Below are positions 1-64,000 of a stretch of 64,000 nucleotides of DNA, one piece after another. A program made the position numbers and the translations under genes. The number at the start of each line of letters is the position of its first letter. Position 1 is the first letter of the stretch. The notes under the pieces were generated by a model. The model did not search any database. It saw only the letters and a list, made by a program, of their open reading frames with translations, and had not been told where the DNA came from. This DNA is from Pseudomonas azotoformans (GTDB lineage Bacteria; Pseudomonadota; Gammaproteobacteria; Pseudomonadales; Pseudomonadaceae), in NCBI RefSeq assembly GCF_001579805.1, contig NZ_CP014546.1, forward strand, positions 5,766,001-5,830,000, read 5' to 3'.

Positions 1-570
1 ACCTTGTATGTCGAGGGTGAGCCGGGGTTTTATTACCTCGCGTTGCATGATCAGCAAAGCGTAGCGGTGCTGAGCACGCAGGATCGCCAGGACGCGCTCA
101 AGGGCATGTACCCCATCACGCGTGACCACACGGGCGACGTACGTTTGCTCGGTGCGGGCAGCGCACTGGAAGACGTGCTGCACGCCGCACGATTATTGAA
201 GCAGGACTGGGACATCACTGCGCAGGTCTGGAGCAGCCCCAGTTACACACGACTGGCGCGCGAGGCTGCAGTAGCTGAACGCTGGAATCGGCTGCACCCT
301 ACAGCGCCCAAGCGCAGTTGCCATTTACGTGAATGCCTGGCCGCAAATGCAGCGCCGGTGATTGCTGTCACGGGGTATCCGCAGGCGATTGTCGATCAAT
401 TAGCGGGGTATGTGGATGCGCGGTTTGTGCCGCTGGGAGCGGGGTCAGTGCAAGCGGCGGCACCGAGTCGGTATTGGATCGTGGTCATGGCGCTGCGGGC
501 ATTGGCGGATGAGGGGCGTATTGCTCTTCAGCAGGTGGAAACAGCGATGGCCCGGTACCCACTCCAATGA
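1..570 (+). CDS. Pyruvate dehydrogenase E1 family protein (AceE/MdeB-like), 5' truncated by window edge
   Basis: This is the C-terminal 189 residues of a homodimeric 2-oxoacid (pyruvate-type) dehydrogenase E1; the reading frame is open from base 1, so the gene begins to the left. It aligns along its length with the C-terminus of the complete homologue at 1250-3910: YVE near the start, KGMY, the LLGAGSALEDVL segment, AERWNRLHP and the final ALRALADEGRIA block. Such E1 subunits use thiamine diphosphate to decarboxylate a 2-oxoacid and pass the acyl group to an E2. The C-terminal motif that reads LGTDGFGQSDTR in the neighbour is LGAGSVQAAAPSR here, so this copy is diverged. Two tandem E1 genes with a regulator recall the mde (methionine/2-oxobutyrate) region of P. 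putida, but no methionine gamma-lyase is visible in the window, so the substrate is open. Confidence 0.8.
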   Translation, partial: TLYVEGEPGFYYLALHDQQSVAVLSTQDRQDALKGMYPITRDHTGDVRLLGAGSALEDVLHAARLLKQDWDITAQVWSSPSYTRLAREAAVAERWNRLHPTAPKRSCHLRECLAANAAPVIAVTGYPQAIVDQLAGYVDARFVPLGAGSVQAAAPSRYWIVVMALRALADEGRIALQQVETAMARYPLQ

Positions 571-587
571 ACTGGAACGCCGCCAAC

Positions 588-615
588 TGTGGGAGCTGGC
601 TTGCCCGCTCCCACA
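588..615. repeat. REP-type palindrome
   Basis: A perfect 9-bp stem (TGTGGGAGC / GCTCCCACA) encloses TGGCTTGCCC. The core is the reverse complement of the GCAAGCCAGCTCCCACA elements at 45001-45080, so one REP family occurs at both sites. It lies in the short gap between the convergent ends of the E1 fragment and the MarR gene, the usual place for REPs, and may form a terminator-like hairpin in RNA from either strand. Confidence 0.75.
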
Positions 616-633
616 TTCGATCTGCACTGAGTT

Positions 634-1104
634 TCAGGTTTTGCGCCGGCTGCGGGTCTGCCCCCCGGCCTCCATCGCCAGCCCTGCCGTGCGCTCCAAT
701 GCATCCGCAAATCCCTGGCGCTGCTCCGGCTCGATCTGCGACAGAAACAACTCATCCACCGTGCTTTCGTAGATCTTCCACATCTTTTTACGCAACACCC
801 GGCCGGCGTCGGTGATCAAGGCAAACGCCGCGCGACCGTCGCCATCGGAGCGCGAGCGCACGACCAGTCCGTCCTTTTCCAAGCGATCAACCAGGCGCGT
901 GAGGTTATAGCGCTCAATGGCCAGCACATCAGCCAGTTCGTGCATACGGCGGGTGCCGTCGGGGCCGCTTTCCAAGCCCCACAGCGCGTCATACCAAGCA
1001 TACGGCGGCAGGTCCGCCTCGGCCAGGCGCCGCTCGATTTCACGGATGACCGTCCTGTGGGCCCTGACAAAACGGAACCATACATCCGGTTCTTTCGACG
1101 ACAT
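634..1104 (-). CDS. MarR family transcriptional regulator
   Basis: A 156-residue winged-helix regulator of the MarR family, taken from MSSKEPDVWF; an in-frame start 24 bases further upstream (MKSPGWCW) is less natural. The DNA-binding part is visible around MHELADVLAIERYNLTRLVDRLEKDGLVVRSRSDGDGRAAFALITDAGR: helix-turn-helix, then the basic beta-wing. MarR proteins bind palindromes as dimers and usually release DNA on binding a small ligand. The gene is divergent from the E1 gene at 1250 and convergent with the E1 fragment ending at 570. The intervening 145 bp carry a near-perfect palindrome (1171-1190), so it probably controls the 1250 gene and itself. The ligand is unknown. Family call firm; target inferred. 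Confidence 0.85.
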   Translation of the reverse strand: MSSKEPDVWFRFVRAHRTVIREIERRLAEADLPPYAWYDALWGLESGPDGTRRMHELADVLAIERYNLTRLVDRLEKDGLVVRSRSDGDGRAAFALITDAGRVLRKKMWKIYESTVDELFLSQIEPEQRQGFADALERTAGLAMEAGGQTRSRRKT

Positions 1105-1170
1105 CCAACACCATCCGGGAGATTTCAAGAAGGTTGCAATAGTAGCTCATCCCGCGCTAGATTCGGTCAT

Positions 1171-1190
1171 GTAGTTGCAATTGCAATTAC
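1171..1190. promoter_or_regulatory. Palindromic operator candidate for the MarR regulator
   Basis: GTAGTTGCAATTGCAATTAC is symmetric apart from one base pair, with a perfect inner 12-mer TTGCAATTGCAA. A further half-site-like GTTGCAATAGTAG lies at 1134-1146. The palindrome sits between the divergent MarR and E1 starts, 60 bp before the E1 ATG, in AT-rich sequence expected to hold promoters. Size and symmetry fit MarR operators. Function is inferred. Confidence 0.6.
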
Positions 1191-1249
1191 TTTTTCGGCA
1201 CTCCCATAAGGAGCCCGCCACTTGAAACCCGCCTACCCTGGAGCCTCAC

Positions 1250-3910
1250 ATGACCCCGAACAACGCAGTCAGACGCGACGACGATCCACAGGAAACACGC
1301 GAGTGGCTGGAGTCCATCGAATCGGTGCTGTCCACCGAAGGTCGCCCGCGCGCCCACTACCTGATCGATCAGTTGCTGGATTTCGATGTGGCGCGGCATG
1401 GCGACTTCTACGGGCGGGTCACCACGCCCTACGTCAATACCATCCCGTTGGACCGCCAACTGCCCTACCCTGGCAACCTGGCCATTGAGCGTCGCACCAA
1501 CGCGTTTATCCGCTGGAACGCCATGGCAATGGTGCTGCGAGCAGGCAAGCACTCAGGTGTGGGTGGGCACATCGCAACCTATGCGTCAGCGGCCGTGCTG
1601 TATGACGTAGGCTTCGACCACTTTTTCCGTGGGCGTACCGATACCTTTGATGGCGACCTGGTGTACATCCAGGGCCACTCCTCCCCTGGCATCTACGGCC
1701 GCGCCTACCTGGAGGGCCGCATCAGCGAAGCACAACTCGACAATTTTCGACGTGAGGCCGGTGGCGAGGGCATTTCATCCTATCCGCACCCACGGCTGAT
1801 GCCTGACTTCTGGCAGTTCCCCACCGTGTCCATGGGACTCGGCCCGATCACTGCCGCTTACCAGGCGCGCTTTATGCGTTATCTGGAATTGCGTGGCCTC
1901 AAGCAACATCAGGGCCGCAAGGTCTGGGCCTTCCTCGGCGATGGCGAAATGGACCAGCCGGAATCCCTGGCCGCCATTTCCCTGGCCGGGCGTGAGAAAC
2001 TCGATAACCTGATCTTTGTGGTCAACTGCAACCTGCAACGCCTGGACGGCCCGGTGCGCGGCAATGCCAAGGTGATCCAGGAATTCGAAAGCCTGTACCG
2101 CGCCGCCGGCTGGAACGTGATCAAAGTGATCTGGGGCGGTGGCTGGGACGTGCTGCTGGAAAGAGACCAGAGCGGGCTGCTGCGCCAACGCATGATGGAA
2201 TGCGTGGACGGCGACTATCAGAACTACAAATCACAGAACGGCGCCTACGTTCGCGAACATTTCTTCGGCAAATATCCGGAGCTGCTGGCGTTGGTTGCAG
2301 ACATGTCTGACGACGATATCTGGAAACTCTCACGGGGCGGACATGACCCGGACAAGGTCTACAACGCCTATGCCGCTGCCGTGCGCCACAGTGGCCGACC
2401 TACGGTGATCCTGGCGAAGACCGTCAAGGGGTTTGGCATGGGCGAAGCCGGCGAAGGCCAGAACATCAACCACCAACTCAAGAAAATGGGCGCCGACGCT
2501 ATAAGAGCCTTCCGCGACCGCTTCGCCCTCGAAGTGGCCGACGACCAACTCGCCGACATCCCTTACATCAAACCCGCCGCCGACAGCGAAGAAGCCCGCT
2601 ACTTCGTTGCACGTCGCCAGGCGCTCGGCGGTTATGTACCGGCGCGGCACAGTGCGGTCGAATCGTTGCAAATCCCTGAATTGAGCGCGTTCGCCACCCA
2701 GCTCAAAGACACGGGCGAGCGCGCGATTTCGACCACCATGGCCTTCGTGCGCATCCTCGGCACCCTGCTCAAAGACCCGCACCTGGGCAAGCTGATCGTG
2801 CCCATCGTGCCGGATGAATCGCGCACCTTCGGCATGGAGAGCCTGTTCCGTCAGATCGGTATCCATTCCGCCGTCGGCCAGCTCTATACCCCACAGGACG
2901 CAGGACAACTGAGCTACTACAAGGAAAGCAAGGACGGACAGATCATGCAGGAAGGCCTGAATGAATCCGGCGCCATTTCCTCTTGGATCGCAGCGAGTAC
3001 GTCCTACAGCAACCACGGCCTGATGACGGTGCCGTTCTATATTTTCTATTCGATGTTCGGGTTCCAGCGGGTCGGAGACCTCGCCTGGGCGGCCGGCGAT
3101 GCGCGGGCCCGCGGTTTCCTGTTAGGGGCCACGGCCGGCCGCACCACGTTGATGGGCGAAGGCTTGCAGCATGACGATGGGCACAGCCATATCCTGTCGT
3201 CGGTGATTCCGTGCTGTGTGTCCTACGACCCGACGTTTGCCTACGAGCTGGCGGTGATCATTCGCGAAGGCATGCGGCGGATGTATGTCGAACAAGAGGA
3301 CATTTACTACTACATCACCCTGCTCAACGAAAACTACCCGCACCCGGCGATGCCTGATGGCGTGGAAGATGGAATTCTCAAGGGTATGTATAGGCTGGGT
3401 GCCAGCAAGCAGGCGCAAGTCCAACTGATGGGCAGCGGCTCAATCCTGAGGGAGGTCATGGCGGCGGCTGAACTGCTGGAGAAAGACTTCGGCGTACGCA
3501 GCGATGTGTGGAGCGTGACCAGCCTCACCGAATTGCGCCGTGACGGGCATGAGGCCGAGCGCTGGAACCTGCTGCACCCAGAGTGCGAGCCAAGGGTGAG
3601 TTACGTGGAGCAATGCCTGGTCGGGCACATGGGGCCGGTGGTGGTGGCGACGGACTATGTAAAGCTGTTCGCCGATCAGATCCGCCCCTTCGTACCCGGT
3701 CGACGTTTTGTGGCGCTGGGCACCGACGGCTTCGGGCAATCGGATACCCGCGAAAACCTACGCGCACTCTTCGAAGTGGACCGGCACTTCATCGTACTGG
3801 CCGCCTTGAAGGCATTGGCGGACGACGGCGTGATCGCGCGTGAAAAAGTCAGTGAAGCCATCAGCCGCTACGGGATCAACGTCGACAAAACGAACCCCGT
3901 AGCAGTCTGA
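1250..3910 (+). CDS. Pyruvate dehydrogenase E1 component, homodimeric type (AceE paralogue)
   Basis: At 886 residues this is full length for the homodimeric AceE family. The ThDP/Mg signature is intact: GDGEMDQPES from about residue 230, followed some 30 residues later by NCNLQRLDGPV. GHSSPGIYGRAYLEGR and the ENYPHPAMP and LGTDGFGQSDTR segments are also conserved. It should decarboxylate pyruvate or a close 2-oxoacid such as 2-oxobutyrate and acylate the lipoyl group of an E2. No E2 or E3 gene is adjacent, so this is probably an accessory paralogue of the housekeeping aceEF complex. ATG at 1250 is supported by GGAG at 1240. The neighbouring MarR gene and palindrome suggest ligand-controlled expression. 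The gene ends one base from the convergent lipoprotein gene. Confidence 0.9.
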   Translation: MTPNNAVRRDDDPQETREWLESIESVLSTEGRPRAHYLIDQLLDFDVARHGDFYGRVTTPYVNTIPLDRQLPYPGNLAIERRTNAFIRWNAMAMVLRAGKHSGVGGHIATYASAAVLYDVGFDHFFRGRTDTFDGDLVYIQGHSSPGIYGRAYLEGRISEAQLDNFRREAGGEGISSYPHPRLMPDFWQFPTVSMGLGPITAAYQARFMRYLELRGLKQHQGRKVWAFLGDGEMDQPESLAAISLAGREKLDNLIFVVNCNLQRLDGPVRGNAKVIQEFESLYRAAGWNVIKVIWGGGWDVLLERDQSGLLRQRMMECVDGDYQNYKSQNGAYVREHFFGKYPELLALVADMSDDDIWKLSRGGHDPDKVYNAYAAAVRHSGRPTVILAKTVKGFGMGEAGEGQNINHQLKKMGADAIRAFRDRFALEVADDQLADIPYIKPAADSEEARYFVARRQALGGYVPARHSAVESLQIPELSAFATQLKDTGERAISTTMAFVRILGTLLKDPHLGKLIVPIVPDESRTFGMESLFRQIGIHSAVGQLYTPQDAGQLSYYKESKDGQIMQEGLNESGAISSWIAASTSYSNHGLMTVPFYIFYSMFGFQRVGDLAWAAGDARARGFLLGATAGRTTLMGEGLQHDDGHSHILSSVIPCCVSYDPTFAYELAVIIREGMRRMYVEQEDIYYYITLLNENYPHPAMPDGVEDGILKGMYRLGASKQAQVQLMGSGSILREVMAAAELLEKDFGVRSDVWSVTSLTELRRDGHEAERWNLLHPECEPRVSYVEQCLVGHMGPVVVATDYVKLFADQIRPFVPGRRFVALGTDGFGQSDTRENLRALFEVDRHFIVLAALKALADDGVIAREKVSEAISRYGINVDKTNPVAV

Positions 3911-3911
3911 T

Positions 3912-4685
3912 TTACTGCGCAGGCGTCGGCAGGGGCGGAATCGCTTCTGTCGGCGGTGGCAGGTCCGGGTTGCTGGTGGCCGGTGCAGGCTCGGCTTGCG
4001 GCGCAATCGGCGCAGCTTCGACGGGTGGCGCTACCGGCTGTGAAACGGCGGGTTCTTCCTTCGCAGGCTCGACCTTCTCGGCGGCGGGTGCGGCTTTAGG
4101 TTCCGGCACGCCGAGCTCAGCCTTGGGCTTCTCGGGAATGTTCTCGGCCTTCTTCACCTCTTGCGGCAGGAACACGTCCACCAGCGCGAAGTAACGCTCG
4201 TAGAACTTCGGCGCGGACACCGTCTCGCTGGCCACCTTCACCATCGAGTCATCGGTGGAGCCGATCGGCATCGACACCGAACCCAGCACGCCCACCCCCA
4301 GGCTTGCGGAGTTGTTGACCTTCTTCAGCGCATAGCGATCCTGAAGGGCGTTGGCAAACATCGTCGAATGGTTGGTGCCTTTGCCATCATCGGCACACAC
4401 CACGTTGAAGCTGATCTGCAGATGGGTCTCGCCGGTCTGCTGGAAGCTCTTGTTGCCCACCACCAGTTTCGGATCGCTGCTGGTGATGATGTAGCCCTGG
4501 CTCAGCAAGGCACGCCGCGCGGCTTCGCACGCTGCAACGTCAGTGACCGGGTAATCCCGGGAAAACGTACCGGAGTCGTCGAAATTCTCATGTTCATAAA
4601 TGGCGGTCTTGGGTGACGAGCAGCCCGCGGCGCCCGCCAGCACCAGCGCCAGCCCGAGGCTACGCAAGTGAAATGATGTCGACAT
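3912..4685 (-). CDS. DUF2242-type lipoprotein with Pro/Ala/Glu-rich tail
   Basis: A 257-residue lipoprotein: basic N-terminus, hydrophobic stretch LGLALVLAGAAG and lipobox cysteine at residue 22 (AAGC). The folded part (about 30-170) contains YEHENFDDSGTFSRDYPV, ACEAARRALLSQGY and VVGNKSFQ, which I recognise as the DUF2242 family of uncharacterised proteobacterial lipoproteins. The last 80 residues are low-complexity, rich in Pro, Ala and Glu, ending in PPPTEAIPPLPTPAQ, probably an extended periplasmic or cell-wall-spanning tail. Residue +2 after the Cys is Ser, which favours outer-membrane sorting. Convergent with the E1 gene, whose stop is one base away. No biochemical role is known to me. 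Confidence 0.8.
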   Translation of the reverse strand: MSTSFHLRSLGLALVLAGAAGCSSPKTAIYEHENFDDSGTFSRDYPVTDVAACEAARRALLSQGYIITSSDPKLVVGNKSFQQTGETHLQISFNVVCADDGKGTNHSTMFANALQDRYALKKVNNSASLGVGVLGSVSMPIGSTDDSMVKVASETVSAPKFYERYFALVDVFLPQEVKKAENIPEKPKAELGVPEPKAAPAAEKVEPAKEEPAVSQPVAPPVEAAPIAPQAEPAPATSNPDLPPPTEAIPPLPTPAQ

Positions 4686-4774
4686 TGAAAATCCTGAGGA
4701 AAACGGTCCGGGCGGTATTGTGCAACAGAACGCTGCCTTGGCGCGCGCATTCCTGTCGGTAAAACGTCACAGCC

Positions 4775-5674
4775 TTACGCGACGCCGCCCGTAGGAAACA
4801 GCCCGGCACACATATGATCAATAAACACGCGCAGTTTGGCCGAGGCATGGCGACTTGATGGCCATAACATCCAGAAGCTCCCCCGGTGCTCCAGATAATC
4901 ATCCAGCACCCGCTGCAGACGTCCTTCGTTCACCGCCTGATTGACCATGTAGTCCGGCAGACAGGCGATACCCAGGCCTTCGTGCACCACGTGGTTGAGG
5001 GATTCGATCGTGGTGCTTACCAGCGGGGCGCGCAAAACGGGATCCGAGGTGCCGGGGTCAAGTCGCAGCGGCCAGTGCTCCAGTTTGCCGGTCGCGCAAA
5101 ACTTGTGGCGCAGGCAGGCATGCTCGCTCAACTGTTGCGGCTGCTGCGGTGTACCGTGCTGGCGAAAATACCCTGGTGTTCCCACCAGCACCAGTTGGTA
5201 ATGCCCCAGGTGGCGGGCCATCAAGCGCGAATCTTCTGGCTTGCCGGTGCGAATCACCGCGTCGAACCCTTCCTCGATCACATCCACCATGCGGTCGGAA
5301 AAATCCACATCCAGTTCGATGTCCGGGTAGGCGCGCATGAAGTCGCTGATCACCGGCATCAACAGGCCACGCACTTGCGGCACGCTGATCCGCAACTTGC
5401 CGCGCGGTGTGGCACTGGCTTCGGTCAGCTCCCGTTCGGCGGCCTCGACCTCAGCCAGGATGCGCCGCGAGCGCTCAAGGAACAGCGCACCTTCGCTGGT
5501 CAAGGTGATGCTGCGAGTGCTGCGGTGAAACAACCGCACGCCTAGGCGCTCTTCCATCCGCGCGATGCTTTTGCCGATGGCTGAAGACGATACGCCCAGC
5601 ACACGCCCGGCAGCGGTGAAGCTGCGGGTCTCCGCCACCTGCACGAAAACGGAAAGGCTGCCCAGGCTGTCCAT
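4775..5674 (-). CDS. LysR family transcriptional regulator
   Basis: A 299-residue LysR protein. The N-terminal helix-turn-helix is clear (FVQVAETRSFTAAGRVLGVSSSAIGKSIARMEERLGVRLFHRSTRSITLTSEG), followed by a linker helix and the periplasmic-binding-like effector domain (GKLRISVPQVRGLLMPVISDFMRAYPDIELDVDFSDR). It belongs to the common subgroup that regulates a divergent target. The MFS exporter starts 120 bp away on the other strand, so that gene is the likely target. The intergenic region contains no clear T-N11-A motif that I would defend. The 5' end is well placed, since MDSLGSLSVFVQVAE is a standard LysR beginning. Effector unknown. Confidence 0.9.
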   Translation of the reverse strand: MDSLGSLSVFVQVAETRSFTAAGRVLGVSSSAIGKSIARMEERLGVRLFHRSTRSITLTSEGALFLERSRRILAEVEAAERELTEASATPRGKLRISVPQVRGLLMPVISDFMRAYPDIELDVDFSDRMVDVIEEGFDAVIRTGKPEDSRLMARHLGHYQLVLVGTPGYFRQHGTPQQPQQLSEHACLRHKFCATGKLEHWPLRLDPGTSDPVLRAPLVSTTIESLNHVVHEGLGIACLPDYMVNQAVNEGRLQRVLDDYLEHRGSFWMLWPSSRHASAKLRVFIDHMCAGLFPTGGVA

Positions 5675-5793
5675 GAAAAAATCCTCGATGATTGCGGACG
5701 TTGAAGTCCGATAAGTTCGGAACCTTAGCCTGTTTTTCCGCCGACCACAGCCCCCTACCCTGCTTGCTTGCCCTTTTGCATGGATAGAGCACG

Positions 5794-6999
5794 ATGACCT
5801 CCCTTACCGATTCCCCCATGAAAGTCCAGCGGGACACGCTGCCATTGGGTGGTTTGCTGGCCTTGGCCAGTGCCGGTTTTATCACCATCCTCACCGAAGC
5901 CATGCCCGCCGGTCTCTTGCCACAAATGGGCGAAGGCTTGGACGTGTCACCCGCACTGGTTGGCCAATTGGTCACGCTGTACGCCCTCGGATCACTGCTG
6001 GCGGCCATCCCCCTGACGCTGTTGACCCGAGGCTTGCGACGCCGCCCTCTGCTGCTTATCGCGATTGGCGGCTTTGCTTTGGTCAACAGCGTGACCGCCC
6101 TTTCCAGCCACTACGGGCTGACCCTCGTCGCACGCTTCTTCGCCGGCGTGTTTGCCGGGCTGCTGTGGGCACTTCTGGCGGGTTATGCCAGCCGGATGGT
6201 GGCACCTCATCTGCAAGGCCGCGCGATTGCGGTGGCCATGCTTGGGGCACCGTTGGCGCTGTCATTGGGCGTGCCCGCCGGCACCTTTCTGGGCGCCGTG
6301 GTCGGCTGGCGGCTGAGCTTTGCGATCATGACCGGGCTGACATTGGTGCTCTTGGTATGGGCGCGTTGGCAACTGCCGGATTTCGCTGGCGAACCGGCTG
6401 GAAAACGCCTGGGCCTGCATCAAGTGCTGGCCTTGCCGGGGATTCGTCCGGTGCTGTGGGTGACCTTGACCTACGTGTTGGCCCACAACGTTCTGTACAC
6501 CTATATCGCTCCGCTGCTGGTGCCAGCCGGCATTGCTGCGGATATCGACCGAGTGCTGTTGGTGTTCGGCCTCGCCGCTTTGTTGAGCATCTGGCTGGCC
6601 GGCGTGCTGATTGATCGATGGCTGCGCGCACTGCTGCTGATCAGTTGCGCACTGTTTGGCGTGATTGCCTTGGCACTGGCCTTCTGGATGAACGTGCCCG
6701 CGGTCATCTATCTCGCCGTCGCGTTGTGGGGCCTGGCGTTCGGCGGGCTGCCTGCATTGCTGCAAACAGCGCTAGCCAAATCAGCGGGTGAGTCGGCGGA
6801 CGCCGCCCAGTCGATGCTGGTGACCGTGTGGAACCTCGGGATAGCAGGTGGTGGGCTGGCGGGCGGTGTATTGCTTCAGGGCTGGGGCGTCACCGCGTTT
6901 CCATGGGCAATTGTGCTACTGATGCTACTGGCGCTGATCGGGGCCTCACAGGTTGCGTCCCAACAACTGGCCCGGCCATCCCTCCAGCTCGAACGTTGA
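5794..6999 (+). CDS. MFS transporter (arabinose/drug efflux-like, DHA1 type)
   Basis: A 401-residue inner-membrane protein with about 12 hydrophobic segments. The opening GGLLALASAGFITILTEAMPAGLLPQMGEGLDVSPALVGQLVTLYALGSLLAAIPL is typical of the YdhP/AraJ group of proton-driven exporters (TM1, then TM2 leading to the motif A region LTRGLRRRPLL). The likely job is export of a sugar, drug or metabolite; the substrate cannot be read from sequence. It is divergent from the LysR regulator at 4775-5674, a classic regulator-exporter pair. Its last 54 bp overlap the 3' end of the convergent GNAT gene in another frame; both frames carry family sequence there. Start: MTSLTDSP, with MKVQRDTLP at 5821 as a downstream alternative. 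Confidence 0.88.
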   Translation: MTSLTDSPMKVQRDTLPLGGLLALASAGFITILTEAMPAGLLPQMGEGLDVSPALVGQLVTLYALGSLLAAIPLTLLTRGLRRRPLLLIAIGGFALVNSVTALSSHYGLTLVARFFAGVFAGLLWALLAGYASRMVAPHLQGRAIAVAMLGAPLALSLGVPAGTFLGAVVGWRLSFAIMTGLTLVLLVWARWQLPDFAGEPAGKRLGLHQVLALPGIRPVLWVTLTYVLAHNVLYTYIAPLLVPAGIAADIDRVLLVFGLAALLSIWLAGVLIDRWLRALLLISCALFGVIALALAFWMNVPAVIYLAVALWGLAFGGLPALLQTALAKSAGESADAAQSMLVTVWNLGIAGGGLAGGVLLQGWGVTAFPWAIVLLMLLALIGASQVASQQLARPSLQLER

Positions 7000-7470
7000 G
7001 AGACGCTGATACCCGCACGTTTCATAAAACCGCACAAGCTCCCCGGTGCCACCGGCATAGCAGTCCACTCGCAGGCGCCTCGCTCCAGCAGCACGGGCTT
7101 GGTCGTCGGCGAAGGCCAGCAGCCGTCGACCCAGCCCACGGGCACGCACGTCACGCGCGGCGATCAGCAATCGCACATAGACTTCCGGCTCGCAGGCTGC
7201 CGGCACGTAAGGCATCGACTCACCCAGCACCAGTGCCGCCAGGATAAGCCCGTCTGGCGCCTCGACTACCCAAGCACCCGGCAACGCGCAGGCCTGCGTG
7301 ACTTGCTCGACTCGGCGTGGCAGTGCCGACCAGGGCTCAGTGCCCCATTGAGCAGTATTGCCCCTACTCACGAACCAGGCGATCACACCATCAAACACCT
7401 GCAACACAGCCGGGACATCCGCTGCACTCGCGCGACGGATCACCCACGCTTCTACTCCTTGAATGGACAC
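6946..7470 (-). CDS. GNAT family N-acetyltransferase
   Basis: A 174-residue acetyltransferase of the GNAT fold. The acetyl-CoA-binding motif A is visible as VYVRLLIAARDVRARGLGRRLLAFADDQAR (R-x-x-G-x-G/A region, about residues 93-122), preceded by LILAALVLGESMPY and followed by RLRVDCYAGGTGELVRFYETCGYQRL, the usual motif B with its FYE-x-x-GY element. It would transfer acetyl from acetyl-CoA to an amine on an unknown substrate. The gene is convergent with, and overlaps by 54 bp, the MFS exporter, and stands alone on this strand. The bidirectional terminator at 7521-7556 separates its upstream side from ppiD. Confidence 0.85.
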   Translation of the reverse strand: MSIQGVEAWVIRRASAADVPAVLQVFDGVIAWFVSRGNTAQWGTEPWSALPRRVEQVTQACALPGAWVVEAPDGLILAALVLGESMPYVPAACEPEVYVRLLIAARDVRARGLGRRLLAFADDQARAAGARRLRVDCYAGGTGELVRFYETCGYQRLSTFELEGWPGQLLGRNL

Positions 7471-7520
7471 GCTTGAAACTCCCTGGCTGGCGTTAACGAG
7501 CGACCAGTCTAGCGCACATG

Positions 7521-7556
7521 AAAAAGCCCCCGGTCTTTTCAGGCCGGGGGCTTTTT
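7521..7556. terminator. Bidirectional rho-independent terminator
   Basis: A 13-bp stem AAAAAGCCCCCGG / CCGGGGGCTTTTT with a 10-nt loop, A-tract on one side and T-tract on the other. It lies 14 bp beyond the ppiD stop, so in the minus sense it ends ppiD transcription. Confidence 0.9.
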
Positions 7557-7569
7557 GTTCAAACCGACA

Positions 7570-9444
7570 TCAGAACTTCTTGATGTCAGCCTTGGTTTCC
7601 AACTGCTTGCGGTAGGCCGCGAAGTCCTGCTGGCCGACACGGGAGGCGAGGAAGCGGCGGTATTGCGCCTTTTCTTCGTCCGTTGGGGCAGCAGCTTCGT
7701 TGACACCGTTCAAGCGCACGATCACCAGGCTACCATCCGCCAAGGTCACGGTGGTGAAGGTCGGCTTGTCCTTGGCCGCAGGCTTGGGCATGCGGAACAG
7801 GGCTTGCAGCACGGCAGGGTCGATCGCTTCCTGGCCACGGGTGGCCGCTTCAGTGACTTTCCACGCCTGGCCGTCGACCGGCTGGTTCAGCGCAGTCTTG
7901 CCATCACGCAGACTGGCGATCAACTCGTCAGCATGAGCTTTGGCAGCTGCGCTGGCGCGCTCCTTGGCCATCTGCGTGCGAATCGCCGCATTGACGCTTT
8001 CCAGCGGCAGTTGCGAAGGCTTCAGATGCTCCTTGGCACGCAGCACGATGATGGTTTCCGGGTCCAGTTCGATGGCGGTGCTGTTGGCACCTTCATCCAG
8101 TACTTCCGGGCTGAACGCTGCGGTGACCACGGCACGGTTGGCCGCAACACCTTCGCCACCTTCACGGCCAAACGGCGCGGAGGTGTGAACGGTCAGCTTC
8201 AGGTCGGACGCCGGCTGGGCCAAGTCGGAGGCTTCGAATGCTGCGTCTTCCAATTGCTTGGTCGCTTCGACAAAACGTTGCTCAACCTGCTGGGTCTTGA
8301 GCTCTTTGGTCAGCTTGTCTTTCAGGCTGGCAAACGTCGGCACTTGCGGTGCCTCAACGCCCAACAGCTTGATCAAGTGCCAACCGAAGGTGCTGCGTAC
8401 CGGTGCCGAGACTTGGTCTTTGTTCAACGCGTACAAGGCAGTTTCGAAGTCCGGGTCGTAGACGCCAGGGCCGGCAAAGCCGAGGTCGCCGCCACTGTTG
8501 GCCGAACCCGGATCCTGGGAGAACTCCTTGGCCAGGGCTTCGAACTTCTCACCCTTGGCCAGGCGTGCCTGGATCTCTTCGATCTTGGCCTTGGCTTGCG
8601 CGTCGGTGACCTTGTCGTTGACTTCGATCAGGATGTGCGCGGCACGACGCTGTTCAGCGAGGTTGGCGGTTTCTTTCTGATAGGCCGCCTGCAGCTCTTC
8701 GTCCTTCACGCTGACCTGGTCGAAGAAGGAAGACTTCTTCAGTTCCAGGTAGTCGATGACCACCTGGTCCGGGGTCATGAACTCTTTGGCGTGCTGGTCG
8801 TAGTAAGCCTTGACCTCATCGTCGGTGAGTTTCACCGCGCCAGGGTTGGCCTTGATGTTGACGGTGGCGAAGTCGCGGGTCTGTTTTTCCAGACGCGCAA
8901 ATGCCAGCACTTCGGCATCGGTGACGAAACCGCTGCCAGCAATACCTGCGCGAACCTGACCGATCAGCATTTCCTGGGTCAGCATCTGACGGAATTGCAT
9001 ACGGCTGTAGCCCAGTTGACGGATCACCTGGTCAAAGCGTTCGGCGTTGAACTTGCCGTCCACCTGGAATTCCGGTGTCTGCAGGATTACCTGGTCCAGC
9101 GCAGCTTCAGAGAAGCCAAACTTGGAGTCAGCCGCACCTTGCAGCAACAGCTTGCGATCGATCAGACCCTTGAGGGCCGCTTCGCGCAGCAGTTTTTCAT
9201 CCAGCAGGGAGGCATCGAAATCCTTGCCCAGCTGTTGCATCAGCTGGCGACGTTGCATGTCGACGGCCTGGCTCAGTTCGGTCTGGGTGATTTCTTCACC
9301 GTTGACCTTGGCCACGTCCTGCTTACTGTTACCCGAAGCCTGGAAAATGGCCTCGATACCGGTGAACGCCATCAATGCGACGATGATCCCGATAATGGTC
9401 TTGGCAATCCAGCCTTGTGAATTGTCCCTGATATTTTGCAGCAT
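7570..9444 (-). CDS. ppiD: Peptidyl-prolyl cis-trans isomerase / periplasmic folding chaperone PpiD
   Basis: A 624-residue protein, the usual PpiD length. One N-terminal membrane anchor (WIAKTIIGIIVALMAFTGIEAIF, about residues 13-35) leaves a large periplasmic part. This holds a SurA-N-like chaperone region, including RAGIAGSGFVTDAEV, and a parvulin domain at about 268-360 (AAHILIEVND through GGDLGFAGPGVYDPDFETALYAL to STFGWHLIKLLGVE). PpiD sits at the SecYEG exit and helps newly secreted outer-membrane proteins fold; its parvulin domain is often weak or inactive. It is last in the conserved run clpP-clpX-lon-hupB-ppiD. A terminator and a possible structured RNA separate it from hupB, so it probably has its own promoter in 9445-9510. 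Confidence 0.95.
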   Translation of the reverse strand: MLQNIRDNSQGWIAKTIIGIIVALMAFTGIEAIFQASGNSKQDVAKVNGEEITQTELSQAVDMQRRQLMQQLGKDFDASLLDEKLLREAALKGLIDRKLLLQGAADSKFGFSEAALDQVILQTPEFQVDGKFNAERFDQVIRQLGYSRMQFRQMLTQEMLIGQVRAGIAGSGFVTDAEVLAFARLEKQTRDFATVNIKANPGAVKLTDDEVKAYYDQHAKEFMTPDQVVIDYLELKKSSFFDQVSVKDEELQAAYQKETANLAEQRRAAHILIEVNDKVTDAQAKAKIEEIQARLAKGEKFEALAKEFSQDPGSANSGGDLGFAGPGVYDPDFETALYALNKDQVSAPVRSTFGWHLIKLLGVEAPQVPTFASLKDKLTKELKTQQVEQRFVEATKQLEDAAFEASDLAQPASDLKLTVHTSAPFGREGGEGVAANRAVVTAAFSPEVLDEGANSTAIELDPETIIVLRAKEHLKPSQLPLESVNAAIRTQMAKERASAAAKAHADELIASLRDGKTALNQPVDGQAWKVTEAATRGQEAIDPAVLQALFRMPKPAAKDKPTFTTVTLADGSLVIVRLNGVNEAAAPTDEEKAQYRRFLASRVGQQDFAAYRKQLETKADIKKF

Positions 9445-9509
9445 GCGTCCCCCAGAAACGGTTGAACTTCAAGAATAGGCAACCGTGGAGCGTGGGTAGA
9501 GTACGGATA

Positions 9510-9540
9510 TAAGAAAGGCGCATCCAAGGATGCGCCTTCT
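9510..9540 (-). terminator. Terminator-like hairpin downstream of hupB
   Basis: In the minus sense GGCGCATCC-TT-GGATGCGCC forms a perfect 9-bp stem followed by TTTCTT. It lies beyond the folded region at 9551-9654 and before ppiD, so it would end transcripts coming from hupB. Confidence 0.75.
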
Positions 9541-9550
9541 CGCAACTGGC

Positions 9551-9654
9551 GGAGCGGACGGGGGCTTTGGTTCTCCCCCCGGCTTCGCGACCCTATGCAT
9601 ACGTGGGTCTGCCGCCGCTCCGCTCCCAGGTCGAACCTACGTTCGTCCCGGGTA
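9551..9654 (-). ncRNA. Candidate structured RNA between hupB and ppiD, with tRNA-Asp-like 3' end
   Basis: Read on the minus strand, the sequence starts with a hairpin: CCCGGG, an A-A mismatch, then CGAAC, a GTAG loop, and GTTCG/CCTGGG on the other side. A closed domain follows: GGAGCGG (9615-9621) pairs with CCGCTCC (9551-9557), enclosing two arms, GACCC/GGGTC with an 11-nt loop and CGGGGG/CCCCCG with an 11-nt loop. The closing stem and the following GCCA match the acceptor end of tRNA-Asp, but no D, anticodon or T arm is recognisable, so it is not a working tRNA. The terminator at 9510-9540 follows. It could be a processed 3'-UTR of hupB mRNA, an independent sRNA, a decayed tRNA, or a DNA-level repeat. 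Structure seen; function unknown. Confidence 0.45.
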
Positions 9655-9674
9655 GGTAAAGGCTGGATCGAAGC

Positions 9675-9947
9675 TTAGTTAACAGCTTCTTTCAGGGCTT
9701 TACCGGCTTTGAAACCTGGTTTCTTGGCAGCAGCGATCTGCAGTGCTTTGCCAGTCTGTGGGTTACGGCCAGTGCGAGCTGGGCGGTCAGTCACAGAGAA
9801 AGTACCGAAGCCTACCAGGACCACGGAGTCGCCGGCCTTCAGAGCGCCAGTGACGGATTCGATTACTGCATCCAGCGCACGGCCAGCAGCAGCTTTCGGG
9901 ATATCAGCGGATGCAGCGATAGCATCAATCAGTTCCGACTTGTTCAC
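9675..9947 (-). CDS. hupB: DNA-binding protein HU-beta
   Basis: The 90-residue HU protein, starting at GTG 9947 ([26 protein letters not shown]). The longer frame upstream is not HU-like, and AAGGGGA just ahead of the GTG is a good ribosome site. The arm motif [45 protein letters not shown] is complete, including the intercalating RNPQTG loop. HU dimers bend and compact the chromosome and assist replication and recombination. It sits between lon and ppiD, as in other pseudomonads. A near-consensus sigma70 promoter lies about 100 bp upstream (10044-10072), consistent with abundant expression. Confidence 0.96.
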
Positions 9948-10043
9948 TCTAAGTCCCCTTATATATCTATTGAGTATGATTCTAAGTTTTTTGGTGAAAG
10001 CAAAAACCAGTGCTGAATGGCCTACAGACACTTAAGAGCCGCT

Positions 10044-10072
10044 TTATAACAAGGGCTCTAAAAAGCTGTCAA
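10044..10072 (-). promoter_or_regulatory. Sigma70 promoter of hupB
   Basis: On the minus strand, TTGACA (10067-10072) and TTATAA (10044-10049) are separated by exactly 17 bp, so both hexamers are at or near consensus. It lies between the lon stop and the hupB start. It is the only strong promoter I see for hupB. Confidence 0.8.
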
Positions 10073-10096
10073 GGAAGCCCCCCAGGCTTTAACACA

Positions 10097-12493
10097 TTAA
10101 TGCGTGCTAATTCTTTCCTTGGAATCAGACTCGCGCTTTTCGTCCTTGGCAACTATCTCCGGAGCCACATCCGGCAAGGGCTCCGGCGCGTATTGCAGCG
10201 CAATTTGCAGGACCTCGTCAATCCATTTAACCGGTTTAATCTGCAGATCCTGCTTGATGTTGTCAGGAATTTCCTTCAAGTCGCGAACATTCTCTTCAGG
10301 AATGATCACCGTCTTGATACCACCCCGGTGTGCAGCAAGCAATTTCTCTTTCAGACCACCGATGGCCAATACCTGACCACGCAGGGTGATTTCCCCGGTC
10401 ATGGCGACATCGGCGCGCACCGGAATGCCCGTCAATGCCGACACCAAGGCCGTGCACATGCCTACACCAGCGCTAGGGCCGTCTTTCGGGGTCGCCCCTT
10501 CCGGCATGTGGATGTGCGTGTCGTGCTTCTCGTGGAAGTCCAGGGGGATCCCCAGGCTCTTGGCGCGGCTGCGCACCACGGTCTGCGCGGCAGTGATGGA
10601 TTCAACCATCACGTCACCCAGGGAACCGGTCTTGATCAGTTGACCTTTACCAGGAATGACAGCGGCTTCGATGGTCAGCAATTCGCCGCCCACCTGGGTC
10701 CACGCCAGGCCAGTCACCTGTCCTACCTGATCCTGCTGCTCAGCCAGGCCGTAGCGGAATTTCTTCACGCCCAGGAAGTGCTCCAGGGAGTCGGCAACTA
10801 CCTTCACCGAGAAGCGTTTTTCCAATGCATGCTCTTTGACCGCCTTGCGGCAAATCTTCGCAATCTGGCGCTCCAAGCCCCGCACACCGGCCTCGCGAGT
10901 GTAGTAACGCACGATGTCGCGGATCGCCTCGACCTCGAATTCGATCTCGCCCTTCTTCAGGCCGTTGGCCGAAATCTGCTTGGGCGCGAGGTATTTGACG
11001 GCAATATTGATCTTCTCGTCTTCGGTATAACCCGGCAGACGAATCACTTCCATCCGGTCCAGCAACGCTGGCGGGATGTTCATGGAGTTGGAGGTGCACA
11101 GGAACATTACGTCGGACAGGTCGTAGTCGACTTCCAGGTAATGGTCGTTGAAATTGTGGTTTTGCTCGGGATCGAGCACTTCCAGCAACGCCGACGCTGG
11201 ATCGCCACGCATGTCGCTGCCCATTTTGTCGATTTCATCGAGCAGGAACAGCGGGTTGCGCACGCCCACTTTTGTCATCTTTTGAATCAATCTTCCTGGC
11301 ATCGAACCGATGTAAGTGCGGCGATGACCACGGATTTCCGCTTCATCACGCACACCACCGAGGGCCATGCGCACGAATTTACGGTTGGTGGCATTGGCAA
11401 TCGACTCAGCCAGCGAGGTTTTACCCACGCCAGGCGGACCCACCAGGCACAACACCGGACCGCGAATCTTCTTCACGCGCTTTTGCACAGCGAGGTATTC
11501 GAGGATGCGTTCTTTGACTTCTTCGAGGCCATAGTGGTCGGCATCGAGAATGTCTTCGGCACGCGCCAGGTCCAGGCGCACTTTGGTCTGGGCCTTCCAC
11601 GGGACTTGCACGAGCCAGTCGATGTAGGAGCGCACCACGGTGGCTTCGGCCGACATCGGTGACATCTGCTTGAGCTTGTTCAACTCGGCAGTGGCTTTGG
11701 TCAGGGCGTCTTTCGGCAGGCCAGCGGCATCGATGCGCTTTTTCAGCTCTTCGATTTCGTTGTGGCCTTCCTCGCTGTCGCCGAGTTCTTTCTGAATGGC
11801 CTTCATCTGCTCATTCAGGTAGTACTCGCGCTGGCTGCGCTCCATTTGTTTCTTCACGCGACCACGGATGCGTTTCTCGACCTGCAACAGGTCGATTTCG
11901 GCATCCAGCAGCGCCAGCACGTGTTCGACACGCGCCGACAGGTCGATGATTTCAAGGATGTCTTGCTTCTGCTCGATCTTCAGCGCCATGTGCGCGGCCA
12001 TGGTGTCGACCAGGCGACTTGGCTCATCGATGCTGTTGAGGGAAGACAGGACTTCAGCCGGGACTTTCTTGCCCAACTGCACATACTGCTCGAATTGCGA
12101 GAGCAGGCTGCGTACAAACACTTCGGACTCGCGCTCAGGGGCCTCGACTTCGTCGATCAGCGCCACTTCAGCGCGCAGGTGGCCATCCACCTCCATGAAA
12201 CGCTCGACCGCACCACGCTGCTCACCTTCCACCAGCACCTTGACGGTTCCATCTGGCAGCTTGAGCAGTTGCAGCACGGTCGCAATGGTACCGACGCGAT
12301 ACAGGGCATCTTCGCCTGGATCATCGTCAGCAGGATTCTTCTGGGCCAACAGCAGGATTTGCTTGTCGCCCGTCATCGCGGCCTCGAGGGCTTCGATAGA
12401 CTTCTCGCGCCCCACGAACAGCGGGATAACCATGTGCGGATAGACGACGACATCACGCAACGGCAGGAGAGGCAATTCAATGGTGGTCTTCAT
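10097..12493 (-). CDS. lon: ATP-dependent endopeptidase Lon
   Basis: A 798-residue LonA protease starting MKTTIELPLLPLRDVVVYPHMVIPLFVGR. The 23 residues that could be added upstream do not belong to the family. Domains in order: N-terminal substrate-binding domain (about 1-200), coiled helical region, AAA+ ATPase with Walker A GPPGVGKT (352-359) and the Walker B region FLLDEIDKMG, then the protease domain with the Ser of PKDGPSAGVGM near residue 678 and the Lys of the Ser/Lys dyad beyond it. It degrades misfolded and regulatory proteins in the cytoplasm as a hexamer. It is downstream of clpX with its own terminator before it, and a sigma32-like promoter (12535-12563) explains heat-shock induction. 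Confidence 0.97.
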   Translation of the reverse strand: MKTTIELPLLPLRDVVVYPHMVIPLFVGREKSIEALEAAMTGDKQILLLAQKNPADDDPGEDALYRVGTIATVLQLLKLPDGTVKVLVEGEQRGAVERFMEVDGHLRAEVALIDEVEAPERESEVFVRSLLSQFEQYVQLGKKVPAEVLSSLNSIDEPSRLVDTMAAHMALKIEQKQDILEIIDLSARVEHVLALLDAEIDLLQVEKRIRGRVKKQMERSQREYYLNEQMKAIQKELGDSEEGHNEIEELKKRIDAAGLPKDALTKATAELNKLKQMSPMSAEATVVRSYIDWLVQVPWKAQTKVRLDLARAEDILDADHYGLEEVKERILEYLAVQKRVKKIRGPVLCLVGPPGVGKTSLAESIANATNRKFVRMALGGVRDEAEIRGHRRTYIGSMPGRLIQKMTKVGVRNPLFLLDEIDKMGSDMRGDPASALLEVLDPEQNHNFNDHYLEVDYDLSDVMFLCTSNSMNIPPALLDRMEVIRLPGYTEDEKINIAVKYLAPKQISANGLKKGEIEFEVEAIRDIVRYYTREAGVRGLERQIAKICRKAVKEHALEKRFSVKVVADSLEHFLGVKKFRYGLAEQQDQVGQVTGLAWTQVGGELLTIEAAVIPGKGQLIKTGSLGDVMVESITAAQTVVRSRAKSLGIPLDFHEKHDTHIHMPEGATPKDGPSAGVGMCTALVSALTGIPVRADVAMTGEITLRGQVLAIGGLKEKLLAAHRGGIKTVIIPEENVRDLKEIPDNIKQDLQIKPVKWIDEVLQIALQYAPEPLPDVAPEIVAKDEKRESDSKERISTH

Positions 12494-12534
12494 GATTTCG
12501 CCTCTATGACAGATGAAAAATAAGCTTGAAACCA

Positions 12535-12563
12535 AGATGGGGGCTGCATGCAAAAAAAACAAG
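12535..12563 (-). promoter_or_regulatory. Sigma32 (RpoH) heat-shock promoter of lon
   Basis: On the minus strand a CTTGTT -35 (12558-12563) is followed after 15 bp by CCCCATCT (12535-12542), which matches the RpoH -10 consensus CCCCATnT at every fixed position. It ends about 40 bp before the lon ATG. Sequence match seen; heat induction is known for lon in other proteobacteria. Confidence 0.7.
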
Positions 12564-12611
12564 CTTATTGCCAGCAGTTAAACGCAGTAAACGCTTTGGG
12601 GTAAAAACGCC

Positions 12612-12645
12612 GTAAAAACAAAGGGGCCCCTGGAGGCCCCTTGTT
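12612..12645 (-). terminator. Rho-independent terminator after clpX
   Basis: In the minus sense AAGGGGCC-TCCAGG-GGCCCCTT is followed by TGTTTTT. It lies just after the clpX stop and ahead of the lon promoter, so it separates the two transcription units. Confidence 0.85.
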
Positions 12646-12666
12646 TATACCGAAACCGCGGAACGC

Positions 12667-13950
12667 TTACGCGTCAGGCGCAGCCTTGGCAGCCGGCTCA
12701 CTGTTTTCGTAGATATACAGTGGCTTGGACTTACCTTCTATAACGCTTTCGTCGATCACCACTTTACTCACCTCGGACTGCGAGGGGATTTCGTACATGG
12801 TGTCGAGCAACACGCCTTCCAGAATCGAACGCAGGCCACGTGCACCGGTCTTGCGTTCCAGTGCCCGCTTGGCCACCGATTTGAGGGCGTCGGTACGGAA
12901 CTCGAGGTCCACACCTTCCATCTCGAACAACTTGGCGTACTGCTTGGTCAGGGCGTTTTTCGGCTCGGTGAGGATCTGAATCAGAGCAGCCTCATCCAGT
13001 TCGTCCAACGTCGCCAGGACTGGCAGACGACCCACGAATTCCGGGATCAGACCGAACTTGACCAGATCGTCAGGCTCGACTTCACGCAGGGACTCGCCAA
13101 CCTTCTTGCCTTCTTCCTTGCTGCGCACTTCGGCACTGAAGCCGATGCCGCCACGGGTCGAACGCTGCTGGATGACTTTTTCCAGGCCGGAGAACGCACC
13201 ACCACAGATAAACAGGATGTTGCGCGTATCAACCTGAAGGAATTCCTGCTGCGGGTGCTTGCGGCCGCCTTGTGGCGGTACGGAAGCGACCGTGCCTTCG
13301 ATCAGTTTCAACAAGGCTTGCTGCACGCCTTCACCGGAAACGTCTCGCGTGATCGACGGGTTGTCCGACTTGCGCGAAATCTTGTCGATTTCGTCGATGT
13401 AGACAATACCCATCTGGGCTTTCTCTACGTCGTAGTCGCACTTCTGCAGCAGTTTCTGAATGATGTTCTCGACGTCTTCACCCACGTAGCCAGCCTCGGT
13501 GAGGGTGGTGGCGTCGGCGATGGTGAACGGAACGTTCAGCAGGCGAGCGAGGGTCTCTGCCAGCAGGGTTTTACCCGAGCCTGTAGGACCGATCAGCAAG
13601 ATGTTGCTCTTGCCGAGTTCAACTTCGTCGCCTTTCTTGTCACGCTGGTTCAAGCGTTTGTAGTGGTTGTACACCGCTACGGCCAGAACCTTCTTTGCAC
13701 GCTCTTGACCAATCACGTACTGGTCAAGGATGCCGCTGATTTCTTTAGGCGAAGGCAATTTATGCGCGCTGCTTTCGGCCTGGGCTTCCTGCACCTCCTC
13801 ACGGATGATGTCATTGCACAGGTCGACGCACTCGTCGCAGATAAAGACCGAGGGGCCGGCAATCAATTTGCGCACTTCATGCTGGCTTTTGCCACAGAAG
13901 GAGCAATAGAGCAGCTTGCCGTTGTCCTCGCCGTTGCGGGTGTCAGTCAT
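12667..13950 (-). CDS. clpX: ATP-dependent Clp protease ATP-binding subunit ClpX
   Basis: A 427-residue AAA+ unfoldase starting [22 protein letters not shown]; the upstream extension is not family sequence. The N-terminal zinc-binding domain has Cys16, Cys19, Cys38 and Cys41. Walker A GPTGSGKT is at 121-128 and Walker [11 protein letters not shown] follows. It unfolds tagged substrates, such as ssrA-tagged proteins, and feeds them to ClpP. The gene lies 112 bp after clpP on the same strand, with a hairpin between them (13999-14018), and ends at its own terminator. The order tig-clpP-clpX-lon is the standard proteobacterial arrangement. Confidence 0.97.
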
Positions 13951-13998
13951 TCGTTCGATCCAAATCCGATAGGCTTGCAACACAAGATGAAGGCTTAT

Positions 13999-14018
13999 GC
14001 GGGCTTTTTCAAGCCCGC
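13999..14018 (-). other. Hairpin between clpP and clpX
   Basis: GCGGGCTT-TTTC-AAGCCCGC is a perfect 8-bp inverted repeat in the clpP-clpX gap. In the minus sense no U-run follows, so it is more likely an mRNA-stabilising or partially terminating hairpin that tunes clpX relative to clpP. Confidence 0.55.
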
Positions 14019-14062
14019 CAGTGGTCGGACATGCCGACCAGCCCTATTTTGAGCAGCTTATA

Positions 14063-14698
14063 TTAAGCGGGGCGCTGGCTGATCACGTCGTCGATCAACC
14101 CGTATGCTTTCGCAGCTTCGGCACTCATGAAGTTGTCGCGGTTGGTATCGCGCTCGATTTCTTCCAGGGTGTGCCCGCTGTGCTTGGCCATCAACGTATT
14201 GAGGCGCTCGCGAATAAACAGGATTTCCTTGGCGTGGATTTCGATGTCCGACGCCTGGCCCTGGAAACCGCCCAGTGGCTGGTGAATCATCACGCGCGAG
14301 TTCGGCAGGCAGAAACGCTTGCCTTCGGCACCGGCGGTCAGCAGGAATGCACCCATGCTGCAGGCCTGGCCAATGCACGTGGTCGAGACGTTCGGCTTGA
14401 TGAACTGCATGGTGTCGTAGATCGACATACCTGCTGTCACCGAACCGCCCGGCGAGTTGATATAGAGATGGATGTCCTTGTCCGGGTTTTCCGCTTCAAG
14501 GAACAGCAGCTGCGCACAAATCAGGTTGGCCATGTAGTCCTCTACGGGGCCCACCAGAAAGATCACTCGCTCCTTGAGCAGGCGCGAGTAGATGTCGTAG
14601 GCGCGTTCGCCACGAGCGGACTGCTCGACAACCATCGGGACCAGGCCGCCAGCGGCCTGGACATCAGAGTTCTGCTGAATATAGGAATTACGGAACAT
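14063..14698 (-). CDS. clpP: ATP-dependent Clp protease proteolytic subunit ClpP
   Basis: A 211-residue ClpP. The triad is present: Ser114 in [11 protein letters not shown], His139 in MIHQPLGG and Asp188 in [30 protein letters not shown] is the conserved oxyanion-region segment. The short N-terminal stretch before [20 protein letters not shown] is the usual propeptide. Fourteen subunits form the barrel that degrades proteins delivered by ClpX or ClpA. The gene starts 91 bp after tig on the same strand, with a terminator-like hairpin between them. Confidence 0.97.
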
Positions 14699-14737
14699 GC
14701 TCTGCAGTTACTCCCAAATAGTCATGTCTTGAAAACG

Positions 14738-14764
14738 CATAAGCCAGCGCGAGGCTGGCTTATG
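14738..14764 (-). terminator. Terminator-like hairpin after tig
   Basis: An 11-bp perfect stem CATAAGCCAGC / GCTGGCTTATG with a 5-nt loop, followed in the minus sense by CGTTTTC. It probably reduces tig readthrough into clpP. Confidence 0.7.
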
Positions 14765-14789
14765 GTTGTATTTCCAACGAGTTGGACAA

Positions 14790-16100
14790 TCAGTCGGCTT
14801 GTGCTGCTTCCGCCGGTTTGACTGCTTCTTCGTAAGAGACCGCTTTATCGGTCACCTTAGCCTTCTGCAGAACAGTATCCACAACTTGTTCTTCCAGCAC
14901 AACCGAACGCACTTCGTTCAGTTGCTGATCGTTCTTGTAGTACCAAGCCACGACCTGCTCAGGCTCCTGGTAGGCCGAAGCCATTTCCTGGATCATTTCG
15001 CGAACGCGGTCTTCGTCAGGCTTGAGGTCAAACTGCTTGACCACTTCAGCCACGATCAGGCCCAGCACGACGCGGCGCTTGGCTTGTTCTTCGAACAGCT
15101 CGGCCGGCAGTTGGTCAGGCTTGATGTTGCCACCAAACTGCTGGACAGCTTGAACGCGCAAGCGATCCACTTCGTTGGACAGCAGGGCCTTAGGCACTTC
15201 GATCGGGTTGGCGGCCAGCAGACCGTCCATGACCTGGTTCTTGACCTTGGACTTGATGGCCTGACGCAGCTCGCGCTCCATGTTCTTGCGAACTTCGGTG
15301 CGGAAGCCTTCGATACCGGTTTCCTTGATGCCGAATTGAGCGAAGAACTCTTCGTTCAGCTCTGGCAGCTTAGGCTCGGAAACGCTGTTGACGGTCACGG
15401 TGAACTCGGCGGCTTTGCCAGCCAGGTCCAGGTTCTGGTAGTCAGCAGGGAAGGTCAGGTTCAGAACGCGCTCTTCGCCGGCTTTGGCGCCAACCAGGCC
15501 GTCTTCGAAGCCCGGGATCATGCGGTTGGAACCCAGCACCAGCTGAGTACCCTTGGCGGAGCCGCCAGCGAAGACTTCGCCGTCAACCTTGCCAACGAAA
15601 TCGATGTTCAGCTGGTCTTCGTTCTGGGCAGCGCGGTCGGCCACTTCGAAACGGGTGTTCTGCTTGCGCAGGATTTCCAGCATGTTGTCCAGGTCCGAAT
15701 CAGCCACTTCGGCGCTCAGACGCTCGATTTCGATACCTTCGAAACCGGCCACTTCAAATTCAGGGAACACTTCGAATACAGCAACGTATTCCAGGTCCTT
15801 GCCAGCTTCCAGGGACTTAGGCTCGATCGACGGCGAACCCGCTGGGTTCAGCTTGTGCTCGACAACAGCTTCGTAGAACGAAGCCTGGATCACGTCACCG
15901 ACAGCTTCCTGGCGCGCATCGGCACCAAAACGGCGCTTGATTTCGCTCATTGGCACTTTGCCTGGACGGAAACCAGCGATCTTGGCCTTCTGGGCAGTCT
16001 GCTGCAGACGCTTGTTGACCGCAGTTTCGATGCGCTCAGCCGGCACGGTGATGCTCAGGCGACGCTCGATAGCAGTAGTATTTTCAACAGAAACTTGCAT
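14790..16100 (-). CDS. tig: Trigger factor (ribosome-associated chaperone and prolyl isomerase)
   Basis: A 436-residue trigger factor starting [24 protein letters not shown]; the 19 residues possible upstream are not conserved. The ribosome-docking signature is [17 protein letters not shown] (about residues 43-59). An FKBP-like domain follows in the middle (about 155-245, with [23 protein letters not shown]) and then the helical C-terminal substrate cradle. It binds nascent chains at the ribosome exit tunnel near L23. First of the tig-clpP-clpX-lon run; the tRNA cluster lies upstream on the same strand. Confidence 0.96.
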
Positions 16101-16460
16101 GGATATTCCTCGTTGCACAGACGTTAGCCGGCCATTTCCGACCCCAATCAAGGGCATGCATTCTAGTGGGTCAAACTCAAGAAGTCACCCTACTGCAAAT
16201 ACGCCCGAAAACAGCCGGCAATTTATCGGTACGAAGGCACGGATGCACCTCGCCCCGGTGACAAATACAACCCATCACGCCAGGGCTCTGCGCCGCCCCT
16301 TCTATATATAGAAGAAGTCGTCATCCATCTCCCTGACGGCCAACCCCGCAAACAGGGCTGGCAGGCAGCGCAGCATCATCGAGATACATAAATACGACGA
16401 AACGCGCTGCCATCGCGCCCCATTACCTGCAGCCGCTGGATATTTCGAACCGCTGAAACC
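16101..16460. other. Non-coding leader region upstream of tig
   Basis: This 360-bp stretch between tig and the tRNA terminator shows no convincing gene; the short frames across it lack codon structure or family sequence. It must hold the tig promoter. The AT-rich run TATATATAG near 16308-16316 is the only feature that stands out, and I cannot assign promoter elements with confidence. Confidence 0.6.
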
Positions 16461-16495
16461 AAAAAAGGCGCCAGACTGTTAAATCTGGCGCCTTT
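16461..16495 (-). terminator. Terminator of the tRNA operon
   Basis: In the minus sense GGCGCCAGA ... TCTGGCGCC closes a 9-bp stem and is followed by TTTTTT. It lies just beyond the distal tRNA-His. Nearly the same stem occurs at 16761-16786 after the other tRNA-His copy. Confidence 0.9.
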
Positions 16496-16501
16496 CGAAT
16501 A

Positions 16502-16578
16502 TGGGGTGGACGAAGGGGATCGAACCCTCGACAACGGGAGTCACAATCCCGTGCTCTACCAACTGAGCTACGCCCACC
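16502..16578 (-). tRNA. tRNA-His (GTG), copy 1
   Basis: A 77-nt cloverleaf on the minus strand. The acceptor GTGGGCG pairs with CGTCCAC, with an extra 5' G opposite C73 as expected of tRNA-His, and CCA is encoded. The anticodon loop TTGTGAC reads GTG. The T arm is GAGGGTTCGATCCCCT. The gene is identical to the copy at 16795-16871. Confidence 0.97.
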
Positions 16579-16654
16579 ATATTGCGTTAACAAAGAAACC
16601 AAACCACTTCTTTGTCGAGCCCTGCCCTGCCTTTCGACGGGACCAAGCTTTATT

Positions 16655-16739
16655 TGGTGCGGATGAAGAGACTCGAACTCTTACGCCTCGCGGCGCTGGA
16701 ACCTAAATCCAGTGTGTCTACCAATTCCACCACATCCGC
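16655..16739 (-). tRNA. tRNA-Leu (TAG)
   Basis: An 85-nt type II tRNA on the minus strand with the long variable arm of leucine tRNAs (GCGCCGCGAGGCGT). The acceptor is GCGGATG / CATCCGC, then A73 and CCA. The anticodon loop TTTAGGT gives TAG, reading CUA and CUN codons. It lies between the two tRNA-His copies. Confidence 0.96.
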
Positions 16740-16757
16740 GCTTGAAGCTCTTAAAGC

Positions 16758-16790
16758 AAAGGCGCCAGACGATTAATCTGGCGCCTTTAA
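16758..16790 (-). terminator. Internal terminator-like hairpin after tRNA-His copy 2
   Basis: GGCGCCAGA / TCTGGCGCC stem at 16761-16786, followed in the minus sense by TTTGC. It is a near duplicate of the stem at 16467-16492. Its U-run is shorter, so readthrough to tRNA-Leu and the distal tRNA-His is likely. Confidence 0.75.
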
Positions 16791-16794
16791 AATA

Positions 16795-16871
16795 TGGGGT
16801 GGACGAAGGGGATCGAACCCTCGACAACGGGAGTCACAATCCCGTGCTCTACCAACTGAGCTACGCCCACC
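16795..16871 (-). tRNA. tRNA-His (GTG), copy 2
   Basis: A 77-nt gene on the minus strand, identical to the copy at 16502-16578, including the extra 5' G, anticodon GTG and encoded CCA. Together with the following hairpin it looks like a duplicated unit. Confidence 0.97.
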
Positions 16872-16902
16872 ATATAGCGCTACTTGTGCCAAAGCTGCCT
16901 AA

Positions 16903-16979
16903 TGGCGCACCCGGCAGGACTCGAACCTGCGACCATCCGCTTAGAAGGCGGATGCTCTATCCAGCTGAGCTACGGGCGC
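16903..16979 (-). tRNA. tRNA-Arg (TCT)
   Basis: A 77-nt cloverleaf on the minus strand, first in the tRNA operon. The acceptor is GCGCCCG / CGGGTGC, then G73 and CCA. The anticodon stem ATCCGC / GCGGAT encloses CTTCTAA, giving TCT for AGA/AGG codons. The T arm is GCAGGTTCGAGTCCTGC. Confidence 0.97.
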
Positions 16980-17097
16980 CTGATTAATCTGTACTCTTGG
17001 AGGATTACAAACTAAGTGCTTCCAGCCTTACAGAACAACACGCTATTCTGCTCGACCTTCTTAACCAGTGCTAGGCTGTGCCCGACAAGTGCGACGA

Positions 17098-17126
17098 ATA
17101 GTATAGACGCCCTCGAAACCCGTCAA
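17098..17126 (-). promoter_or_regulatory. Promoter of the tRNA operon
   Basis: On the minus strand TTGACG (17121-17126) is followed after 17 bp by TACTAT (17098-17103), or after 15 bp by TATACT. A GC-rich discriminator CGTCGCAC comes next, typical of stable-RNA promoters. It lies about 120 bp before tRNA-Arg. Confidence 0.6.
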
Positions 17127-17258
17127 ATCTTTTTTGAAAAAAACTGATTTTATTTAAGGGGTTAGGGCAATTTGCAGACCAAGCGCCTTTGCCCTCACGT
17201 CCTGGCATGCGAGAATGCGCGCACTTTTCTTCCCCCTCTCGATGGTTAATCACGCGTA

Positions 17259-18113
17259 ATGACTGCACAACTTATCGACGGCAAATCAATCGCCGCCAGC
17301 CTGCGCCAGCAGATCGCCAAACGAGTCACCGAGCGCAGCCAGCAAGGCCTGCGCACGCCTGGCCTCGCGGTGATCCTGGTCGGCAGCGATCCTGCCTCTC
17401 AGGTTTATGTCTCGCACAAGCGTAAAGACTGTGAAGAGGTCGGCTTTATTTCCAAGGCCTACGACTTGCCTTCCGAAACCACCCAGCAGGCCCTGACCGA
17501 CCTGATCGACAGCCTCAACGACGACCCGAAGATCGATGGCATCCTGCTGCAACTGCCATTGCCCGAGCATCTGGACGCCTCCAAATTGCTGGAGCGCATT
17601 CGCCCCGACAAAGACGTCGACGGTTTCCACCCTTATAACGTCGGCCGCCTGGCCCAGCGCATCCCACTGCTGCGCCCGTGCACGCCAAAAGGCATCATGA
17701 CCCTGCTGGAAAGCACCGGTGTCGACCTGTACGGCCTCGATGCAGTCGTGGTCGGCGCCTCCAACATCGTCGGCCGCCCGATGGCCATGGAATTGTTGCT
17801 GGCCGGTTGCACTGTGACCGTCACCCACCGTTTCACCAAAGACCTCGCCGGCCACGTCGGCCGCGCCGACCTGGTTGTGGTTGCTGCCGGCAAGCCAGGA
17901 CTGGTCAAAGGTGAATGGATCAAGGAAGGCGCCATCGTCATCGACGTGGGCATCAACCGCCAGGACGACGGCAAGCTGGTGGGCGATGTGGTGTACGAAA
18001 CCGCCCTGCCCCGCGCCGGCTGGATCACCCCAGTGCCAGGCGGCGTCGGCCCGATGACCCGCGCTTGCCTGCTGGAAAATACCCTGTACGCCGCAGAGAC
18101 CCTGCACGCTTAA
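17259..18113 (+). CDS. folD: Bifunctional methylenetetrahydrofolate dehydrogenase / methenyltetrahydrofolate cyclohydrolase FolD
   Basis: A 284-residue FolD, the standard size. It oxidises 5,10-methylene-THF to methenyl-THF with NADP and hydrolyses that to 10-formyl-THF, supplying one-carbon units for purines and formyl-Met. The active-site motif [14 protein letters not shown] (about 50-63) holds the catalytic Lys. [12 protein letters not shown] and the C-terminal [18 protein letters not shown] are the family signatures, and the Rossmann part runs from about 140 ([18 protein letters not shown]). Start [13 protein letters not shown] at 17259. It is divergent from the tRNA operon and ends at a strong terminator (18129-18159). 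Confidence 0.97.
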
Positions 18114-18128
18114 TAACCAGGCGTACTT

Positions 18129-18159
18129 AAAAAGCCCTGCTTTAGCGCAGGGCTTTTTA
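18129..18159 (+). terminator. Terminator of folD
   Basis: A 10-bp stem AAAGCCCTGC / GCAGGGCTTT with a TTTAGC loop and a following T-run, 16 bp after the folD stop. Confidence 0.92.
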
Positions 18160-18321
18160 TTGCCCGCGATAAACCCTGTTTTTTCTTAGTTTTTAAGAAC
18201 TTTCATCGGGTTCTAGAAGAACATTCGACAGTTTCTGATCCATACTCCTAAAATGTAACGGCATTTATCAAAAACCCGTTCCCGAACGGTATTTCCTTAC
18301 TTTTTTAGCGAGTTCACCCGC

Positions 18322-19245
18322 GTGAAAATTCGTCTCTCTATTGTCAGCCTATTTTTTGCTTTCACAGGCACCTTCGCGCACGCCGCCGAAACCACCCAGG
18401 CCCCGCGTGACACATCCAAACTGCAAATCGCTTCCGGCAGCGCCATGCTGGTGGACCTGCAGACCAATAAAGTCATTTATTCCAGCAACCCCGACGTGGT
18501 GGTGCCAATCGCCTCGGTGAGCAAGTTGATGACCGGCCTGATCGTGCTGGAAGCCAAGCAGAACATGGATGAGTACATCGATATCAACATCAAGGACACG
18601 CCGGAAATGAAAGGCGTGTTCTCCCGCGTGAAAATCGGCAGTGAAATGCCGCGCAAAGAGATGCTGCTGATCGCCCTGATGTCCTCGGAAAACCGCGCTG
18701 CCGCCAGCCTGGCGCACCACTACCCAGGCGGCTACCCGGCGTTTATCGCGGCGATGAACGCCAAGGCCAAGGCGCTGGGCATGACCAGCACTCACTATGT
18801 AGAACCCACGGGCCTGTCGATCCACAACGTGTCCACCGCCCGTGACCTGAGCAAGCTGCTGGCCGCCGCGCGTCACTACCCGTTGCTGAGCCAGTTGAGC
18901 ACCACCAAGGAAAAGACCGTGTCGTTCCGCAAGCCCAACTACACCCTGGGCTTCTCCAACACCGACCACCTGATCAACCGCGCCAACTGGGATATCAAGC
19001 TGACCAAGACCGGTTTCACCAACCAGGCCGGCCACTGTCTGGTGCTGGTGACCAGCATGGGCAACCGTCCGGTGTCGTTGGTGATCCTGGATGCTTTCGG
19101 CAAATTCACCCACTTTGCCGATGCCAGCCGTATCCGCAATTGGGTCGAGACCGGCAAGAGCGGTTCAGTGCCGGATGTGGCGCTGCGCTACAAGGCCGAC
19201 AAGAACCTGAAGAATCGCCCCAACGCTGCGGAAGCCCGTCGCTAA
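18322..19245 (+). CDS. pbpG: D-alanyl-D-alanine endopeptidase, PBP7 family
   Basis: A 307-residue low-molecular-mass penicillin-binding protein starting at GTG 18322. The signal peptide [21 protein letters not shown] is followed by a mature periplasmic enzyme. All three serine-peptidase motifs are present: SVSK (Ser65, Lys68), SEN (122-124) and KTG (229-231). PBP7 cleaves D-Ala-meso-DAP cross-links in peptidoglycan during wall remodelling. It stands alone between the folD terminator and a bidirectional terminator. The 160-bp upstream region is AT-rich and must contain its promoter. Confidence 0.93.
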
Positions 19246-19252
19246 GCGATAT

Positions 19253-19285
19253 AAAAAACGGCGCTTTGATAGCGCCGTTTGTTTA
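19253..19285. terminator. Bidirectional terminator between pbpG and the C39-like gene
   Basis: A 10-bp stem AAACGGCGCT / AGCGCCGTTT around TTGAT, with A- and T-runs on both sides. It serves the convergent pbpG (plus) and C39-like (minus) genes. Confidence 0.9.
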
Positions 19286-19945
19286 TTTGCGTTCCGCCAA
19301 CACCTTCAGCGCCTGCGCCGCCGCCCGCTCCTGCCCGGCCTGGGCCGTCGCATTCGCCGAGTCCCGCCACCGTTGTGCATCCACATTCGCCGGCAACTGG
19401 CTCGGGCGCTGGGTGAGGATTGCCCAACTGCCGGCGCTTTTCCATTTGGACTCAAAGTCGCTGAAGCTCATCAGCAAGCGCCGATCCATCCCCGAGCGCA
19501 ACAACACCGTGCTTTTCTGCTGGTTGAACCCCACCACGACCACGTAGTGCGCATCCGACCACAGCCCGCCGCCAATCCGCGCCATCACCGGATAACCCGC
19601 CGCCACCTGGGCCAGCACTGCCGTCAGCTTGGCCTCCAGCGGATACACCATCAGCCCGTACTCACGCGCCAGCACCTGCATGTTGCGCTCAAGGTCGGCT
19701 TCGCCGCCCGGCAGATGCAACGGTTTATCCAACAGCCCCGGTGTCATGACAATGCCTTGTTGCGACAGCATGCTGGCTAAAGACGTAGGACCGCTCTGGT
19801 AGGCCTCGCTGCGAAAGGTCGGCACGCCATTGAGTTCGACGCGCTCCGGCAGGCCGGCCAGTCTCGACGGGGTGGAGGAACACGCCGCAAGGCCCAAGGC
19901 ACACGCGAGGAACAAGGATGTTTTCAGGTTCGACCGTAACCGCAA
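19283..19945 (-). CDS. Peptidase C39-like lipoprotein lacking the catalytic cysteine
   Basis: A 220-residue lipoprotein with lipobox LGLAAC (Cys22). Residues about 45-155 resemble the C39 (bacteriocin-processing-type) papain-like fold: the segment that normally reads QCGPA/T is YQSGPTSLASML here, so position 51 is Ser instead of Cys. The His of the SDAHYVVVVGF strand (His133) is retained, and LREYGL-type and PVMARIGGG segments fit the fold. The tail (175-220) is an Ala/Arg/Glu-rich helix that could be a TPR remnant. With Cys missing it is probably a non-catalytic binding protein, unless Ser acts as nucleophile. Convergent with pbpG across a shared terminator. Substrate unknown. Confidence 0.7.
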   Translation of the reverse strand: MRLRSNLKTSLFLACALGLAACSSTPSRLAGLPERVELNGVPTFRSEAYQSGPTSLASMLSQQGIVMTPGLLDKPLHLPGGEADLERNMQVLAREYGLMVYPLEAKLTAVLAQVAAGYPVMARIGGGLWSDAHYVVVVGFNQQKSTVLLRSGMDRRLLMSFSDFESKWKSAGSWAILTQRPSQLPANVDAQRWRDSANATAQAGQERAAAQALKVLAERK

Positions 19946-20155
19946 TTTTCTACTCTCTTGATCAACTGCCGGTAAGGGCCCTGATCATAGGACGCTCTGC
20001 TACGCGGGTATAGCCCGCAGCTTTAGTAAAGGACGCGGATAGAGCAAAGAAGTTGGACAGACACGACCATTGGTCAATAGCAGGCAACCGCCAGGTAGCT
20101 AGACTGTCCATTGAGAAGACTGTGTGTGCCCCCTGCGGGGCGAAAGGAGGCCCGA

Positions 20156-20317
20156 ATGAGCCTTGCAACAACGATTGTCCTGTTGATCTGCGGTTGGCTG
20201 GCTGTAGCCGGCGCCATGTTGTGGGGGGTGTTGCGCATCACCCGTCGGCACCATCACCCCCACGTCAAACCCGCTGCACCCGCCAAGCCCCATAAGGTAG
20301 CGGTACATCACGCCTAG
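20156..20317 (+). CDS. Small single-pass membrane protein, His-rich tail
   Basis: A 53-residue protein starting MSLATTIVLLICGWLAVAGAMLWGVLRITRRHHHPH. The start is supported by AAAGGAGG 7-13 bases upstream; the longer frame from 20111 lacks a ribosome site. One transmembrane helix (about 5-27) is followed by a basic, Pro- and His-rich cytoplasmic or periplasmic tail with four His in RRHHHPH and a closing HKVAVHHA. The His cluster might bind metal, but that is only a suggestion. The last 4 bases overlap the convergent lipoprotein gene. I do not recognise a family. Confidence 0.6.
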   Translation: MSLATTIVLLICGWLAVAGAMLWGVLRITRRHHHPHVKPAAPAKPHKVAVHHA

Positions 20318-20724
20318 CCCGGCATGCAATTGAAGTCCTGAGTCGCCGCGACTTCCTTGCCGTGACCATCCATCAAGGATGCGCGCACGGTGGTGCCCAG
20401 GCTCGACTCCACCAGGGTGTAGTGCTCACCTGCCTTGAAATCCTTGTACTCGACCCGACCCTGGCAGTCCTGCTGGTTGTCGTCGCCTGGCTCTTCTTCG
20501 AACAGCGTCACATCCAGGCGATGGTCTCCAGGCGTCACTTCAAAGAAACGTCCGTCATCCACACGCTTGCCGTCAACGCGTTCGGCCATCAGGTCGTTGG
20601 GGGCCTCTTCTTTCAGACCGATCCACGCTTCGCTCGGGTCGGCCTTGGGGATCGGGCCGGCGCACGCCGACAACAACAGCACAGCACCGAGGGCGGGAAT
20701 CAATAACAGAGGTTTGAGTGACAT
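20314..20724 (-). CDS. Small lipoprotein of unknown function
   Basis: A 136-residue lipoprotein: signal MSLKPLLLIPALGAVLLLSAC with Cys21 as the lipidation site. The mature part is acidic (DPSEAWIGLKEEAPNDLMAERVDGKRVDDGRFFEV), and a beta-rich half follows (PGDHRLDVTLFEEEP, EYKDFKAGEHYTLVESSLG). This layout recalls small PEGA-like or immunoglobulin-like lipoproteins that display short repeats of the type PGxHxL. Two Cys (CQGR and the near-terminal FNCMPG) could form a disulfide. Convergent with the small membrane protein and divergent from the RND operon 200 bp away. No known function. Confidence 0.7.
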   Translation of the reverse strand: MSLKPLLLIPALGAVLLLSACAGPIPKADPSEAWIGLKEEAPNDLMAERVDGKRVDDGRFFEVTPGDHRLDVTLFEEEPGDDNQQDCQGRVEYKDFKAGEHYTLVESSLGTTVRASLMDGHGKEVAATQDFNCMPG

Positions 20725-20925
20725 GGCAGGGCTCCAACAAATAGGGACGATGTGTCCGATGGGCTACAAGCTTGAGGAGCCACCCTTTGTAGAACAAATG
20801 AATACATATGAAACGATCTTCAGCCCCTTCCTAAATGTTCCTTCACCTGGCTGAAAGGTGCGTGTTAGGTGGGTCGGGCAAGACTGCCGGGGTTTGCAAT
20901 CCTGCTCCCTCCGGAGGTTTCACGC

Positions 20926-23900
20926 ATGCTCGGGCTGGTAAAGACCGCACTGCAAAAGCCGTACACGTTTATCGTGTTGGCCATATTCATCTGCATCATC
21001 GGGCCGATGGCGGCCCTGCGTACCCCCACTGACGTTTTCCCGGACATCGGCATCCCCGTGGTTGCCGTGGTCTGGCAGTACAACGGCCTGTCGCCGGACG
21101 CCATGGCCGGTCGGGTGATCTACACCTATGAACGCTCCCTGAGCACCACCGTCAACGACATCGAGCATATCGAATCGCAATCCCTGCCCGGCATGGGCAT
21201 CGTCAAGATCTTCTTCCAACCCGGCGTGGATATCCGCACCGCCAACGCCCAGGTGACAGCGGTGTCACAAACCGTGCTCAAGCAGATGCCGCCGGGCATC
21301 ACGCCGCCGCTGATCCTCAACTACAGCGCCTCCACGGTGCCGATTTTGCAGATGGCGTTCTCCAGCCCCAGCCTCTCGGAAGCCAAGATCCGCGACTTGG
21401 TGCAGAACAACATCCGCCTGCCCCTGAGCGCCCTGCCCGGATTGGCCATGCCGACGCCAATGGGCGGCAAGCAGCGCCAGATCACGCTGGACCTCGACCC
21501 ACAGGCGCTGGCCGCCAAAGGCTTGTCGGCCCAGGACGTGGGGAACGCCTTGGCCCTGCAGAACCAGATCATCCCGGTGGGCACCGCCAAACTCGGCCCC
21601 AACGAATACACGATCCTGCTCAACAACAGCCCCAAGGCCATCGATGAGCTGAATGACCTGCCGATCAAGACCGTCGATGGCGCCTTGATCACCATCGGCC
21701 AAGTCGCCCACGTGCGCGACGGCTCGCCGCCGCAGACCAATATCGTGCGCGTCGACGGCCACCGTGCGGTCCTCATGCCAGCGCTGAAAAACGGCAGCAT
21801 CTCCACCCTGTCGATCATCGACGGCATCCGCCAGATGCTGCCGCGCATCAACGAAACCCTGCCGCCGTCGCTGAAGACCTCGCTGCTGGGGGACGCCTCG
21901 GTGTTCGTCAAACAGTCGGTGGGCAGCGTGGCCCAGGAAGGCATCATTGCCGCGCTGCTGACCAGTGCGATGATCCTGCTGTTCCTCGGCAGTTGGCGTT
22001 CCACGATCATTATTGCCGCCTCGATTCCCCTGGCCGTGCTGTCGGCGATTGCACTGCTGGCGGTCAGCGGGCAAACCCTCAACGTGATGACCCTCGGCGG
22101 GCTGGCGTTGGCGGTGGGAATCCTGGTGGACGACGCCACGGTGACCATCGAAAACATCAACTGGCACCTGGAACAAGGCAAGGCGGTGAAGACCGCAATC
22201 CTCGACGGCGCCGCACAGATCGTCGGCCCGGCGTTCGTCTCGCTGCTGTGTATCTGCATCGTGTTCGTGCCGATGTTTTTGCTGCAAGGCATCGCCGGTT
22301 ACCTGTTCCGGCCGATGGCCCTGGCGGTGATCTTTGCCATGGCCAGCTCGTTCATTCTTTCGCGTACGCTGGTGCCGACCCTGGCGATGTTCCTGCTCAA
22401 GCCGCACACGCCGGAGCCAGGCGCCGGGCATCATCCGGAAGATGCATTCATCAACCATCACGAGGGCGAGCAGCACAAGAAACCACGCAATCGCGTGCTG
22501 CAATCGGTGCTGAATTTCCAGCAGGGCTTTGAACGGCACTTCTCGAACATCCGTGACACCTACCATGGTCTGCTGACCTTGGCCTTGGGTAATCGCAAGG
22601 GCTTTATCGTCGGTTTCCTGGCTTGCGTGCTGGCGTCGTTCCTGTTGCTGCCGAGCCTCGGCCAGGACTTCTTCCCGGCCACCGACGCGGGCGCATTGGC
22701 CCTGCACGTGCGCCTGCCACTGGGCACGCGCATCGAAGAAAGCGCCGCCGCCTTCGACCGTATCGAAGCGCGGATTCGCGAGGTGATTCCCGCCGAAGAA
22801 CTCGACACCATCGTCGACAACATTGGCATCCCGCTGAGCGGCATCGACATGGCCTACAGCAGCAGCGGCACCATCGGCCCGCAGGACGGCGACATCCAGG
22901 TCACCCTGAAAAAAGACCACGCGCCCACCGCCGATTACGTGAAGAAACTGCGCGAAACCCTGCCGGAAAGTTTCCCCGGCAGCCACTTCGCATTCCTGCC
23001 AGCCGACATCAGCAGCCAGATCCTCAACTTCGGCGCCCCGGCCCCGCTGGACGTGAAAATCTCCGGGCGCAGCGATGAAGAAAACCGCGCCTATGCGGTG
23101 GAACTGGAGCGGCGCCTGCAACACGTACCCGGCATCGCTGACCTGCGCATCCAGCAGTCCACCGGCTACCCGTCCTTGCAGGTCAACGTCGACCGCCTGC
23201 GCGCCAACGGCCTGGGCATTACCGAACGTGACGTGACCAACAGCATGGTCGCCTCCCTCGCCGGCAGTTCCCAAGTGGCACCGACCTTCTGGCTCAACCC
23301 CGCCAACGGCGTGTCCTACTCGATCGTCGCCGCCACCCCGCAATATCGCCTCGACAGCCTGCCTTCGCTGGAAGCGCTGCCGGTGACCGGCGCCGATGGC
23401 AAGTCGCAGATCCTTGGCGGCGTGGCCACCATCTCCCGTGTGCAAAGCCCGGCGGTGGTGACCCATTACAACATCGAACCGACCCTGGACCTGTACGCCA
23501 ACGTGCAAGGTCGCGACCTCGGCGGCGTGGCCCGCGATGTGCAGAAAGTGCTGGATGACACCGCGTCCATGCGCCCCAAAGGCGCGGTGATCAGCCTGCA
23601 CGGGCAAATCGATGCGTTGCACGAAGCCTTCAGCGGCTTGAGCTTTGGCTTGCTTGGCGCGGTGGTGCTGATCTACCTGCTGATCGTGGTCAACTTCCAG
23701 TCGTGGGTCGATCCGTTCGTGATCATCACCGCCTTGCCGGCCGCACTGGCGGGGATCGTGTGGATGCTGTTCCTCAGCGGCACCTCGTTGTCGGTGCCCG
23801 CCTTGACCGGCGCGATCCTGTGCATGGGCGTAGCCACCGCCAACTCGATCCTGGTGGTGAGCTTCTGCCGTGAACGCCTGGCCGAACATGGCGATGCGCT

Positions 23901-24147
23901 CAAGGCCGCGCTGGAAGCCGGTTACACGCGCTTTCGCCCGGTGTGCATGACCGCCCTGGCGATGATCATCGGCATGTTGCCCCTGGCGATTTCCGAGGAG
24001 CAAAACGCCCCGCTCGGCCGGGCGGTGATCGGTGGCCTGATCCTCGCCACCACCGCCACTCTGTTATTTGTCCCCGTGGTCTTTAGCCTGGTCCACGGCC
24101 GTCACCCTACTCGCGCCACTGCTGGAGAAACGTCTCATGTCGTCTGA
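20926..24147 (+). CDS. RND family efflux transporter permease
   Basis: A 1073-residue AcrB-fold permease starting MLGLVKTALQKPYTFIVLAIF at ATG 20926 with GGAGG ahead. The usual two-fold layout is seen: TM1, a large periplasmic loop, TM2-6, and a repeat from about residue 545. The proton-relay Asp pair is in TM4 (GGLALAVGILVDDATVTIEN). The cytoplasmic loop after TM6 is unusually His-rich (HHPED ... HHEGEQHKK, about residues 505-525), which could bind metal. It exports toxic compounds to the periplasmic adaptor and outer-membrane channel encoded next. The permease-adaptor-channel order with overlapping genes makes a single operon. The substrate is unknown; sequence style is nearer the drug or organic-compound branch than CusA. 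Confidence 0.9.
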   Translation: MLGLVKTALQKPYTFIVLAIFICIIGPMAALRTPTDVFPDIGIPVVAVVWQYNGLSPDAMAGRVIYTYERSLSTTVNDIEHIESQSLPGMGIVKIFFQPGVDIRTANAQVTAVSQTVLKQMPPGITPPLILNYSASTVPILQMAFSSPSLSEAKIRDLVQNNIRLPLSALPGLAMPTPMGGKQRQITLDLDPQALAAKGLSAQDVGNALALQNQIIPVGTAKLGPNEYTILLNNSPKAIDELNDLPIKTVDGALITIGQVAHVRDGSPPQTNIVRVDGHRAVLMPALKNGSISTLSIIDGIRQMLPRINETLPPSLKTSLLGDASVFVKQSVGSVAQEGIIAALLTSAMILLFLGSWRSTIIIAASIPLAVLSAIALLAVSGQTLNVMTLGGLALAVGILVDDATVTIENINWHLEQGKAVKTAILDGAAQIVGPAFVSLLCICIVFVPMFLLQGIAGYLFRPMALAVIFAMASSFILSRTLVPTLAMFLLKPHTPEPGAGHHPEDAFINHHEGEQHKKPRNRVLQSVLNFQQGFERHFSNIRDTYHGLLTLALGNRKGFIVGFLACVLASFLLLPSLGQDFFPATDAGALALHVRLPLGTRIEESAAAFDRIEARIREVIPAEELDTIVDNIGIPLSGIDMAYSSSGTIGPQDGDIQVTLKKDHAPTADYVKKLRETLPESFPGSHFAFLPADISSQILNFGAPAPLDVKISGRSDEENRAYAVELERRLQHVPGIADLRIQQSTGYPSLQVNVDRLRANGLGITERDVTNSMVASLAGSSQVAPTFWLNPANGVSYSIVAATPQYRLDSLPSLEALPVTGADGKSQILGGVATISRVQSPAVVTHYNIEPTLDLYANVQGRDLGGVARDVQKVLDDTASMRPKGAVISLHGQIDALHEAFSGLSFGLLGAVVLIYLLIVVNFQSWVDPFVIITALPAALAGIVWMLFLSGTSLSVPALTGAILCMGVATANSILVVSFCRERLAEHGDALKAALEAGYTRFRPVCMTALAMIIGMLPLAISEEQNAPLGRAVIGGLILATTATLLFVPVVFSLVHGRHPTRATAGETSHVV

Positions 24148-25303
24148 TCACAAACCCTCGCGCAAGCGTCTGATGCTCATGGGTGTCGGCGGCCTGACCC
24201 TGGCCGCCCTGTTGGTCGCCAACGGCCTGCACGCCCGCACGCTGCACGAACAATCGGTCACGGCCTGGACCGAAACCGCCGCCGTCCCGCAGGTGATGGT
24301 GTTCCAACCGCAGCAGAATGCCGCCGGCGACACCCTGCGCTTGCCGGCGCACCTGGAAGCCTGGAGCAAGGCGCCGATTCACGCCCGCGTCAGCGGCTAC
24401 TTGAAAGACTGGAAAGCCGACATCGGCACCCAGGTCAAAGCCGGGCAAATCCTTGCCGAGATCGACAGCCCCGACCTGGACCAGCAACTGGTGCAAACCC
24501 ATGCACGGCTGATACAGGAACAGGCCAACGCACGCCTGGCCGAAACCACCGCGACGCGCTGGCAAAACCTGCTCGCCAGCCATTCGGTTTCGCGCCAGGA
24601 GGCCGATGAAAAAACCTCCAACGCCGCCGCCGCAAAAGCCAACGCCGAAGCCGCCGCTGCCGACTATGCGCGGCTGTCCGCATTGGAAAGCTACAAGACG
24701 ATCCGCGCGCCGTTCGCCGGCACCATCACCGCACGCAACACCGATATCGGCCAATTGATCAAGGCCGACACCGACAGCGATCCCGAGCTGTTCAACATCG
24801 CCGACACCCATCAATTGCGCCTGTATGTGCCCGTGCCGCAGAACTACGCGGCGGTCATCCACCCCGGCCTTGAAGCCGAGCTGACTGTGCCCGAGCACCC
24901 CGGTGAGCACTTCAAGGCGCGCCTGATCGGTGATTCCACCGCCATCGACCGCCGCTCCGGCACCCTGCTTGCGCAGTTCGTGGCAGACAACCCTAATGGC
25001 GAATTGCTCCCCGGTGACTACGCCGAAGCCACCTTGCCGATTCCGGCGGATACCCACGGCGTGAGCATTCCGGCCAGCGCGTTGATCTTCCGTGCCCAAG
25101 GCACACAGGTGGCGGTGCTGGATGCGCAGAATCACGTACACCTGCAGGACATTCACATCGGCCTGGACCTGGGCGAACGCCTGGTCATCGACCAAGGCCT
25201 GAAACCCGCCGACCGCGTCGTCGACAACCCGCCGGACGCCCTGCGTGAAGGCGACCCAGTGCAACTAGCCGCCGCCGGAGGTGCGCATGCGCCTAAGGCT
25301 TAA
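24137..25303 (+). CDS. RND efflux periplasmic adaptor (HlyD/MFP family)
   Basis: A 388-residue membrane-fusion protein starting MSSDHKPSRKRLMLMGVGGLTLAALLVANGL; the ATG at 24137 overlaps the permease by 11 bp. One N-terminal anchor is followed by the biotin/lipoyl-like domain (HARVSGYLKDWKADIGTQVKAGQILAEIDSPDLDQQL), a helical hairpin (about 120-190), the second lipoyl half (APFAGTITARNTDIGQLI) and beta-barrel and membrane-proximal domains. It links the permease to the outer-membrane channel. Translation is probably coupled to both neighbours. The channel gene after it is frameshifted, so the adaptor may have to work with another channel. Confidence 0.9.
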   Translation: MSSDHKPSRKRLMLMGVGGLTLAALLVANGLHARTLHEQSVTAWTETAAVPQVMVFQPQQNAAGDTLRLPAHLEAWSKAPIHARVSGYLKDWKADIGTQVKAGQILAEIDSPDLDQQLVQTHARLIQEQANARLAETTATRWQNLLASHSVSRQEADEKTSNAAAAKANAEAAAADYARLSALESYKTIRAPFAGTITARNTDIGQLIKADTDSDPELFNIADTHQLRLYVPVPQNYAAVIHPGLEAELTVPEHPGEHFKARLIGDSTAIDRRSGTLLAQFVADNPNGELLPGDYAEATLPIPADTHGVSIPASALIFRAQGTQVAVLDAQNHVHLQDIHIGLDLGERLVIDQGLKPADRVVDNPPDALREGDPVQLAAAGGAHAPKA

Positions 25304-26766
25304 ACCCCTGGCAGCGCTGATGCTGCTGGCGTTGCAGGGCTGCTCGATGGCGCCGACCTACAAGGTGCCTACTGTTGACCTGCCGGCCGGCTACCGCGAA
25401 CAGACCAGCGAGGGTCCCTGGCACAGCGCGCAACCGTCCGATCAATTGGCCCCCGAATGGTGGACGCTCTACCAGGATTCGCGCCTGAACGACCTGCAAC
25501 AGCAACTGCTCAAGGCCAACCCCGACTTGGCGGCGGCACTCGCGCACTTCGATGCGTCCCAGGCCTATGCCAGCCAATTGCATGCGGGGTTGTTCCCGCA
25601 GATCACCGCCAGCGCGCAGCCATTGCGCCAGCGGCAATCGGACTCGCGGCCGCTGCGAGGGGATACGCAGCCATCGGTGTACAACAGCAACACCGCAGGG
25701 TTTTCACTGAGCTACGACCTGGACCTGTGGGGCAAAATCCGCAACCAGGTGGCGGCCGGAGATGCACAGGCACAGGCGTCCGGCGATGATTTGGCGGTGG
25801 CGCGCTTGAGCCTGCAACATCAGTTGGCGACCTTGTACGTGCAGCTCAACGGGCTGGATGCCCAGGCGCGGATTCTCAAGAGTTCGCTGGATGATTTCAG
25901 CCAGGCATTGCAACTGACTCGCAGCCGATATGAAGGCCAGATTGCGTCGGAGCTCGACCTGACGCGCGCACAGAATCAGTTGGCCGAAGCCAAGGCGCAA
26001 TGGGATGAAGTACAGGGCCAACGCAACCTCACCGAACATGCGATAGGCGAATTGGTGGGCGTGGCCGCCAGTAATTTCAGTTTGTCGCCAAGCGAGAGGT
26101 TGATCGCGCTGCCGGGGATTCCTTCGCAGCTACCGAGCCACCTGCTGCAACGTCGGCCGGATATCGCGGCGGCGGAACGCCGGGTGTTTGCAGCCAATGC
26201 CAATATCGGCGTAGCCAAGGCCGCGTGGTACCCGGACTTCAGCCTGACCGGGCTGATCGGTGGGCAGACGCAAGGCGTCGGCAACCTGCTGTCGGCGGGC
26301 AATCGCTATTGGGCGCTGGGGCCCACTGGTGAACTTGCCGATCTTTGATGGCGGCCGCTTGAGCGCCAATGAACGCCAAGCCAAAGCCGAGTTTGAAGAA
26401 GCCTCGGCGCAATACCGCAGCCATGTCTTGAAAGCGGTGCGCGAAGTCGAGGACAACCTGGCGCAGCTACGAGACCTGCAACAGGAAGCCCAGGATGAGC
26501 AGGCGGCGGCGGATGCGGCGCAACACACACAAACGCTGGCGATGAACAGCTACGAGGCCGGCGCGGTAAGCTACCTGGACGTGGTCACCGCACAGACGGC
26601 AGCCTTGCAGGCACAACGCACGTTGCAGGCGGTACAGACCCGTCAGTTGCAGGCGAGCGTGGGGTTGGTCACCGCGCTCGGTGGGGGTTGGCAATCTGGC
26701 GACCCGGTTTTGCACCAATCAACTTTGCCTGCCCGTCCTTCTGCTTCCCCGTCCGCGCCTCGGTGA
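25287..26766 (+). pseudogene. Outer membrane efflux lipoprotein (OprM/NodT family), frameshifted
   Basis: The start MRLRLKPLAALMLLALQGCSMAPTYKVP carries a lipobox (LQGC) and sits inside the end of the adaptor gene. The first frame gives the N-terminal two-thirds of an OprM-type channel and stops at 26348 after WALGPTGELADL. The expected continuation (VNLPIFDGGRLSANERQAKAEFEEASAQYR ... ALGGGWQ) is found in the +1 frame to 26766. Removing one G from the ACTGGTGAAC stretch at about 26325-26334 would restore WALGPTVNLPIFDGGR. So this is either a recent one-base insertion or a sequencing error. The last 98 bp overlap the convergent DUF4130-type gene; past GGGWQ the tail is unlike OprM. Confidence 0.85.
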
Positions 26767-27508
26767 TCAAACCCGGAATCAACTTGCCCTCGGGCAGGTT
26801 TTTCCAGAACCGGCTCGGCAGATGCCCTTCCATCACCTTGGGGTTCAAGCGCGCCGGGTTGAAGATGTGGCTGTAATAGGTCAGCCACATCGCACTGTGG
26901 GGGTCCTCGACATTCTGTGCCAGCTGGCGCCAAGCCTCGGGGCACTCGCGCTGATGAACAAGCTGCTCGCCGTCGTAATACACCCCATCCAACGGCGTGG
27001 CGATCATCCAGCGATGACGCCCCATCCGTCCTACAAAATGCTGACTGGCGGACTTCAGGATGTCGTGGGCCGGCTCATGCCAGGCCACATATTCCGGCAA
27101 CTCCAGCCCCGCCCCGGCCGGTAGCGCGACAAATCGCACAAACGCATGCAGATGGTGCGCCTCGCGACTGACCTGCTTGATCCGCCGCTGCAACTCACTG
27201 CCCAGCTTGTCCCCCGCCAGCATCGCCGTGCGGTCACCATGACTGACGCGCCACAACACTTCATACAACAGGCTCCAGCGCTGGTCCCCGTGGTAGCAGG
27301 CCGCCGACTCCAGCAATTCCAGCAGGGCCTTGGGCACCCGCGTCTGGTAAGGCCCCAAGCCTTCGGGAATCGGTTCGTCGGTGGCAAACAGGTCCGCCAC
27401 CTCAGCCTCGCCCCAGCTCACCTGGCTGGGGTCGACCTGATGACTCAGCAGCCAGCGCGCCTGCTCGCGCCAGGTGCTGAACAGGTTGTTGCACTCCAGG
27501 CTGATCAT
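26669..27508 (-). CDS. TIGR03915/DUF4130-type putative DNA metabolism protein
   Basis: A 279-residue protein of the family found next to the radical SAM gene upstream of it. Recognisable segments are WSLLYEVLWRVSHGDR, RRIKQVSREAHHLHAFVRF, EYVAWHEPAHDILKSASQHFVGRMGRHRWMIATPLDGVYYDG and WLTYYSHIFNPARLNPKVMEGHLPSRFWKNLPEG. As I recall, related domains are fused to UdgX-type uracil-DNA-binding proteins in some bacteria, which points to DNA repair; its reaction is unknown. The ATG at 27508 overlaps the radical SAM stop as ATGA, so translation is coupled. A GTG two codons earlier is possible. The 3' end runs 98 bp into the convergent efflux gene. Expression should follow the LexA-like box at 28739. 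Confidence 0.8.
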   Translation of the reverse strand: MISLECNNLFSTWREQARWLLSHQVDPSQVSWGEAEVADLFATDEPIPEGLGPYQTRVPKALLELLESAACYHGDQRWSLLYEVLWRVSHGDRTAMLAGDKLGSELQRRIKQVSREAHHLHAFVRFVALPAGAGLELPEYVAWHEPAHDILKSASQHFVGRMGRHRWMIATPLDGVYYDGEQLVHQRECPEAWRQLAQNVEDPHSAMWLTYYSHIFNPARLNPKVMEGHLPSRFWKNLPEGKLIPGLITEARTGKQKDGQAKLIGAKPGRQIANPHRAR

Positions 27509-28725
27509 CCCCACAAGCCCATTTGCTGCGGCTGCGGACGGTCGCGCAATTGCTCGCGCAGCAACACGCTGGTGCTGTCAGCCTGTTGCGGATGGTAGTC
27601 GCTGGTGATGAAAAACGGCTTGGCCTTGGCCAGCACACACCGCATGCGCGCCAGGTCTTCGAAGCGGATCTTGCGCTCGCGGCGCAGGTCCACCAGGCGC
27701 TGGGTAGTGCGCAGGCCAATGCCTGGGATACGCGCGATCAAGGTCGGTTCGGCGCGGTTCAGGTCCAGGGGGAACACCTCACGGTTTTCCAGGGCCCAGG
27801 CCAGCTTGGGGTCGATATCCAGGGCCAGGTGGCCGGGGCCTTGGAAAAGCTCGTTGGCGCTGAAGCCATAACTGCGCAACAGGAAGTCCGCCTGGTACAA
27901 GCGGTGCTCGCGCATCAAGGGCGGTGCTGCCAAAGGCACGCTTTTCGGACTGTTGGGAATGGGGCTGAACGCCGAGTAATACACGCGGCGCAGCTTGAAA
28001 TTACCGTACAACGCCTCGGCGCCGTGGAGGATGGTGCTGTCATCGGTGTCGTCGGCGCCGACGATCAGTTGCGTGCTCTGCCCGGCCGGGGCAAAACGCG
28101 GCGCGCGCGGTTCGTTGCGGACCGTCTGCTCGCCGGTGTAGATGGTCTGCATGGCCTGCTTGATCGACACGATCTTTTTTTCCGGCGCCAGGGTCTGCAG
28201 GCTGGCCTCGGTGGGCAATTCGATGTTCACGCTCAGGCGATCGGCATACTTCCCGGCTTCGGCGATCAGCGCCGGGTCGGCGTCAGGAATGGTCTTGAGA
28301 TGGATATAGCCGCGAAAGTCATGCTCTTCGCGCAGCAATTTGGCGACCCGCACCAACTGCTCCATGGTGTAGTCGGACGAACGGATGATGCCGGAACTGA
28401 GAAACAGCCCGCTGACGCAATTGCGCCGGTAGAAGTCCAGGGTCAGGGTAACCACCTCCTCCGGGCTGAAACGCGCGCGGGGCACGTCGCTGGAGCGGCG
28501 GTTGACGCAGTACTGGCAGTCGTAAAGACAGAAGTTGGTGAGCAACACCTTGAGCAGCGACACACAACGCCCGTCCGGCGTGTAGCTATGGCAAATACCC
28601 ATGCCATCGGTGGAACCCAGCCCCGCCTTGCCCTCGGAGCTGCGCTTGGGCGCGCCACTGCTGGCGCACGAAGCATCGTACTTGGCGGCGTCGGCGAGAA
28701 TGCTGAGTTTTTCGATCAACTGCAT
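27505..28725 (-). CDS. Putative DNA modification/repair radical SAM protein (TIGR03916 type)
   Basis: A 406-residue radical SAM protein. The iron-sulfur motif is C66-x3-C70-x2-C73 (NFCLYDCQYCVNRR), and residues to about 300 form the SAM barrel. The C-terminal part has a helix-hairpin-helix DNA-binding motif (LIARIPGIGLRTTQRLVDLRR), and YYSAFSPIPNSP is a family hallmark. Such proteins generate a 5'-deoxyadenosyl radical; with HhH the substrate is presumably DNA, but no reaction has been shown that I know of. It is first in a two-gene operon with the DUF4130-type partner. A 20-bp LexA-like box lies 14 bp before its ATG, which predicts induction by DNA damage. Confidence 0.85.
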   Translation of the reverse strand: MQLIEKLSILADAAKYDASCASSGAPKRSSEGKAGLGSTDGMGICHSYTPDGRCVSLLKVLLTNFCLYDCQYCVNRRSSDVPRARFSPEEVVTLTLDFYRRNCVSGLFLSSGIIRSSDYTMEQLVRVAKLLREEHDFRGYIHLKTIPDADPALIAEAGKYADRLSVNIELPTEASLQTLAPEKKIVSIKQAMQTIYTGEQTVRNEPRAPRFAPAGQSTQLIVGADDTDDSTILHGAEALYGNFKLRRVYYSAFSPIPNSPKSVPLAAPPLMREHRLYQADFLLRSYGFSANELFQGPGHLALDIDPKLAWALENREVFPLDLNRAEPTLIARIPGIGLRTTQRLVDLRRERKIRFEDLARMRCVLAKAKPFFITSDYHPQQADSTSVLLREQLRDRPQPQQMGLWG

Positions 28726-28738
28726 GGAGGGTTACCGA

Positions 28739-28758
28739 TACTGGTTTTTTGTACAGTA
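28739..28758. promoter_or_regulatory. LexA (SOS) box candidate before the radical SAM gene
   Basis: TACTGGTTTTTTGTACAGTA has the CTG-N10-CAG core with an AT-rich interior and the extended TA...TA flanks of the SOS consensus TACTG(TA)5CAGTA. It matches 11 of 16 positions of the core consensus. It lies 14 bp before the ATG of the radical SAM gene, where LexA would block the promoter. Confidence 0.7.
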
Positions 28759-28796
28759 TCAGGGGAAAGCTGCAGGCTGCAAGCTTGGAGCTTGCA

Positions 28797-28828
28797 GCTA
28801 GACTCTTGCAGCTAGACTCTTGCAGCTG
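28797..28828. repeat. Short tandem repeat (14-bp unit)
   Basis: Two copies of GACTCTTGCAGCTA (the second ending CTG) follow a related AGCTTGCAGCTA, in the gap between the pvdA stop and the radical SAM promoter. It also makes a TTGCAGCT/AGCTGCAG-type foldback. It contains no gene and could vary in copy number. Confidence 0.6.
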
Positions 28829-28832
28829 GAAC

Positions 28833-30170
28833 TCAGCTTGCCGTGGCGAGCAACAGGTCCTGCACCGAGCGCCCCTTGCCGCGCCCACGGTCCAGCGCAT
28901 ACAGCGACGCCGCAATCTCATCCGCACGAATCGGCAATACCGACAGCAAAGTATCGCTCAAGCCGTGGCTGGCCTGGCTGAAGCCTTGGATGTAGATACC
29001 GGCGTTGCAACGCTCATCAGTGACGATGCGGTAGTCACGCGCCACCTCGAAGTCACCCAGGTAGTCTTCCAGCGGCGCGAGCAAGGCGCGGTGCGTCTGG
29101 CGCTCGTAGCCGGTGGCCAGGATCACCGCGTCGTAGTGATTGATGCTGGTGTCGCCGTTGGCGTTGTTGCGCAGCACCAGTTCGATGCCCAGCGGGCCTG
29201 GGGTGGCCTTCTCGACCACGGTCATGGTGCGGAACGCCTGGCGCGCGATGCCGGAGACTTTCTGGCGGTAGAAGATGCCGTAGATACGCTCGATCAGGTC
29301 CAGGTCCACCACCGAATAGTTGGTGTTCTGGTATTCGGCGACCAAACGCTCACGCTCGGCGCCCTCCTGCTGGAACACCAGGTCGGTGAAGGCCGGCGAG
29401 AACACTTCGTTGACGAACGGGCTGTCGTCGGCGGGCTTGAGCGCCGAACCGCGCAGGATCATGTCGACCTGCACCGACGGGAAACTGTCATTCAAGTCGA
29501 TGAAGGCTTCTGCCGCGCTCTGGCCACCGCCGATGATGGCGATGCGCATGGCCTTGCCCTCGACACACGGCTGACTGGCCATGCGCTCCAGGTATTGGGA
29601 ATGGTGGAACACCCGGCTGTCGCCCTTCAGCGCCTTGAACGCTTCAGGAATACGCGGCGTGCCGCCGGCGCTGACCACCACCGAACGGGTGGTGCGCACA
29701 TGTTGCTCACCCAGCGCATCGCGGGAAATCACGCGCAGCGCTTCAACCTGCTGCTGGTGCAGGATCGGCTCGATGGCCAGCACTTCCTCGCCATAGCGCG
29801 CCTGGGCCTGGAACTGCCCGGCGACCCAGCGCAGGTAGTCGTTGTACTCCATGCGGCACGGGTAGAAGGTGCCCAGGTTGATGAAGTCCACCAGGCGGTC
29901 GTGGGCTTTCAGGTAGTTGACGAAGGAATACGGGCTGGTGGGGTTGCGCAGGGTCACCAGGTCCTTGAGGAACGAGATCTGCAGTTCGCTCTGGGTCACC
30001 AGGGTATTGCCGTGCCAGCGGTAGTCAGCCTGTTTGTCGAGAAACAGCACGTCCAGTTTGCCCTGGGCCTTTTCGCGCTCCTGCAGGGCGATGGCCAGCG
30101 CCAGGTTCGAAGGGCCGAAACCGATACCGATCAGGTCGTGAACCGCGGGCGAAGCAATTGCCTGTGTCAT
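28833..30170 (-). CDS. pvdA: L-ornithine N5-monooxygenase PvdA
   Basis: A 445-residue flavin monooxygenase starting MTQAIASPAVHDLIGIGFGPSNLALA at 30170; the frame continues upstream but without family sequence. It hydroxylates ornithine on N5 to make the hydroxamate precursor of pyoverdine. The FAD motif is GIGFGP (15-20), the NADPH motif GGGQSAAE (214-221) and the ATGYERQTH substrate/FAD motif lies near 352-360. An exact PvdS iron-starvation box is 84 bp upstream (30254-30277). The neighbour fpvI reads in the same direction, and the PvdRT-OpmQ exporter lies divergent beyond it, as in P. aeruginosa. Confidence 0.95.
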   Translation of the reverse strand: MTQAIASPAVHDLIGIGFGPSNLALAIALQEREKAQGKLDVLFLDKQADYRWHGNTLVTQSELQISFLKDLVTLRNPTSPYSFVNYLKAHDRLVDFINLGTFYPCRMEYNDYLRWVAGQFQAQARYGEEVLAIEPILHQQQVEALRVISRDALGEQHVRTTRSVVVSAGGTPRIPEAFKALKGDSRVFHHSQYLERMASQPCVEGKAMRIAIIGGGQSAAEAFIDLNDSFPSVQVDMILRGSALKPADDSPFVNEVFSPAFTDLVFQQEGAERERLVAEYQNTNYSVVDLDLIERIYGIFYRQKVSGIARQAFRTMTVVEKATPGPLGIELVLRNNANGDTSINHYDAVILATGYERQTHRALLAPLEDYLGDFEVARDYRIVTDERCNAGIYIQGFSQASHGLSDTLLSVLPIRADEIAASLYALDRGRGKGRSVQDLLLATAS

Positions 30171-30253
30171 TCCAGTGTCCTCTGGATAAGCCCCTTGGCG
30201 GTGGGGCGGAAATACCTTCAAGACCTGAACAACAGGCCGTGTGTTGATAGGAA

Positions 30254-30277
30254 ACGAGGACAGTGAAATAAAATTTA
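30254..30277 (-). promoter_or_regulatory. PvdS iron-starvation (IS) box of pvdA
   Basis: On the minus strand TAAAT (30273-30277) and CGT (30254-30256) are separated by exactly 16 bases, the consensus recognised by the sigma factor PvdS. It lies in the fpvI-pvdA gap, upstream of the pvdA ATG. Confidence 0.88.
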
Positions 30278-30289
30278 ACTGATCATTGA

Positions 30290-30772
30290 TCAGTGCGCTT
30301 CCCACTCGCGCATCCGCACCCGGCAGTGCTTCATGGCGTTGACGATGTGTTTTTCCACCAGGGCGCGGGAAATGCACAGGCGTTCGGCGATCTGCAGGTG
30401 GGTCAGGCCTTCGAGCTTGCGCAGCAGGAAGCTGTCGCGACAGGCCGCCGGCAGCTCGGCCAGGGCGCGTTCGAGCAGTTCCAGGCGCTGGCCGTGGTCG
30501 TGACTGGTATGGGGCGAACTGCTGGCGAAGCACTCTTGCGCATCCAGCACGTCCAGGGGTTCGACCTGGCGCAAGGCGTTGCGCCGATGGCCGTCGATCA
30601 CCAGGTTGAGCGCGGTGCGGTACAAAAAGGCACGGGGTTGTTCGATCGGCGTGTCGCTGGAACGCTCCAGCACCCGGACATAAGCGTCATGCACCACATC
30701 TTCGGCCACCTGACGGTTGCCCAGCTTGGCGTTGAGGAAACACACCAGCTCGCGATAGTAGTTTTCCAACAT
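30290..30772 (-). CDS. fpvI: ECF sigma factor FpvI
   Basis: A 160-residue extracytoplasmic-function sigma factor starting MLENYYRELVCFLNAKLGNRQVAEDVVHDAYVRVLE; ATG 30772 has GGGAG ahead, and the frame open further upstream is non-family. Region 2 spans about 5-75 (AFLYRTALNLVIDGHRR), and region 4 is at the end (LPAACRDSFLLRKLEGLTHLQIAERLCISRALVEKHI). Position next to pvdA and opposite pvdRT-opmQ matches fpvI of P. aeruginosa, which drives the pyoverdine receptor gene fpvA. The anti-sigma gene fpvR, expected beside it in P. aeruginosa, is absent here. A Fur-like box lies about 90 bp upstream, giving iron repression. Confidence 0.85.
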   Translation of the reverse strand: MLENYYRELVCFLNAKLGNRQVAEDVVHDAYVRVLERSSDTPIEQPRAFLYRTALNLVIDGHRRNALRQVEPLDVLDAQECFASSSPHTSHDHGQRLELLERALAELPAACRDSFLLRKLEGLTHLQIAERLCISRALVEKHIVNAMKHCRVRMREWEAH

Positions 30773-30857
30773 GACTCCCGACCGCCGGGTGGCGGCATTA
30801 GGTCCTTGGGTGCAAATAAAGACAGCCTTCAGGTGATGGCAGTTTGAGTGCGTGCAA

Positions 30858-30876
30858 TTTATAGTAATTCTCATCT
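30858..30876. promoter_or_regulatory. Fur box candidate upstream of fpvI
   Basis: On the minus strand AGATGAGAATTACTATAAA has the TGAGAATTA core common in pseudomonad Fur sites. It lies between the divergent fpvI and pvdR genes, about 85-105 bp before the fpvI ATG. It would repress fpvI in iron-replete cells. Confidence 0.6.
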
Positions 30877-30948
30877 ACTTTTAAAGCAGACTTGCATCAA
30901 CGGACGATTTTTTTCTTCAAAGGAGCTGTAACTGCTTATGTAACTGCC

Positions 30949-30972
30949 TAAATCCCCGCGCAATTCCCTCGT
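30949..30972 (+). promoter_or_regulatory. PvdS iron-starvation (IS) box of pvdR
   Basis: On the plus strand TAAAT (30949-30953) and CGT (30970-30972) are exactly 16 bases apart, the PvdS consensus. It ends 55 bp before the pvdR ATG and would switch on the whole pvdRT-opmQ operon in iron-starved cells. Confidence 0.88.
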
Positions 30973-31027
30973 TTACTTGTCAGCTCCCCGCAACTGCGGT
31001 CCGAACTTTCCTGGCTGGAACCAAAGC

Positions 31028-32197
31028 ATGAAACGCCCTCGACCTGCCCGACGCGCCTTGCTTGTTATCGCGTGCCTGATCCCCATTATCGCTGTCGCGG
31101 CCTGGCAAGTGCTGCCGCCGGGGCGTGACACCCTCACCACCGTCACCGTCACCCGCGGCAGTATCGAAAACAGCGTGACCGCCCTGGGCACCCTGCAGCC
31201 GCGCCGTTACGTGGACGTGGGCGCCCAGGCCTCCGGACAGATCCGCAAGATCCACGTCGAGGCCGGCGACCAGGTCGAGGAAGGCCAGTTGCTGGTGGAG
31301 ATCGACCCTTCCACGCAAAAAGCCAAGCTGGACGCCAGCCGCTACGCCATCGAAAACCTCAAGGCCCAATTGCAGGAGCAAAAGGCCCAGCACGAATTGG
31401 CACGCCAGAAGCACCAGCGCCAGCAACGCCTGGCCGCCGGCAACGCCACCCGTGAAGAAGACGTGCAAACCGCCAAGGCCGAACTGAGCGCCACCCAGGC
31501 GCGGGTCGACATGTTCCAGGCGCAGATTCAGCAAGCCCAGGCCAGCCTGCGCAGTGACGAAGCGGAATTGGGCTACACACGCATCTACGCGCCCATGGCC
31601 GGCACCGTGGTGGCGGTAGACGCGCGGGTCGGCCAGACCCTCAACGCCCAACAGCAGACGCCGTTGATCCTGCGCATCGCCAAGTTGTCGCCGATGACCG
31701 TGTGGGCGGAAGTCTCGGAAGCCGATATCGGCCACGTCAAACCGGGCATGACCGCCTATTTCACTACCCTGAGCGGCGGTAACCGGCGCTGGACCAGCAC
31801 CGTGCGCCAGATCCTGCCGATCCCGCCCAAGCCGTTGAATGAAACCCAGGGCAGCGGCAGCCCCAACAGCACCAGCAAAAGCGGCAGCGGCCGCGTGGTG
31901 CTGTACACCGTGCTGCTGGACGTGGACAACAGCGACAACGCGCTGATGGCGGAAATGACCACCCAGGTATTTTTCGTCGCCAGCCAGGTCAAGGACGCCC
32001 TCACCGCGCCGGTCGCCGCGTTATCGGGCACGGCCAATGCCAACCGGCAGATCGCCCAGGTCGTGGGCAAGAATGGCCGCATCGAACAACGCCAGGTGCA
32101 GGTGGGCATCAGCGACCGCCTGCGCGTCCAGGTGCTCGACGGCTTGAGCGAAGGCGATCAACTGCTGATCGGCCCGGCCGACGGCAACGGGGGTTGA
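31028..32197 (+). CDS. pvdR: Pyoverdine export periplasmic adaptor PvdR (MacA-like)
   Basis: A 389-residue membrane-fusion protein starting [32 protein letters not shown] at ATG 31028. One N-terminal anchor is followed by a lipoyl half ([31 protein letters not shown]), a long coiled-coil hairpin (about 95-185, many Gln and Ala), the second lipoyl half ([28 protein letters not shown]) and a beta-barrel. With PvdT and OpmQ it forms the ABC-type tripartite pump that secretes or recycles pyoverdine from the periplasm. The stop is one base from the pvdT start. An IS box upstream shows PvdS control. Confidence 0.92.
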
Positions 32198-32198
32198 G

Positions 32199-34169
32199 TT
32201 GACCACACCCCTGATCGAACTCAAGAACATCCGCAAGTCCTACGGCGGCGGCGACAGCCCGCAAGTCGACGTGTTGCGCGGCATCGACCTGTCGATCCAT
32301 GCCGGGGAATTCGTCGCCATCGTTGGCGCCTCGGGCTCCGGCAAGTCCACGTTGATGAACATCCTTGGCTGCCTCGACCGTCCAAGCACAGGCGACTACC
32401 TGTTCGCCGGGGAAAACGTCGCCCACTTGGACAGCGACGAACTCGCCTGGCTGCGCCGCGAAGCCTTCGGCTTCGTGTTCCAGGGCTACCACCTGATCCC
32501 TTCCGGCTCGGCCCAGGAAAACGTCGAGATGCCGGCGATCTATGCCGGTATCAGCGCCGCCGAGCGCCATGCCCGCGCCCATGCCCTGCTCACCCGCCTG
32601 GGCCTGGCTGAGCGCACCGGCAACCGTCCACACCAGCTTTCCGGCGGTCAGCAACAGCGGGTCTCCATCGCCCGCGCGTTGATGAACGGCGGGCATATCA
32701 TCCTCGCCGACGAACCCACCGGCGCCCTCGACAGCCACAGCGGCGCCGAGGTCATGACCCTGCTCGACGAACTCGCCAGCCAAGGCCACGTGGTGATCCT
32801 GATTACCCACGACCGCGAAGTGGCGGCGCGGGCCAACCGCATCATCGAGATTCGCGATGGCCTGATCATCAGCGATTCGGCCGACGGCAACGACGTTGCA
32901 CCGGCATTGGCGAACGGCGCCCTGCAAGCCGTGGACCTGCGCCAGCGCCTGGCCGACGGCGCCGAGCACAATGGCGCGTGGAAAGCCGAGCTGGTAGACG
33001 CGGTGCAAGCCGCCTGGCGGGTGATGTGGATCAACCGCTTCCGCACCGCGCTGACCCTGCTGGGGATCATTATCGGCGTAGCCTCGGTGGTGGTGATGCT
33101 GGCGGTGGGCGAAGGCAGCAAGCGCCAGGTCATGGCGCAAATGGGCGCGTTCGGCTCCAACATCATTTACCTCAGTGGCTCGTCGCCGAACCCGCGTACG
33201 CCGCTGGGCATTGTCACCCTCGATGACGTCCACGCGCTGGCGGCCCTGCCCCAGGTCCAGCGCATCATGCCGGTCAACGGCAGCGAAGCCGGGGTGCGTT
33301 ACGGCAACGTGGACTACATGGCCTACGTGGGCGGCAATGACACCAATTTCCCGGAGATTTTCAATTGGCCGGTGGTCGAGGGCAGTTACTTCACGGCCGC
33401 CGACGAGCGCGCCGCCGCCACCGTGGCGGTGATCGGCCATCGCGTGCGCGAGAAGCTGTTCAAGGGCGAGGTCAACCCGATCGGCCAGTACATCCTGATT
33501 GAAAACGTGCCGTTCCAGGTGATCGGTGTGCTGGCGGAAAAAGGTGCCGCCTCCGGCAACAAGGACAGTGACGACCGCGTCGCCATCCCTTACACCGCCG
33601 CCAGCGTGCGCCTGTTCGGCAGCTACAACCCCGAGTATGTGGTGATCGCGGCGGCAGATGCGCGCAAGGTCCACGAAGCCGAGGTCGCCATTGATCAGTT
33701 GATGCAAAAACTGCACAACGGCAAGCGCGACTACGAGCTGACCAACAACGCCGCGATGATCCAGGCCGAGGCCCGCACGCAGAACACGCTGTCATTGATG
33801 CTCGGTTCGATTGCGGCGATTTCCCTGTTGGTGGGCGGCATCGGCGTGATGAACATCATGTTGATGACCGTGCGCGAACGCACCCGTGAAATCGGCATCC
33901 GCATGGCCACCGGCGCACGCCAGCGCGACATCCTGCGCCAGTTCCTCACGGAAGCGGTGATGCTCTCGGTGGTCGGCGGTTTGTGTGGCATCGCCCTCGC
34001 CTTGTTGGTCGGCGGCGTGTTGGTACTGGCCAAGGTGGCGGTGCAGTTCTCCCTCTTGGCGGTGTTTGGCGCATTTGGTTGCGCACTCGTCACCGGCGTC
34101 GTATTCGGCTTCATGCCGGCCCGTAAAGCTGCCCGGCTCGATCCGGTTAAGGCGTTGACCAGTGAATAA
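32199..34169 (+). CDS. pvdT: Pyoverdine export ATP-binding/permease protein PvdT (MacB-like)
   Basis: A 656-residue MacB-type ABC transporter with the ATPase fused before the permease. The ATPase has Walker [10 protein letters not shown] (about 44-52), signature [15 protein letters not shown] and Walker [16 protein letters not shown]1 follows near residue 280 ([26 protein letters not shown]), then a periplasmic domain and three C-terminal helices, including [26 protein letters not shown]. The start is TTG at 32199, one base after the pvdR stop; the protein begins [17 protein letters not shown], so a start this early is needed. The last 8 bases overlap opmQ. It powers the PvdRT-OpmQ pump. Confidence 0.93.
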
Positions 34170-35565
34170 ACAGTCCTTCTACCTGCCTGCCTTGTGCGTG
34201 CTACTCAGCGCCTGCACCGGCAACCCGCCCGCGCTCGACAGCGGGATTGCAGCGCCTGCCGCCTGGCAATTTGCCGAACGCGACGCTGCCCAAGCCACCA
34301 ACCAGCAATGGTGGACGCAGTTTGGCAGCCCGCAGCTCAACCGTCTGGTCGAACAGGCCCGGCGTGACAGTTTCGACGTGGCCGCCGCCACCGCGCGCGT
34401 GCGCCAGGCCCAAGCCAGTGCAGTGATTGCCGGCGCGCCGCTGTTGCCGGAAGTGAAGCTCAACCTCACCACCAGCCGCCAGAAGCTGTTGCGTGGCCCG
34501 GGTGGACCGGACCTTGACGCAACGCAAAGCGATGACGCCGTCGACAACTTTGGCGCCAACCTCAGCGCCAGCTACGAAGTGGACTTCTGGGGTGGCCGCG
34601 CCGCTGCCCGCGACAGCGCCCTGCATAGCCTGCGCGCCAGCGAATTTGACCAGGCCACCGTGGAGCTGACCTTGCTCAGCAGCGTGGCCGACCGCTACGC
34701 GCAAACCCTGGCCGCGCAGCAGCGCCAGCAAATCGCCGAGCTGAACCTGGCCAATGCGCGCAACGTGCTCGACCTGGTGCAGACCCGCTATGACGCCGGC
34801 TCCGCCACCGCCCTGGAACTGGCCCAGCAAAAAAGCCTGGTGGCCAGCCAGCAACGCCAACTGCCGCTGATCCAGCAACTGGCCGAAGAGTCGCGGATCA
34901 CGCTGGCCGCCCTCCTCGGCCAACCGGTCCAGACGTTGGATCTGGGCGCAGAGCCATTCCAGGCACTCACTTGGCCAACGATCGGTGCCGGTATGCCGAG
35001 CCAATTGCTCAGCCGCCGTCCTGATATCGCCAAGGCCGAGGCGCAGTTGGCGGCCGCACAGGCCGACGTCACCGTGGCCCGCGCGGCCATGCTGCCCGCC
35101 ATCACCCTCGGCGCAACCCTGGGCTCCGACGCCTACAAGGCCGTGGATGTCCTGCGCAGCCCCTACTACACGCTGACCGCCGGGCTGGTGGCGCCGATCT
35201 TCAACAACGGCCGTTTAAGTGCTGAACGCGACAAGGCCCGCGCGCGCCAGGATGAACTGCTGCAAACCTATCGCGGTGCGATCATCAACGGCTTTGCCGA
35301 CGTAGAAAAAGCCCTCAGCAGCATCACGCGTCTCGACCAGCAGCGCGAATGGCAAAGCGAAGAACTGCAACAGGCCCAGACCGCCTTCCAGATCGCTGAA
35401 AGCCGCTACCAGGCTGGCGCCGAAGACCTGCTCACGGTACTGGAAACCCAACGCACCCTGTACGCGGCCCAGGACCAGAATGTGCAACTGCGGCTGTCGC
35501 GCCTGCAGGCCAGCATCGCGTTGTACAAGGCGTTGGGCGGCGGCTGGCAGACACAGATCCGATAA
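34162..35565 (+). CDS. opmQ: Outer membrane efflux lipoprotein OpmQ (TolC/NodT family)
   Basis: A 467-residue outer-membrane factor starting at GTG 34162 inside the end of pvdT. Lipobox LLSAC places the lipidated Cys at 18. The duplicated OEP fold is visible: [35 protein letters not shown] near the start, [30 protein letters not shown] in the middle and [11 protein letters not shown] at the end. It provides the channel for the PvdRT pump. Unlike the channel gene at 25287-26766 this copy is intact. No clear terminator follows. Confidence 0.92.
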
Positions 35566-35669
35566 ACAAAACTCCGCTTTCGTACATCAGCTGTCTTCTC
35601 GCCCTACATTCTTCGACCAAAGGTCCTTGGTAAAAAAACCGCTCTCACACGGTTGCCCAGGACCTCTTG

Positions 35670-36482
35670 ATGACTGTCGCAAAATACCTGACGTGCGCCT
35701 GTCTCTGGGTAACAGCCAGTGCTGCCCAAGAACTGATTCCCCCCACCGCCATTGATTGGCTGCTGGATTGCCCACTGCCCACCGTTGAACGCCTGGACCC
35801 TGAAGTGCTGCAACGCACCCAATGCGGGGTCGTGAGCGTGCCGCGCAATTACGCCGCGCCTCGGCAAGGCAATCTGCGTCTCTACCTGACCCGCGTCGGC
35901 GCCCGTGACCCGCTGAACCGCGAAGGCGTGGTGTTCGCCCAAGCTGGCGATACCCCCAAAAGGAACCAGGGCGGCACCTTTGTCATTCACCTGACCAGCC
36001 TCTGGGGCTCCTACTCCAACCCGGCGTATCGCACGCTGGTCAACCGCTACGACGTCATCGAACTCAGCCCCCGCGACCTCGGCAACGACAATGGCGTCGA
36101 ACAGGCCGCCCAGGACCTGGAGTTTGTCCGCACCCAACTGGGCGACGCCCAACTGCTCTACCTGGGCAATGCCGATGCGGCCCGCCTGGGCAACCGGTAC
36201 GCGGCGCTGTTTCCCGAACGGGTGGCGCGCATGGTGCTGGTCAATGCGCAGCCGTCTGAATCGGCAGCGCCCCAGGTCGAACAATTACGCTTGAAAGAAA
36301 CGGCCAAACAGGATGCCAGCAGCTGCATCAACCGCTGGGTGGGCGACTTCCTGGTCTTCGGCAAGCAGCCTCCGCCATCCACACGTTGCCTGGATTCGGG
36401 CAAGGTGAGTAACCATCCGATTGCGACCTGTTGCCATCGAAAACGACACCCGCCGTTGACGCTGCATCCCGATCGTTATTAA
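35670..36482 (+). pseudogene. Degenerate alpha/beta hydrolase (TAP-like), internal deletion
   Basis: A 270-residue frame starting MTVAKYLTCACLWVTASAAQE, a signal peptide. Residues 30-195 follow secreted alpha/beta hydrolases of the tripeptidyl-aminopeptidase type (CGVVSVPRNYAAPRQGNLRLYLTRV; RLGNRYAALFPERVARMVLVNA). The nucleophile elbow that should read GxSxG is GNADA (166-170), so the catalytic Ser is lost. Soon after, the sequence jumps to what is normally the extreme C-terminus (CINRWVGDFLVFGKQPPPSTRC), so about 200 residues carrying the acid and His are missing. The final 30 residues look unrelated. I read it as a decayed gene; a non-catalytic secreted protein is the alternative. It lies directly after opmQ. 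Confidence 0.65.
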
Positions 36483-36487
36483 GTGCT

Positions 36488-36503
36488 ATTAATCCGCATT
36501 AAT
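36488..36503. promoter_or_regulatory. Inverted repeat before the GntR gene
   Basis: ATTAAT-CCGC-ATTAAT, perfectly placed 16 bp before the GntR ATG in AT-rich sequence. It could be an autoregulatory operator or simply -10-like promoter DNA. I see no second copy upstream of the transporter operon. Confidence 0.4.
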
Positions 36504-36519
36504 ACGATAAATCGAACTT

Positions 36520-37290
36520 ATGCTAAGCCGCCCGCTACGACGCAAACGCCAGAAGCTGTCCGATGTGATTGTCGAGTCGGTCAAGCGCTCCATCGTCACC
36601 GACGCCTTGAAGCCCGGCGACCGCCTGCCCACCGAACGCGAGCTGATGGAAAGCTTCCAGTGCTCCAAAGGTTCGGCCCGCGAAGCGCTCAAGGCGCTGG
36701 AAGTGGAAGGCCTGGTGAGCACACGCACCGGGCCCAGCGGCGGCGCCTACCTGAACCAGGCGGGCACCGAACCGGCCAGCCGCGCGTTGCGCAACTACCT
36801 GCACTTCCAGCATCTGGACGGCGAACAGGTGTACCAACTGCGCAAAGTCATCGAAGTGGAACTGGCGGTATCGGTGCTCGGGCGCTTGAGCGAAGAGGAC
36901 TACCAGGCCCTGCAAGACAACGTGGATTTTTGCAGCGCCCCCGAAGACAGTGAAGCCGGCCAGCGTGAACAGCGCCTGGCGGAGCTGGAGTTCCATAACC
37001 TGCTGGCCAAGGCCTGCCCCAACCCGTTGCTGAGTTTCATGGCGCAGTTCCTCAACGATCTGCTGCGCGACCTGGTGGTGCTGAAAAAAGCCTACAAGCC
37101 CAAGCGCAAGCAGTTCGACGCCGCCAACCTCGACTATCACAAGCAGTTGCTGATCGCCTTTCGTGCCGGGGATGAAAGCGCGGTGCGCAGCTTGATGCAT
37201 GAACACATGTGCGATGCCGAACACCACATGACCGCCCTTGAAGGCCAGGTCAGCCCGCACTTTTTGCTGGAGTTCGATCACACCCACTGA
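36520..37290 (+). CDS. GntR/FadR family (FCD domain) transcriptional regulator
   Basis: A 256-residue FadR-type regulator. The N-terminal winged helix is LSDVIVESVKRSIVTDALKPGDRLPTERELMESFQCSKGSAREALKALEVEGLVSTRTGPSGGAYL, followed by an all-helical FCD ligand domain (about 95-240) with the metal-site style His of ELEFHNLLAKAC and DYHKQLLIAFRAGDESAVRSLMHEHM. It should respond to a small acid or amide made or imported by the operon that begins 95 bp downstream on the same strand. Start MLSRPLRRKRQKLSD at 36520; no strong ribosome site is visible. Confidence 0.88.
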   Translation: MLSRPLRRKRQKLSDVIVESVKRSIVTDALKPGDRLPTERELMESFQCSKGSAREALKALEVEGLVSTRTGPSGGAYLNQAGTEPASRALRNYLHFQHLDGEQVYQLRKVIEVELAVSVLGRLSEEDYQALQDNVDFCSAPEDSEAGQREQRLAELEFHNLLAKACPNPLLSFMAQFLNDLLRDLVVLKKAYKPKRKQFDAANLDYHKQLLIAFRAGDESAVRSLMHEHMCDAEHHMTALEGQVSPHFLLEFDHTH

Positions 37291-37385
37291 CAGCCCCCCC
37301 TCCAATAACAGGCCTGCCCACAGGCCCTTGCTCCACCGTATCGCCATTGCCACTCCTGCCAATAACTAAACCAGGGAGTCACCCC

Positions 37386-38588
37386 ATGCAGCGTCGTACG
37401 TTGTTGAAAGCCAGTCTTACCGCAGCCGCCGCCCTCAGCCTCCCGCTGAGCATCCGGTCTGCATTCGCCGCCGAGCCCTTTACCTTTTACGGCCTAAAGT
37501 CCATGTCTGGCGCCTTTGCCAGCTATGGCAAGTTTGCCGACATGGGTTCGCGCCTGGCGGTGGAACAGCACCCCGAGCTACTCGGCCGCCCACTGAACTA
37601 CAAGGTGATCGACACCGAGGGCAATGCCGGCAAGGCCGTGCGCAAGGTGCAGGAAGCCATCCAGCAGGATGGCGCGCGGTTCTTCCAGGGCTGCACCCTG
37701 TCGTCCTCGGCACTGGCGGTGGCCAAGGAAGTGGACAAGGTCGGCGGTGTGTTCATGACCCCGGTGGGCGCCGATGAAGTCACCGGCAAGGACTGCAACA
37801 AGGCAACCTTCCGCTGGTCGGTGCCTACCTACGGCGCGATCCGCGAAACCATGGTGCCGCTGATCAAGCTGCTGCCGGACGCCAAGCGCTGGTACACCAT
37901 CACCCCGCAATACGTGTTCGGCGAAGCGCTGCTCGAAGGCGCGAAGAATGTGCTCAAGGAAAACGGCCTGGAACACATCGGCAACAGCTACCACTCGTTG
38001 CAGGAGCAGGAGTTTTCCGGCTACCTGACCAACGCCATCGCCGCCAAACCCGATGTGCTGGTGCTGCTCAACTTCGGCAGCCAGTCGTCCAACACCCTGC
38101 GCCAAGCGGTGAACTTCGGTATCAAGGAACGTATGAAAGTTCTGTTGGTGTGGTCCGCCGGCCTCGACCAGTTCCAGGAACTGGGCAGCGACGTGCTGGA
38201 AGGCGTGTATCTCGGCGCGCAGTACTGGCACCAGGTCGACACCCCGCTCAACCGTGAACTGGTCAAGCTCACCCAAGCCAAATACGGCATCAACCCTACC
38301 TACCCGCTGGCCGCCGATTACATCAGCACCAAGGTCATGCTCGAAGCCATTATTTCTACCGGCAGCTTCGACGGGCCGACCGTGGCCAAGGCTCTGCAAG
38401 GCCTGAGCTACGAAGGGCCCACCGGCAAGGAATCGATCCGCGCCGGCGACCACCAGGTGATCAAGGATTACTACCTGCTGATCGGCAAGGCCACCGCCGA
38501 CATGGCCGACAAGGATGACCTGGCCAAGGTGCTCAGGGCCGGCCAGTCGTTCCCGCCGGTGGAAGCCACGGGCTGCACGCTCGGCTGA
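37386..38588 (+). CDS. ABC transporter substrate-binding protein (branched-chain amino acid/amide type)
   Basis: A 400-residue periplasmic binding protein of the HAAT (LivK/UrtA/FmdD-like) class. The signal MQRRTLLKASLTAAAALSLPLSIRSAFA is twin-Arg-like. The mature protein begins EPFTFYGLKSMSGAFASYGKFADMGSRLAVEQ, the usual first lobe. Start ATG 37386 has AGGGAG ahead. It delivers a ligand to the two permeases and two ATPases encoded next. The downstream carbamoylase and amidase suggest that the ligand is an amide, ureide or N-carbamoyl amino acid, not leucine. Regulated probably by the GntR protein upstream. Confidence 0.9.
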   Translation: MQRRTLLKASLTAAAALSLPLSIRSAFAAEPFTFYGLKSMSGAFASYGKFADMGSRLAVEQHPELLGRPLNYKVIDTEGNAGKAVRKVQEAIQQDGARFFQGCTLSSSALAVAKEVDKVGGVFMTPVGADEVTGKDCNKATFRWSVPTYGAIRETMVPLIKLLPDAKRWYTITPQYVFGEALLEGAKNVLKENGLEHIGNSYHSLQEQEFSGYLTNAIAAKPDVLVLLNFGSQSSNTLRQAVNFGIKERMKVLLVWSAGLDQFQELGSDVLEGVYLGAQYWHQVDTPLNRELVKLTQAKYGINPTYPLAADYISTKVMLEAIISTGSFDGPTVAKALQGLSYEGPTGKESIRAGDHQVIKDYYLLIGKATADMADKDDLAKVLRAGQSFPPVEATGCTLG

Positions 38589-38646
38589 TCCCCCTGAATT
38601 TGGTAGCGCAGGGCCGTGCAAGCGGCTTCCTGCAGAGGGTTCCTGC

Positions 38647-39507
38647 ATGCTTAATCTTTACCTGTTCCAGATCCTCAACGGCCTTGGGCTGGGGATGATC
38701 TACTTCCTGATCGCGGTCGGGCTGACGATCATTTTCGGCCTGCTCAACTTCGTCAACTTCGCCCACGGCGCGTTTTTCCTGCTGGGTGCCTACATCTGCT
38801 ACACCGCCGTGAGCCTCACCGGCAACTTCTGGCTGGCGTTGCTGATTGCGCCGCTGGTGGTGGCCGCGCTGGCCTGGGCCATCGAACGGTTGTTGATCCA
38901 GCGCATCTATCACTTACCGCACATGTTCCAGATCCTGGTGACCTTGGGGATCGCGCTGATCATCCAGGAGGCCAGCGTGATGATCTGGGGCCCGGTCGGC
39001 AAAAGCGTCGCCGTGCCGGAACTACTGCGCGGCGTGCTGGTGGTGGGTGACTTCGTCTACCCCTACTACCGCCTCTTTCTCATCGTGTTTTCCGGGCTGG
39101 TCGGCCTGGGCCTGTGGCTGCTGCTGGAACGCACGCGTTTCGGCGCCCTGGTGCGGGCCGGCAGTGAAAGCACCGAAACCGTGTCGCTGCTGGGCACCAA
39201 CATCTTCCGGCTGTTCTCCATGACCTTCGCCCTCGGCGTGGCCCTGGCCGGTGTCGCGGGCGTGCTGTTCGCCCCGTTGCGCGGCGCGCAGCCCTTTGTC
39301 GGCCCGGAAATTCTCGGCGTGGCCTTCGTGGTGGTGGTGATCGGCGGCATGGGCTCGTTCAGCGGTGCGCTGGTCGGCGGTTTGCTGGTGGGCGTGGTGC
39401 AAAGCCTGATGACCACACTCTGGCCCCAGGGCGCGAGCTTGATGATCTACGGCGCCATGGCCGTGGTGATTCTGGTCCGTCCCTACGGCCTGTTTGGGAG
39501 AGCCTGA
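38647..39507 (+). CDS. Branched-chain/amide-type ABC transporter permease (LivH family)
   Basis: A 286-residue permease starting MLNLYLFQILNGLGLGMIYFLIAVGLTIIFGLLNFVNFAHGAFFLLGAY, the hallmark LivH opening. About eight hydrophobic segments follow, and the EAA-like region is GSESTETVSLLGTNIFRLFSMTFALGVALAGVAGVLFAP. It pairs with the LivM-type permease encoded one base downstream. ATG 38647 follows AGAGGG; a longer frame upstream is not family sequence. Confidence 0.9.
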   Translation: MLNLYLFQILNGLGLGMIYFLIAVGLTIIFGLLNFVNFAHGAFFLLGAYICYTAVSLTGNFWLALLIAPLVVAALAWAIERLLIQRIYHLPHMFQILVTLGIALIIQEASVMIWGPVGKSVAVPELLRGVLVVGDFVYPYYRLFLIVFSGLVGLGLWLLLERTRFGALVRAGSESTETVSLLGTNIFRLFSMTFALGVALAGVAGVLFAPLRGAQPFVGPEILGVAFVVVVIGGMGSFSGALVGGLLVGVVQSLMTTLWPQGASLMIYGAMAVVILVRPYGLFGRA

Positions 39508-39508
39508 C

Positions 39509-40519
39509 ATGAGCGAGAAAAATCCCCTACCGTTTGCCAAGACGCAATCGCGCGCGATGTTGCTGTGGGTGTTGGCGGTGCTGATCGGCCTGCCCTTGAT
39601 ACTGCCGTCGGCGACCCTGGCCACCGAGATCCTGATCTTTGCCATGGCGGCCCTGGCCTGCAACCTGCTGCTGGGCTACACCGGCCTGCTCTCCTTCGGC
39701 CAAGGCATCTTCTTCGGGGCCGGCGCGTATTGCGCGGCGTTGCTAATGATCCATCTGCAATTAGGCCTGTTCACCGCGTTGCTCGGTGCCGCCGTGGCCG
39801 GTGGTTTCCTGGCGTTGCTGGTGGGCGCCCTGGCCATCCGTCGCACCGGCATCTACTTCGTGATGCTGACCCTGGCGTTCAGCCAGATGGCCTACTTTGT
39901 CGCCTACACCCTCAGCGACTGGACCGGTGGCGACAACGGCCTGCTCAGTGTGCCGCGCCCGGAGATCCGCATAGGTGAAACCGTGCTGCTGTCACTGGCC
40001 GACGCCCGCGCCTTTTACGGCTTTGTCGCGGTGCTGTTCCTGTTGATCTTCATCGGCGCCCGCCGGGTGATCGCCTCGCCGTTCGGCAGCACCTTGATGG
40101 CGATCCGCGAAAACGAAACCCGCGCCTCGGCCATCGGCTACGACACGCGGCACTTCAAGATCCTAGTGTTTGTGCTGTCCGGCGCCGTTACCGGGATTGC
40201 CGGCGCGCTGTACGCCATGCTGCTGCACTTTGTGCCGCTGTCGAATATCGACCTGGCGATGTCCGAGAACATCCTGATCATGACCATTGTCGGCGGCACC
40301 GGCTCATTGTTCGGCTCGCTGCTCGGCGCTGGCTCCATCGTGCTGCTCGGGGATTTCCTCTCCGACCTGTGGCCGCGCTGGCTGATGCTGCTGGGGGTGA
40401 TTTTGATCCTGGTGGTGATCTTCATGCGCGGTGGTTTGTGGGGCGGCCTGGCGTCGCTGTTCGAAAAGGTACGCGGCCATCGCAACACGGCCGCTGTCGC
40501 CAAGGAGGAAGGGCTATGA
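39509..40519 (+). CDS. Branched-chain/amide-type ABC transporter permease (LivM family)
   Basis: A 336-residue LivM-type permease starting MSEKNPLPFAKTQSRAMLLWVLAVL at ATG 39509 with GGGAG ahead. Family segments: ACNLLLGYTGLLSFGQGIFFGAGAYCAALL, ALAIRRTGIYFVMLTLAFSQMAYF, and the coupling loop MAIRENETRASAIGYDTRHFKILVFVLSGAVTGIAGALYAM. It heterodimerises with the LivH-type protein. The last 4 bases overlap the ATPase gene that follows (ATGA). Confidence 0.9.
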   Translation: MSEKNPLPFAKTQSRAMLLWVLAVLIGLPLILPSATLATEILIFAMAALACNLLLGYTGLLSFGQGIFFGAGAYCAALLMIHLQLGLFTALLGAAVAGGFLALLVGALAIRRTGIYFVMLTLAFSQMAYFVAYTLSDWTGGDNGLLSVPRPEIRIGETVLLSLADARAFYGFVAVLFLLIFIGARRVIASPFGSTLMAIRENETRASAIGYDTRHFKILVFVLSGAVTGIAGALYAMLLHFVPLSNIDLAMSENILIMTIVGGTGSLFGSLLGAGSIVLLGDFLSDLWPRWLMLLGVILILVVIFMRGGLWGGLASLFEKVRGHRNTAAVAKEEGL

Positions 40520-41265
40520 GCATTCTGCTGGAAACCAGAGACCTGGAACTGGCCTATGGCGCGTTCCACGCGGTGAACGGCGTGAACCTCAAGGTCGAGG
40601 CCGGCACCATCCACACCATCATCGGCCCTAACGGCGCGGGCAAGACCAGCCTGTTCCACTGCCTCACGGGCGAACGCCAGGCCACCGCCGGGGCGATTCA
40701 CTTCGACGGCAGGAACCTGATGCGCAAGCCTGCTCACGGCCGCGTCGGCCTGGGTATGGCGCGCTCGTTCCAGCTCACCAGCCTGTTCCAGAACCTCAGC
40801 GTGCGCGAAAACCTGCGCCTGGCCGCCCAAGGCCGTGACGGCGCGCTCGCGTTGAATTTCTGGCGCCGCGTCGACAGCAAGCGCGAACACCTGGAGATGG
40901 CCGACCAGGTGCTGGAACGCCTGCAACTCACCGCCCGCGCCAACACCCTGGCCGGTGAGTTGTCCCACGGCCAGCAGCGGGTGCTGGAGGTGGGCATGTC
41001 GATCTGTTCCAAGCCGAAACTGTTGATGCTCGACGAGCCCACCTCGGGCATGGGCATCGATGACATCCCGATCATGACCCAGTTGATCAGCGACCTCGGC
41101 CGCGACCACACGGTGCTGCTGATCGAACACAACATGAGTATTGTCATGTCCATCAGCCAACGCATCACGGTGATGAGCCACGGCCAGATCCTGGTGGAAG
41201 GCACGCCCGAATCCGTGCGCGCCGATGAACGCGTGCGCACCGCTTACCTTGGGGAGGCTGCCTGA
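40516..41265 (+). CDS. Branched-chain/amide-type ABC transporter ATP-binding protein (LivG family)
   Basis: A 249-residue ATPase starting MSILLETRDLELAYGAFHAVNGVNLKVEAGTIHTIIGPNGAGKTS; Walker A is GPNGAGKT (about 37-44). The signature is ELSHGQQRVLEVGMSI and Walker B LLMLDEPTSGM. ARSFQLTSLFQNLSVRENL is the LivG-type Q-loop region. The start at 40516 overlaps the LivM-type gene and has AAGGAGGAAGGG ahead. The stop overlaps the next ATPase gene as TGATG. Confidence 0.92.
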   Translation: MSILLETRDLELAYGAFHAVNGVNLKVEAGTIHTIIGPNGAGKTSLFHCLTGERQATAGAIHFDGRNLMRKPAHGRVGLGMARSFQLTSLFQNLSVRENLRLAAQGRDGALALNFWRRVDSKREHLEMADQVLERLQLTARANTLAGELSHGQQRVLEVGMSICSKPKLLMLDEPTSGMGIDDIPIMTQLISDLGRDHTVLLIEHNMSIVMSISQRITVMSHGQILVEGTPESVRADERVRTAYLGEAA

Positions 41266-41960
41266 TGCTGATCGTCGAGAACATCCATTCCTACTACGAC
41301 AAGAGCCATGTGCTGGAAGGTGTGTCGCTGACCGTCAACCCTGGCGAACTGGTGACGCTGCTGGGTCGCAATGGCGCTGGCAAGACCACCACCTTGCGCA
41401 GCATCCTCGGCATCATCTGCCCGCGCCAGGGCCAGATCCATTTCAACGGCCAGGCATTGGTGGGCCAGAAGATCTTCGAAATTGCCCGCCAGGGCCTGGC
41501 ACTGGTGCCGGAGAACCGTGGGATTTTCCGCCTGCTTACCGTCGAAGAAAACCTGCGCATCGCCGCACGCAAGACCAGCCGCTGGCAGCTCGAAGACGTG
41601 TACGCCATGTTCCCGCGCCTCAAGGAACGCCGCAAAAACGCTGGCCACGCGTTGTCCGGCGGCGAGCAGCAGATGCTCGCCATCGCCCGTGCCCTGCTCA
41701 ACGATCCCAAGCTATTGATCCTCGATGAACCCACCGAAGGCCTGGCACCGGTGATCGTCGACGAGTTGGTGAAGATCCTGCGCAAGGTCAAGGACGACGG
41801 CCTGCCAGTGTTGCTGGTGGAACAGAACCTGATGGTCTGCGACAAGCTCGCCGACCGCCATTACGTGCTCGAACAGGGCCGCGTGGTCTACGAGGGCAGC
41901 GCCGAAGCCTTCCGCGCCGACCCGACCATCAAAAACCGTTACCTGGCCCTGAGTGCCTGA
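41265..41960 (+). CDS. Branched-chain/amide-type ABC transporter ATP-binding protein (LivF family)
   Basis: A 231-residue ATPase with Walker A GRNGAGKTTTLRSI, LivF-type ALVPENRGIFRLLTVEENLRIA, signature ALSGGEQQMLAIARAL and Walker B LLILDEPTEGLAPVIVDEL. It completes the five-gene transporter. It starts within the stop of the LivG-type gene, and 13 bases separate its stop from the carbamoylase gene, so the transporter and the enzymes are one operon. Confidence 0.92.
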   Translation: MLIVENIHSYYDKSHVLEGVSLTVNPGELVTLLGRNGAGKTTTLRSILGIICPRQGQIHFNGQALVGQKIFEIARQGLALVPENRGIFRLLTVEENLRIAARKTSRWQLEDVYAMFPRLKERRKNAGHALSGGEQQMLAIARALLNDPKLLILDEPTEGLAPVIVDELVKILRKVKDDGLPVLLVEQNLMVCDKLADRHYVLEQGRVVYEGSAEAFRADPTIKNRYLALSA

Positions 41961-41973
41961 CCGGAGACTGCTG

Positions 41974-43242
41974 ATGAATAGTTTTGCGCAACCGCTCAAG
42001 AGCAACGCCCCGCTGATCAACCGCGACCGCCTGTGGCAATCCTTGATGGACCTGGCCCAGCTCGGCGCCACCGTCAAAGGCGGCGTATGTCGCCTGGCCC
42101 TCACCGACCTCGACCGCCAGGCCCGCGACCTGTTTGTGCAATGGTGCGAGGCCGCCGGGTGCAGCGTCACGGTCGACGCTATCGGCAATATCTTTGCGCG
42201 CCGCGCCGGGCGCAATCCGGCCCTGCCCCCGGTGATGACCGGCAGCCATATCGACACCCAACCCACGGGCGGCAAGTTCGACGGCTGTTATGGGGTAATG
42301 GCCGGACTGGAAGTGATCCGCACCCTGAATGATTTGAACATCGAAACCCAAGCGCCGATTGAAGTGGTGGTGTGGACCAACGAAGAAGGCTCGCGTTTTC
42401 CGCCGTGCATGATGGGTTCCGGGGTGTTTGCCGGTAAGTTCGATTTGCAGGACACCCTCGACAAAGTCGATGACCAGGGCCTGTCGGTGGGCGCCGAATT
42501 GCAACGCATTGGGTATGCCGGCTCCCGCGCCGTGCTCGGCCACCCGGTCGGCGCTTACTTCGAAGCACATATCGAACAGGGCCCGGTGCTGGAAGACCAG
42601 GCCACTACCATCGGCGTGGTCATGGGCTGCCTGGGCCAGAAGTGGTTCGACCTGACCTTCACCGGCGTCGAAGCCCACGCCGGCCCGACGCCGATGCACC
42701 TGCGCAAGGACGCCCTGGTCGGCGCTGCCGAGGTGGTCAGCGCGGTCAACCGCATCGCCCACCAACAGCAACCCCACGCCTGCGGCACGGTCGGTTGCCT
42801 GAGCCTGCACCCCGGTTCGCGCAACGTGATTCCCGGCCAGGTGCACATGACCCTCGACCTGCGTCACCTGCATGCAGACAAACTACACGCCATGGTCGAT
42901 GAAGTGCGCGGCGTGATCGAAGCCACCGCCGCCAGGCACGGGTTGGCGTATGAACTGACGCCAACCGCCGACTTCCCACCGCTGGACTTCGCCCCAGCCT
43001 GCGTCAACGCAGTACGAGAAGGCGCCGAAGCCTTGGGCTTGAGCCATATGGACATCGTCAGCGGTGCCGGCCACGACGCGATTTTCGTCGCTGAACTGGG
43101 TCCGGCCGGGATGATCTTTGTGCCCTGCGAAGGCGGCATCAGCCATAACGAAATCGAAAACGCCGCGCCGGATGACCTGGCAGCGGGCTGCGCGGTATTG
43201 CTGCGCGCCATGGTCAATGCGGCGCAGGGGGAAATCGCATGA
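41974..43242 (+). CDS. Zn-dependent M20 hydrolase (N-carbamoyl-L-amino acid hydrolase / beta-ureidopropionase type)
   Basis: A 422-residue amidohydrolase starting MNSFAQPLKSNAPLINRDRLWQSLMDLAQLG at ATG 41974, with CCGGAGA ahead. The two-metal site of the hydantoinase/carbamoylase M20 group is intact: His of MTGSHIDTQP, Asp of FDGCYGVMAGLE, Glu pair of WTNEEGSRF, His of FEAHIEQGP, and His of ISHNEIENA near the end. VEAHAGPTPMHLRKDAL is the dimerisation-domain signature. It cleaves an N-carbamoyl (ureido) or related amide bond. Allantoate amidohydrolase is the nearest alternative, but no other purine-degradation gene is here. It lies between the transporter and the amidase. Confidence 0.88.
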   Translation: MNSFAQPLKSNAPLINRDRLWQSLMDLAQLGATVKGGVCRLALTDLDRQARDLFVQWCEAAGCSVTVDAIGNIFARRAGRNPALPPVMTGSHIDTQPTGGKFDGCYGVMAGLEVIRTLNDLNIETQAPIEVVVWTNEEGSRFPPCMMGSGVFAGKFDLQDTLDKVDDQGLSVGAELQRIGYAGSRAVLGHPVGAYFEAHIEQGPVLEDQATTIGVVMGCLGQKWFDLTFTGVEAHAGPTPMHLRKDALVGAAEVVSAVNRIAHQQQPHACGTVGCLSLHPGSRNVIPGQVHMTLDLRHLHADKLHAMVDEVRGVIEATAARHGLAYELTPTADFPPLDFAPACVNAVREGAEALGLSHMDIVSGAGHDAIFVAELGPAGMIFVPCEGGISHNEIENAAPDDLAAGCAVLLRAMVNAAQGEIA

Positions 43243-44645
43243 GTGAGATCGGCCAACTGACGGCGGTGCAACTGCTGCAGCATTTTCGCGACAAGACCTT
43301 GTCGCCGGTGGAAGTCACCGAGGATGCCCTGCTGCGTATCGAACGCTTCAATCCGGTGGTGAATGCCTATTGCCACGTGGACCCGCAAGGCGCGCTGAAC
43401 GCCGCGCGCGCCTCGGAACAACGCTGGCTCAACGGCCAGCCCTGCGGCCCGTTGGACGGCGTGCCCTCTTCGATCAAGGACCTGACGCTGACCATCGGCA
43501 TGCCGACCCGCAAGGGCTCACGCACCTCATCCGCCGAGGGGCCGTGGGACATCGACGCGCCCTTCCCGGCCTTTATGCGCAAGGCCGGTGCGGTACTGTT
43601 GGGCAAAACCACCACCCCGGAATTCGGCTGGAAAGGCGTCACCGACAACCCGTTGTATGGCATCACCCGAAACCCCTGGGACACCCGTACCACGGCAGGC
43701 GGTTCGTCCGGCGGCGCGGGCGCGGCGGCGGCGTTGAACCTGGGCGTGCTGCACCAGGGCAGCGATGCGGGCGGTTCGATCCGGATTCCCTGTGCGTTTA
43801 CTGGCACTTTTGGCATTAAGCCGACCTTCGGTTATGTACCGCAATGGCCGGCCAGTTCCATGACCATCCTGTCGCACCTGGGGCCGATGACCCGTACGGT
43901 GGAAGACAGCGTCTTGATGCTGCAAACCATCGCCCAGCCGGACGCACGGGATGGCTTGATCGGTGCTCCACGCACCACACCATGGTTGACGCCGGGTACG
44001 GATTTGAAAGGGTTGCGCGTGGCCTACAGTCCGAACTTCGGTTACGTAGAGGTCGACCCACAAGTGGCCAAAGTGGTGGCGGACGCGGTGCGAGGCCTGG
44101 AACAACTGGGCGCCCACGTCGAGCAGATCGACCCCGGTTTCAGTGACCCACTGGACGTCTTCAGCACCCTATGGGCAGCCGGCGCGGCACGCCTGACCGG
44201 CGCCATGAGCGAGACACAAAAACAACTGCTCGACCCCGGCCTGCTGCGCATCGCCCAACGCGGCGAACGCTTGAGCCTGGACGACTTCAACGCAGCCCTT
44301 GAAGCCCGCGCCGCACTGGTGGCACGCATGGCGGCGTTTCATGAACACTACGATGTGCTGGTGTCGCCGATGATGCCGATCACGGCATTCGAGGCCGGGC
44401 ACAACGTACCACCCAGCTCCGGTTTACAGGAGTGGACACAATGGACGCAATTCACCTACCCCTTCAACCTGACCCAGCAACCGGCGGCATCGGTGCCGTG
44501 TGGGTTGGCGGCAAATGGCTTACCCGTGGGGTTGCATGTAGTAGGCGCACGATTTGCCGACGAGCAGGTGTTGCGGGTGTGCCAGGTATATGCAAAAGCA
44601 TTCCCCACAAAGCACTTACAAGCCCCAATCACCAAACCCCTGTAG
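43239..44645 (+). CDS. Amidase (amidase signature family)
   Basis: A 468-residue amidase. The Ser-cisSer-Lys triad is visible: the Lys in PLDGVPSSIKDLT, then TTAGGSSGGAGAAAALNLGVLHQGSDAGGSIRIPCAFTG with the cis-Ser and the nucleophile Ser of GGSIR. The length fits the GatA/aryl-amidase group. It hydrolyses an amide to acid plus ammonia. Its start overlaps the M20 hydrolase gene as ATGA, so the two enzymes are co-translated and probably act in sequence on the imported compound. It ends the operon; a dispersed repeat follows immediately. Confidence 0.9.
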   Translation: MSEIGQLTAVQLLQHFRDKTLSPVEVTEDALLRIERFNPVVNAYCHVDPQGALNAARASEQRWLNGQPCGPLDGVPSSIKDLTLTIGMPTRKGSRTSSAEGPWDIDAPFPAFMRKAGAVLLGKTTTPEFGWKGVTDNPLYGITRNPWDTRTTAGGSSGGAGAAAALNLGVLHQGSDAGGSIRIPCAFTGTFGIKPTFGYVPQWPASSMTILSHLGPMTRTVEDSVLMLQTIAQPDARDGLIGAPRTTPWLTPGTDLKGLRVAYSPNFGYVEVDPQVAKVVADAVRGLEQLGAHVEQIDPGFSDPLDVFSTLWAAGAARLTGAMSETQKQLLDPGLLRIAQRGERLSLDDFNAALEARAALVARMAAFHEHYDVLVSPMMPITAFEAGHNVPPSSGLQEWTQWTQFTYPFNLTQQPAASVPCGLAANGLPVGLHVVGARFADEQVLRVCQVYAKAFPTKHLQAPITKPL

Positions 44646-44679
44646 ACCCCGCCAACCACGATGCGAAGCGAGCCGCTCT

Positions 44680-44960
44680 TGATCTTGATCTCAGGCGCCC
44701 CGTCAAACACGCTGGCCGGAATTCGGCAGGGATTTGGGGGGTAAACCGGCAGGGATGCCGGTTTAGCCGCCCCGCGCCATGGATGGCGCGTGGCGGCGGC
44801 CCCCCAAATACCTGTCGGATTACGGGCACACCGAGCCTAGGCGAGGTGCCGAGTGTTGGGGCAAGAGCCCTTTGGTTACTTTGGGGCTTTTCCAAAGTGA
44901 CCCGCCGTAAGGGCGGAACCAATAGCCGCCGTTACCGCAGCAATGGATATGTACTCCGTC
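44680..44960. repeat. Dispersed intergenic repeat element
   Basis: This part of the 486-bp gap after the amidase gene has no credible gene. It is a string of inverted repeats: AAACCGGCA/TGCCGGTTT near 44747-44765, CGCGCCAT/ATGGCGCG near 44774-44790, CCAAAGTGA preceded by GGTTACTTTGG, and CCGCC-GTAA-GGGCGG near 44902. I recall closely similar text recurring in intergenic regions of fluorescens-group genomes, but cannot verify that here. It is probably a non-autonomous repeat. Confidence 0.5.
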
Positions 44961-44995
44961 TGATCCAACATCCTGGTCGCCTGTCAGGCCGCCTT

Positions 44996-45082
44996 CGCAG
45001 GCAAGCCAGCTCCCACATTTGGATCGCAGGGCTACAGTTAGATAGCAGTCGCCAGCCGCAGGGATAAGCCAGCTCCCACAGT
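44996..45082. repeat. Pair of REP elements
   Basis: AAGCCAGCTCCCACA occurs twice in the same orientation, at 45003-45017 and 45066-45080, spaced 63 bp. It is the same REP family as the inverted copy at 588-615. The pair ends 50 bp before the LysR gene. Confidence 0.75.
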
Positions 45083-45131
45083 TTCAACCACATTCCATTA
45101 CACTGTCCCCCATTCATTCCCAGGGGCCTTC

Positions 45132-45995
45132 ATGGACATCGAACTGGCACGCACCTTCCTCGAAATCACCCGCTGCGGCAGCCTGGCCGCAGCAGCCGAG
45201 AAACTGCACGTCACCCAGACCGCCATCACCGCACGGGTCAAGAGCCTCGAAAGCCAACTAGGCAGCACACTGTTCGTGCGCAACCGCGCAGGCGCCAGGC
45301 TGACCGCCGACGGCGAGGCCTTCGTGGTATACGCCAACCAATTGCTGCAAACCTGGGAAGCCGCAAAACGCGACCTGCCGCTGCCGGACGGTTATCGCAA
45401 CGTGCTGCACATCGGCGGCGAAGTCAGCCTGTGCAACCCGTTGATGCTCGGCTGGGCCCAAGCGTTACGCCAACACATCCCCGGCCATGCCCTGCGCACC
45501 GAAGTGCGCGAAGGCGACTACCTGTTGCGCCAGCTGGAACTGGGCGTACTCGACGCTGCATTGGTGTTCCAGCCGCAATATTGGCCAGGCTTGCAGGTGG
45601 AACAGGTGCTGGAAGAAAAACTGATCCTGGTGCAACTGGTGAGCAACCCAGCGCCCTACGTGTATATCGATTGGGGACCAGGCTTTCGCCAGCAACACGA
45701 CGCTGCCCTTCCCGACAAGGCCCGTGCCGCATTGAGTTTCAACCTGGGCCCGCTGGCGTTGCAATACATCCTGGAGAACGGCGGCGCCGGTTATTTCCGC
45801 ACCCGCGTGGTACAGAGTTACCTGGACAGCGGCGTGATGCAGCGTGTGCCCAAGGCACCGGAGTTCAGCTTCCCGACGTACCTGGTGTACTCACGGGCGC
45901 GGGATTCGGCGGTGTTGCAGCAGGCGCTGGGGTTGCTACGTGAAGTGGTCAAGGCCGAAAGCGACTGGTCGCAGCGTTGGGACCCACTGATTTGA
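45132..45995 (+). CDS. LysR family transcriptional regulator
   Basis: A 287-residue LysR protein: MDIELARTFLEITRCGSLAAAAEKLHVTQTAITARVKSLESQLGSTLFVRNRAGARLTADGEAF is the helix-turn-helix part, followed by a shorter effector domain (VLHIGGEVSLCNPLMLGWAQALRQHIPGHALRTEVREGDYLLRQLELGVLDAALVFQ). It stands between the repeat region and the LacI gene, all on the plus strand. No divergent partner is adjacent, so its target is unclear. It is probably independent of the polyol cluster. Confidence 0.88.
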   Translation: MDIELARTFLEITRCGSLAAAAEKLHVTQTAITARVKSLESQLGSTLFVRNRAGARLTADGEAFVVYANQLLQTWEAAKRDLPLPDGYRNVLHIGGEVSLCNPLMLGWAQALRQHIPGHALRTEVREGDYLLRQLELGVLDAALVFQPQYWPGLQVEQVLEEKLILVQLVSNPAPYVYIDWGPGFRQQHDAALPDKARAALSFNLGPLALQYILENGGAGYFRTRVVQSYLDSGVMQRVPKAPEFSFPTYLVYSRARDSAVLQQALGLLREVVKAESDWSQRWDPLI

Positions 45996-46053
45996 AGCAA
46001 CAATCTGCACCGCGCATGCTAGCCTGCGGGTGTTTCCTATTGCAGCCTGACCG

Positions 46054-47058
46054 ATGAACAAGAAGAAGTCCGTCACCATCAGCGACATCGCCAAGCGGGT
46101 CGGCATGACCACCATCACGGTGTCCCGCGCACTGAGCAAACCCGACCTGGTCAAACCGGCCACCCTGGCGCGCATCCTCGAAGTGGCGCGGGAGATGGAC
46201 TACGTGCCCAACGCCTTCGCGCGCGGGCTCAAGCGCAGTGAAAGCCTGATCATCGGCGTGATCACCGCGTCGGTGGACAACCCGTTCTACAGCGAAATGA
46301 TCAAGGCGATTTCCCGCGAGGCCAAACAGCATGGCTACACCATCATGCTGGTGGACACCGATGAGCTGGAAGAGCTGGAAAGCAAGGCCGTGGACACCCT
46401 GTTGGGCTACCGCGTGGCGGGGATCATCCTATCGCCGGTCTCGGATGAACCGAGCTATCAGCCCGACTACCTCGAACGCCTGGGCAACGGCAAAACCCCA
46501 GTGGTGCTGCTCGATCGCACAATCCACGACAGCCCGTTCAGCCGCGTGGTGCTCGACAACTACCACAGTGGCATCCAGGCCGCGCATTACCTGCTGCGCC
46601 AGACCCCGAACCTCAAGCGCTTGCTGGTGCTGACCGGCCCCGAGCACTCACGCATCACCGTCGAACGGCTCAAGGGCCTGCTCGAAGTGCTGGCCGAGCA
46701 CCCGCAGGTGCAGGTCGAAGTGCAGGCCGGCGACTACACGCTGATGCCGTCCTACCTGCACACCCTCGACTACCTGGCCGAACACTCGGCGCCGGACGCG
46801 ATCATGGGCTTCAACCAGTTGATCACCCTCGGCGCTCTACGCGCACTGCGCATGCACAACATCGCCCATGACAGCCTGACCATCTGCGGCATCGACCGCC
46901 TGCCCTTCGCCGACATTTTCGGCGTGCCCATCGCCTGCGTGGCCCACGATGCGTCCCTGGCCGGCAGCAGCGCGGTGCGCCTGTTGCTCGACCGCCTGGA
47001 AGACCCGTTCAAGCCACGGGACAAAGTGGTGATCGCCGGTCAGTTGGAAAACGGTTAG
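46054..47058 (+). CDS. LacI family transcriptional regulator of the polyol/sugar cluster
   Basis: A 334-residue LacI/GalR repressor. The headpiece is KKKSVTISDIAKRVGMTTITVSRALSKPDLVKPATLARILEVAREMDYVPNAFARGLK (GntR-of-gluconate style LacI member), followed by a periplasmic-binding-type core (LIIGVITASVDNPFYSEMIKAISREAKQHGYTIMLVDTDE). It is convergent with the SDR gene, overlapping by 4 bp, and lies at the end of the polyol cluster. The palindrome at 53913-53932 before the transporter gene has LacI-family form, with centre CG flanked by GTTA/TAAC, and is the best operator candidate. The inducer should be the imported sugar or polyol. Confidence 0.88.
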   Translation: MNKKKSVTISDIAKRVGMTTITVSRALSKPDLVKPATLARILEVAREMDYVPNAFARGLKRSESLIIGVITASVDNPFYSEMIKAISREAKQHGYTIMLVDTDELEELESKAVDTLLGYRVAGIILSPVSDEPSYQPDYLERLGNGKTPVVLLDRTIHDSPFSRVVLDNYHSGIQAAHYLLRQTPNLKRLLVLTGPEHSRITVERLKGLLEVLAEHPQVQVEVQAGDYTLMPSYLHTLDYLAEHSAPDAIMGFNQLITLGALRALRMHNIAHDSLTICGIDRLPFADIFGVPIACVAHDASLAGSSAVRLLLDRLEDPFKPRDKVVIAGQLENG

Positions 47059-47780
47059 CGGCTGGTGTAGCCGCCGTCGATGGGCAAGCTGACGCCGCTG
47101 ATCATGCTGGCGGCGCGACTCAGCAGGAACAGCACCGGTAATGCCACTTCCACCGTTTCGGCAAAGCGCCCCAGGGGGATCGCCGCCAGCGCCGGGTCGC
47201 GCTTGGCCGGTTCGGACCAGGCCATGGCCGCCATCGGCGTGAGCGTCACCGTGGGGTTGACGCTGTTGACGCGAATCCCAAAACGCCCCCACTCGGCGCA
47301 TTGCACGCGGGTGATTGCATCCAGCGCGGCCTTGGAGGCGCAGTAGCCGAGGTGATCGTCCAGGGCCACCAGCGAGGCCTGGCTGGAGACATTGACGATG
47401 CTACCGGCGATCTGTGCTTCGATCATTTTGGCCGCTACACGGCTGGCGACTTGCGCAGCGGCGCGGGCGTTGACCTGCATCACTTGGTCAAAAGCCTCGG
47501 CGCTGATGGCGGCAGCCGGCTCCAGGCGCGAGATGCCGGCGCAGTTGACCAGGCCATGCAGCGGCGGCAGGTCGTGCAGGGCCTTGTCGAGGGCGACGCT
47601 GTCGGCGATATCCAGGCAGAGGCTGTGGCAGCCGAGTTCGGCCAAGGCTTGGGCGTCGCGGCCGAGGGCAAAGACATCGGCGCCGCTGGCGATCAGTTGC
47701 ACGGCAATTTCGCGGCCGATGCCGCTGCTGGCGCCGGTGACGAGGATGCGGTGGTGGGTGAAGTCGAACGCTGCGTTCAT
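47055..47780 (-). CDS. SDR family oxidoreductase (L-xylulose reductase-like)
   Basis: A 241-residue short-chain dehydrogenase: TGASSGIGREIA cofactor motif near the N-terminus, LVNCAGISR, the catalytic Ser of SIVNVSSQASL, and YCASKAALD with Tyr and Lys. RVNSVNPTVTLTPMAAMAWSEPAKRDPALAAIPLGRFAETVEVALPVLFLLSRAASMISGVSLPIDGG closely follows animal dicarbonyl/L-xylulose reductase in my memory. It would interconvert a ketose such as L-xylulose with a polyol. It is the last gene of the operon that starts at the binding-protein gene, directly after the FGGY kinase with no spacing. Confidence 0.85.
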   Translation of the reverse strand: MNAAFDFTHHRILVTGASSGIGREIAVQLIASGADVFALGRDAQALAELGCHSLCLDIADSVALDKALHDLPPLHGLVNCAGISRLEPAAAISAEAFDQVMQVNARAAAQVASRVAAKMIEAQIAGSIVNVSSQASLVALDDHLGYCASKAALDAITRVQCAEWGRFGIRVNSVNPTVTLTPMAAMAWSEPAKRDPALAAIPLGRFAETVEVALPVLFLLSRAASMISGVSLPIDGGYTSR

Positions 47781-49313
47781 TCAGTTCTCCTGCAGGCTGT
47801 GCATGATCGGTTTCAGGGCGGGATACAGCTTCAGGTACTGAGCAAACGCCCGGTCATACGCCTCGACGTGTTCCGCCTTGGGCTCAGCCCGTAACTCCAG
47901 CTGCACCCAGCCCTTGTCCATCTCCCCATCACTCACCAACCCCACCGTGTGCGCCGCCAACAGCGCCGCCCCCAGCGCCGCTTCCACCTCTTGGACAATG
48001 GTGTACACCGGGTAGCGTGTGACATCCGCGATGATCTGCATCCACAGATCCGAATGGCTCGCCCCGCCCACCACGATCAAGCGTGGGTCCAGGGAATGCG
48101 CGCCACGGGTGCCCGCTTCGATGTTATGCCGCAGGGCAAAACTCACGCCTTCCAGCACGGCGCGATACAGGTGAATACGGCTGTGGTAGAGGTTCAAGCC
48201 GACAAAGCTGCCGCTGGCGCGGTCATCCCACACCGGGCTGCGCTCGCCCATCAAGTAAGGCAGGAACAACAGGCCTTCGCTGCCCGCCGGGATGTTCATC
48301 GCGCGCTGTTCCAGCAGCACCAGACTGTCCTGGCCGGTGGCCTTGGCTTGCTGTTCTTCGGCCTGGCAGAACTGCTCGCGAAACCAGCTGATCGACGCGC
48401 CTGCCGTGATCGCGCCGCCGAAGATGTACAGGTCGCGGTGGCCGTTGTAGACGTGGGGCATGCTCACCAAACCGTGATGGGCGTCCACCTGCTGGTTCAG
48501 GTAACCCCAGCACATGCTGGTGCCGATCATTGCCACGTGGTTGCCTGGCTGAGTCACACCCGCCGCCAAGGTTGCCATGGCCGCATCGACGCCACCGGCC
48601 AGAATCGGTGTGCCCGCCTGCAGGCCCAGGCGCGCCGCCCACTCCTCCAGCAACCCACCGACGGCTTCACCGGAATACACCAGGCGCTCTGGCATCATCG
48701 CCTGCGGTATGCCCAACGCATCGAGCATTTCGCCAGACCAGCCGCGCGCCTTCACGTCGTAGACGCCGCCGATATTGCCGGCGCTGCTATGGTCCACCGC
48801 CAACTCGCCGGTGAGGCACCAGTTGATGTAGCTGTTGGGCGGCAGCAGGTAGCGGGTCTTGGCCCACACCTCGGGCTGGTGCTGTTTGAGCCAAAGCATC
48901 TTGGTAAAGCCGTAGTAGCTGTCCACCGAGTTGCCGGTAATCGCGAACATCCGCTCCAGTTCAACCTGCTCGCGCACCCAGGCCACCTGCTCACCGGCGC
49001 GGCGGTCCATCCAGATCAGGCACGGGTGCAGCGGCGTGATGTGCGCATCCACCGCAATCCCCGAGCCGCCGTACAGGCTGCTGATGCAGAGCGCCTTGAC
49101 CTGCTGCGCCGCCACGCCGGCCTTGGCCATGCACTGCGCCACACAGGCTTCGACGGCATCGAGCCAGACTTGCGGCCATTGTTCGGCCCAGCGCACTTTC
49201 GGGGTATCCACGCGATACCCCTGGCTGTGCTGGGCGATGATCGTGCCTTGACCATCCACCAGCAGCGCCTTGGTGCTCTGGGTTCCTATATCGACACCCA
49301 TCACGTAGTTCAT
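47781..49313 (-). CDS. FGGY family carbohydrate kinase (xylulokinase-like)
   Basis: A 510-residue sugar kinase. The N-terminal phosphate motif is GVDIGTQSTKALLVDGQG, and the early region RWAEQWPQVWLDAV, CLIWMDRRAGEQVAWV and LPPNSYINWCLTGE follow the xylulokinase layout. The C-terminal half has AMIGTSMCWGY and GGASHSDLWMQIIADVTRYPV. It phosphorylates a ketose or polyol with ATP. With a polyol dehydrogenase beside it, D-xylulose is a reasonable substrate, though erythritol-type kinases share the fold. Its stop abuts the SDR start, and its own start is 2 bp from the dehydrogenase stop. Confidence 0.87.
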   Translation of the reverse strand: MNYVMGVDIGTQSTKALLVDGQGTIIAQHSQGYRVDTPKVRWAEQWPQVWLDAVEACVAQCMAKAGVAAQQVKALCISSLYGGSGIAVDAHITPLHPCLIWMDRRAGEQVAWVREQVELERMFAITGNSVDSYYGFTKMLWLKQHQPEVWAKTRYLLPPNSYINWCLTGELAVDHSSAGNIGGVYDVKARGWSGEMLDALGIPQAMMPERLVYSGEAVGGLLEEWAARLGLQAGTPILAGGVDAAMATLAAGVTQPGNHVAMIGTSMCWGYLNQQVDAHHGLVSMPHVYNGHRDLYIFGGAITAGASISWFREQFCQAEEQQAKATGQDSLVLLEQRAMNIPAGSEGLLFLPYLMGERSPVWDDRASGSFVGLNLYHSRIHLYRAVLEGVSFALRHNIEAGTRGAHSLDPRLIVVGGASHSDLWMQIIADVTRYPVYTIVQEVEAALGAALLAAHTVGLVSDGEMDKGWVQLELRAEPKAEHVEAYDRAFAQYLKLYPALKPIMHSLQEN

Positions 49314-49315
49314 TT

Positions 49316-50395
49316 TCAGGCCACCGGCTTCAACAGCACCTTGATCGACTTAGTCGAATTGGCCAACGCGAAGGCCTCGGCAAAGTCGTCCAGCGGGAAG
49401 TCATGGGTGACGATGCCCTTGGAGGTGACCAGGCCGCGTTCGAACAGGTCGATGGCGATCGGGTAGCAATACGGGCCGAGGTGGGCGCCGCGTACGTCCA
49501 GCTCCTTGCGGTCGCCGATGATCGACCAGTCGACGCTGGTCTCGGCGCCAAACACGCTGAACTCGACAAAACGTCCGAGCTTGCGGATCAGGTCCAGGCC
49601 CTGGGTCACGCCCGCCGGCACGCCGGTGGTTTCGATGTAGACGTCGCAGCCATAGTTGTCGGTCAGGCCGTTGATGATTTCGCGGGCGTTGTCGCGCGAC
49701 GGGTTGATCACCACATCGGCGCCGAATTTTTTCGCCAGTTCCAGGCGCTCGTCGACCATGTCGATCACCACCAGTTTCTTCGGGGTTTTCAACGCAGCGA
49801 CCTGGACCATGCACAGGCCGAGGGTCCCGGCGCCGGCGATCACCACCACGTCGTCGAGCTGGATATCGCCACGGTTGACCGTATGGATTGAGCAGGCCAT
49901 CGGTTCCACCAGCGCCGAGTCTTCCAGCGACACCGACTCGGGGATCTTGTGCACGATGGCGGTCTTAGGAATGCGCATGTACTGGGCCATGCCGCCTTCG
50001 GCGACTTCACGCTGGAAGCCGAAGATGTTGTGCACTTCGCACATCCAATACTTGCCCGACTTGCAGAAACGGCACTTGCCGCACGGCACGATCTGCTCGG
50101 CGATCACCTTGTCGCCTATGGCGACTTCGAAGTGCTCTTCGGCGCCCTCGCCCACTTCCACCACATAGCCAAAAAATTCGTGCCCCGGCACCACCGGCGC
50201 CTTGACCCACGGGTTGTCGCCGCCCCAGAACATTGCGGCGCCCGAGTGGCACTTGCAGTCACTGGCGCAGATGCCGCAGGCGGCGATGCGGATCACCAGT
50301 TCATTGGCGCGCGCCTGGGGTTTGCCGATGCGTTCCAGGCGATAGTCTTTCGGGCCGTGGCAGACGACGGCTTGCATGTCGGTGTGCTTGTCCAT
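49316..50395 (-). CDS. Zn-dependent alcohol (polyol) dehydrogenase, MDR family
   Basis: A 359-residue medium-chain dehydrogenase. The catalytic zinc ligands are in ACGICASDCKCH and VVPGHEFFGYVVEVGEG; the structural zinc Cys cluster is VPCGKCRFCKSGKYWMC. The Rossmann motif is VVIAGAGTLGLCMVQVA. Sequence style is that of polyol (xylitol, erythritol or threitol type) dehydrogenases; MFWGGDNPWVKAPV is a distinctive insertion. It should oxidise an imported polyol to a ketose for the FGGY kinase. Start MDKHTDMQAVV with AGGAC ahead; MQAVVCHGP is an alternative six codons on. Confidence 0.88.
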   Translation of the reverse strand: MDKHTDMQAVVCHGPKDYRLERIGKPQARANELVIRIAACGICASDCKCHSGAAMFWGGDNPWVKAPVVPGHEFFGYVVEVGEGAEEHFEVAIGDKVIAEQIVPCGKCRFCKSGKYWMCEVHNIFGFQREVAEGGMAQYMRIPKTAIVHKIPESVSLEDSALVEPMACSIHTVNRGDIQLDDVVVIAGAGTLGLCMVQVAALKTPKKLVVIDMVDERLELAKKFGADVVINPSRDNAREIINGLTDNYGCDVYIETTGVPAGVTQGLDLIRKLGRFVEFSVFGAETSVDWSIIGDRKELDVRGAHLGPYCYPIAIDLFERGLVTSKGIVTHDFPLDDFAEAFALANSTKSIKVLLKPVA

Positions 50396-50423
50396 GGTGT
50401 CGGGTCCTGTGCTTGTTAGGTAT

Positions 50424-51398
50424 TTATTTGTGGCGCTGACGGCTGATAAAAATCGCCAGCAAAATGATTGCGCCCTTGATCACGCTCTGGACGTAGGGCG
50501 ACACGCCCAGCATGTTCAGGCCGTTGTTCAACACGCCGAGCAACATGGCGCCGAGCAACGTACCGACGATCACCCCGCGCCCACCGGCAATCGAGGCGCC
50601 ACCGAGTACCACGGCGGCAATCGCATCCAGTTCGAACGACACACCGGCATTCGGCTGGCCGCTCATCAGGCGTGAGGTGAGTACCAACCCGGCAATCGCC
50701 GCCGTGAGGCCACTGATCCCATACACCAGCAGCTTGAAACGCGCCGCACGCACGCCAGACAAGCGCACCGCTTCTTCATTGCCGCCAATGGCGTAGATGT
50801 AGCGACCGATGCGCGTATGTTGCAGCAGCACGTAGGCAGCGAGGTAGGTGAGCAGCATGATCAGGATCGGCACCTGGATGCCGAACAGGCTTTCGCGGCC
50901 AAAGAACGCAAACCACTCCGGCAAGCCAGAAATCGGATAGCCGTCGGTGTACATCAGGCCCAGGCCACGGGCGATACCCATGGTCGCCAGGGTCACGATG
51001 ATCGGCGGCATGTGCAGGTAGGCCACGAACAAACCGTTGCCGATACCAAAGGCCACGCCAATCAACATGCCTGCGCCAATCGCCAGGCCGGGCGGCAGGC
51101 CCGCGACCATCAACCCGGCCGTGAGCGTGCCGGACAAGGCCATCACCGGCCCTACCGACAAGTCGATGCCGCCGGTGAGGATCACGCAGGTCATGCCCAC
51201 CGCGATGATCGCGTTGATGGACACCTGGCGGGCGATGTTCGACAGGTTGCTGGCGGTGAGGAAGGTGTCGCTGGCGAGGATCATCACCAGGGTCACCACC
51301 ACCAGCCCCACGAACGGATAAAACGCCGGCGAGCGCACCAGTCGCGCCAGGTTCAGGCGCAACCGGCTGCTGTCGCCGGTCCTAATGGACGTATTCAC
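50424..51398 (-). CDS. Ribose-type sugar ABC transporter permease (RbsC family)
   Basis: A 324-residue inner-membrane permease with 8-10 hydrophobic segments. [35 protein letters not shown] is the signature of RbsC-type permeases, and [27 protein letters not shown] is the coupling loop. I prefer the GTG at 51398, with AGGGGG 6 bases ahead; an ATG at 51416 would add MQQGAQ. Either start overlaps the end of the ATPase gene. It forms the channel for the polyol or sugar importer. Confidence 0.9.
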
Positions 51399-52890
51399 TT
51401 GAGCCCCCTGTTGCATGGCGCATGACCTCTTGAGGATTGACGGCAGACGCTTCGAGCACCTTGACGATGGCGCCCTTGTGGAACACGGCGACGCGGTCGC
51501 ACATGCCGATGACTTCCGGCAATTCGGAAGAAATCATGATGATTGCGTAGCCCTGTTCGGTGAGGCTGCGCATCAGCGCGTAGATCTGCGCCTTGGCCCC
51601 CACGTCGATGCCACGGGTGGGTTCGTCGAACACCAGCACGTCGCAGTGATGGTTGATCCAACGGGCGATCACCACCTTTTGCTGGTTGCCACCGCTGAGG
51701 TTGAACACCCGGCTTTCGCTGCTGGGGGCCTTGATCGACAGTTGCTTCATCAGGCCTTCGACGCTGGCGCATTCGCGGTTTTTGTCGATCAGCCCGGACG
51801 CGTTCTGGTATTTGGGCAGGTTGTTCAGCGAGATGTTTTCGCGAATGCTGAAGTCGGTGATCAGCCCTTCGCTCTTGCGGCTTTCCGGCAACAGGCCGAT
51901 GCCGTGGGCCAGCGCCTGGGCCGGGTCGTCGAGGGTGATTTTCTCGCCACGCAGCCACACGTCTTTGCTCACCGACGGCAGCGCGCCCATCATGCCCAGG
52001 GCCAACTCGGTACGACCGGAGCCGACCAGCCCGGCAAAGCCGAGGATCTCGCCCTTGTGCAGTTGGAAGCTGTTATGAGGGCCGTTGCGCACCAGCTGGA
52101 TGTCCTTGACCTCCAGCAACAGCGGGCCGCGCTCGGTGCTGGGTTTGGGTGGAAAACTGCATTCCAGGCGGCGCCCGACCATCATCTCGACCAGCCGGTC
52201 GATGTCACTGTCGGCCACATCGGTGACGCCCACATTGCCGCCGTCGCGCAACACGCTGATGCGGTCGCACACCTGGAAAATCTCCTCCAGGTGATGGGAG
52301 ATGAAAATCACCGCTACGCCCTGACGCTTGAGTTCACGCATGATCTCGAACAGCAGCTCAGCCTCGCTGGGCGTGAGGGTGGCGGTAGGTTCGTCGAGCA
52401 CCAGCAGGCGCGCATCCAGGGCCAACGCCTTGGCGATTTCGACAAACTGCTGCTCGGCCACGCTGAGGTGTTTGACCGCGCATTGCAGGTCGATGGTCAC
52501 GCCCAGGCGCTTGAACAAGGCCTCGCTGGCCTCGACCATTTCGCGCTTGCGCAACAGGCCGAAACGGTTACTCAGCTCATGGCCGAGGAAGATGTTTTCC
52601 ACCGCCGTGAGGTAGGGAATCAGGCTGAATTCCTGGAACACGATGCCGATGCCGGCGGCGATTGCATCGCGGTAGGTCGCGAACTGCTGGGCCTGGCCAT
52701 CGATCAGGATCTGGCCTTCGTCTTGATGCTCGACGCCGCCGAGGATCTTCATCAGCGTCGATTTGCCCGCGCCATTTTCGCCGAGCAAGGCATGAATCTC
52801 ACCGCGCTCGACTTGCAGGTTGATGGACTTGAGGGCCTGTACGCCCGGGTAGCGCTTACAGATGTTTTCCAACTTCAGAAGACTGCTCAT
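51382..52890 (-). CDS. Ribose-type sugar ABC transporter ATP-binding protein (RbsA family)
   Basis: A 502-residue double ATPase. The first domain has [14 protein letters not shown] (about 38-51), [17 protein letters not shown] and [11 protein letters not shown]. The second has [18 protein letters not shown] and [40 protein letters not shown], with the degenerate Walker A normal for RbsA. It drives import through the RbsC-type permease. It follows the binding-protein gene after a 63-bp gap that contains a strong hairpin (52922-52945). Confidence 0.93.
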
Positions 52891-52921
52891 ACCGCCGACC
52901 TCATATTCAGAAGGATGACCT

Positions 52922-52945
52922 GGGCCCCACGGACAGCGTGGGGCC
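52922..52945 (-). other. Intercistronic hairpin after the binding-protein gene
   Basis: GGCCCCAC and GTGGGGCC (8-bp stem, 7-nt loop) lie between the binding-protein and ATPase genes, without a U-run. This placement is typical of hairpins that protect the binding-protein mRNA and raise its level over the membrane components. Confidence 0.7.
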
Positions 52946-52953
52946 TGGGCGAT

Positions 52954-53877
52954 TTACCAGCTGAAGTCCTTGGCCTTGGCCTGGTCGATCAGGGTGATGT
53001 CCACTGGAATAGTGGCCGGCACTTGCGAGCCCCACTTCTTGGCCAGGGCGATGCCCAGGGCCAGGCGGATCTGGTCGCGCGGGTACTGCGCCGAAGTGGC
53101 GATGAATTTGCTGCCGGGTTTCTGGATCGCCTTGATCGCTTCCGGCGCGCCATCGACGCTGACCAGCTTCACGTCCAGGCCACTGGCTTCGATGGCCGAG
53201 AGTGCACCGAGGGAGCCGTTGTCATTCACGCTGAAAATGCCCTTGAGGGTGGGCTGGGCCTGCAACATGTTTTCGGTGACGGTCAGCGCCTGGTCACGTT
53301 CCTGCTTGCCGTTCTGGATGCTGACAATCTTGATGTCCGGGTGCTTGGCCACGGCCTCTTTGCAGCCGCGTACACGCTCCAGGATCGGCACCACGGCGAT
53401 GCCGTCGAGGATCGCGATATTGCCTTTGTCGCCGATGTTCTTGGCCAGGTATTCGCAGGCCTGGAAGCCGGCGTCGAAGTTTTTCGAGCCGACGAAGGAA
53501 TCCAGCGGGCCGTCGGCCTGGGCGTCTACCGCGACGACCACGACACCGGCAGCGTGGGCAGACTTGACCGCCGATTGCACGCCGACCGAGTCCGTGGGGT
53601 TGATCAGCAGGATGTCGATGCCTTTTTGCAGCATGTCTTCGACGTCACTGACCTGCTTGGACACGTCGTGACGGGCGTCGGTGATGATCAGTTTCGCGCC
53701 GATGGACGCCCCGGCTTCTTCGAGGGCGTTTTTCATGGTGACGAAATAGGGGTTGTTGATTTCCTGGAAGGACGCGCCGATGCGGATCGGCTTGGCAGCG
53801 TCGGCAAATGCCGGGGAGACGGTGCCGAGGGTGATGCTTACAGCCAATAAACACAGGGTTTTCGGGAGCATTTTCAT
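52954..53877 (-). CDS. Ribose-type sugar ABC transporter substrate-binding protein
   Basis: A 307-residue periplasmic binding protein starting MKMLPKTLCLLAVSITLGTVSPAFADA at 53877; the long frame upstream of it is non-coding. The mature part begins KPIRIGASFQEINNPYFVTMKNALEEAGASIGAKLIITDARHDVSKQVSDVEDMLQKGIDILLINPTDS, the RbsB/type I fold. It binds the sugar or polyol for the importer and is first in the operon binding protein-ATPase-permease-dehydrogenase-kinase-SDR. A LacI-type palindrome lies 36-55 bp before the start, so it is repressed until inducer is present. Confidence 0.92.
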   Translation of the reverse strand: MKMLPKTLCLLAVSITLGTVSPAFADAAKPIRIGASFQEINNPYFVTMKNALEEAGASIGAKLIITDARHDVSKQVSDVEDMLQKGIDILLINPTDSVGVQSAVKSAHAAGVVVVAVDAQADGPLDSFVGSKNFDAGFQACEYLAKNIGDKGNIAILDGIAVVPILERVRGCKEAVAKHPDIKIVSIQNGKQERDQALTVTENMLQAQPTLKGIFSVNDNGSLGALSAIEASGLDVKLVSVDGAPEAIKAIQKPGSKFIATSAQYPRDQIRLALGIALAKKWGSQVPATIPVDITLIDQAKAKDFSW

Positions 53878-53912
53878 GGCATGATTCTCTGTTTTGTTTT
53901 TATTGTTAGAGC

Positions 53913-53932
53913 AAATGTTATCGTTAACATTT
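53913..53932. promoter_or_regulatory. LacI-family operator candidate of the polyol operon
   Basis: AAATGTTATCGTTAACATTT has 8-bp perfect arms (AAATGTTA / TAACATTT) around TCGT, so the dyad is centred on a CG-containing core as in LacI/GalR operators. It lies 36 bp before the binding-protein start, where the promoter must be. The LacI gene at 46054 is the only such regulator in the window. Confidence 0.75.
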
Positions 53933-54070
53933 TGCGAGAAGCTAACAAGGAAATGGGGGGTGTGCAAGCCCCCATTGGTCGCTTCGGGTAAGCCGGTCAC
54001 TGCAAAACTCGCACATTCCCTGGCGCCAACTAAGCTCACTTTCCAACAAAAAAACACCGAGCAAGCCGCA

Positions 54071-54748
54071 ATGGACCACACTACCGAGACCTTTCGCGCC
54101 CGTTACCGCGCCTCTGTCGCGCCCCATTACAACCCTTGGCTGCACGCCGGTTTCGTGTTCGGCTACGGCCTTGTGTGCATCGCCCTGGCCTGGTCTTCCA
54201 CGCATCAGATCAGCGCTGTGCAATGGCTGACCGTGCCGCTGACCCTTGTGTTCTTCAACCTCTGCATCTACCTCGTGCACCGTCACCTCGGCCACCACAA
54301 GCACGCCTTGGCCCGGCTGTTCTACGCACGCCACACCGGCGATCATCACAGTTTCTTCACCCCCGGCCACATGACCTACGACAGCCCCCGCGACTGGCGC
54401 GTCATCCTGTTCCCGGCTTGGCTGATCGTGCTGCACAGCCTGGCAATCACCCTGCCCGCCTGGTGGTTGCTCAAGCAAGTGAGCCCTAATGTCGCCGGGC
54501 TGTTCGCCGGGTGCATGATCCTCGGGTATTTACTTTACGAAGTGTTTCACGCCTGCGAGCACCTGCCCGCCAGCCACCCGGTGGCGCGGCTGCCGTGGAT
54601 CCGCCAGATGCATCAACTGCACGCCCTGCATCACCGCCGGGAACTGATGCAGGGACGCAACTTCAACATCGTCCTTCCCCTGATGGATTACCTGTTCGGC
54701 ACCCTGCACTGGGAACCGAGCCCCCACGACAACCAGGAATCGTCATGA
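54071..54748 (+). CDS. Fatty acid hydroxylase / sterol desaturase superfamily membrane protein
   Basis: A 225-residue membrane protein starting MDHTTETFRARYRASVAPHYNPWLHAGFVFGYG; the frame upstream of ATG 54071 has no family sequence. Four hydrophobic segments carry the di-iron His boxes HRHLGHH, HTGDHH and HLHALHHRR in order, as in fatty acid hydroxylases and C-5 sterol desaturases. It probably oxidises a lipid in the inner membrane. Its stop overlaps the start of the beta-propeller gene (ATGA), so the two are co-translated and may share a pathway. Substrate unknown. Confidence 0.85.
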   Translation: MDHTTETFRARYRASVAPHYNPWLHAGFVFGYGLVCIALAWSSTHQISAVQWLTVPLTLVFFNLCIYLVHRHLGHHKHALARLFYARHTGDHHSFFTPGHMTYDSPRDWRVILFPAWLIVLHSLAITLPAWWLLKQVSPNVAGLFAGCMILGYLLYEVFHACEHLPASHPVARLPWIRQMHQLHALHHRRELMQGRNFNIVLPLMDYLFGTLHWEPSPHDNQESS

Positions 54749-55842
54749 GTACCCGTCCCAAAAAACTGCGTCATCTGTTGTTTGTCCTGTTGCTGGCGGT
54801 AGTCGCCTTTCTGCTGTTGATGCCCACAAAGGTGCAACCCGTGAATTGGACGCCACCCAAGGCGCCGTCGATGAAGAGCGGCCCTTACGCCGAGAATCAG
54901 CGCCTCAAGGGCGTGCAGAAAATCGGCGCCCAGGACATCGCCGGGCCCGAAGCCTTGCTGCTGGATGCCCAGGGTTTTTTGATCAGTGGTTTGCATGACG
55001 GACGCATCATCCGCACCTCGCCCGACAGCCGCAACCTGGAAGTATTGGCCAATACCGGGGGGCGGCCCCTGGGCCTGGCGTTGCACCCGGATGGGCGCTT
55101 GATCATTGCCGACGGGATCAAGGGCTTGCTCGCCCTCGATGCAAAACATCAACTCACGACGTTGAGCACCAGCGCCAACGGCGTGCCCTTTGGCTTTACC
55201 GATGACGTCACCGTAGACGCCAGCGGGCGTTATGCCTATTTCAGCGATGCGTCGAGCCGCTGGGGCTATGGGCAGGATGGCGAAGCGGTGATCGAGCATG
55301 GCGGCGACGGTCGGCTGTTGCGTTATGACTTCAGCAACGGCAGCACCGATGTGCTGCTCGACCAACTGCAATTCGCCAACGGCGTTGCATTAGGACCGGA
55401 CGAAACCTTCGTGCTGGTGAATGAAACCGGCGCGTACCGCATCAGCCGTTACTGGCTCAAGGGCGAGCGCGCCGGCACCCATGACCTGTTTATCGACAAC
55501 CTGCCCGGCCTGCCGGACAACCTCAGTTTCAACGGCCAGGACCGTTTCTGGGTGGCGCTGTATTCACCACGCAATCCCTTGCTGGACAGCTTTGCCGGCT
55601 ACCCGATGTTGCGCAAGGTGATGGTGCGGGCGCTGATGGTGGTGCCCAAGCCTATCGAACGCAAAGCCTTCGTGCTGGGGCTGGATACCGAGGGCAAGGT
55701 CATCGCCAACCTGCAGGATGGCAGCCCGGGGAATTATTCGCCGATCACCACCGCGCGGGAATATGGAAACTGGTTGTACCTGGGCTCATTGAAGGGCACG
55801 AGCATGGCGCGCTTGCCGTTGGACCTGGCATTGGCGCCCTGA
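54745..55842 (+). CDS. SMP-30/strictosidine-synthase-like beta-propeller protein, membrane-anchored
   Basis: A 365-residue protein starting MSTRPKKLRHLLFVLLLAVVAFLLLMP, an N-terminal anchor, with the rest periplasmic. The six-bladed propeller shows GPEALLLDAQGFLISGLHDGRIIR, RPLGLALHPDGRLIIADGIKGLLAL, TDDVTVDASGRYAYFSDASSRW and the strictosidine-synthase-type LPGLPDNLSFNGQDRFWVAL. Relatives are lactonases or esterases, and some lack activity. It is translationally coupled to the hydroxylase gene, so it may hydrolyse a lactone or ester derived from that product. This link is inference. Confidence 0.85.
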   Translation: MSTRPKKLRHLLFVLLLAVVAFLLLMPTKVQPVNWTPPKAPSMKSGPYAENQRLKGVQKIGAQDIAGPEALLLDAQGFLISGLHDGRIIRTSPDSRNLEVLANTGGRPLGLALHPDGRLIIADGIKGLLALDAKHQLTTLSTSANGVPFGFTDDVTVDASGRYAYFSDASSRWGYGQDGEAVIEHGGDGRLLRYDFSNGSTDVLLDQLQFANGVALGPDETFVLVNETGAYRISRYWLKGERAGTHDLFIDNLPGLPDNLSFNGQDRFWVALYSPRNPLLDSFAGYPMLRKVMVRALMVVPKPIERKAFVLGLDTEGKVIANLQDGSPGNYSPITTAREYGNWLYLGSLKGTSMARLPLDLALAP

Positions 55843-55850
55843 CGCAAAAA

Positions 55851-55879
55851 GGGCATACAGGCGCGCAGCCTGTATGCCC
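55851..55879 (-). terminator. Terminator of the PPC-domain gene
   Basis: A 12-bp stem GGGCATACAGGC / GCCTGTATGCCC with a 5-nt loop, followed in the minus sense by TTTTTGC. It ends transcription of the gene at 55903-57414 and faces the convergent propeller gene. Confidence 0.9.
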
Positions 55880-55902
55880 TGGGTACTACGGGTTAAACGT
55901 GT

Positions 55903-57414
55903 TTAGCTCTTGGTGCTGCTCAGCAAGGTCTGTTTGCACAGGTGGCCAAAGCTGACGAACTCCGTGTTATCACCACCGACGCCGATACCTGGGTATTCCA
56001 GCACTTCCATGCGCCACACGCCGTAGTTGAAGTCGGTACGCCAGGTGTTCTTATAGCCCTGGGCGTAATCGACGAACGTGGTCTGGAAGTCACCGAAGCA
56101 GGTGCCCACATTGATCGTGCCCCCGGCCAGGCCAGCACTGTTGGTGGCCGCCGAATACCCTTTGTAGACGATACTGCCGGTGTTCGGATCGATGTGCTGG
56201 TCCAGGTAGACAATCGGGTGCAGCCCCACCAACGGTGCGCCAGTGCTGTCCGAAAGGCCCATGGTCCAGGTCAGGTCGCGGTAGGCCTGGGTGGTCATGT
56301 AGCCATAACCCACGTTGGAAGCGGAGTAAGGGATACGCAACACATTGCTTTCGCCCTTCACGTCAGGGTCGTTCACCCGCGGGTTGGAACCAAACGACAG
56401 GTTGTATTTGCCCGTTGCGCTCCACGGCTCGTTCGGGTGTTGATTCGGGCGAACGCGCACCTTGACCACACCGCCCACACCGGGGCTTGGGATCGACGTC
56501 GACACCACGTTGGCCCCTACGGTGACCCACTGGTTACCATCGAAACGCTCAAGGATCCACTTGTTGCGGGTACTGCCACTGGCAGTATCGGCCGTGAGTG
56601 CGATACCGACGCTCTGGCCGCGTACGGCTTTGAAGTCAAAGTAATCGACGTCATTGAGGCTGTCGGCATTGCCCTTGATGTAGTTCAGGGTGTCCGGCAG
56701 CTGGAACGCGGTATCCGGCGTGTCGTTGGGTTCGTAGGCGTCAATATTGTCGTCCACCGCTACACCGAACTGGAAGCTCGAACCCTGCACGGCCGCATTG
56801 GCTTCCATGAACCAGTAGTAGTCACCGGCTGGCACAACGCCGCTGAGGCTTTCGTCCGCGGTGCCCGGATTGTTGGACGTGCCCAGGGGGAGCGGGTTGC
56901 CTTGACCATCGTCCTGGAACAGGCTCAACGACATGTCGGTGCCTGCTGTCTGGCCTACCAACAGTGCGTTGATGCGTGCCTTCTTCGGCAGGTTGAAGTG
57001 GTAGCACAGCAGGTCGCCGGTTTGTACGCCATTGATCGTGTAGAGCAGGTTCACATCCAGCGTGGTCTCACAGCCCTGCACCAGTGCAGCCTGTACGGCG
57101 GCGCGTTGCTGAGCGTCCGCTTTCTTGACCTGGGTTACTGGCGCAGGCGCGGCGTGGTCTTCCACCACGGAGTCGGCCTGGGCCTTCGCGGCAAATGCCG
57201 GCTTTTTCTGCTGAGCGCCTGCTTGAAGCTGCTGCTTCAGTGCTGCGGACGCCTGGGTGGCCGGGATTTTTCCGCCGGCTTTCAAGGACTGCTTGATCGT
57301 CGGTTGCGGCGCTTGCGCAGCCAGGTGAGGGTATTGCTCGGCCAGGGCAAAGGCCGAGACGAAGCAGGAGGCCGCCATGGCCGCGCCCAGCATAAAGGCT
57401 TTTTTCGATTTCAT
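55903..57414 (-). CDS. Secreted PPC-domain (bacterial pre-peptidase C-terminal) protein without a peptidase domain
   Basis: A 503-residue exported protein. The signal MKSKKAFMLGAAMAASCFVSAFALAEQ is followed by an Ala/Gln/Lys-rich linker (about 30-110). A beta-sandwich of PPC type covers about 115-222 (LCYHFNLPKKARINALLVGQTAGTDMSLSLFQDDGQGNPL ... SGVVPAGDYYWFMEA), and a second starts at DAYEPNDTPDTAFQLPDTLNYIKGNADSLNDVDYFDFKAVRG (226 onward). The last 130 residues are unassigned beta-rich sequence with two Cys. PPC domains normally trail secreted peptidases, but no protease motif is present, so this may be a carrier or adhesin-like protein. A LexA-like box lies 72-91 bp before the start and a hairpin (57447-57467) lies in the leader. 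Confidence 0.75.
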   Translation of the reverse strand: MKSKKAFMLGAAMAASCFVSAFALAEQYPHLAAQAPQPTIKQSLKAGGKIPATQASAALKQQLQAGAQQKKPAFAAKAQADSVVEDHAAPAPVTQVKKADAQQRAAVQAALVQGCETTLDVNLLYTINGVQTGDLLCYHFNLPKKARINALLVGQTAGTDMSLSLFQDDGQGNPLPLGTSNNPGTADESLSGVVPAGDYYWFMEANAAVQGSSFQFGVAVDDNIDAYEPNDTPDTAFQLPDTLNYIKGNADSLNDVDYFDFKAVRGQSVGIALTADTASGSTRNKWILERFDGNQWVTVGANVVSTSIPSPGVGGVVKVRVRPNQHPNEPWSATGKYNLSFGSNPRVNDPDVKGESNVLRIPYSASNVGYGYMTTQAYRDLTWTMGLSDSTGAPLVGLHPIVYLDQHIDPNTGSIVYKGYSAATNSAGLAGGTINVGTCFGDFQTTFVDYAQGYKNTWRTDFNYGVWRMEVLEYPGIGVGGDNTEFVSFGHLCKQTLLSSTKS

Positions 57415-57446
57415 TTTTTATCCATCCATAGTTAAAAACTGAAGGT

Positions 57447-57467
57447 CAGGTGACATCCGGTCACCTG
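57447..57467 (-). promoter_or_regulatory. Inverted repeat in the leader of the PPC-domain gene
   Basis: CAGGTGAC-ATCCG-GTCACCTG, a perfect 8-bp inverted repeat, 33 bp before the PPC-gene ATG. It could be a regulator binding site or an RNA hairpin in the leader. Confidence 0.5.
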
Positions 57468-57485
57468 GGATGGAATGTAGAATAT

Positions 57486-57505
57486 GACTGGATGTATGTA
57501 CAGTA
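57486..57505. promoter_or_regulatory. LexA (SOS) box candidate before the PPC-domain gene
   Basis: The core CTGGATGTATGTACAG (57488-57503) matches 13 of 16 positions of the SOS consensus CTG(TA)5CAG and is followed by TA, completing CAGTA on one side. It lies in the gap between the immunity-like gene and the PPC gene. A TATTCT -10-like hexamer follows on the minus strand, so the box would overlap the -35 region. Confidence 0.6.
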
Positions 57506-57527
57506 TTTTTATTGAAAATAATCATTG

Positions 57528-57908
57528 CTATGGAATAGGGATGTCGCACCACCAGCGCCAGAAGACCCAAACAGCTGTTGCAATCAACCAAATGAACCCA
57601 AGGTAATAGGGCCAAACCACCCAGCGTTTAAGCGATAAAGGAACAGAAGCCAGTTCGGCTTCACTCACCACCCCTGCCCTCAGATGGCGCTTTGAATCTG
57701 AAAGTAACTCAGCAATCAGCATCATGCGATATTGCCTGTCGATCCACCGGTTTCGGCTCCAAAATCGCTTATTGCCGCATACCATTTCGTTTTGGCGGAA
57801 GTAACTCTCCACCTCGTCGAGCTTTGTATATTCGGCAAAAAAACCGATCCCCAAAACGACAAACGCCCCGGCAAAATGCACGATGGTGAAGACAAGAAAA
57901 AACGACAC
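57528..57908 (-). CDS. Small two-helix membrane protein, candidate immunity protein
   Basis: A 126-residue protein with a hydrophobic N-terminal segment (FFLVFTIVHFAGAFVVLGIGFF) and a C-terminal one (VVWPYYLGFIWLIATAVWVFWRWW). The central loop is charged (YTKLDEVESYFRQNEMVCGNKRFWSRNRWIDRQYRMMLIAELLSDSKRHLRAG). I know no family for it. It starts 2 bp after the stop of the glycine-zipper protein gene on the same strand, the spacing and order usual for toxin then immunity gene. A membrane-embedded partner is what pore-forming effectors need. Immunity function is inferred. Confidence 0.6.
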   Translation of the reverse strand: MSFFLVFTIVHFAGAFVVLGIGFFAEYTKLDEVESYFRQNEMVCGNKRFWSRNRWIDRQYRMMLIAELLSDSKRHLRAGVVSEAELASVPLSLKRWVVWPYYLGFIWLIATAVWVFWRWWCDIPIP

Positions 57909-57910
57909 GG

Positions 57911-58915
57911 TTAAGCTCCCTCCGGCACAAAGATCATATCCCCGTTAGCCTCTTGGATCTCTCCACCCAATAAGGCACCTTCATGACCAAGAACATTACC
58001 TACGGTCTGCCCACCCGCAGCGCCGCCAATAATTGCGCACGCAATCTCACCGCGTCCCTTCATCGCAATACCCAAAAACATACGACAGCCTCGGATAGCG
58101 AGTTTGGCACCATACTTTCCCCCCACTGCGGCCCCCGCTACTGACCCCACCAACCTCCCCGTCTCCACATACTTCGCCCGTCTACACTGCGCCTCCCTCC
58201 CCGTCACACACGCCTCCTTGATCTCCAACCCTGCTACCCCCACATCCAACGCCAACCCCATATACGTCCCGTTGCCCAACCACTTCGACATCTGCGCCAT
58301 CTCCCGCATCCGCTGCGCATACCCTGCAATCTCCCCCTTGTGCAAATAGCTCCTCGTCGAAATCCCCAACACCTTCTTCAACGACGCATTACCCTGCAAT
58401 CCCGTCCCCAACCGTGCAGCCCCTTGCAGCTGCACCTCCAAGCGCCGAAACACCGCCTGGCGCTGCTGGATAAACGCCGCCCTGTCCAACCCGCCGTCTT
58501 TCAACCGCTGATGCAGCCGCTCGATTTCCTCCAACGTTTGCGCCACTTCATTCAGGTGCCGTGCCCAGGCCGAGGTCGCACTGCCGACGCCAATAGAGCC
58601 ATTGGTCATGAAACTCTGCAGCAAGTCATAGTTGCCTAGCAGCGCCGTACCCGTCGCCGCATTCAGTGCCAGGTGACGACGGACTTCCTCGGCATGGCGC
58701 ATCAACCACGCTTCCTCGACCGAGCAATTCAGGCTGTGGCTGTCGGGAATAATCACCAGTTGCCCCGGTGCCACCAAGCCGGGCCGCAGGTGCCGATTCA
58801 GCACGTCAAAATGATCGGAACGCGGGCGACTCAGTCCGCCGCCCATCAACCGGGATTTGAGGCTCAGGTAGTCCGTTGCGCGGTCGTTGATAAAGCTCTG
58901 CGCCATGCCCCACAT
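57911..58915 (-). CDS. Candidate pore-forming toxin/effector with LysM-like N-terminus and glycine-zipper C-terminus
   Basis: A 334-residue protein with no signal peptide. Residues 36-58 (FDVLNRHLRPGLVAPGQLVIIPD) resemble a LysM-type segment. About 118-165 is a coiled coil (LNEVAQTLEEIERLHQRLKD). The C-terminal third has amphipathic and hydrophobic stretches rich in small residues: LVGSVAGAAVGGKYGAKLA (255-273) and IIGGAAGGQTVGNVLGHEGALLGG (296-318), i.e. glycine zippers. Such architecture is seen in type VI secretion pore-forming effectors, and the adjacent membrane protein would be its immunity factor. Starts MWGMAQSF (58915) and MAQSF (58906) are both possible. No secretion genes are in the window. 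The function is a hypothesis from domain layout and context. Confidence 0.6.
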   Translation of the reverse strand: MWGMAQSFINDRATDYLSLKSRLMGGGLSRPRSDHFDVLNRHLRPGLVAPGQLVIIPDSHSLNCSVEEAWLMRHAEEVRRHLALNAATGTALLGNYDLLQSFMTNGSIGVGSATSAWARHLNEVAQTLEEIERLHQRLKDGGLDRAAFIQQRQAVFRRLEVQLQGAARLGTGLQGNASLKKVLGISTRSYLHKGEIAGYAQRMREMAQMSKWLGNGTYMGLALDVGVAGLEIKEACVTGREAQCRRAKYVETGRLVGSVAGAAVGGKYGAKLAIRGCRMFLGIAMKGRGEIACAIIGGAAGGQTVGNVLGHEGALLGGEIQEANGDMIFVPEGA

Positions 58916-59043
58916 CCAGGATGCAATTGAGATGGCGTCGGAATATAAGCAAGCGCCTGCGCCCCGGACACAAGTCCAGGGGGGTCGCTTTACATTTGGG
59001 AAGCTGCCTACGCAGCGGTGAAATAGAGCCTACAGAAACCGCC

Positions 59044-60105
59044 CTAATACCCGGTCATTTCCAGGTAACCCACCCCACCGTCAAACCGCACCGGCCCTTC
59101 CCAGTACGGAATACTCAGGTTCATCCAGGCGTTCGGGTTGACGGCCTGCGTGGTGATGTCCAGCTGTTTGCCGGGGATTTTCAGCGACCAGCGCGTGGGA
59201 ATCTTGCGACCGTCAATCGTGGTGGTTTCCAGCGGCACCAGTTGGATATCCGCGTTGTGCAGCGTCTGCGTCTGGCCTTGCGCGTCGATCCAGGTCCCCG
59301 TGAGATAACCCGCGCCGTCGGCTTGCCGCACCCGAAACAGCATCAACTGCTCGCCACGGTCCAGGTGCAGGGAGAACCAGTCCCAGCCGGTCTGGCTGGC
59401 GCTCAGCGGCTGGCTGCTCCACTCGCGGTCGAGCCAGGCCGGGCCGGCGACTTGATAGACCTTGCCCTCGACAGTGACGCTGCCACGGGCACTGAAAAAC
59501 GGCTGGCTGTAGTAGTACGACGCCTGGCCCTGGTCGGACTTGCGGCTGTAGCCCTCGTCACCCTGCAACACCAATGGGCGACTGGAGGTCAGCTGTAGGT
59601 CATAGGCGAATTGCGCACCACTGGCCTTGAGTTGCATGTCGGCCAGGCTGCTTACGGCGCCGGGACGGGTGACGAAATTCCAATCGTCGATCCAGGCATT
59701 GAACGGCTGCGCCTGGGCTCCGGTCTGGCCCACGCCGCCGCGCGCAAAGCGTTCGGCGGCATAGTGGTGAGTGGCGGACGTCACGGCGGCGTGGCCAAGC
59801 CAGATCGTCGAATCGCGCCAGCCCGCCTCGGTCGGCCCGGCCTTGAGCGCATTGCGGAACAAGGTCCACTGCACGCCGAAGACATTGCCCTGCGCGTCCT
59901 TGAGGTTGGCGGTGACGTACCACCACTCGATACGAAAGCCCGGATGGGGGCCATGGTCCTCGGGAAAACTGAACACTTTGCCCGGCACCACTTGGGCAAA
60001 GTCCGCCGCGTCACTGCCCAGGCCGGCGAAGCTTTCCTGCGGCTCAGGGACTTTGTCACAAGCGACCAGTAAGCAGCACATCCACAACAGCCACTTAATC
60101 TTCAT
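59044..60105 (-). CDS. AttH/CrtC-like lipocalin-fold lipoprotein
   Basis: A 353-residue lipoprotein starting MKIKWLLWMCCLLVACDK at ATG 60105, with lipid Cys16 (LVAC). The AttH/CrtC hallmark is intact: FPEDHGPHPGFRIEWWYVTANLKDAQGNVFGVQWTLFRNAL, FNAWIDDWNF, and in the second half AWLDREWSSQPLSASQTGWDWFSLHLDRGEQLMLFRVRQ. Related proteins include carotenoid 1,2-hydratase and AttH of Agrobacterium. Asp next to the Cys suggests inner-membrane retention in the simple +2 rule. The gene overlaps the end of the permease gene by 11 bp, as expected for an attEFGH-type operon. The ligand is probably a lipid or other hydrophobic molecule; unproven. Confidence 0.85.
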   Translation of the reverse strand: MKIKWLLWMCCLLVACDKVPEPQESFAGLGSDAADFAQVVPGKVFSFPEDHGPHPGFRIEWWYVTANLKDAQGNVFGVQWTLFRNALKAGPTEAGWRDSTIWLGHAAVTSATHHYAAERFARGGVGQTGAQAQPFNAWIDDWNFVTRPGAVSSLADMQLKASGAQFAYDLQLTSSRPLVLQGDEGYSRKSDQGQASYYYSQPFFSARGSVTVEGKVYQVAGPAWLDREWSSQPLSASQTGWDWFSLHLDRGEQLMLFRVRQADGAGYLTGTWIDAQGQTQTLHNADIQLVPLETTTIDGRKIPTRWSLKIPGKQLDITTQAVNPNAWMNLSIPYWEGPVRFDGGVGYLEMTGY

Positions 60106-62557
60106 TGGCAAACGTCCTCAACAAATCCGCCGGACGACTGCGATACAACTGCCACAACGGCCATGCCGAGGCCAGCAACGTCGCGAGCATCGCCAGCCCG
60201 AGCAATTGCGCGAGTTGCCACGGGAACACCTGCAGCGGCAGGCGCCAGCCAAAGGCCTGCACATTGATCACCGCGTCCAGGCACCAGGCCAACAGCAAGC
60301 CGAGCGGCAAGGCCAAGACCAGCGTGAGCACCGCCAGCAGCCAGGTCTGGCCAAGGTTGAGCAGCATCAATTGCCGACGCGTGACGCCCAATGCCCACAG
60401 CGGTGCGAGTTGGCCCAGGCGACTCTGGCTCTGGGTCAACAGGCTGATGAACAGCGCCACACCGGCCACGCCCAGCGTCAGGCTGTTCAGGGCAGCGGTG
60501 GCGGCGAAGGTGCGTTCGAACACCTGGCTCGACCAGCCTTTGAGTTGCTGTTGATCGACGATACGGCTGTCTTCCAGGGCAAAGGCGCGTTGCACCTCAC
60601 GCGTCAGCGGTGCCACGTCTGCCGGTGACACCCGCAGGTTGAAACGCGCCGGTGACAGCGTCGGCCAATGGGTCAGCAGGTGCTTGGAATTGACCAGAAT
60701 ATGGCCCTTGGGGTTGCCGTAATCGGCGTAGATCCCGACTATTTTCGGCGTCCAGGTGCCCTGAGGCGTCGGGATGCTCAGGGTATCGCCCAACTTCACC
60801 GCCAGCCTACGTGCCAGTTGCTCGCTGAGCATCAGCGTGTCGCCTTGCTGCAACTGGTCCCACGGCTCGCTCGACGCCTCCAACAGCGGCCAATGCTGGC
60901 GATAAGTCGGGTCGTCGACCACGCCAAACAGATCCGCCGGCCAGCCCTGCAATTGCACCGCGACCTGCCAGGTGGGCAGCACCGCCTGCACCCGCGGTTG
61001 TTGCGCCAACCATCGGCTCAGTTGCTCGGCCTGGACCGGGTTTTGTGGGTTGAGGTACAGCTCGGCAGTCAGACGCTGCTCCAGCCAGTTGTTGAACGTA
61101 TGACGAAACCCCGACGTCATGGAGCCTGCCCCGATATTCGCGGCCAGGGCCAACAGCAGCGCCATCAGGGCCAGGCTCAACGCCGGCAATTGCTGACGGC
61201 AATCAGCCAGAAACCACTGGCCCAGCACCGAACGGCTGCGTCCCAGAACAGCCTTGAGCAGGCCATTGAGCACCACCGGCAAACCGAGGGCCGCACCGAG
61301 CAGTAACGCAGCCATCAGCACGAAGCCAGCAGCCAGGCTATGACCGAACCCCAGCGCCAGCACGGCGGTCACCAGCGCGGTAGCGGCCACCCACCCTTGC
61401 CGCCGTAACCAACGCCCATGGGCCTCATGCCAGGCCTGCGCATTGGCCAGCGCCAACAAGGGCAAGCGCGCCGCCCGCCACAGGCTGCTGGCACCGGCCA
61501 GCAACGCGCCGAGCAAACTCAAGCCCAACCCGGCGCCCCACCACCAAGGGCTCAGGCTCAACTGCCCCGGCACCTCGGCACCATACAAACCACGCAGGCT
61601 GGCGGCGACATCCGGCAGCAACAGGCTGGCCAACAGGTAGCCGCTGGCCACGCCTAGCACGCCACCCAGCAACGAAAGCACACCGAGTTCGACGCCCAGG
61701 CTGACGATCAACAGACGCACACTGACGCCGCAGGCACGCAAGGTGCGCAACAGCCCGCGCCGTTGCTCCAGGGCGAGGCCAATGGCAGCGTGCACGATAA
61801 ACAACCCGACCACAAAGGACAGAAAGCCCAATGCATCGAGGTTCAGGTGAAAGCTTTCGGTGAGGCGCGCGAGATTATTGTCCTCGCCTTGCTTGAGTTG
61901 CAGCCCAGCGGGTGGCGTGGGCTGGCCGGCGGCGAAAGTTTTATCCACCAACAGCCGCGACAGGCGATCAGGCATCTCCAGCACAGGCTGGGCAAAGCCG
62001 ATATCGGTGAGCAACACTCCGGGGGCCATATCGGCCTGGGCTTGCAGCGGCGGCAGGGTGTGTCCGCTCAGGGTGACGGGCTGTTGACCTTCATGCAGCC
62101 CCAAGGCCTGCAAGGTCTGCGGTGCAATCCACGTACGCCCCGGCGGTTCGAAAAACGCCAGCATTTGTGCCTGGCTCAAACGCTGCCCTGCCACCGCGCC
62201 ACTGCCGGGCAACGACACCGGGTCGATGCCCATCAATTGCAGGCGCACCTCCTCGCGCTCCTTGAGCTGCACCCGCCCTTGAACCACCGGCGACACCGGC
62301 CAGCCGGCTCGACGCAACTGGGCAAAAACGGCTTGGGGAAAACTGGCGCCGTCCGTCGCGCCGAGGCTGGCCTGGGGTTCGCCGCCGATCAATTGGCTGG
62401 CGCGGGCATAGCTGTCGCGTGCCTGGCTGTTGAGGGCCTGCACGCCGATCAGCAGCGCGGTGGCCAGCCACAAACCGGTGAGCACGCTGCAGAACTGCAC
62501 CGGATGGCGCCGCCAGTGGCTGAGCAGCGCGCGCAAGGTCCAATAAAAAACTGCCAT
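60095..62557 (-). CDS. Large FtsX-family ABC transporter permease (AttF/AttG-like fusion)
   Basis: An 820-residue membrane protein starting MAVFYWTLRALLSHWRRHP, one base after the ATPase stop. An N-terminal helix is followed by a periplasmic region, three helices near 250-370 (LSFVVGLFIVHAAIGLALEQRRGLLRTLRACGVSVRLL), and a second set repeating the pattern at the end (GVALFISLLTQSQSRLGQLAPLWALGVTRRQLMLLNLGQTWLL). This is a duplicated FtsX/MacB-type permease as in LolCE-like and AttFG systems. Such transporters use ATP to pull or modify lipids or lipoproteins at the membrane and do not import. Partners are the ATPase upstream and the AttH-like lipoprotein downstream. Confidence 0.87.
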   Translation of the reverse strand: MAVFYWTLRALLSHWRRHPVQFCSVLTGLWLATALLIGVQALNSQARDSYARASQLIGGEPQASLGATDGASFPQAVFAQLRRAGWPVSPVVQGRVQLKEREEVRLQLMGIDPVSLPGSGAVAGQRLSQAQMLAFFEPPGRTWIAPQTLQALGLHEGQQPVTLSGHTLPPLQAQADMAPGVLLTDIGFAQPVLEMPDRLSRLLVDKTFAAGQPTPPAGLQLKQGEDNNLARLTESFHLNLDALGFLSFVVGLFIVHAAIGLALEQRRGLLRTLRACGVSVRLLIVSLGVELGVLSLLGGVLGVASGYLLASLLLPDVAASLRGLYGAEVPGQLSLSPWWWGAGLGLSLLGALLAGASSLWRAARLPLLALANAQAWHEAHGRWLRRQGWVAATALVTAVLALGFGHSLAAGFVLMAALLLGAALGLPVVLNGLLKAVLGRSRSVLGQWFLADCRQQLPALSLALMALLLALAANIGAGSMTSGFRHTFNNWLEQRLTAELYLNPQNPVQAEQLSRWLAQQPRVQAVLPTWQVAVQLQGWPADLFGVVDDPTYRQHWPLLEASSEPWDQLQQGDTLMLSEQLARRLAVKLGDTLSIPTPQGTWTPKIVGIYADYGNPKGHILVNSKHLLTHWPTLSPARFNLRVSPADVAPLTREVQRAFALEDSRIVDQQQLKGWSSQVFERTFAATAALNSLTLGVAGVALFISLLTQSQSRLGQLAPLWALGVTRRQLMLLNLGQTWLLAVLTLVLALPLGLLLAWCLDAVINVQAFGWRLPLQVFPWQLAQLLGLAMLATLLASAWPLWQLYRSRPADLLRTFANED

Positions 62558-62558
62558 T

Positions 62559-63227
62559 TCAAACAGCGCTCGCGGGCACGACATGGCCGCGATGCAACAC
62601 CACCTGCCGGCCCAGGCGTGCGGCGATGCGTGGGCTATGGGTGACCATCAACAAGCTGGAGGGACTGTCGCGCAACAGGTCCAGCAGCAGTTGTAACACC
62701 TCGTCGCTGGTGGCTTCGTCGAGGTTGCCGGTGGGTTCGTCGGCCAATAACAGACGCGGCCTTGACGCCAACGCGCGCCCCACCGCGACCCGTTGCTGCT
62801 GACCGCCGGAAAGCTGTTCCGGATAACGCTTGAGCAGATCACCCAGGCCCAGGCGCTCCACCAACTGTGCCTGCCACTGCGGATCAAACCGCCCGGCCAA
62901 CCGCGCCTGGAACGCCAAATTGTCCTCGACCCGCAGGCTGCCGATCAGGTTGAACTGCTGGAACACCAGCCCGATCTCCGTGCGCCGCCAGTGGGCCAGC
63001 TGCGCTTCGCTGAGTTGGTCGAGGCGCTGCTCGCCGACCTGGATGCTGCCACCGTCCACCCGGTCCAGGCCGGCCACCAGATGCAGCAAAGTGCTCTTGC
63101 CGCTACCCGACTCGCCCATCAACGCCAGGCTGCTGCGCTCGGCCAGGCGCAGGTCCACACCGGCCAACACCGCCAACGGCCCTTGGGGGGTGGCATAGCT
63201 TTTGAACACACCTTGCACCTGCAGCAT
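62559..63227 (-). CDS. ABC transporter ATP-binding protein (LolD/MacB type)
   Basis: A 222-residue ATPase starting MLQVQGVFKSYATPQGPLAVLAGVDLRLAE at 63227. Walker A is [14 protein letters not shown] (about 38-51), the signature [17 protein letters not shown] and Walker B LLLADEPTGNLDEATSDEV. It is the motor of the FtsX-type permease that starts one base after its stop, first gene of the ATPase-permease-AttH operon. The upstream frame to 63344 is not family sequence. Confidence 0.93.
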   Translation of the reverse strand: MLQVQGVFKSYATPQGPLAVLAGVDLRLAERSSLALMGESGSGKSTLLHLVAGLDRVDGGSIQVGEQRLDQLSEAQLAHWRRTEIGLVFQQFNLIGSLRVEDNLAFQARLAGRFDPQWQAQLVERLGLGDLLKRYPEQLSGGQQQRVAVGRALASRPRLLLADEPTGNLDEATSDEVLQLLLDLLRDSPSSLLMVTHSPRIAARLGRQVVLHRGHVVPASAV

Positions 63228-63502
63228 GAGAACACTCGTTTGAGGGGTGGCAATCGAGAATAACGGCTGCCGCTCCAGGCCATGCAAATTTTTCACATGG
63301 ATTTCACCGGCTAACCACCCCACGCACTCTAGATTACCGGCCATGGGTCATTCGTCGGCAACTTGTTAGTTGCCATGCCTGACAACTTTTTAACCGCAAC
63401 ATGTTCAGCGAAAAGACAGCCTCCCTGTGACAGCCTCTGGCTTCACTGTGGGCATACGCCAACACGTTGCGCCTAATTAATACAACATTGCCAACACTGC
63501 CC

Positions 63503-64000
63503 ATGGTGAATGAAGTGGTTGACCTTACCCTGACCAAACCGCGCTCGCGATGGGCCTTTATCAAGCGCCTGCGACGCCTGTGGCTGGGGCTCTTGGTGGT
63601 GGGTTTGCTGTTCGCCGCCAGCCTGCTCTGGCACGCGTCACCCAAGGACCTTGGCGTTGGTAACCGCCTGCTCACTTCCCACGTACTGCCCCTCTGGCGC
63701 GACGGTGACCTGATCGTGCTGGTGCGCCACGAAGAGCGTTGCGACCGCTCGACCAACCCTTGCCTGGGTCCCGTGGAGGGCCTGACGATCAACGGCAGCC
63801 AGAACGCCGAAACCCTGGGCAAAGCCTTTAAAACACTGGGCATGGACGGCAGCGACGTGCTGGCCAGCCCGGCCATCCGCACCGCCCAGACCTTGCGCTT
63901 CATGTTTGGTAAAAACGAACTGACTTCTGGCCAGCAAGCCGTCTGCGGTGCGGCGATGGGCGAAGAGTTGCTCAGCCACAAAACCCCCGGACGCAACCTG
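63503..64000 (+). CDS. Membrane-anchored histidine phosphatase family protein, 3' truncated by window edge
   Basis: The frame is open from ATG 63503 to the last base (166 residues), so the C-terminus is missing. A short cytoplasmic start is followed by one membrane helix (RLWLGLLVVGLLFAASLLWHA, about 26-46). The phosphatase motif LIVLVRHEERCDRSTNPCLG then carries the catalytic His of the RH-x-E motif. GLTINGSQNAETLGKAFKTLG and VLASPAIRTAQTLRFMFG are the usual following segments. It resembles Ais/PmrG-type periplasmic phosphatases proposed to act on LPS core heptose phosphate; here the substrate is not known. No clear ribosome site precedes the ATG. Divergent from the AttEFGH-like operon. Confidence 0.8.
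   Translation, partial: MVNEVVDLTLTKPRSRWAFIKRLRRLWLGLLVVGLLFAASLLWHASPKDLGVGNRLLTSHVLPLWRDGDLIVLVRHEERCDRSTNPCLGPVEGLTINGSQNAETLGKAFKTLGMDGSDVLASPAIRTAQTLRFMFGKNELTSGQQAVCGAAMGEELLSHKTPGRNL

Follow-up and report, generated by a model that had tools for sequence, protein, structure and literature searches.

The window, as the 64,000-nucleotide stretch of Pseudomonas azotoformans DNA analysed here is called, includes a pair of genes on its reverse strand, which also carries the window features given with coordinates below. The first gene (coordinates 27505..28725) encodes a protein of 406 amino acids (aa) that matched the family model TIGR03916 (rSAM_link_UDG) with 532.8 bits, against a curated cut-off of 343.5. 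The protein was also found to match PF04055 (32.2 bits; cut-off 29.5) and to include a CX3CX2C motif, which place it in the radical SAM superfamily. This cluster motif, Cys66-x3-Cys70-x2-Cys73 (codons at 28507..28530), is invariant in 25 diverse members of the family, and had been assigned correctly in an earlier, sequence-only reading of the locus. Cys20, Cys45-His46 and Cys54, located in codons 20-54 (28564..28668), are likewise invariant in 25 diverse members and present in at least 97% of 85, and represent a candidate second Fe-S site or hydrogen-atom donor. Residue numbering in the 25-member alignment is one lower than in the window protein.

A helix-hairpin-helix (HhH) had also been proposed for this protein. 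In the region concerned (residues 304-357; 27655..27816), the Pfam matches were below cut-off (HHH_5, E 0.047, residues 304-346; HHH_3, E 0.0027, residues 320-357), whereas the HHH_3 stretch was modelled at pLDDT 82-92, and a PDB sequence search gave weak matches of the region to ComEA/RuvA. The model of the whole protein, built from an alignment of close relatives, was poor (pLDDT 61.6). Around the cluster motif, the PDB matches were weak and involved cofactor enzymes, namely 4wcx ('Biotin and thiamin synthesis associated'), HydG and HydE (E 0.0065 to 0.14).

The second gene (26669..27508) encodes a partner protein of 279 aa, and its ATG (27508) overlaps the TGA stop codon of the radical SAM gene as ATGA; an alternative GTG start at 27514 would give a product of 281 aa. 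The partner scored above the curated cut-offs for TIGR03915 (197.7 bits; cut-off 112.25) and DUF4130 (122.7 bits; cut-off 27), with the DUF4130 domain (PF13566, E 1.6e-35) covering residues 76-240 (26789..27283). A RecJ/DHH fold was sought for DUF4130, and no Foldseek match was found at E under 0.001. The structural neighbours, listed in a second look at the Foldseek matches with a model of residues 1-201, were consistent with this fold but weak, and a profile comparison of DUF4130 with RecJ performed no better than two controls.

A predicted LexA operator and its conservation

A predicted LexA operator (28739..28758), reading TACTGTACAAAAAACCAGTA on the gene strand and TACTGGTTTTTTGTACAGTA on the forward strand, precedes the radical SAM gene and is an exact match to TACTG-N10-CAGTA. 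The box described in the sequence-only reading is therefore present, but its distance to the ATG at 28725 is 13 bases (28726-28738) rather than 14. It has the form looked for in members of the LexA regulon, CTG-N10-CAG with an AT-rich core close to the start, and is the single occurrence of the exact pattern in the window. Three window sites had at most one mismatch, compared with 0.47 expected, and only 1 of 100 shuffles reached three. In the whole genome the exact pattern was not enriched, with five sites versus five for the reversed control pattern. The 10-base interiors of the five exact sites include 10, 8, 7, 7 and 3 A+T, and the two most A+T-rich sites are each located 13 bp upstream of a radical SAM gene, one being the TIGR03916 gene and the other a gene of the PA0069 family (L003). 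The lexA1 gene of the same genome has two boxes of this type directly upstream of its ATG, and lexA2 has a box of a different type.

A scan of orthologous promoters, in which absence of the motif would have spoken against LexA control, found the CTG-N10-CAG operator 12-20 bp upstream of the ATG in 111 of 112 orthologs from the genus, whereas the reversed pattern was present in 2 of the 112 and control tiles gave 131 of 4356 (3%). The operator was also found at 79 of 80 named loci, the species of which overlap with those of the genus draw, and at 3/3 loci from the same family, 6/8 from the same order (L037 and L038 had no LexA box) and 6/14 from the same class, where five loci lacked it or had a different one even if start-codon-overlapping boxes are counted as present. 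One of the locus collections was limited to the best 80 out of 588 stretches that had been confirmed, and further loci were genome-survey matches over the cut-off only. Among relatives from other classes, all 54 have GAAC-N7-GAAC or GTTC-N7-GTTC in place of this operator, a motif type found in 3 of 2110 control tiles (0.1%). The operator is thus conserved in orthologs above chance, and since this comparison across relatives settles the question, it is considered real despite the lack of genome-wide enrichment.

In 71 non-redundant sites, three bases, namely the outer T and A on the left and the T following CTG, reached 2.00 bits each, versus 0.24-0.25 in the flanks, and these bases are invariant though the search pattern did not demand them. 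The left half of the operator is therefore the probable -10 element (TACTGT; 28753..28758), with a probable -35 hexamer, TTGCAG (28777..28782), 18 bp upstream of it. Of 111 sites, 98 have a TTG at a spacing of 16-18 bp from TACTGT, which is 17 bp in 85 of them and 18 bp in 13. A scan of 28600-28900 for a sigma-70 consensus promoter found none.

The earlier prediction of LexA control is strongly supported by the operators of the orthologs together with the class-dependent change of motif. On this evidence, it is very likely that the pair is repressed by LexA, and there is very probably a DNA-damage switch ahead of both genes that is conserved in relatives. Control by LexA would, by inference, tie the pair to DNA damage and mark it as part of the emergency DNA-repair kit of the cell.

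Co-inheritance of the pair and the optional UdgX module

TIGR03916 and TIGR03915 were found together in 112 of 149 genomes, with neither in the other 37, and the partner gene is downstream of the radical SAM gene in 276 of 278 loci, the exceptions being L171 and L176. Among the control genomes, those of Caulobacter vibrioides, Bacteroides ihuae and Thermotoga maritima matched TIGR03916, two of the three above the cut-off, and TIGR03915 exceeded its cut-off in Caulobacter and B. ihuae. COG4277 is presumably the same family as TIGR03916, and this identification fits the TIGR03916/TIGR03915 matches in the control genomes. No conserved upstream neighbour was found, as no Pfam family occurred in more than 3 of 79 loci, each represented by one upstream frame (the longest stop-to-stop frame in a flank of up to 1.5 kb, some cut or spurious). 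The repair families IMS (3) and RecX (2) were among the 25 of 61 upstream families listed. Of 59 pattern matches on viral contigs, two were relatives.

The sequence-only reading had linked the pair to UdgX, and this link did not hold as written. The window partner includes no UDG domain and matched DUF4130 only, TIGR03914/UdgX gave no match in the genome (E up to 0.001), and a fused UDG motif was present in 2 of 199 Pseudomonas loci, a set that includes the window locus twice (L001, L006), species recurring between two collections and partners cut by the locus end (L006, L127). The genome does carry two other UDG-superfamily genes, which we read as Mug-like and Ung. By motif, 46 of 52 loci from other classes have a partner that bears a fused UdgX-type domain. 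The type was assigned from a match to PDB 6ail (E 3e-72), UdgX of Mycobacterium smegmatis, which is homologous to the C-terminal domain of partners in other lineages; the window partner lacks this domain. On a tree of 80 rows, for which 21 Pseudomonas-side loci had first been picked by hand and the 94 labelable rows were then thinned at 95% identity, the fused UDG required at least four gains or losses; L017 (Pseudomonas) and L153 were scored as UDG despite having no motif because their partners are as long as the UDG-bearing ones. As the genome has no UdgX and the fused domain has changed at least four times elsewhere, UdgX is an optional module and not part of the machine in this genome. Retention of SOS control across classes, while the operator type shifts and the UDG domain is gained or lost, is suggested for the core pair.

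Proposed function and relation to known systems

The operator, its conservation, the promoter geometry, the co-inheritance of the two genes and the modular UDG were all observed in this analysis, and it is fairly likely that the genes form a two-gene SOS operon whose products, the radical SAM protein and its DUF4130 partner, jointly act on a DNA lesion once SOS-induced. Judging from the anatomy and conservation of the promoter region, LexA1 would occupy the operator that includes the probable -10 element and keep the pair off until DNA damage leads to RecA-stimulated LexA cleavage and release. One transcript would then give two proteins tightly coupled through the ATGA overlap. The radical SAM protein would hold a 4Fe-4S cluster on Cys66/70/73, cleave SAM to the 5'-deoxyadenosyl radical and bind DNA through its C-terminal HhH, with Cys20, Cys45 (with His46) and Cys54 providing a second Fe-S cluster or the donor of the returning hydrogen atom. 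The DUF4130 protein would be an obligate partner that probably binds DNA or the lesion, presumably in a complex in which both proteins handle the lesion by radical chemistry, direct reversal or conversion of a damaged base being more likely than cutting. Where the partner carries a fused UdgX domain, as in many other lineages, this domain would add uracil/AP-site capture, an option absent here.

A bolder version is put forward tentatively, namely a UDG-independent, damage-induced radical SAM repair enzyme with Cys20/Cys45/Cys54 as a second Fe-S or thiyl-donor site, a partner of undescribed fold, a lesion class that no known enzyme reverses, and UdgX elsewhere as a substrate-feeding add-on. Spore photoproduct lyase repairs DNA by direct reversal with radical SAM chemistry, and to our knowledge this is essentially the one such reaction described. 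A second, widespread direct reversal of this kind, under SOS control and in pseudomonads that are tractable and harmless, would open up a repair chemistry. If the repair hypothesis is right, the window protein would share with the lyase the use of a radical SAM cluster on DNA damage, but it differs in its invariant Cys20/45/54 and HhH region, and no chain of that name was among its 22 PDB matches (E up to 1). The gene pair, the inducing signal and the invariant residues provide a testable handle; the UdgX-free form allows the core activity to be studied alone, and the chemistry is best approached through the invariant Cys20/45/54 set.

Other readings were weighed against this repair operon. 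The pair could be the remnant of UdgX-centred base excision, in which the radical SAM and DUF4130 proteins act on the adduct that forms when UdgX captures a uracil or AP site, with Ung or Mug as the glycosylase in Pseudomonas. The UdgX-type domain on partners in other classes, its PDB match and the Ung and Mug-like genes in this genome point that way, and a UDG-bearing relative is called a putative base excision system with UDG in the available part of one paper (PMC8565304). However, UDG has been gained or lost several times while the radical SAM and DUF4130 genes remain joined, and the rarity of the motif in Pseudomonas together with the lack of a UdgX match in this genome makes a remnant rather unlikely. 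Modification or protection of DNA instead of repair, with SOS control reflecting stress-induced modification or mutagenesis, would accord with the description of DUF4130, in the part of PMC3765255 available, as an enzyme with a predicted link to mutagenesis that is found in association with SplB-like photolyases and with UDGs 'which might modify thymines'. It is considered improbable, as neither protein of the pair matched PADLOC (E up to 0.1) and the loci share no common upstream neighbour.

An RNA, cofactor or protein substrate for the radical SAM enzyme, with only an indirect SOS link, is highly doubtful: the weak matches near the cluster motif are to cofactor enzymes, but the HhH region, the UdgX fusion in relatives and SOS-type operators conserved in more than one class point to DNA. 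That the box arose as a palindrome by chance and LexA does not control the pair would fit the equal genome counts of the exact and reversed patterns, yet is extremely improbable given the conservation of the operator, the switch of motif between classes and the base-level constraint.

The SOS-controlled repair operon favoured here has a relative in the COG1573 (UDG)-COG4277 operon, for which SOS control is predicted or reported in Bacteroidetes and also in Verrucomicrobia and Alphaproteobacteria in the available part of PMC8565304. The systems would be alike in LexA control, and in the relative the UDG adjoins a DNA-associated partner. In contrast, the window pair has no UDG fused to the partner and no UdgX match in the genome, and uses a CTG-N10-CAG operator and the order radical SAM to DUF4130. 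The Pseudomonas pair is therefore a UDG-less variant, and as far as that part of the paper goes, any novelty of the regulatory idea is limited to this form.

The TIGR03916 gene was also considered as the counterpart of PA0069 of P. aeruginosa. This was rejected, as PA0069 names another radical SAM family (NF033668) that is present elsewhere in the genome, where it matched L003; the window protein matched TIGR03916 only (NCBIfam, E up to 0.001). PA0069 of P. aeruginosa reportedly belongs to the LexA regulon, and its family is one we take to be SplB-like (COG1533). L003 thus resembles the window gene in being a radical SAM gene of the same genome with a LexA-type box 13 bp ahead of the ATG, but belongs to a family separate from TIGR03916.

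Desiccation led to upregulation of a gene of matching product name in Acinetobacter sp. Tol 5, according to the available part of PMC13130816.

The gene pair and its operator

The radical SAM gene (minus strand, 27505-28725; 406 aa, TIGR03916, 532.8 bits) is followed by the DUF4130 partner gene (minus strand, 26669-27508; TIGR03915, 197.7 bits), with the stop codon of the former overlapping the start of the latter in the sequence ATGA. Upstream, a lysine/ornithine monooxygenase frame (PF13434), read as pyoverdine PvdA, ends at 28833 on the same strand, thus the radical SAM gene is the one served by the 107-bp gap, which carries the operator. The 3' end of the partner gene overlaps convergently with a frame ending at 26766, read as an efflux outer-membrane-protein; the ~98 bp involved (26669-26766) encode the C-terminal tail of the partner and the end of the efflux frame.

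The SOS-type box reported before this pair in the sequence-only reading was found to be real. The operator, TACTGTACAAAAAACCAGTA (28758 to 28739), matches TACTG-N10-CAGTA exactly. The pattern by itself, without comparison, would not convince: the genome-wide count was 5 exact sites against 5 for the reversed pattern, and TACTGTA-N8-CAG was found at nine sites against seven for reversed controls.

Operator conservation and promoter geometry

Relatives were searched for CTG-N10-CAG over the 100 bp ahead of the radical SAM ATG. The scan of orthologous pseudomonad upstream regions proposed in the same reading was positive for 111 of the 112 orthologs in a draw of 149 Pseudomonas genomes, versus 131 of 4356 control tiles, and the reversed pattern was present in 2/112. 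In the single miss, L286, the sequence is CTGTATGAAAAACCACTG and the right half no longer fits. The box was also found in 79 of 80 named loci, the species of which overlap with the genus draw.

Beyond the genus, CTG-N10-CAG was present in 3/3 loci from the same family, 6/8 from the same order and 6/14 from the same class, the last rising to 9/14 if the box is allowed over the start codon (loci L196, L197 and L206). The same-order misses (L037 and L038) belong to one order-level family and are, by inference only, Acinetobacter-like; the abstract of PMC11332147 describes Acinetobacter as being without LexA. The same-class misses that then remain were L049, L168 and three loci of family f58 (L173, L174 and L178). 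In these three, another palindrome before the radical SAM ATG (GGTCTCATCCAATGAGACC in L174, variants in the other two) replaces the CTG box, and is possibly another LexA motif.

All 54 loci from other classes of the phylum carried GAAC-N7-GAAC or GTTC-N7-GTTC within 100 bp (control tiles, 3/2110), with a median distance to the start of 5 bp and a maximum of 84 bp, and the CTG box was found in one. Judged by this motif and the names of some homologs, these loci are from Alphaproteobacteria, for which GTTC-N7-GTTC is given as the LexA motif in PMC8565304. Without selection for SOS control, it is difficult to account for an operator type that depends on the lineage before a constant target gene. 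To the extent that sequence can show it, the predicted LexA control is well supported.

Three positions not demanded by the search pattern, namely the outer T and A on the left and the T that follows CTG, carried the full 2.00 bits in a set of 71 non-redundant sites, with 1.81 and 1.00 bits for the right outer pair and 0.24-0.25 for the flanks. In 98 of 111 sites a TTG precedes TACTGT by 16-18 bp, with 85 of these at exactly 17 bp. Because of the invariant TACTGT positions and the TTG spacing, the operator's left half probably also acts as a -10 element. As a -10, TACTGT would be weak, and a standard consensus promoter scan reported no promoter at the operator region. A repressor site overlapping the -10 is a classic route to polymerase block.

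Co-inheritance of the gene pair, and the variable UDG domain

Of the 149 genomes, 112 had both families and the remaining 37 had neither, and a downstream partner was found at 276 of 278 loci. A uracil-DNA glycosylase (UDG) domain, identified by motif, was fused to the partner in 46/52 loci from other classes (of the six motif-less partners, three are truncated where the locus ends and another, L153, has UDG-bearing length), 8/14 from the same class, 0/8 from the same order, 1/3 from the same family and 2/199 from Pseudomonas. A small Pseudomonas clade (loci L024, L029 and L017) has a long partner, with the UDG motif in two of the three. The fused domain is of the UdgX type (PDB 6ail, E 3e-72). 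Traced on a tree with 80 radical SAM proteins, the UDG label requires nine changes, at least four of them forced by well-supported branches.

The UdgX-associated role suggested earlier is inapplicable to this genome, where no match to TIGR03914 was found and the PF03167 proteins were read as Mug-like and Ung. As the pair co-occurs while the UDG label changes, and this genome gave no TIGR03914 match, the core machine appears to be radical SAM plus DUF4130. The most likely reading is a putative chemistry in which a DNA lesion is processed directly by a radical mechanism.

The literature search found only PMC3765255 for DUF4130, TIGR03915, TIGR03916 and PF13566, no paper on UdgX together with radical SAM, and, among the papers listed, no report of SOS control of the pair in Pseudomonas, with subscription journals largely outside its coverage. 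PMC8565304 presents evidence that a UDG (COG1573)-COG4277 operon is under LexA-type control in Bacteroidetes and cites the same kind of control for Verrucomicrobia and Alphaproteobacteria; its references include a Caulobacter SOS regulon paper. Other papers give the size of the P. aeruginosa SOS regulon as 15 genes (PMC13114513) and name a gene with this product name as upregulated on desiccation (PMC13130816).

Similar sites in the genome

Among the nine TACTGTA-N8-CAG sites are ones that precede a yebG gene (PF07130) and a PA0069-family radical SAM gene, and another that lies 160 bp before an endonuclease I gene. Two boxes of the operator type are located directly before the ATG of lexA1, and the second lexA has a box of a different type. 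The most AT-rich of the 5 exact sites, L003 (G000:C1:1569141-1569160), is 13 bp before the PA0069-family gene, and two distinct radical SAM families are found behind LexA-type boxes within one genome.

A second LexA-like site, TACTGTACATACATCCAGTC (minus strand, 57486-57505), lies some 70 bp upstream of a frame of 503 aa that looks secreted and matched nothing in Pfam or NCBIfam at E up to 0.001. An identical LexA-like site with an identical 377-aa neighbouring frame occurs twice in the genome (L296 and L297; G000:C1:19339 and 1478319), an arrangement resembling a duplicated island or prophage.
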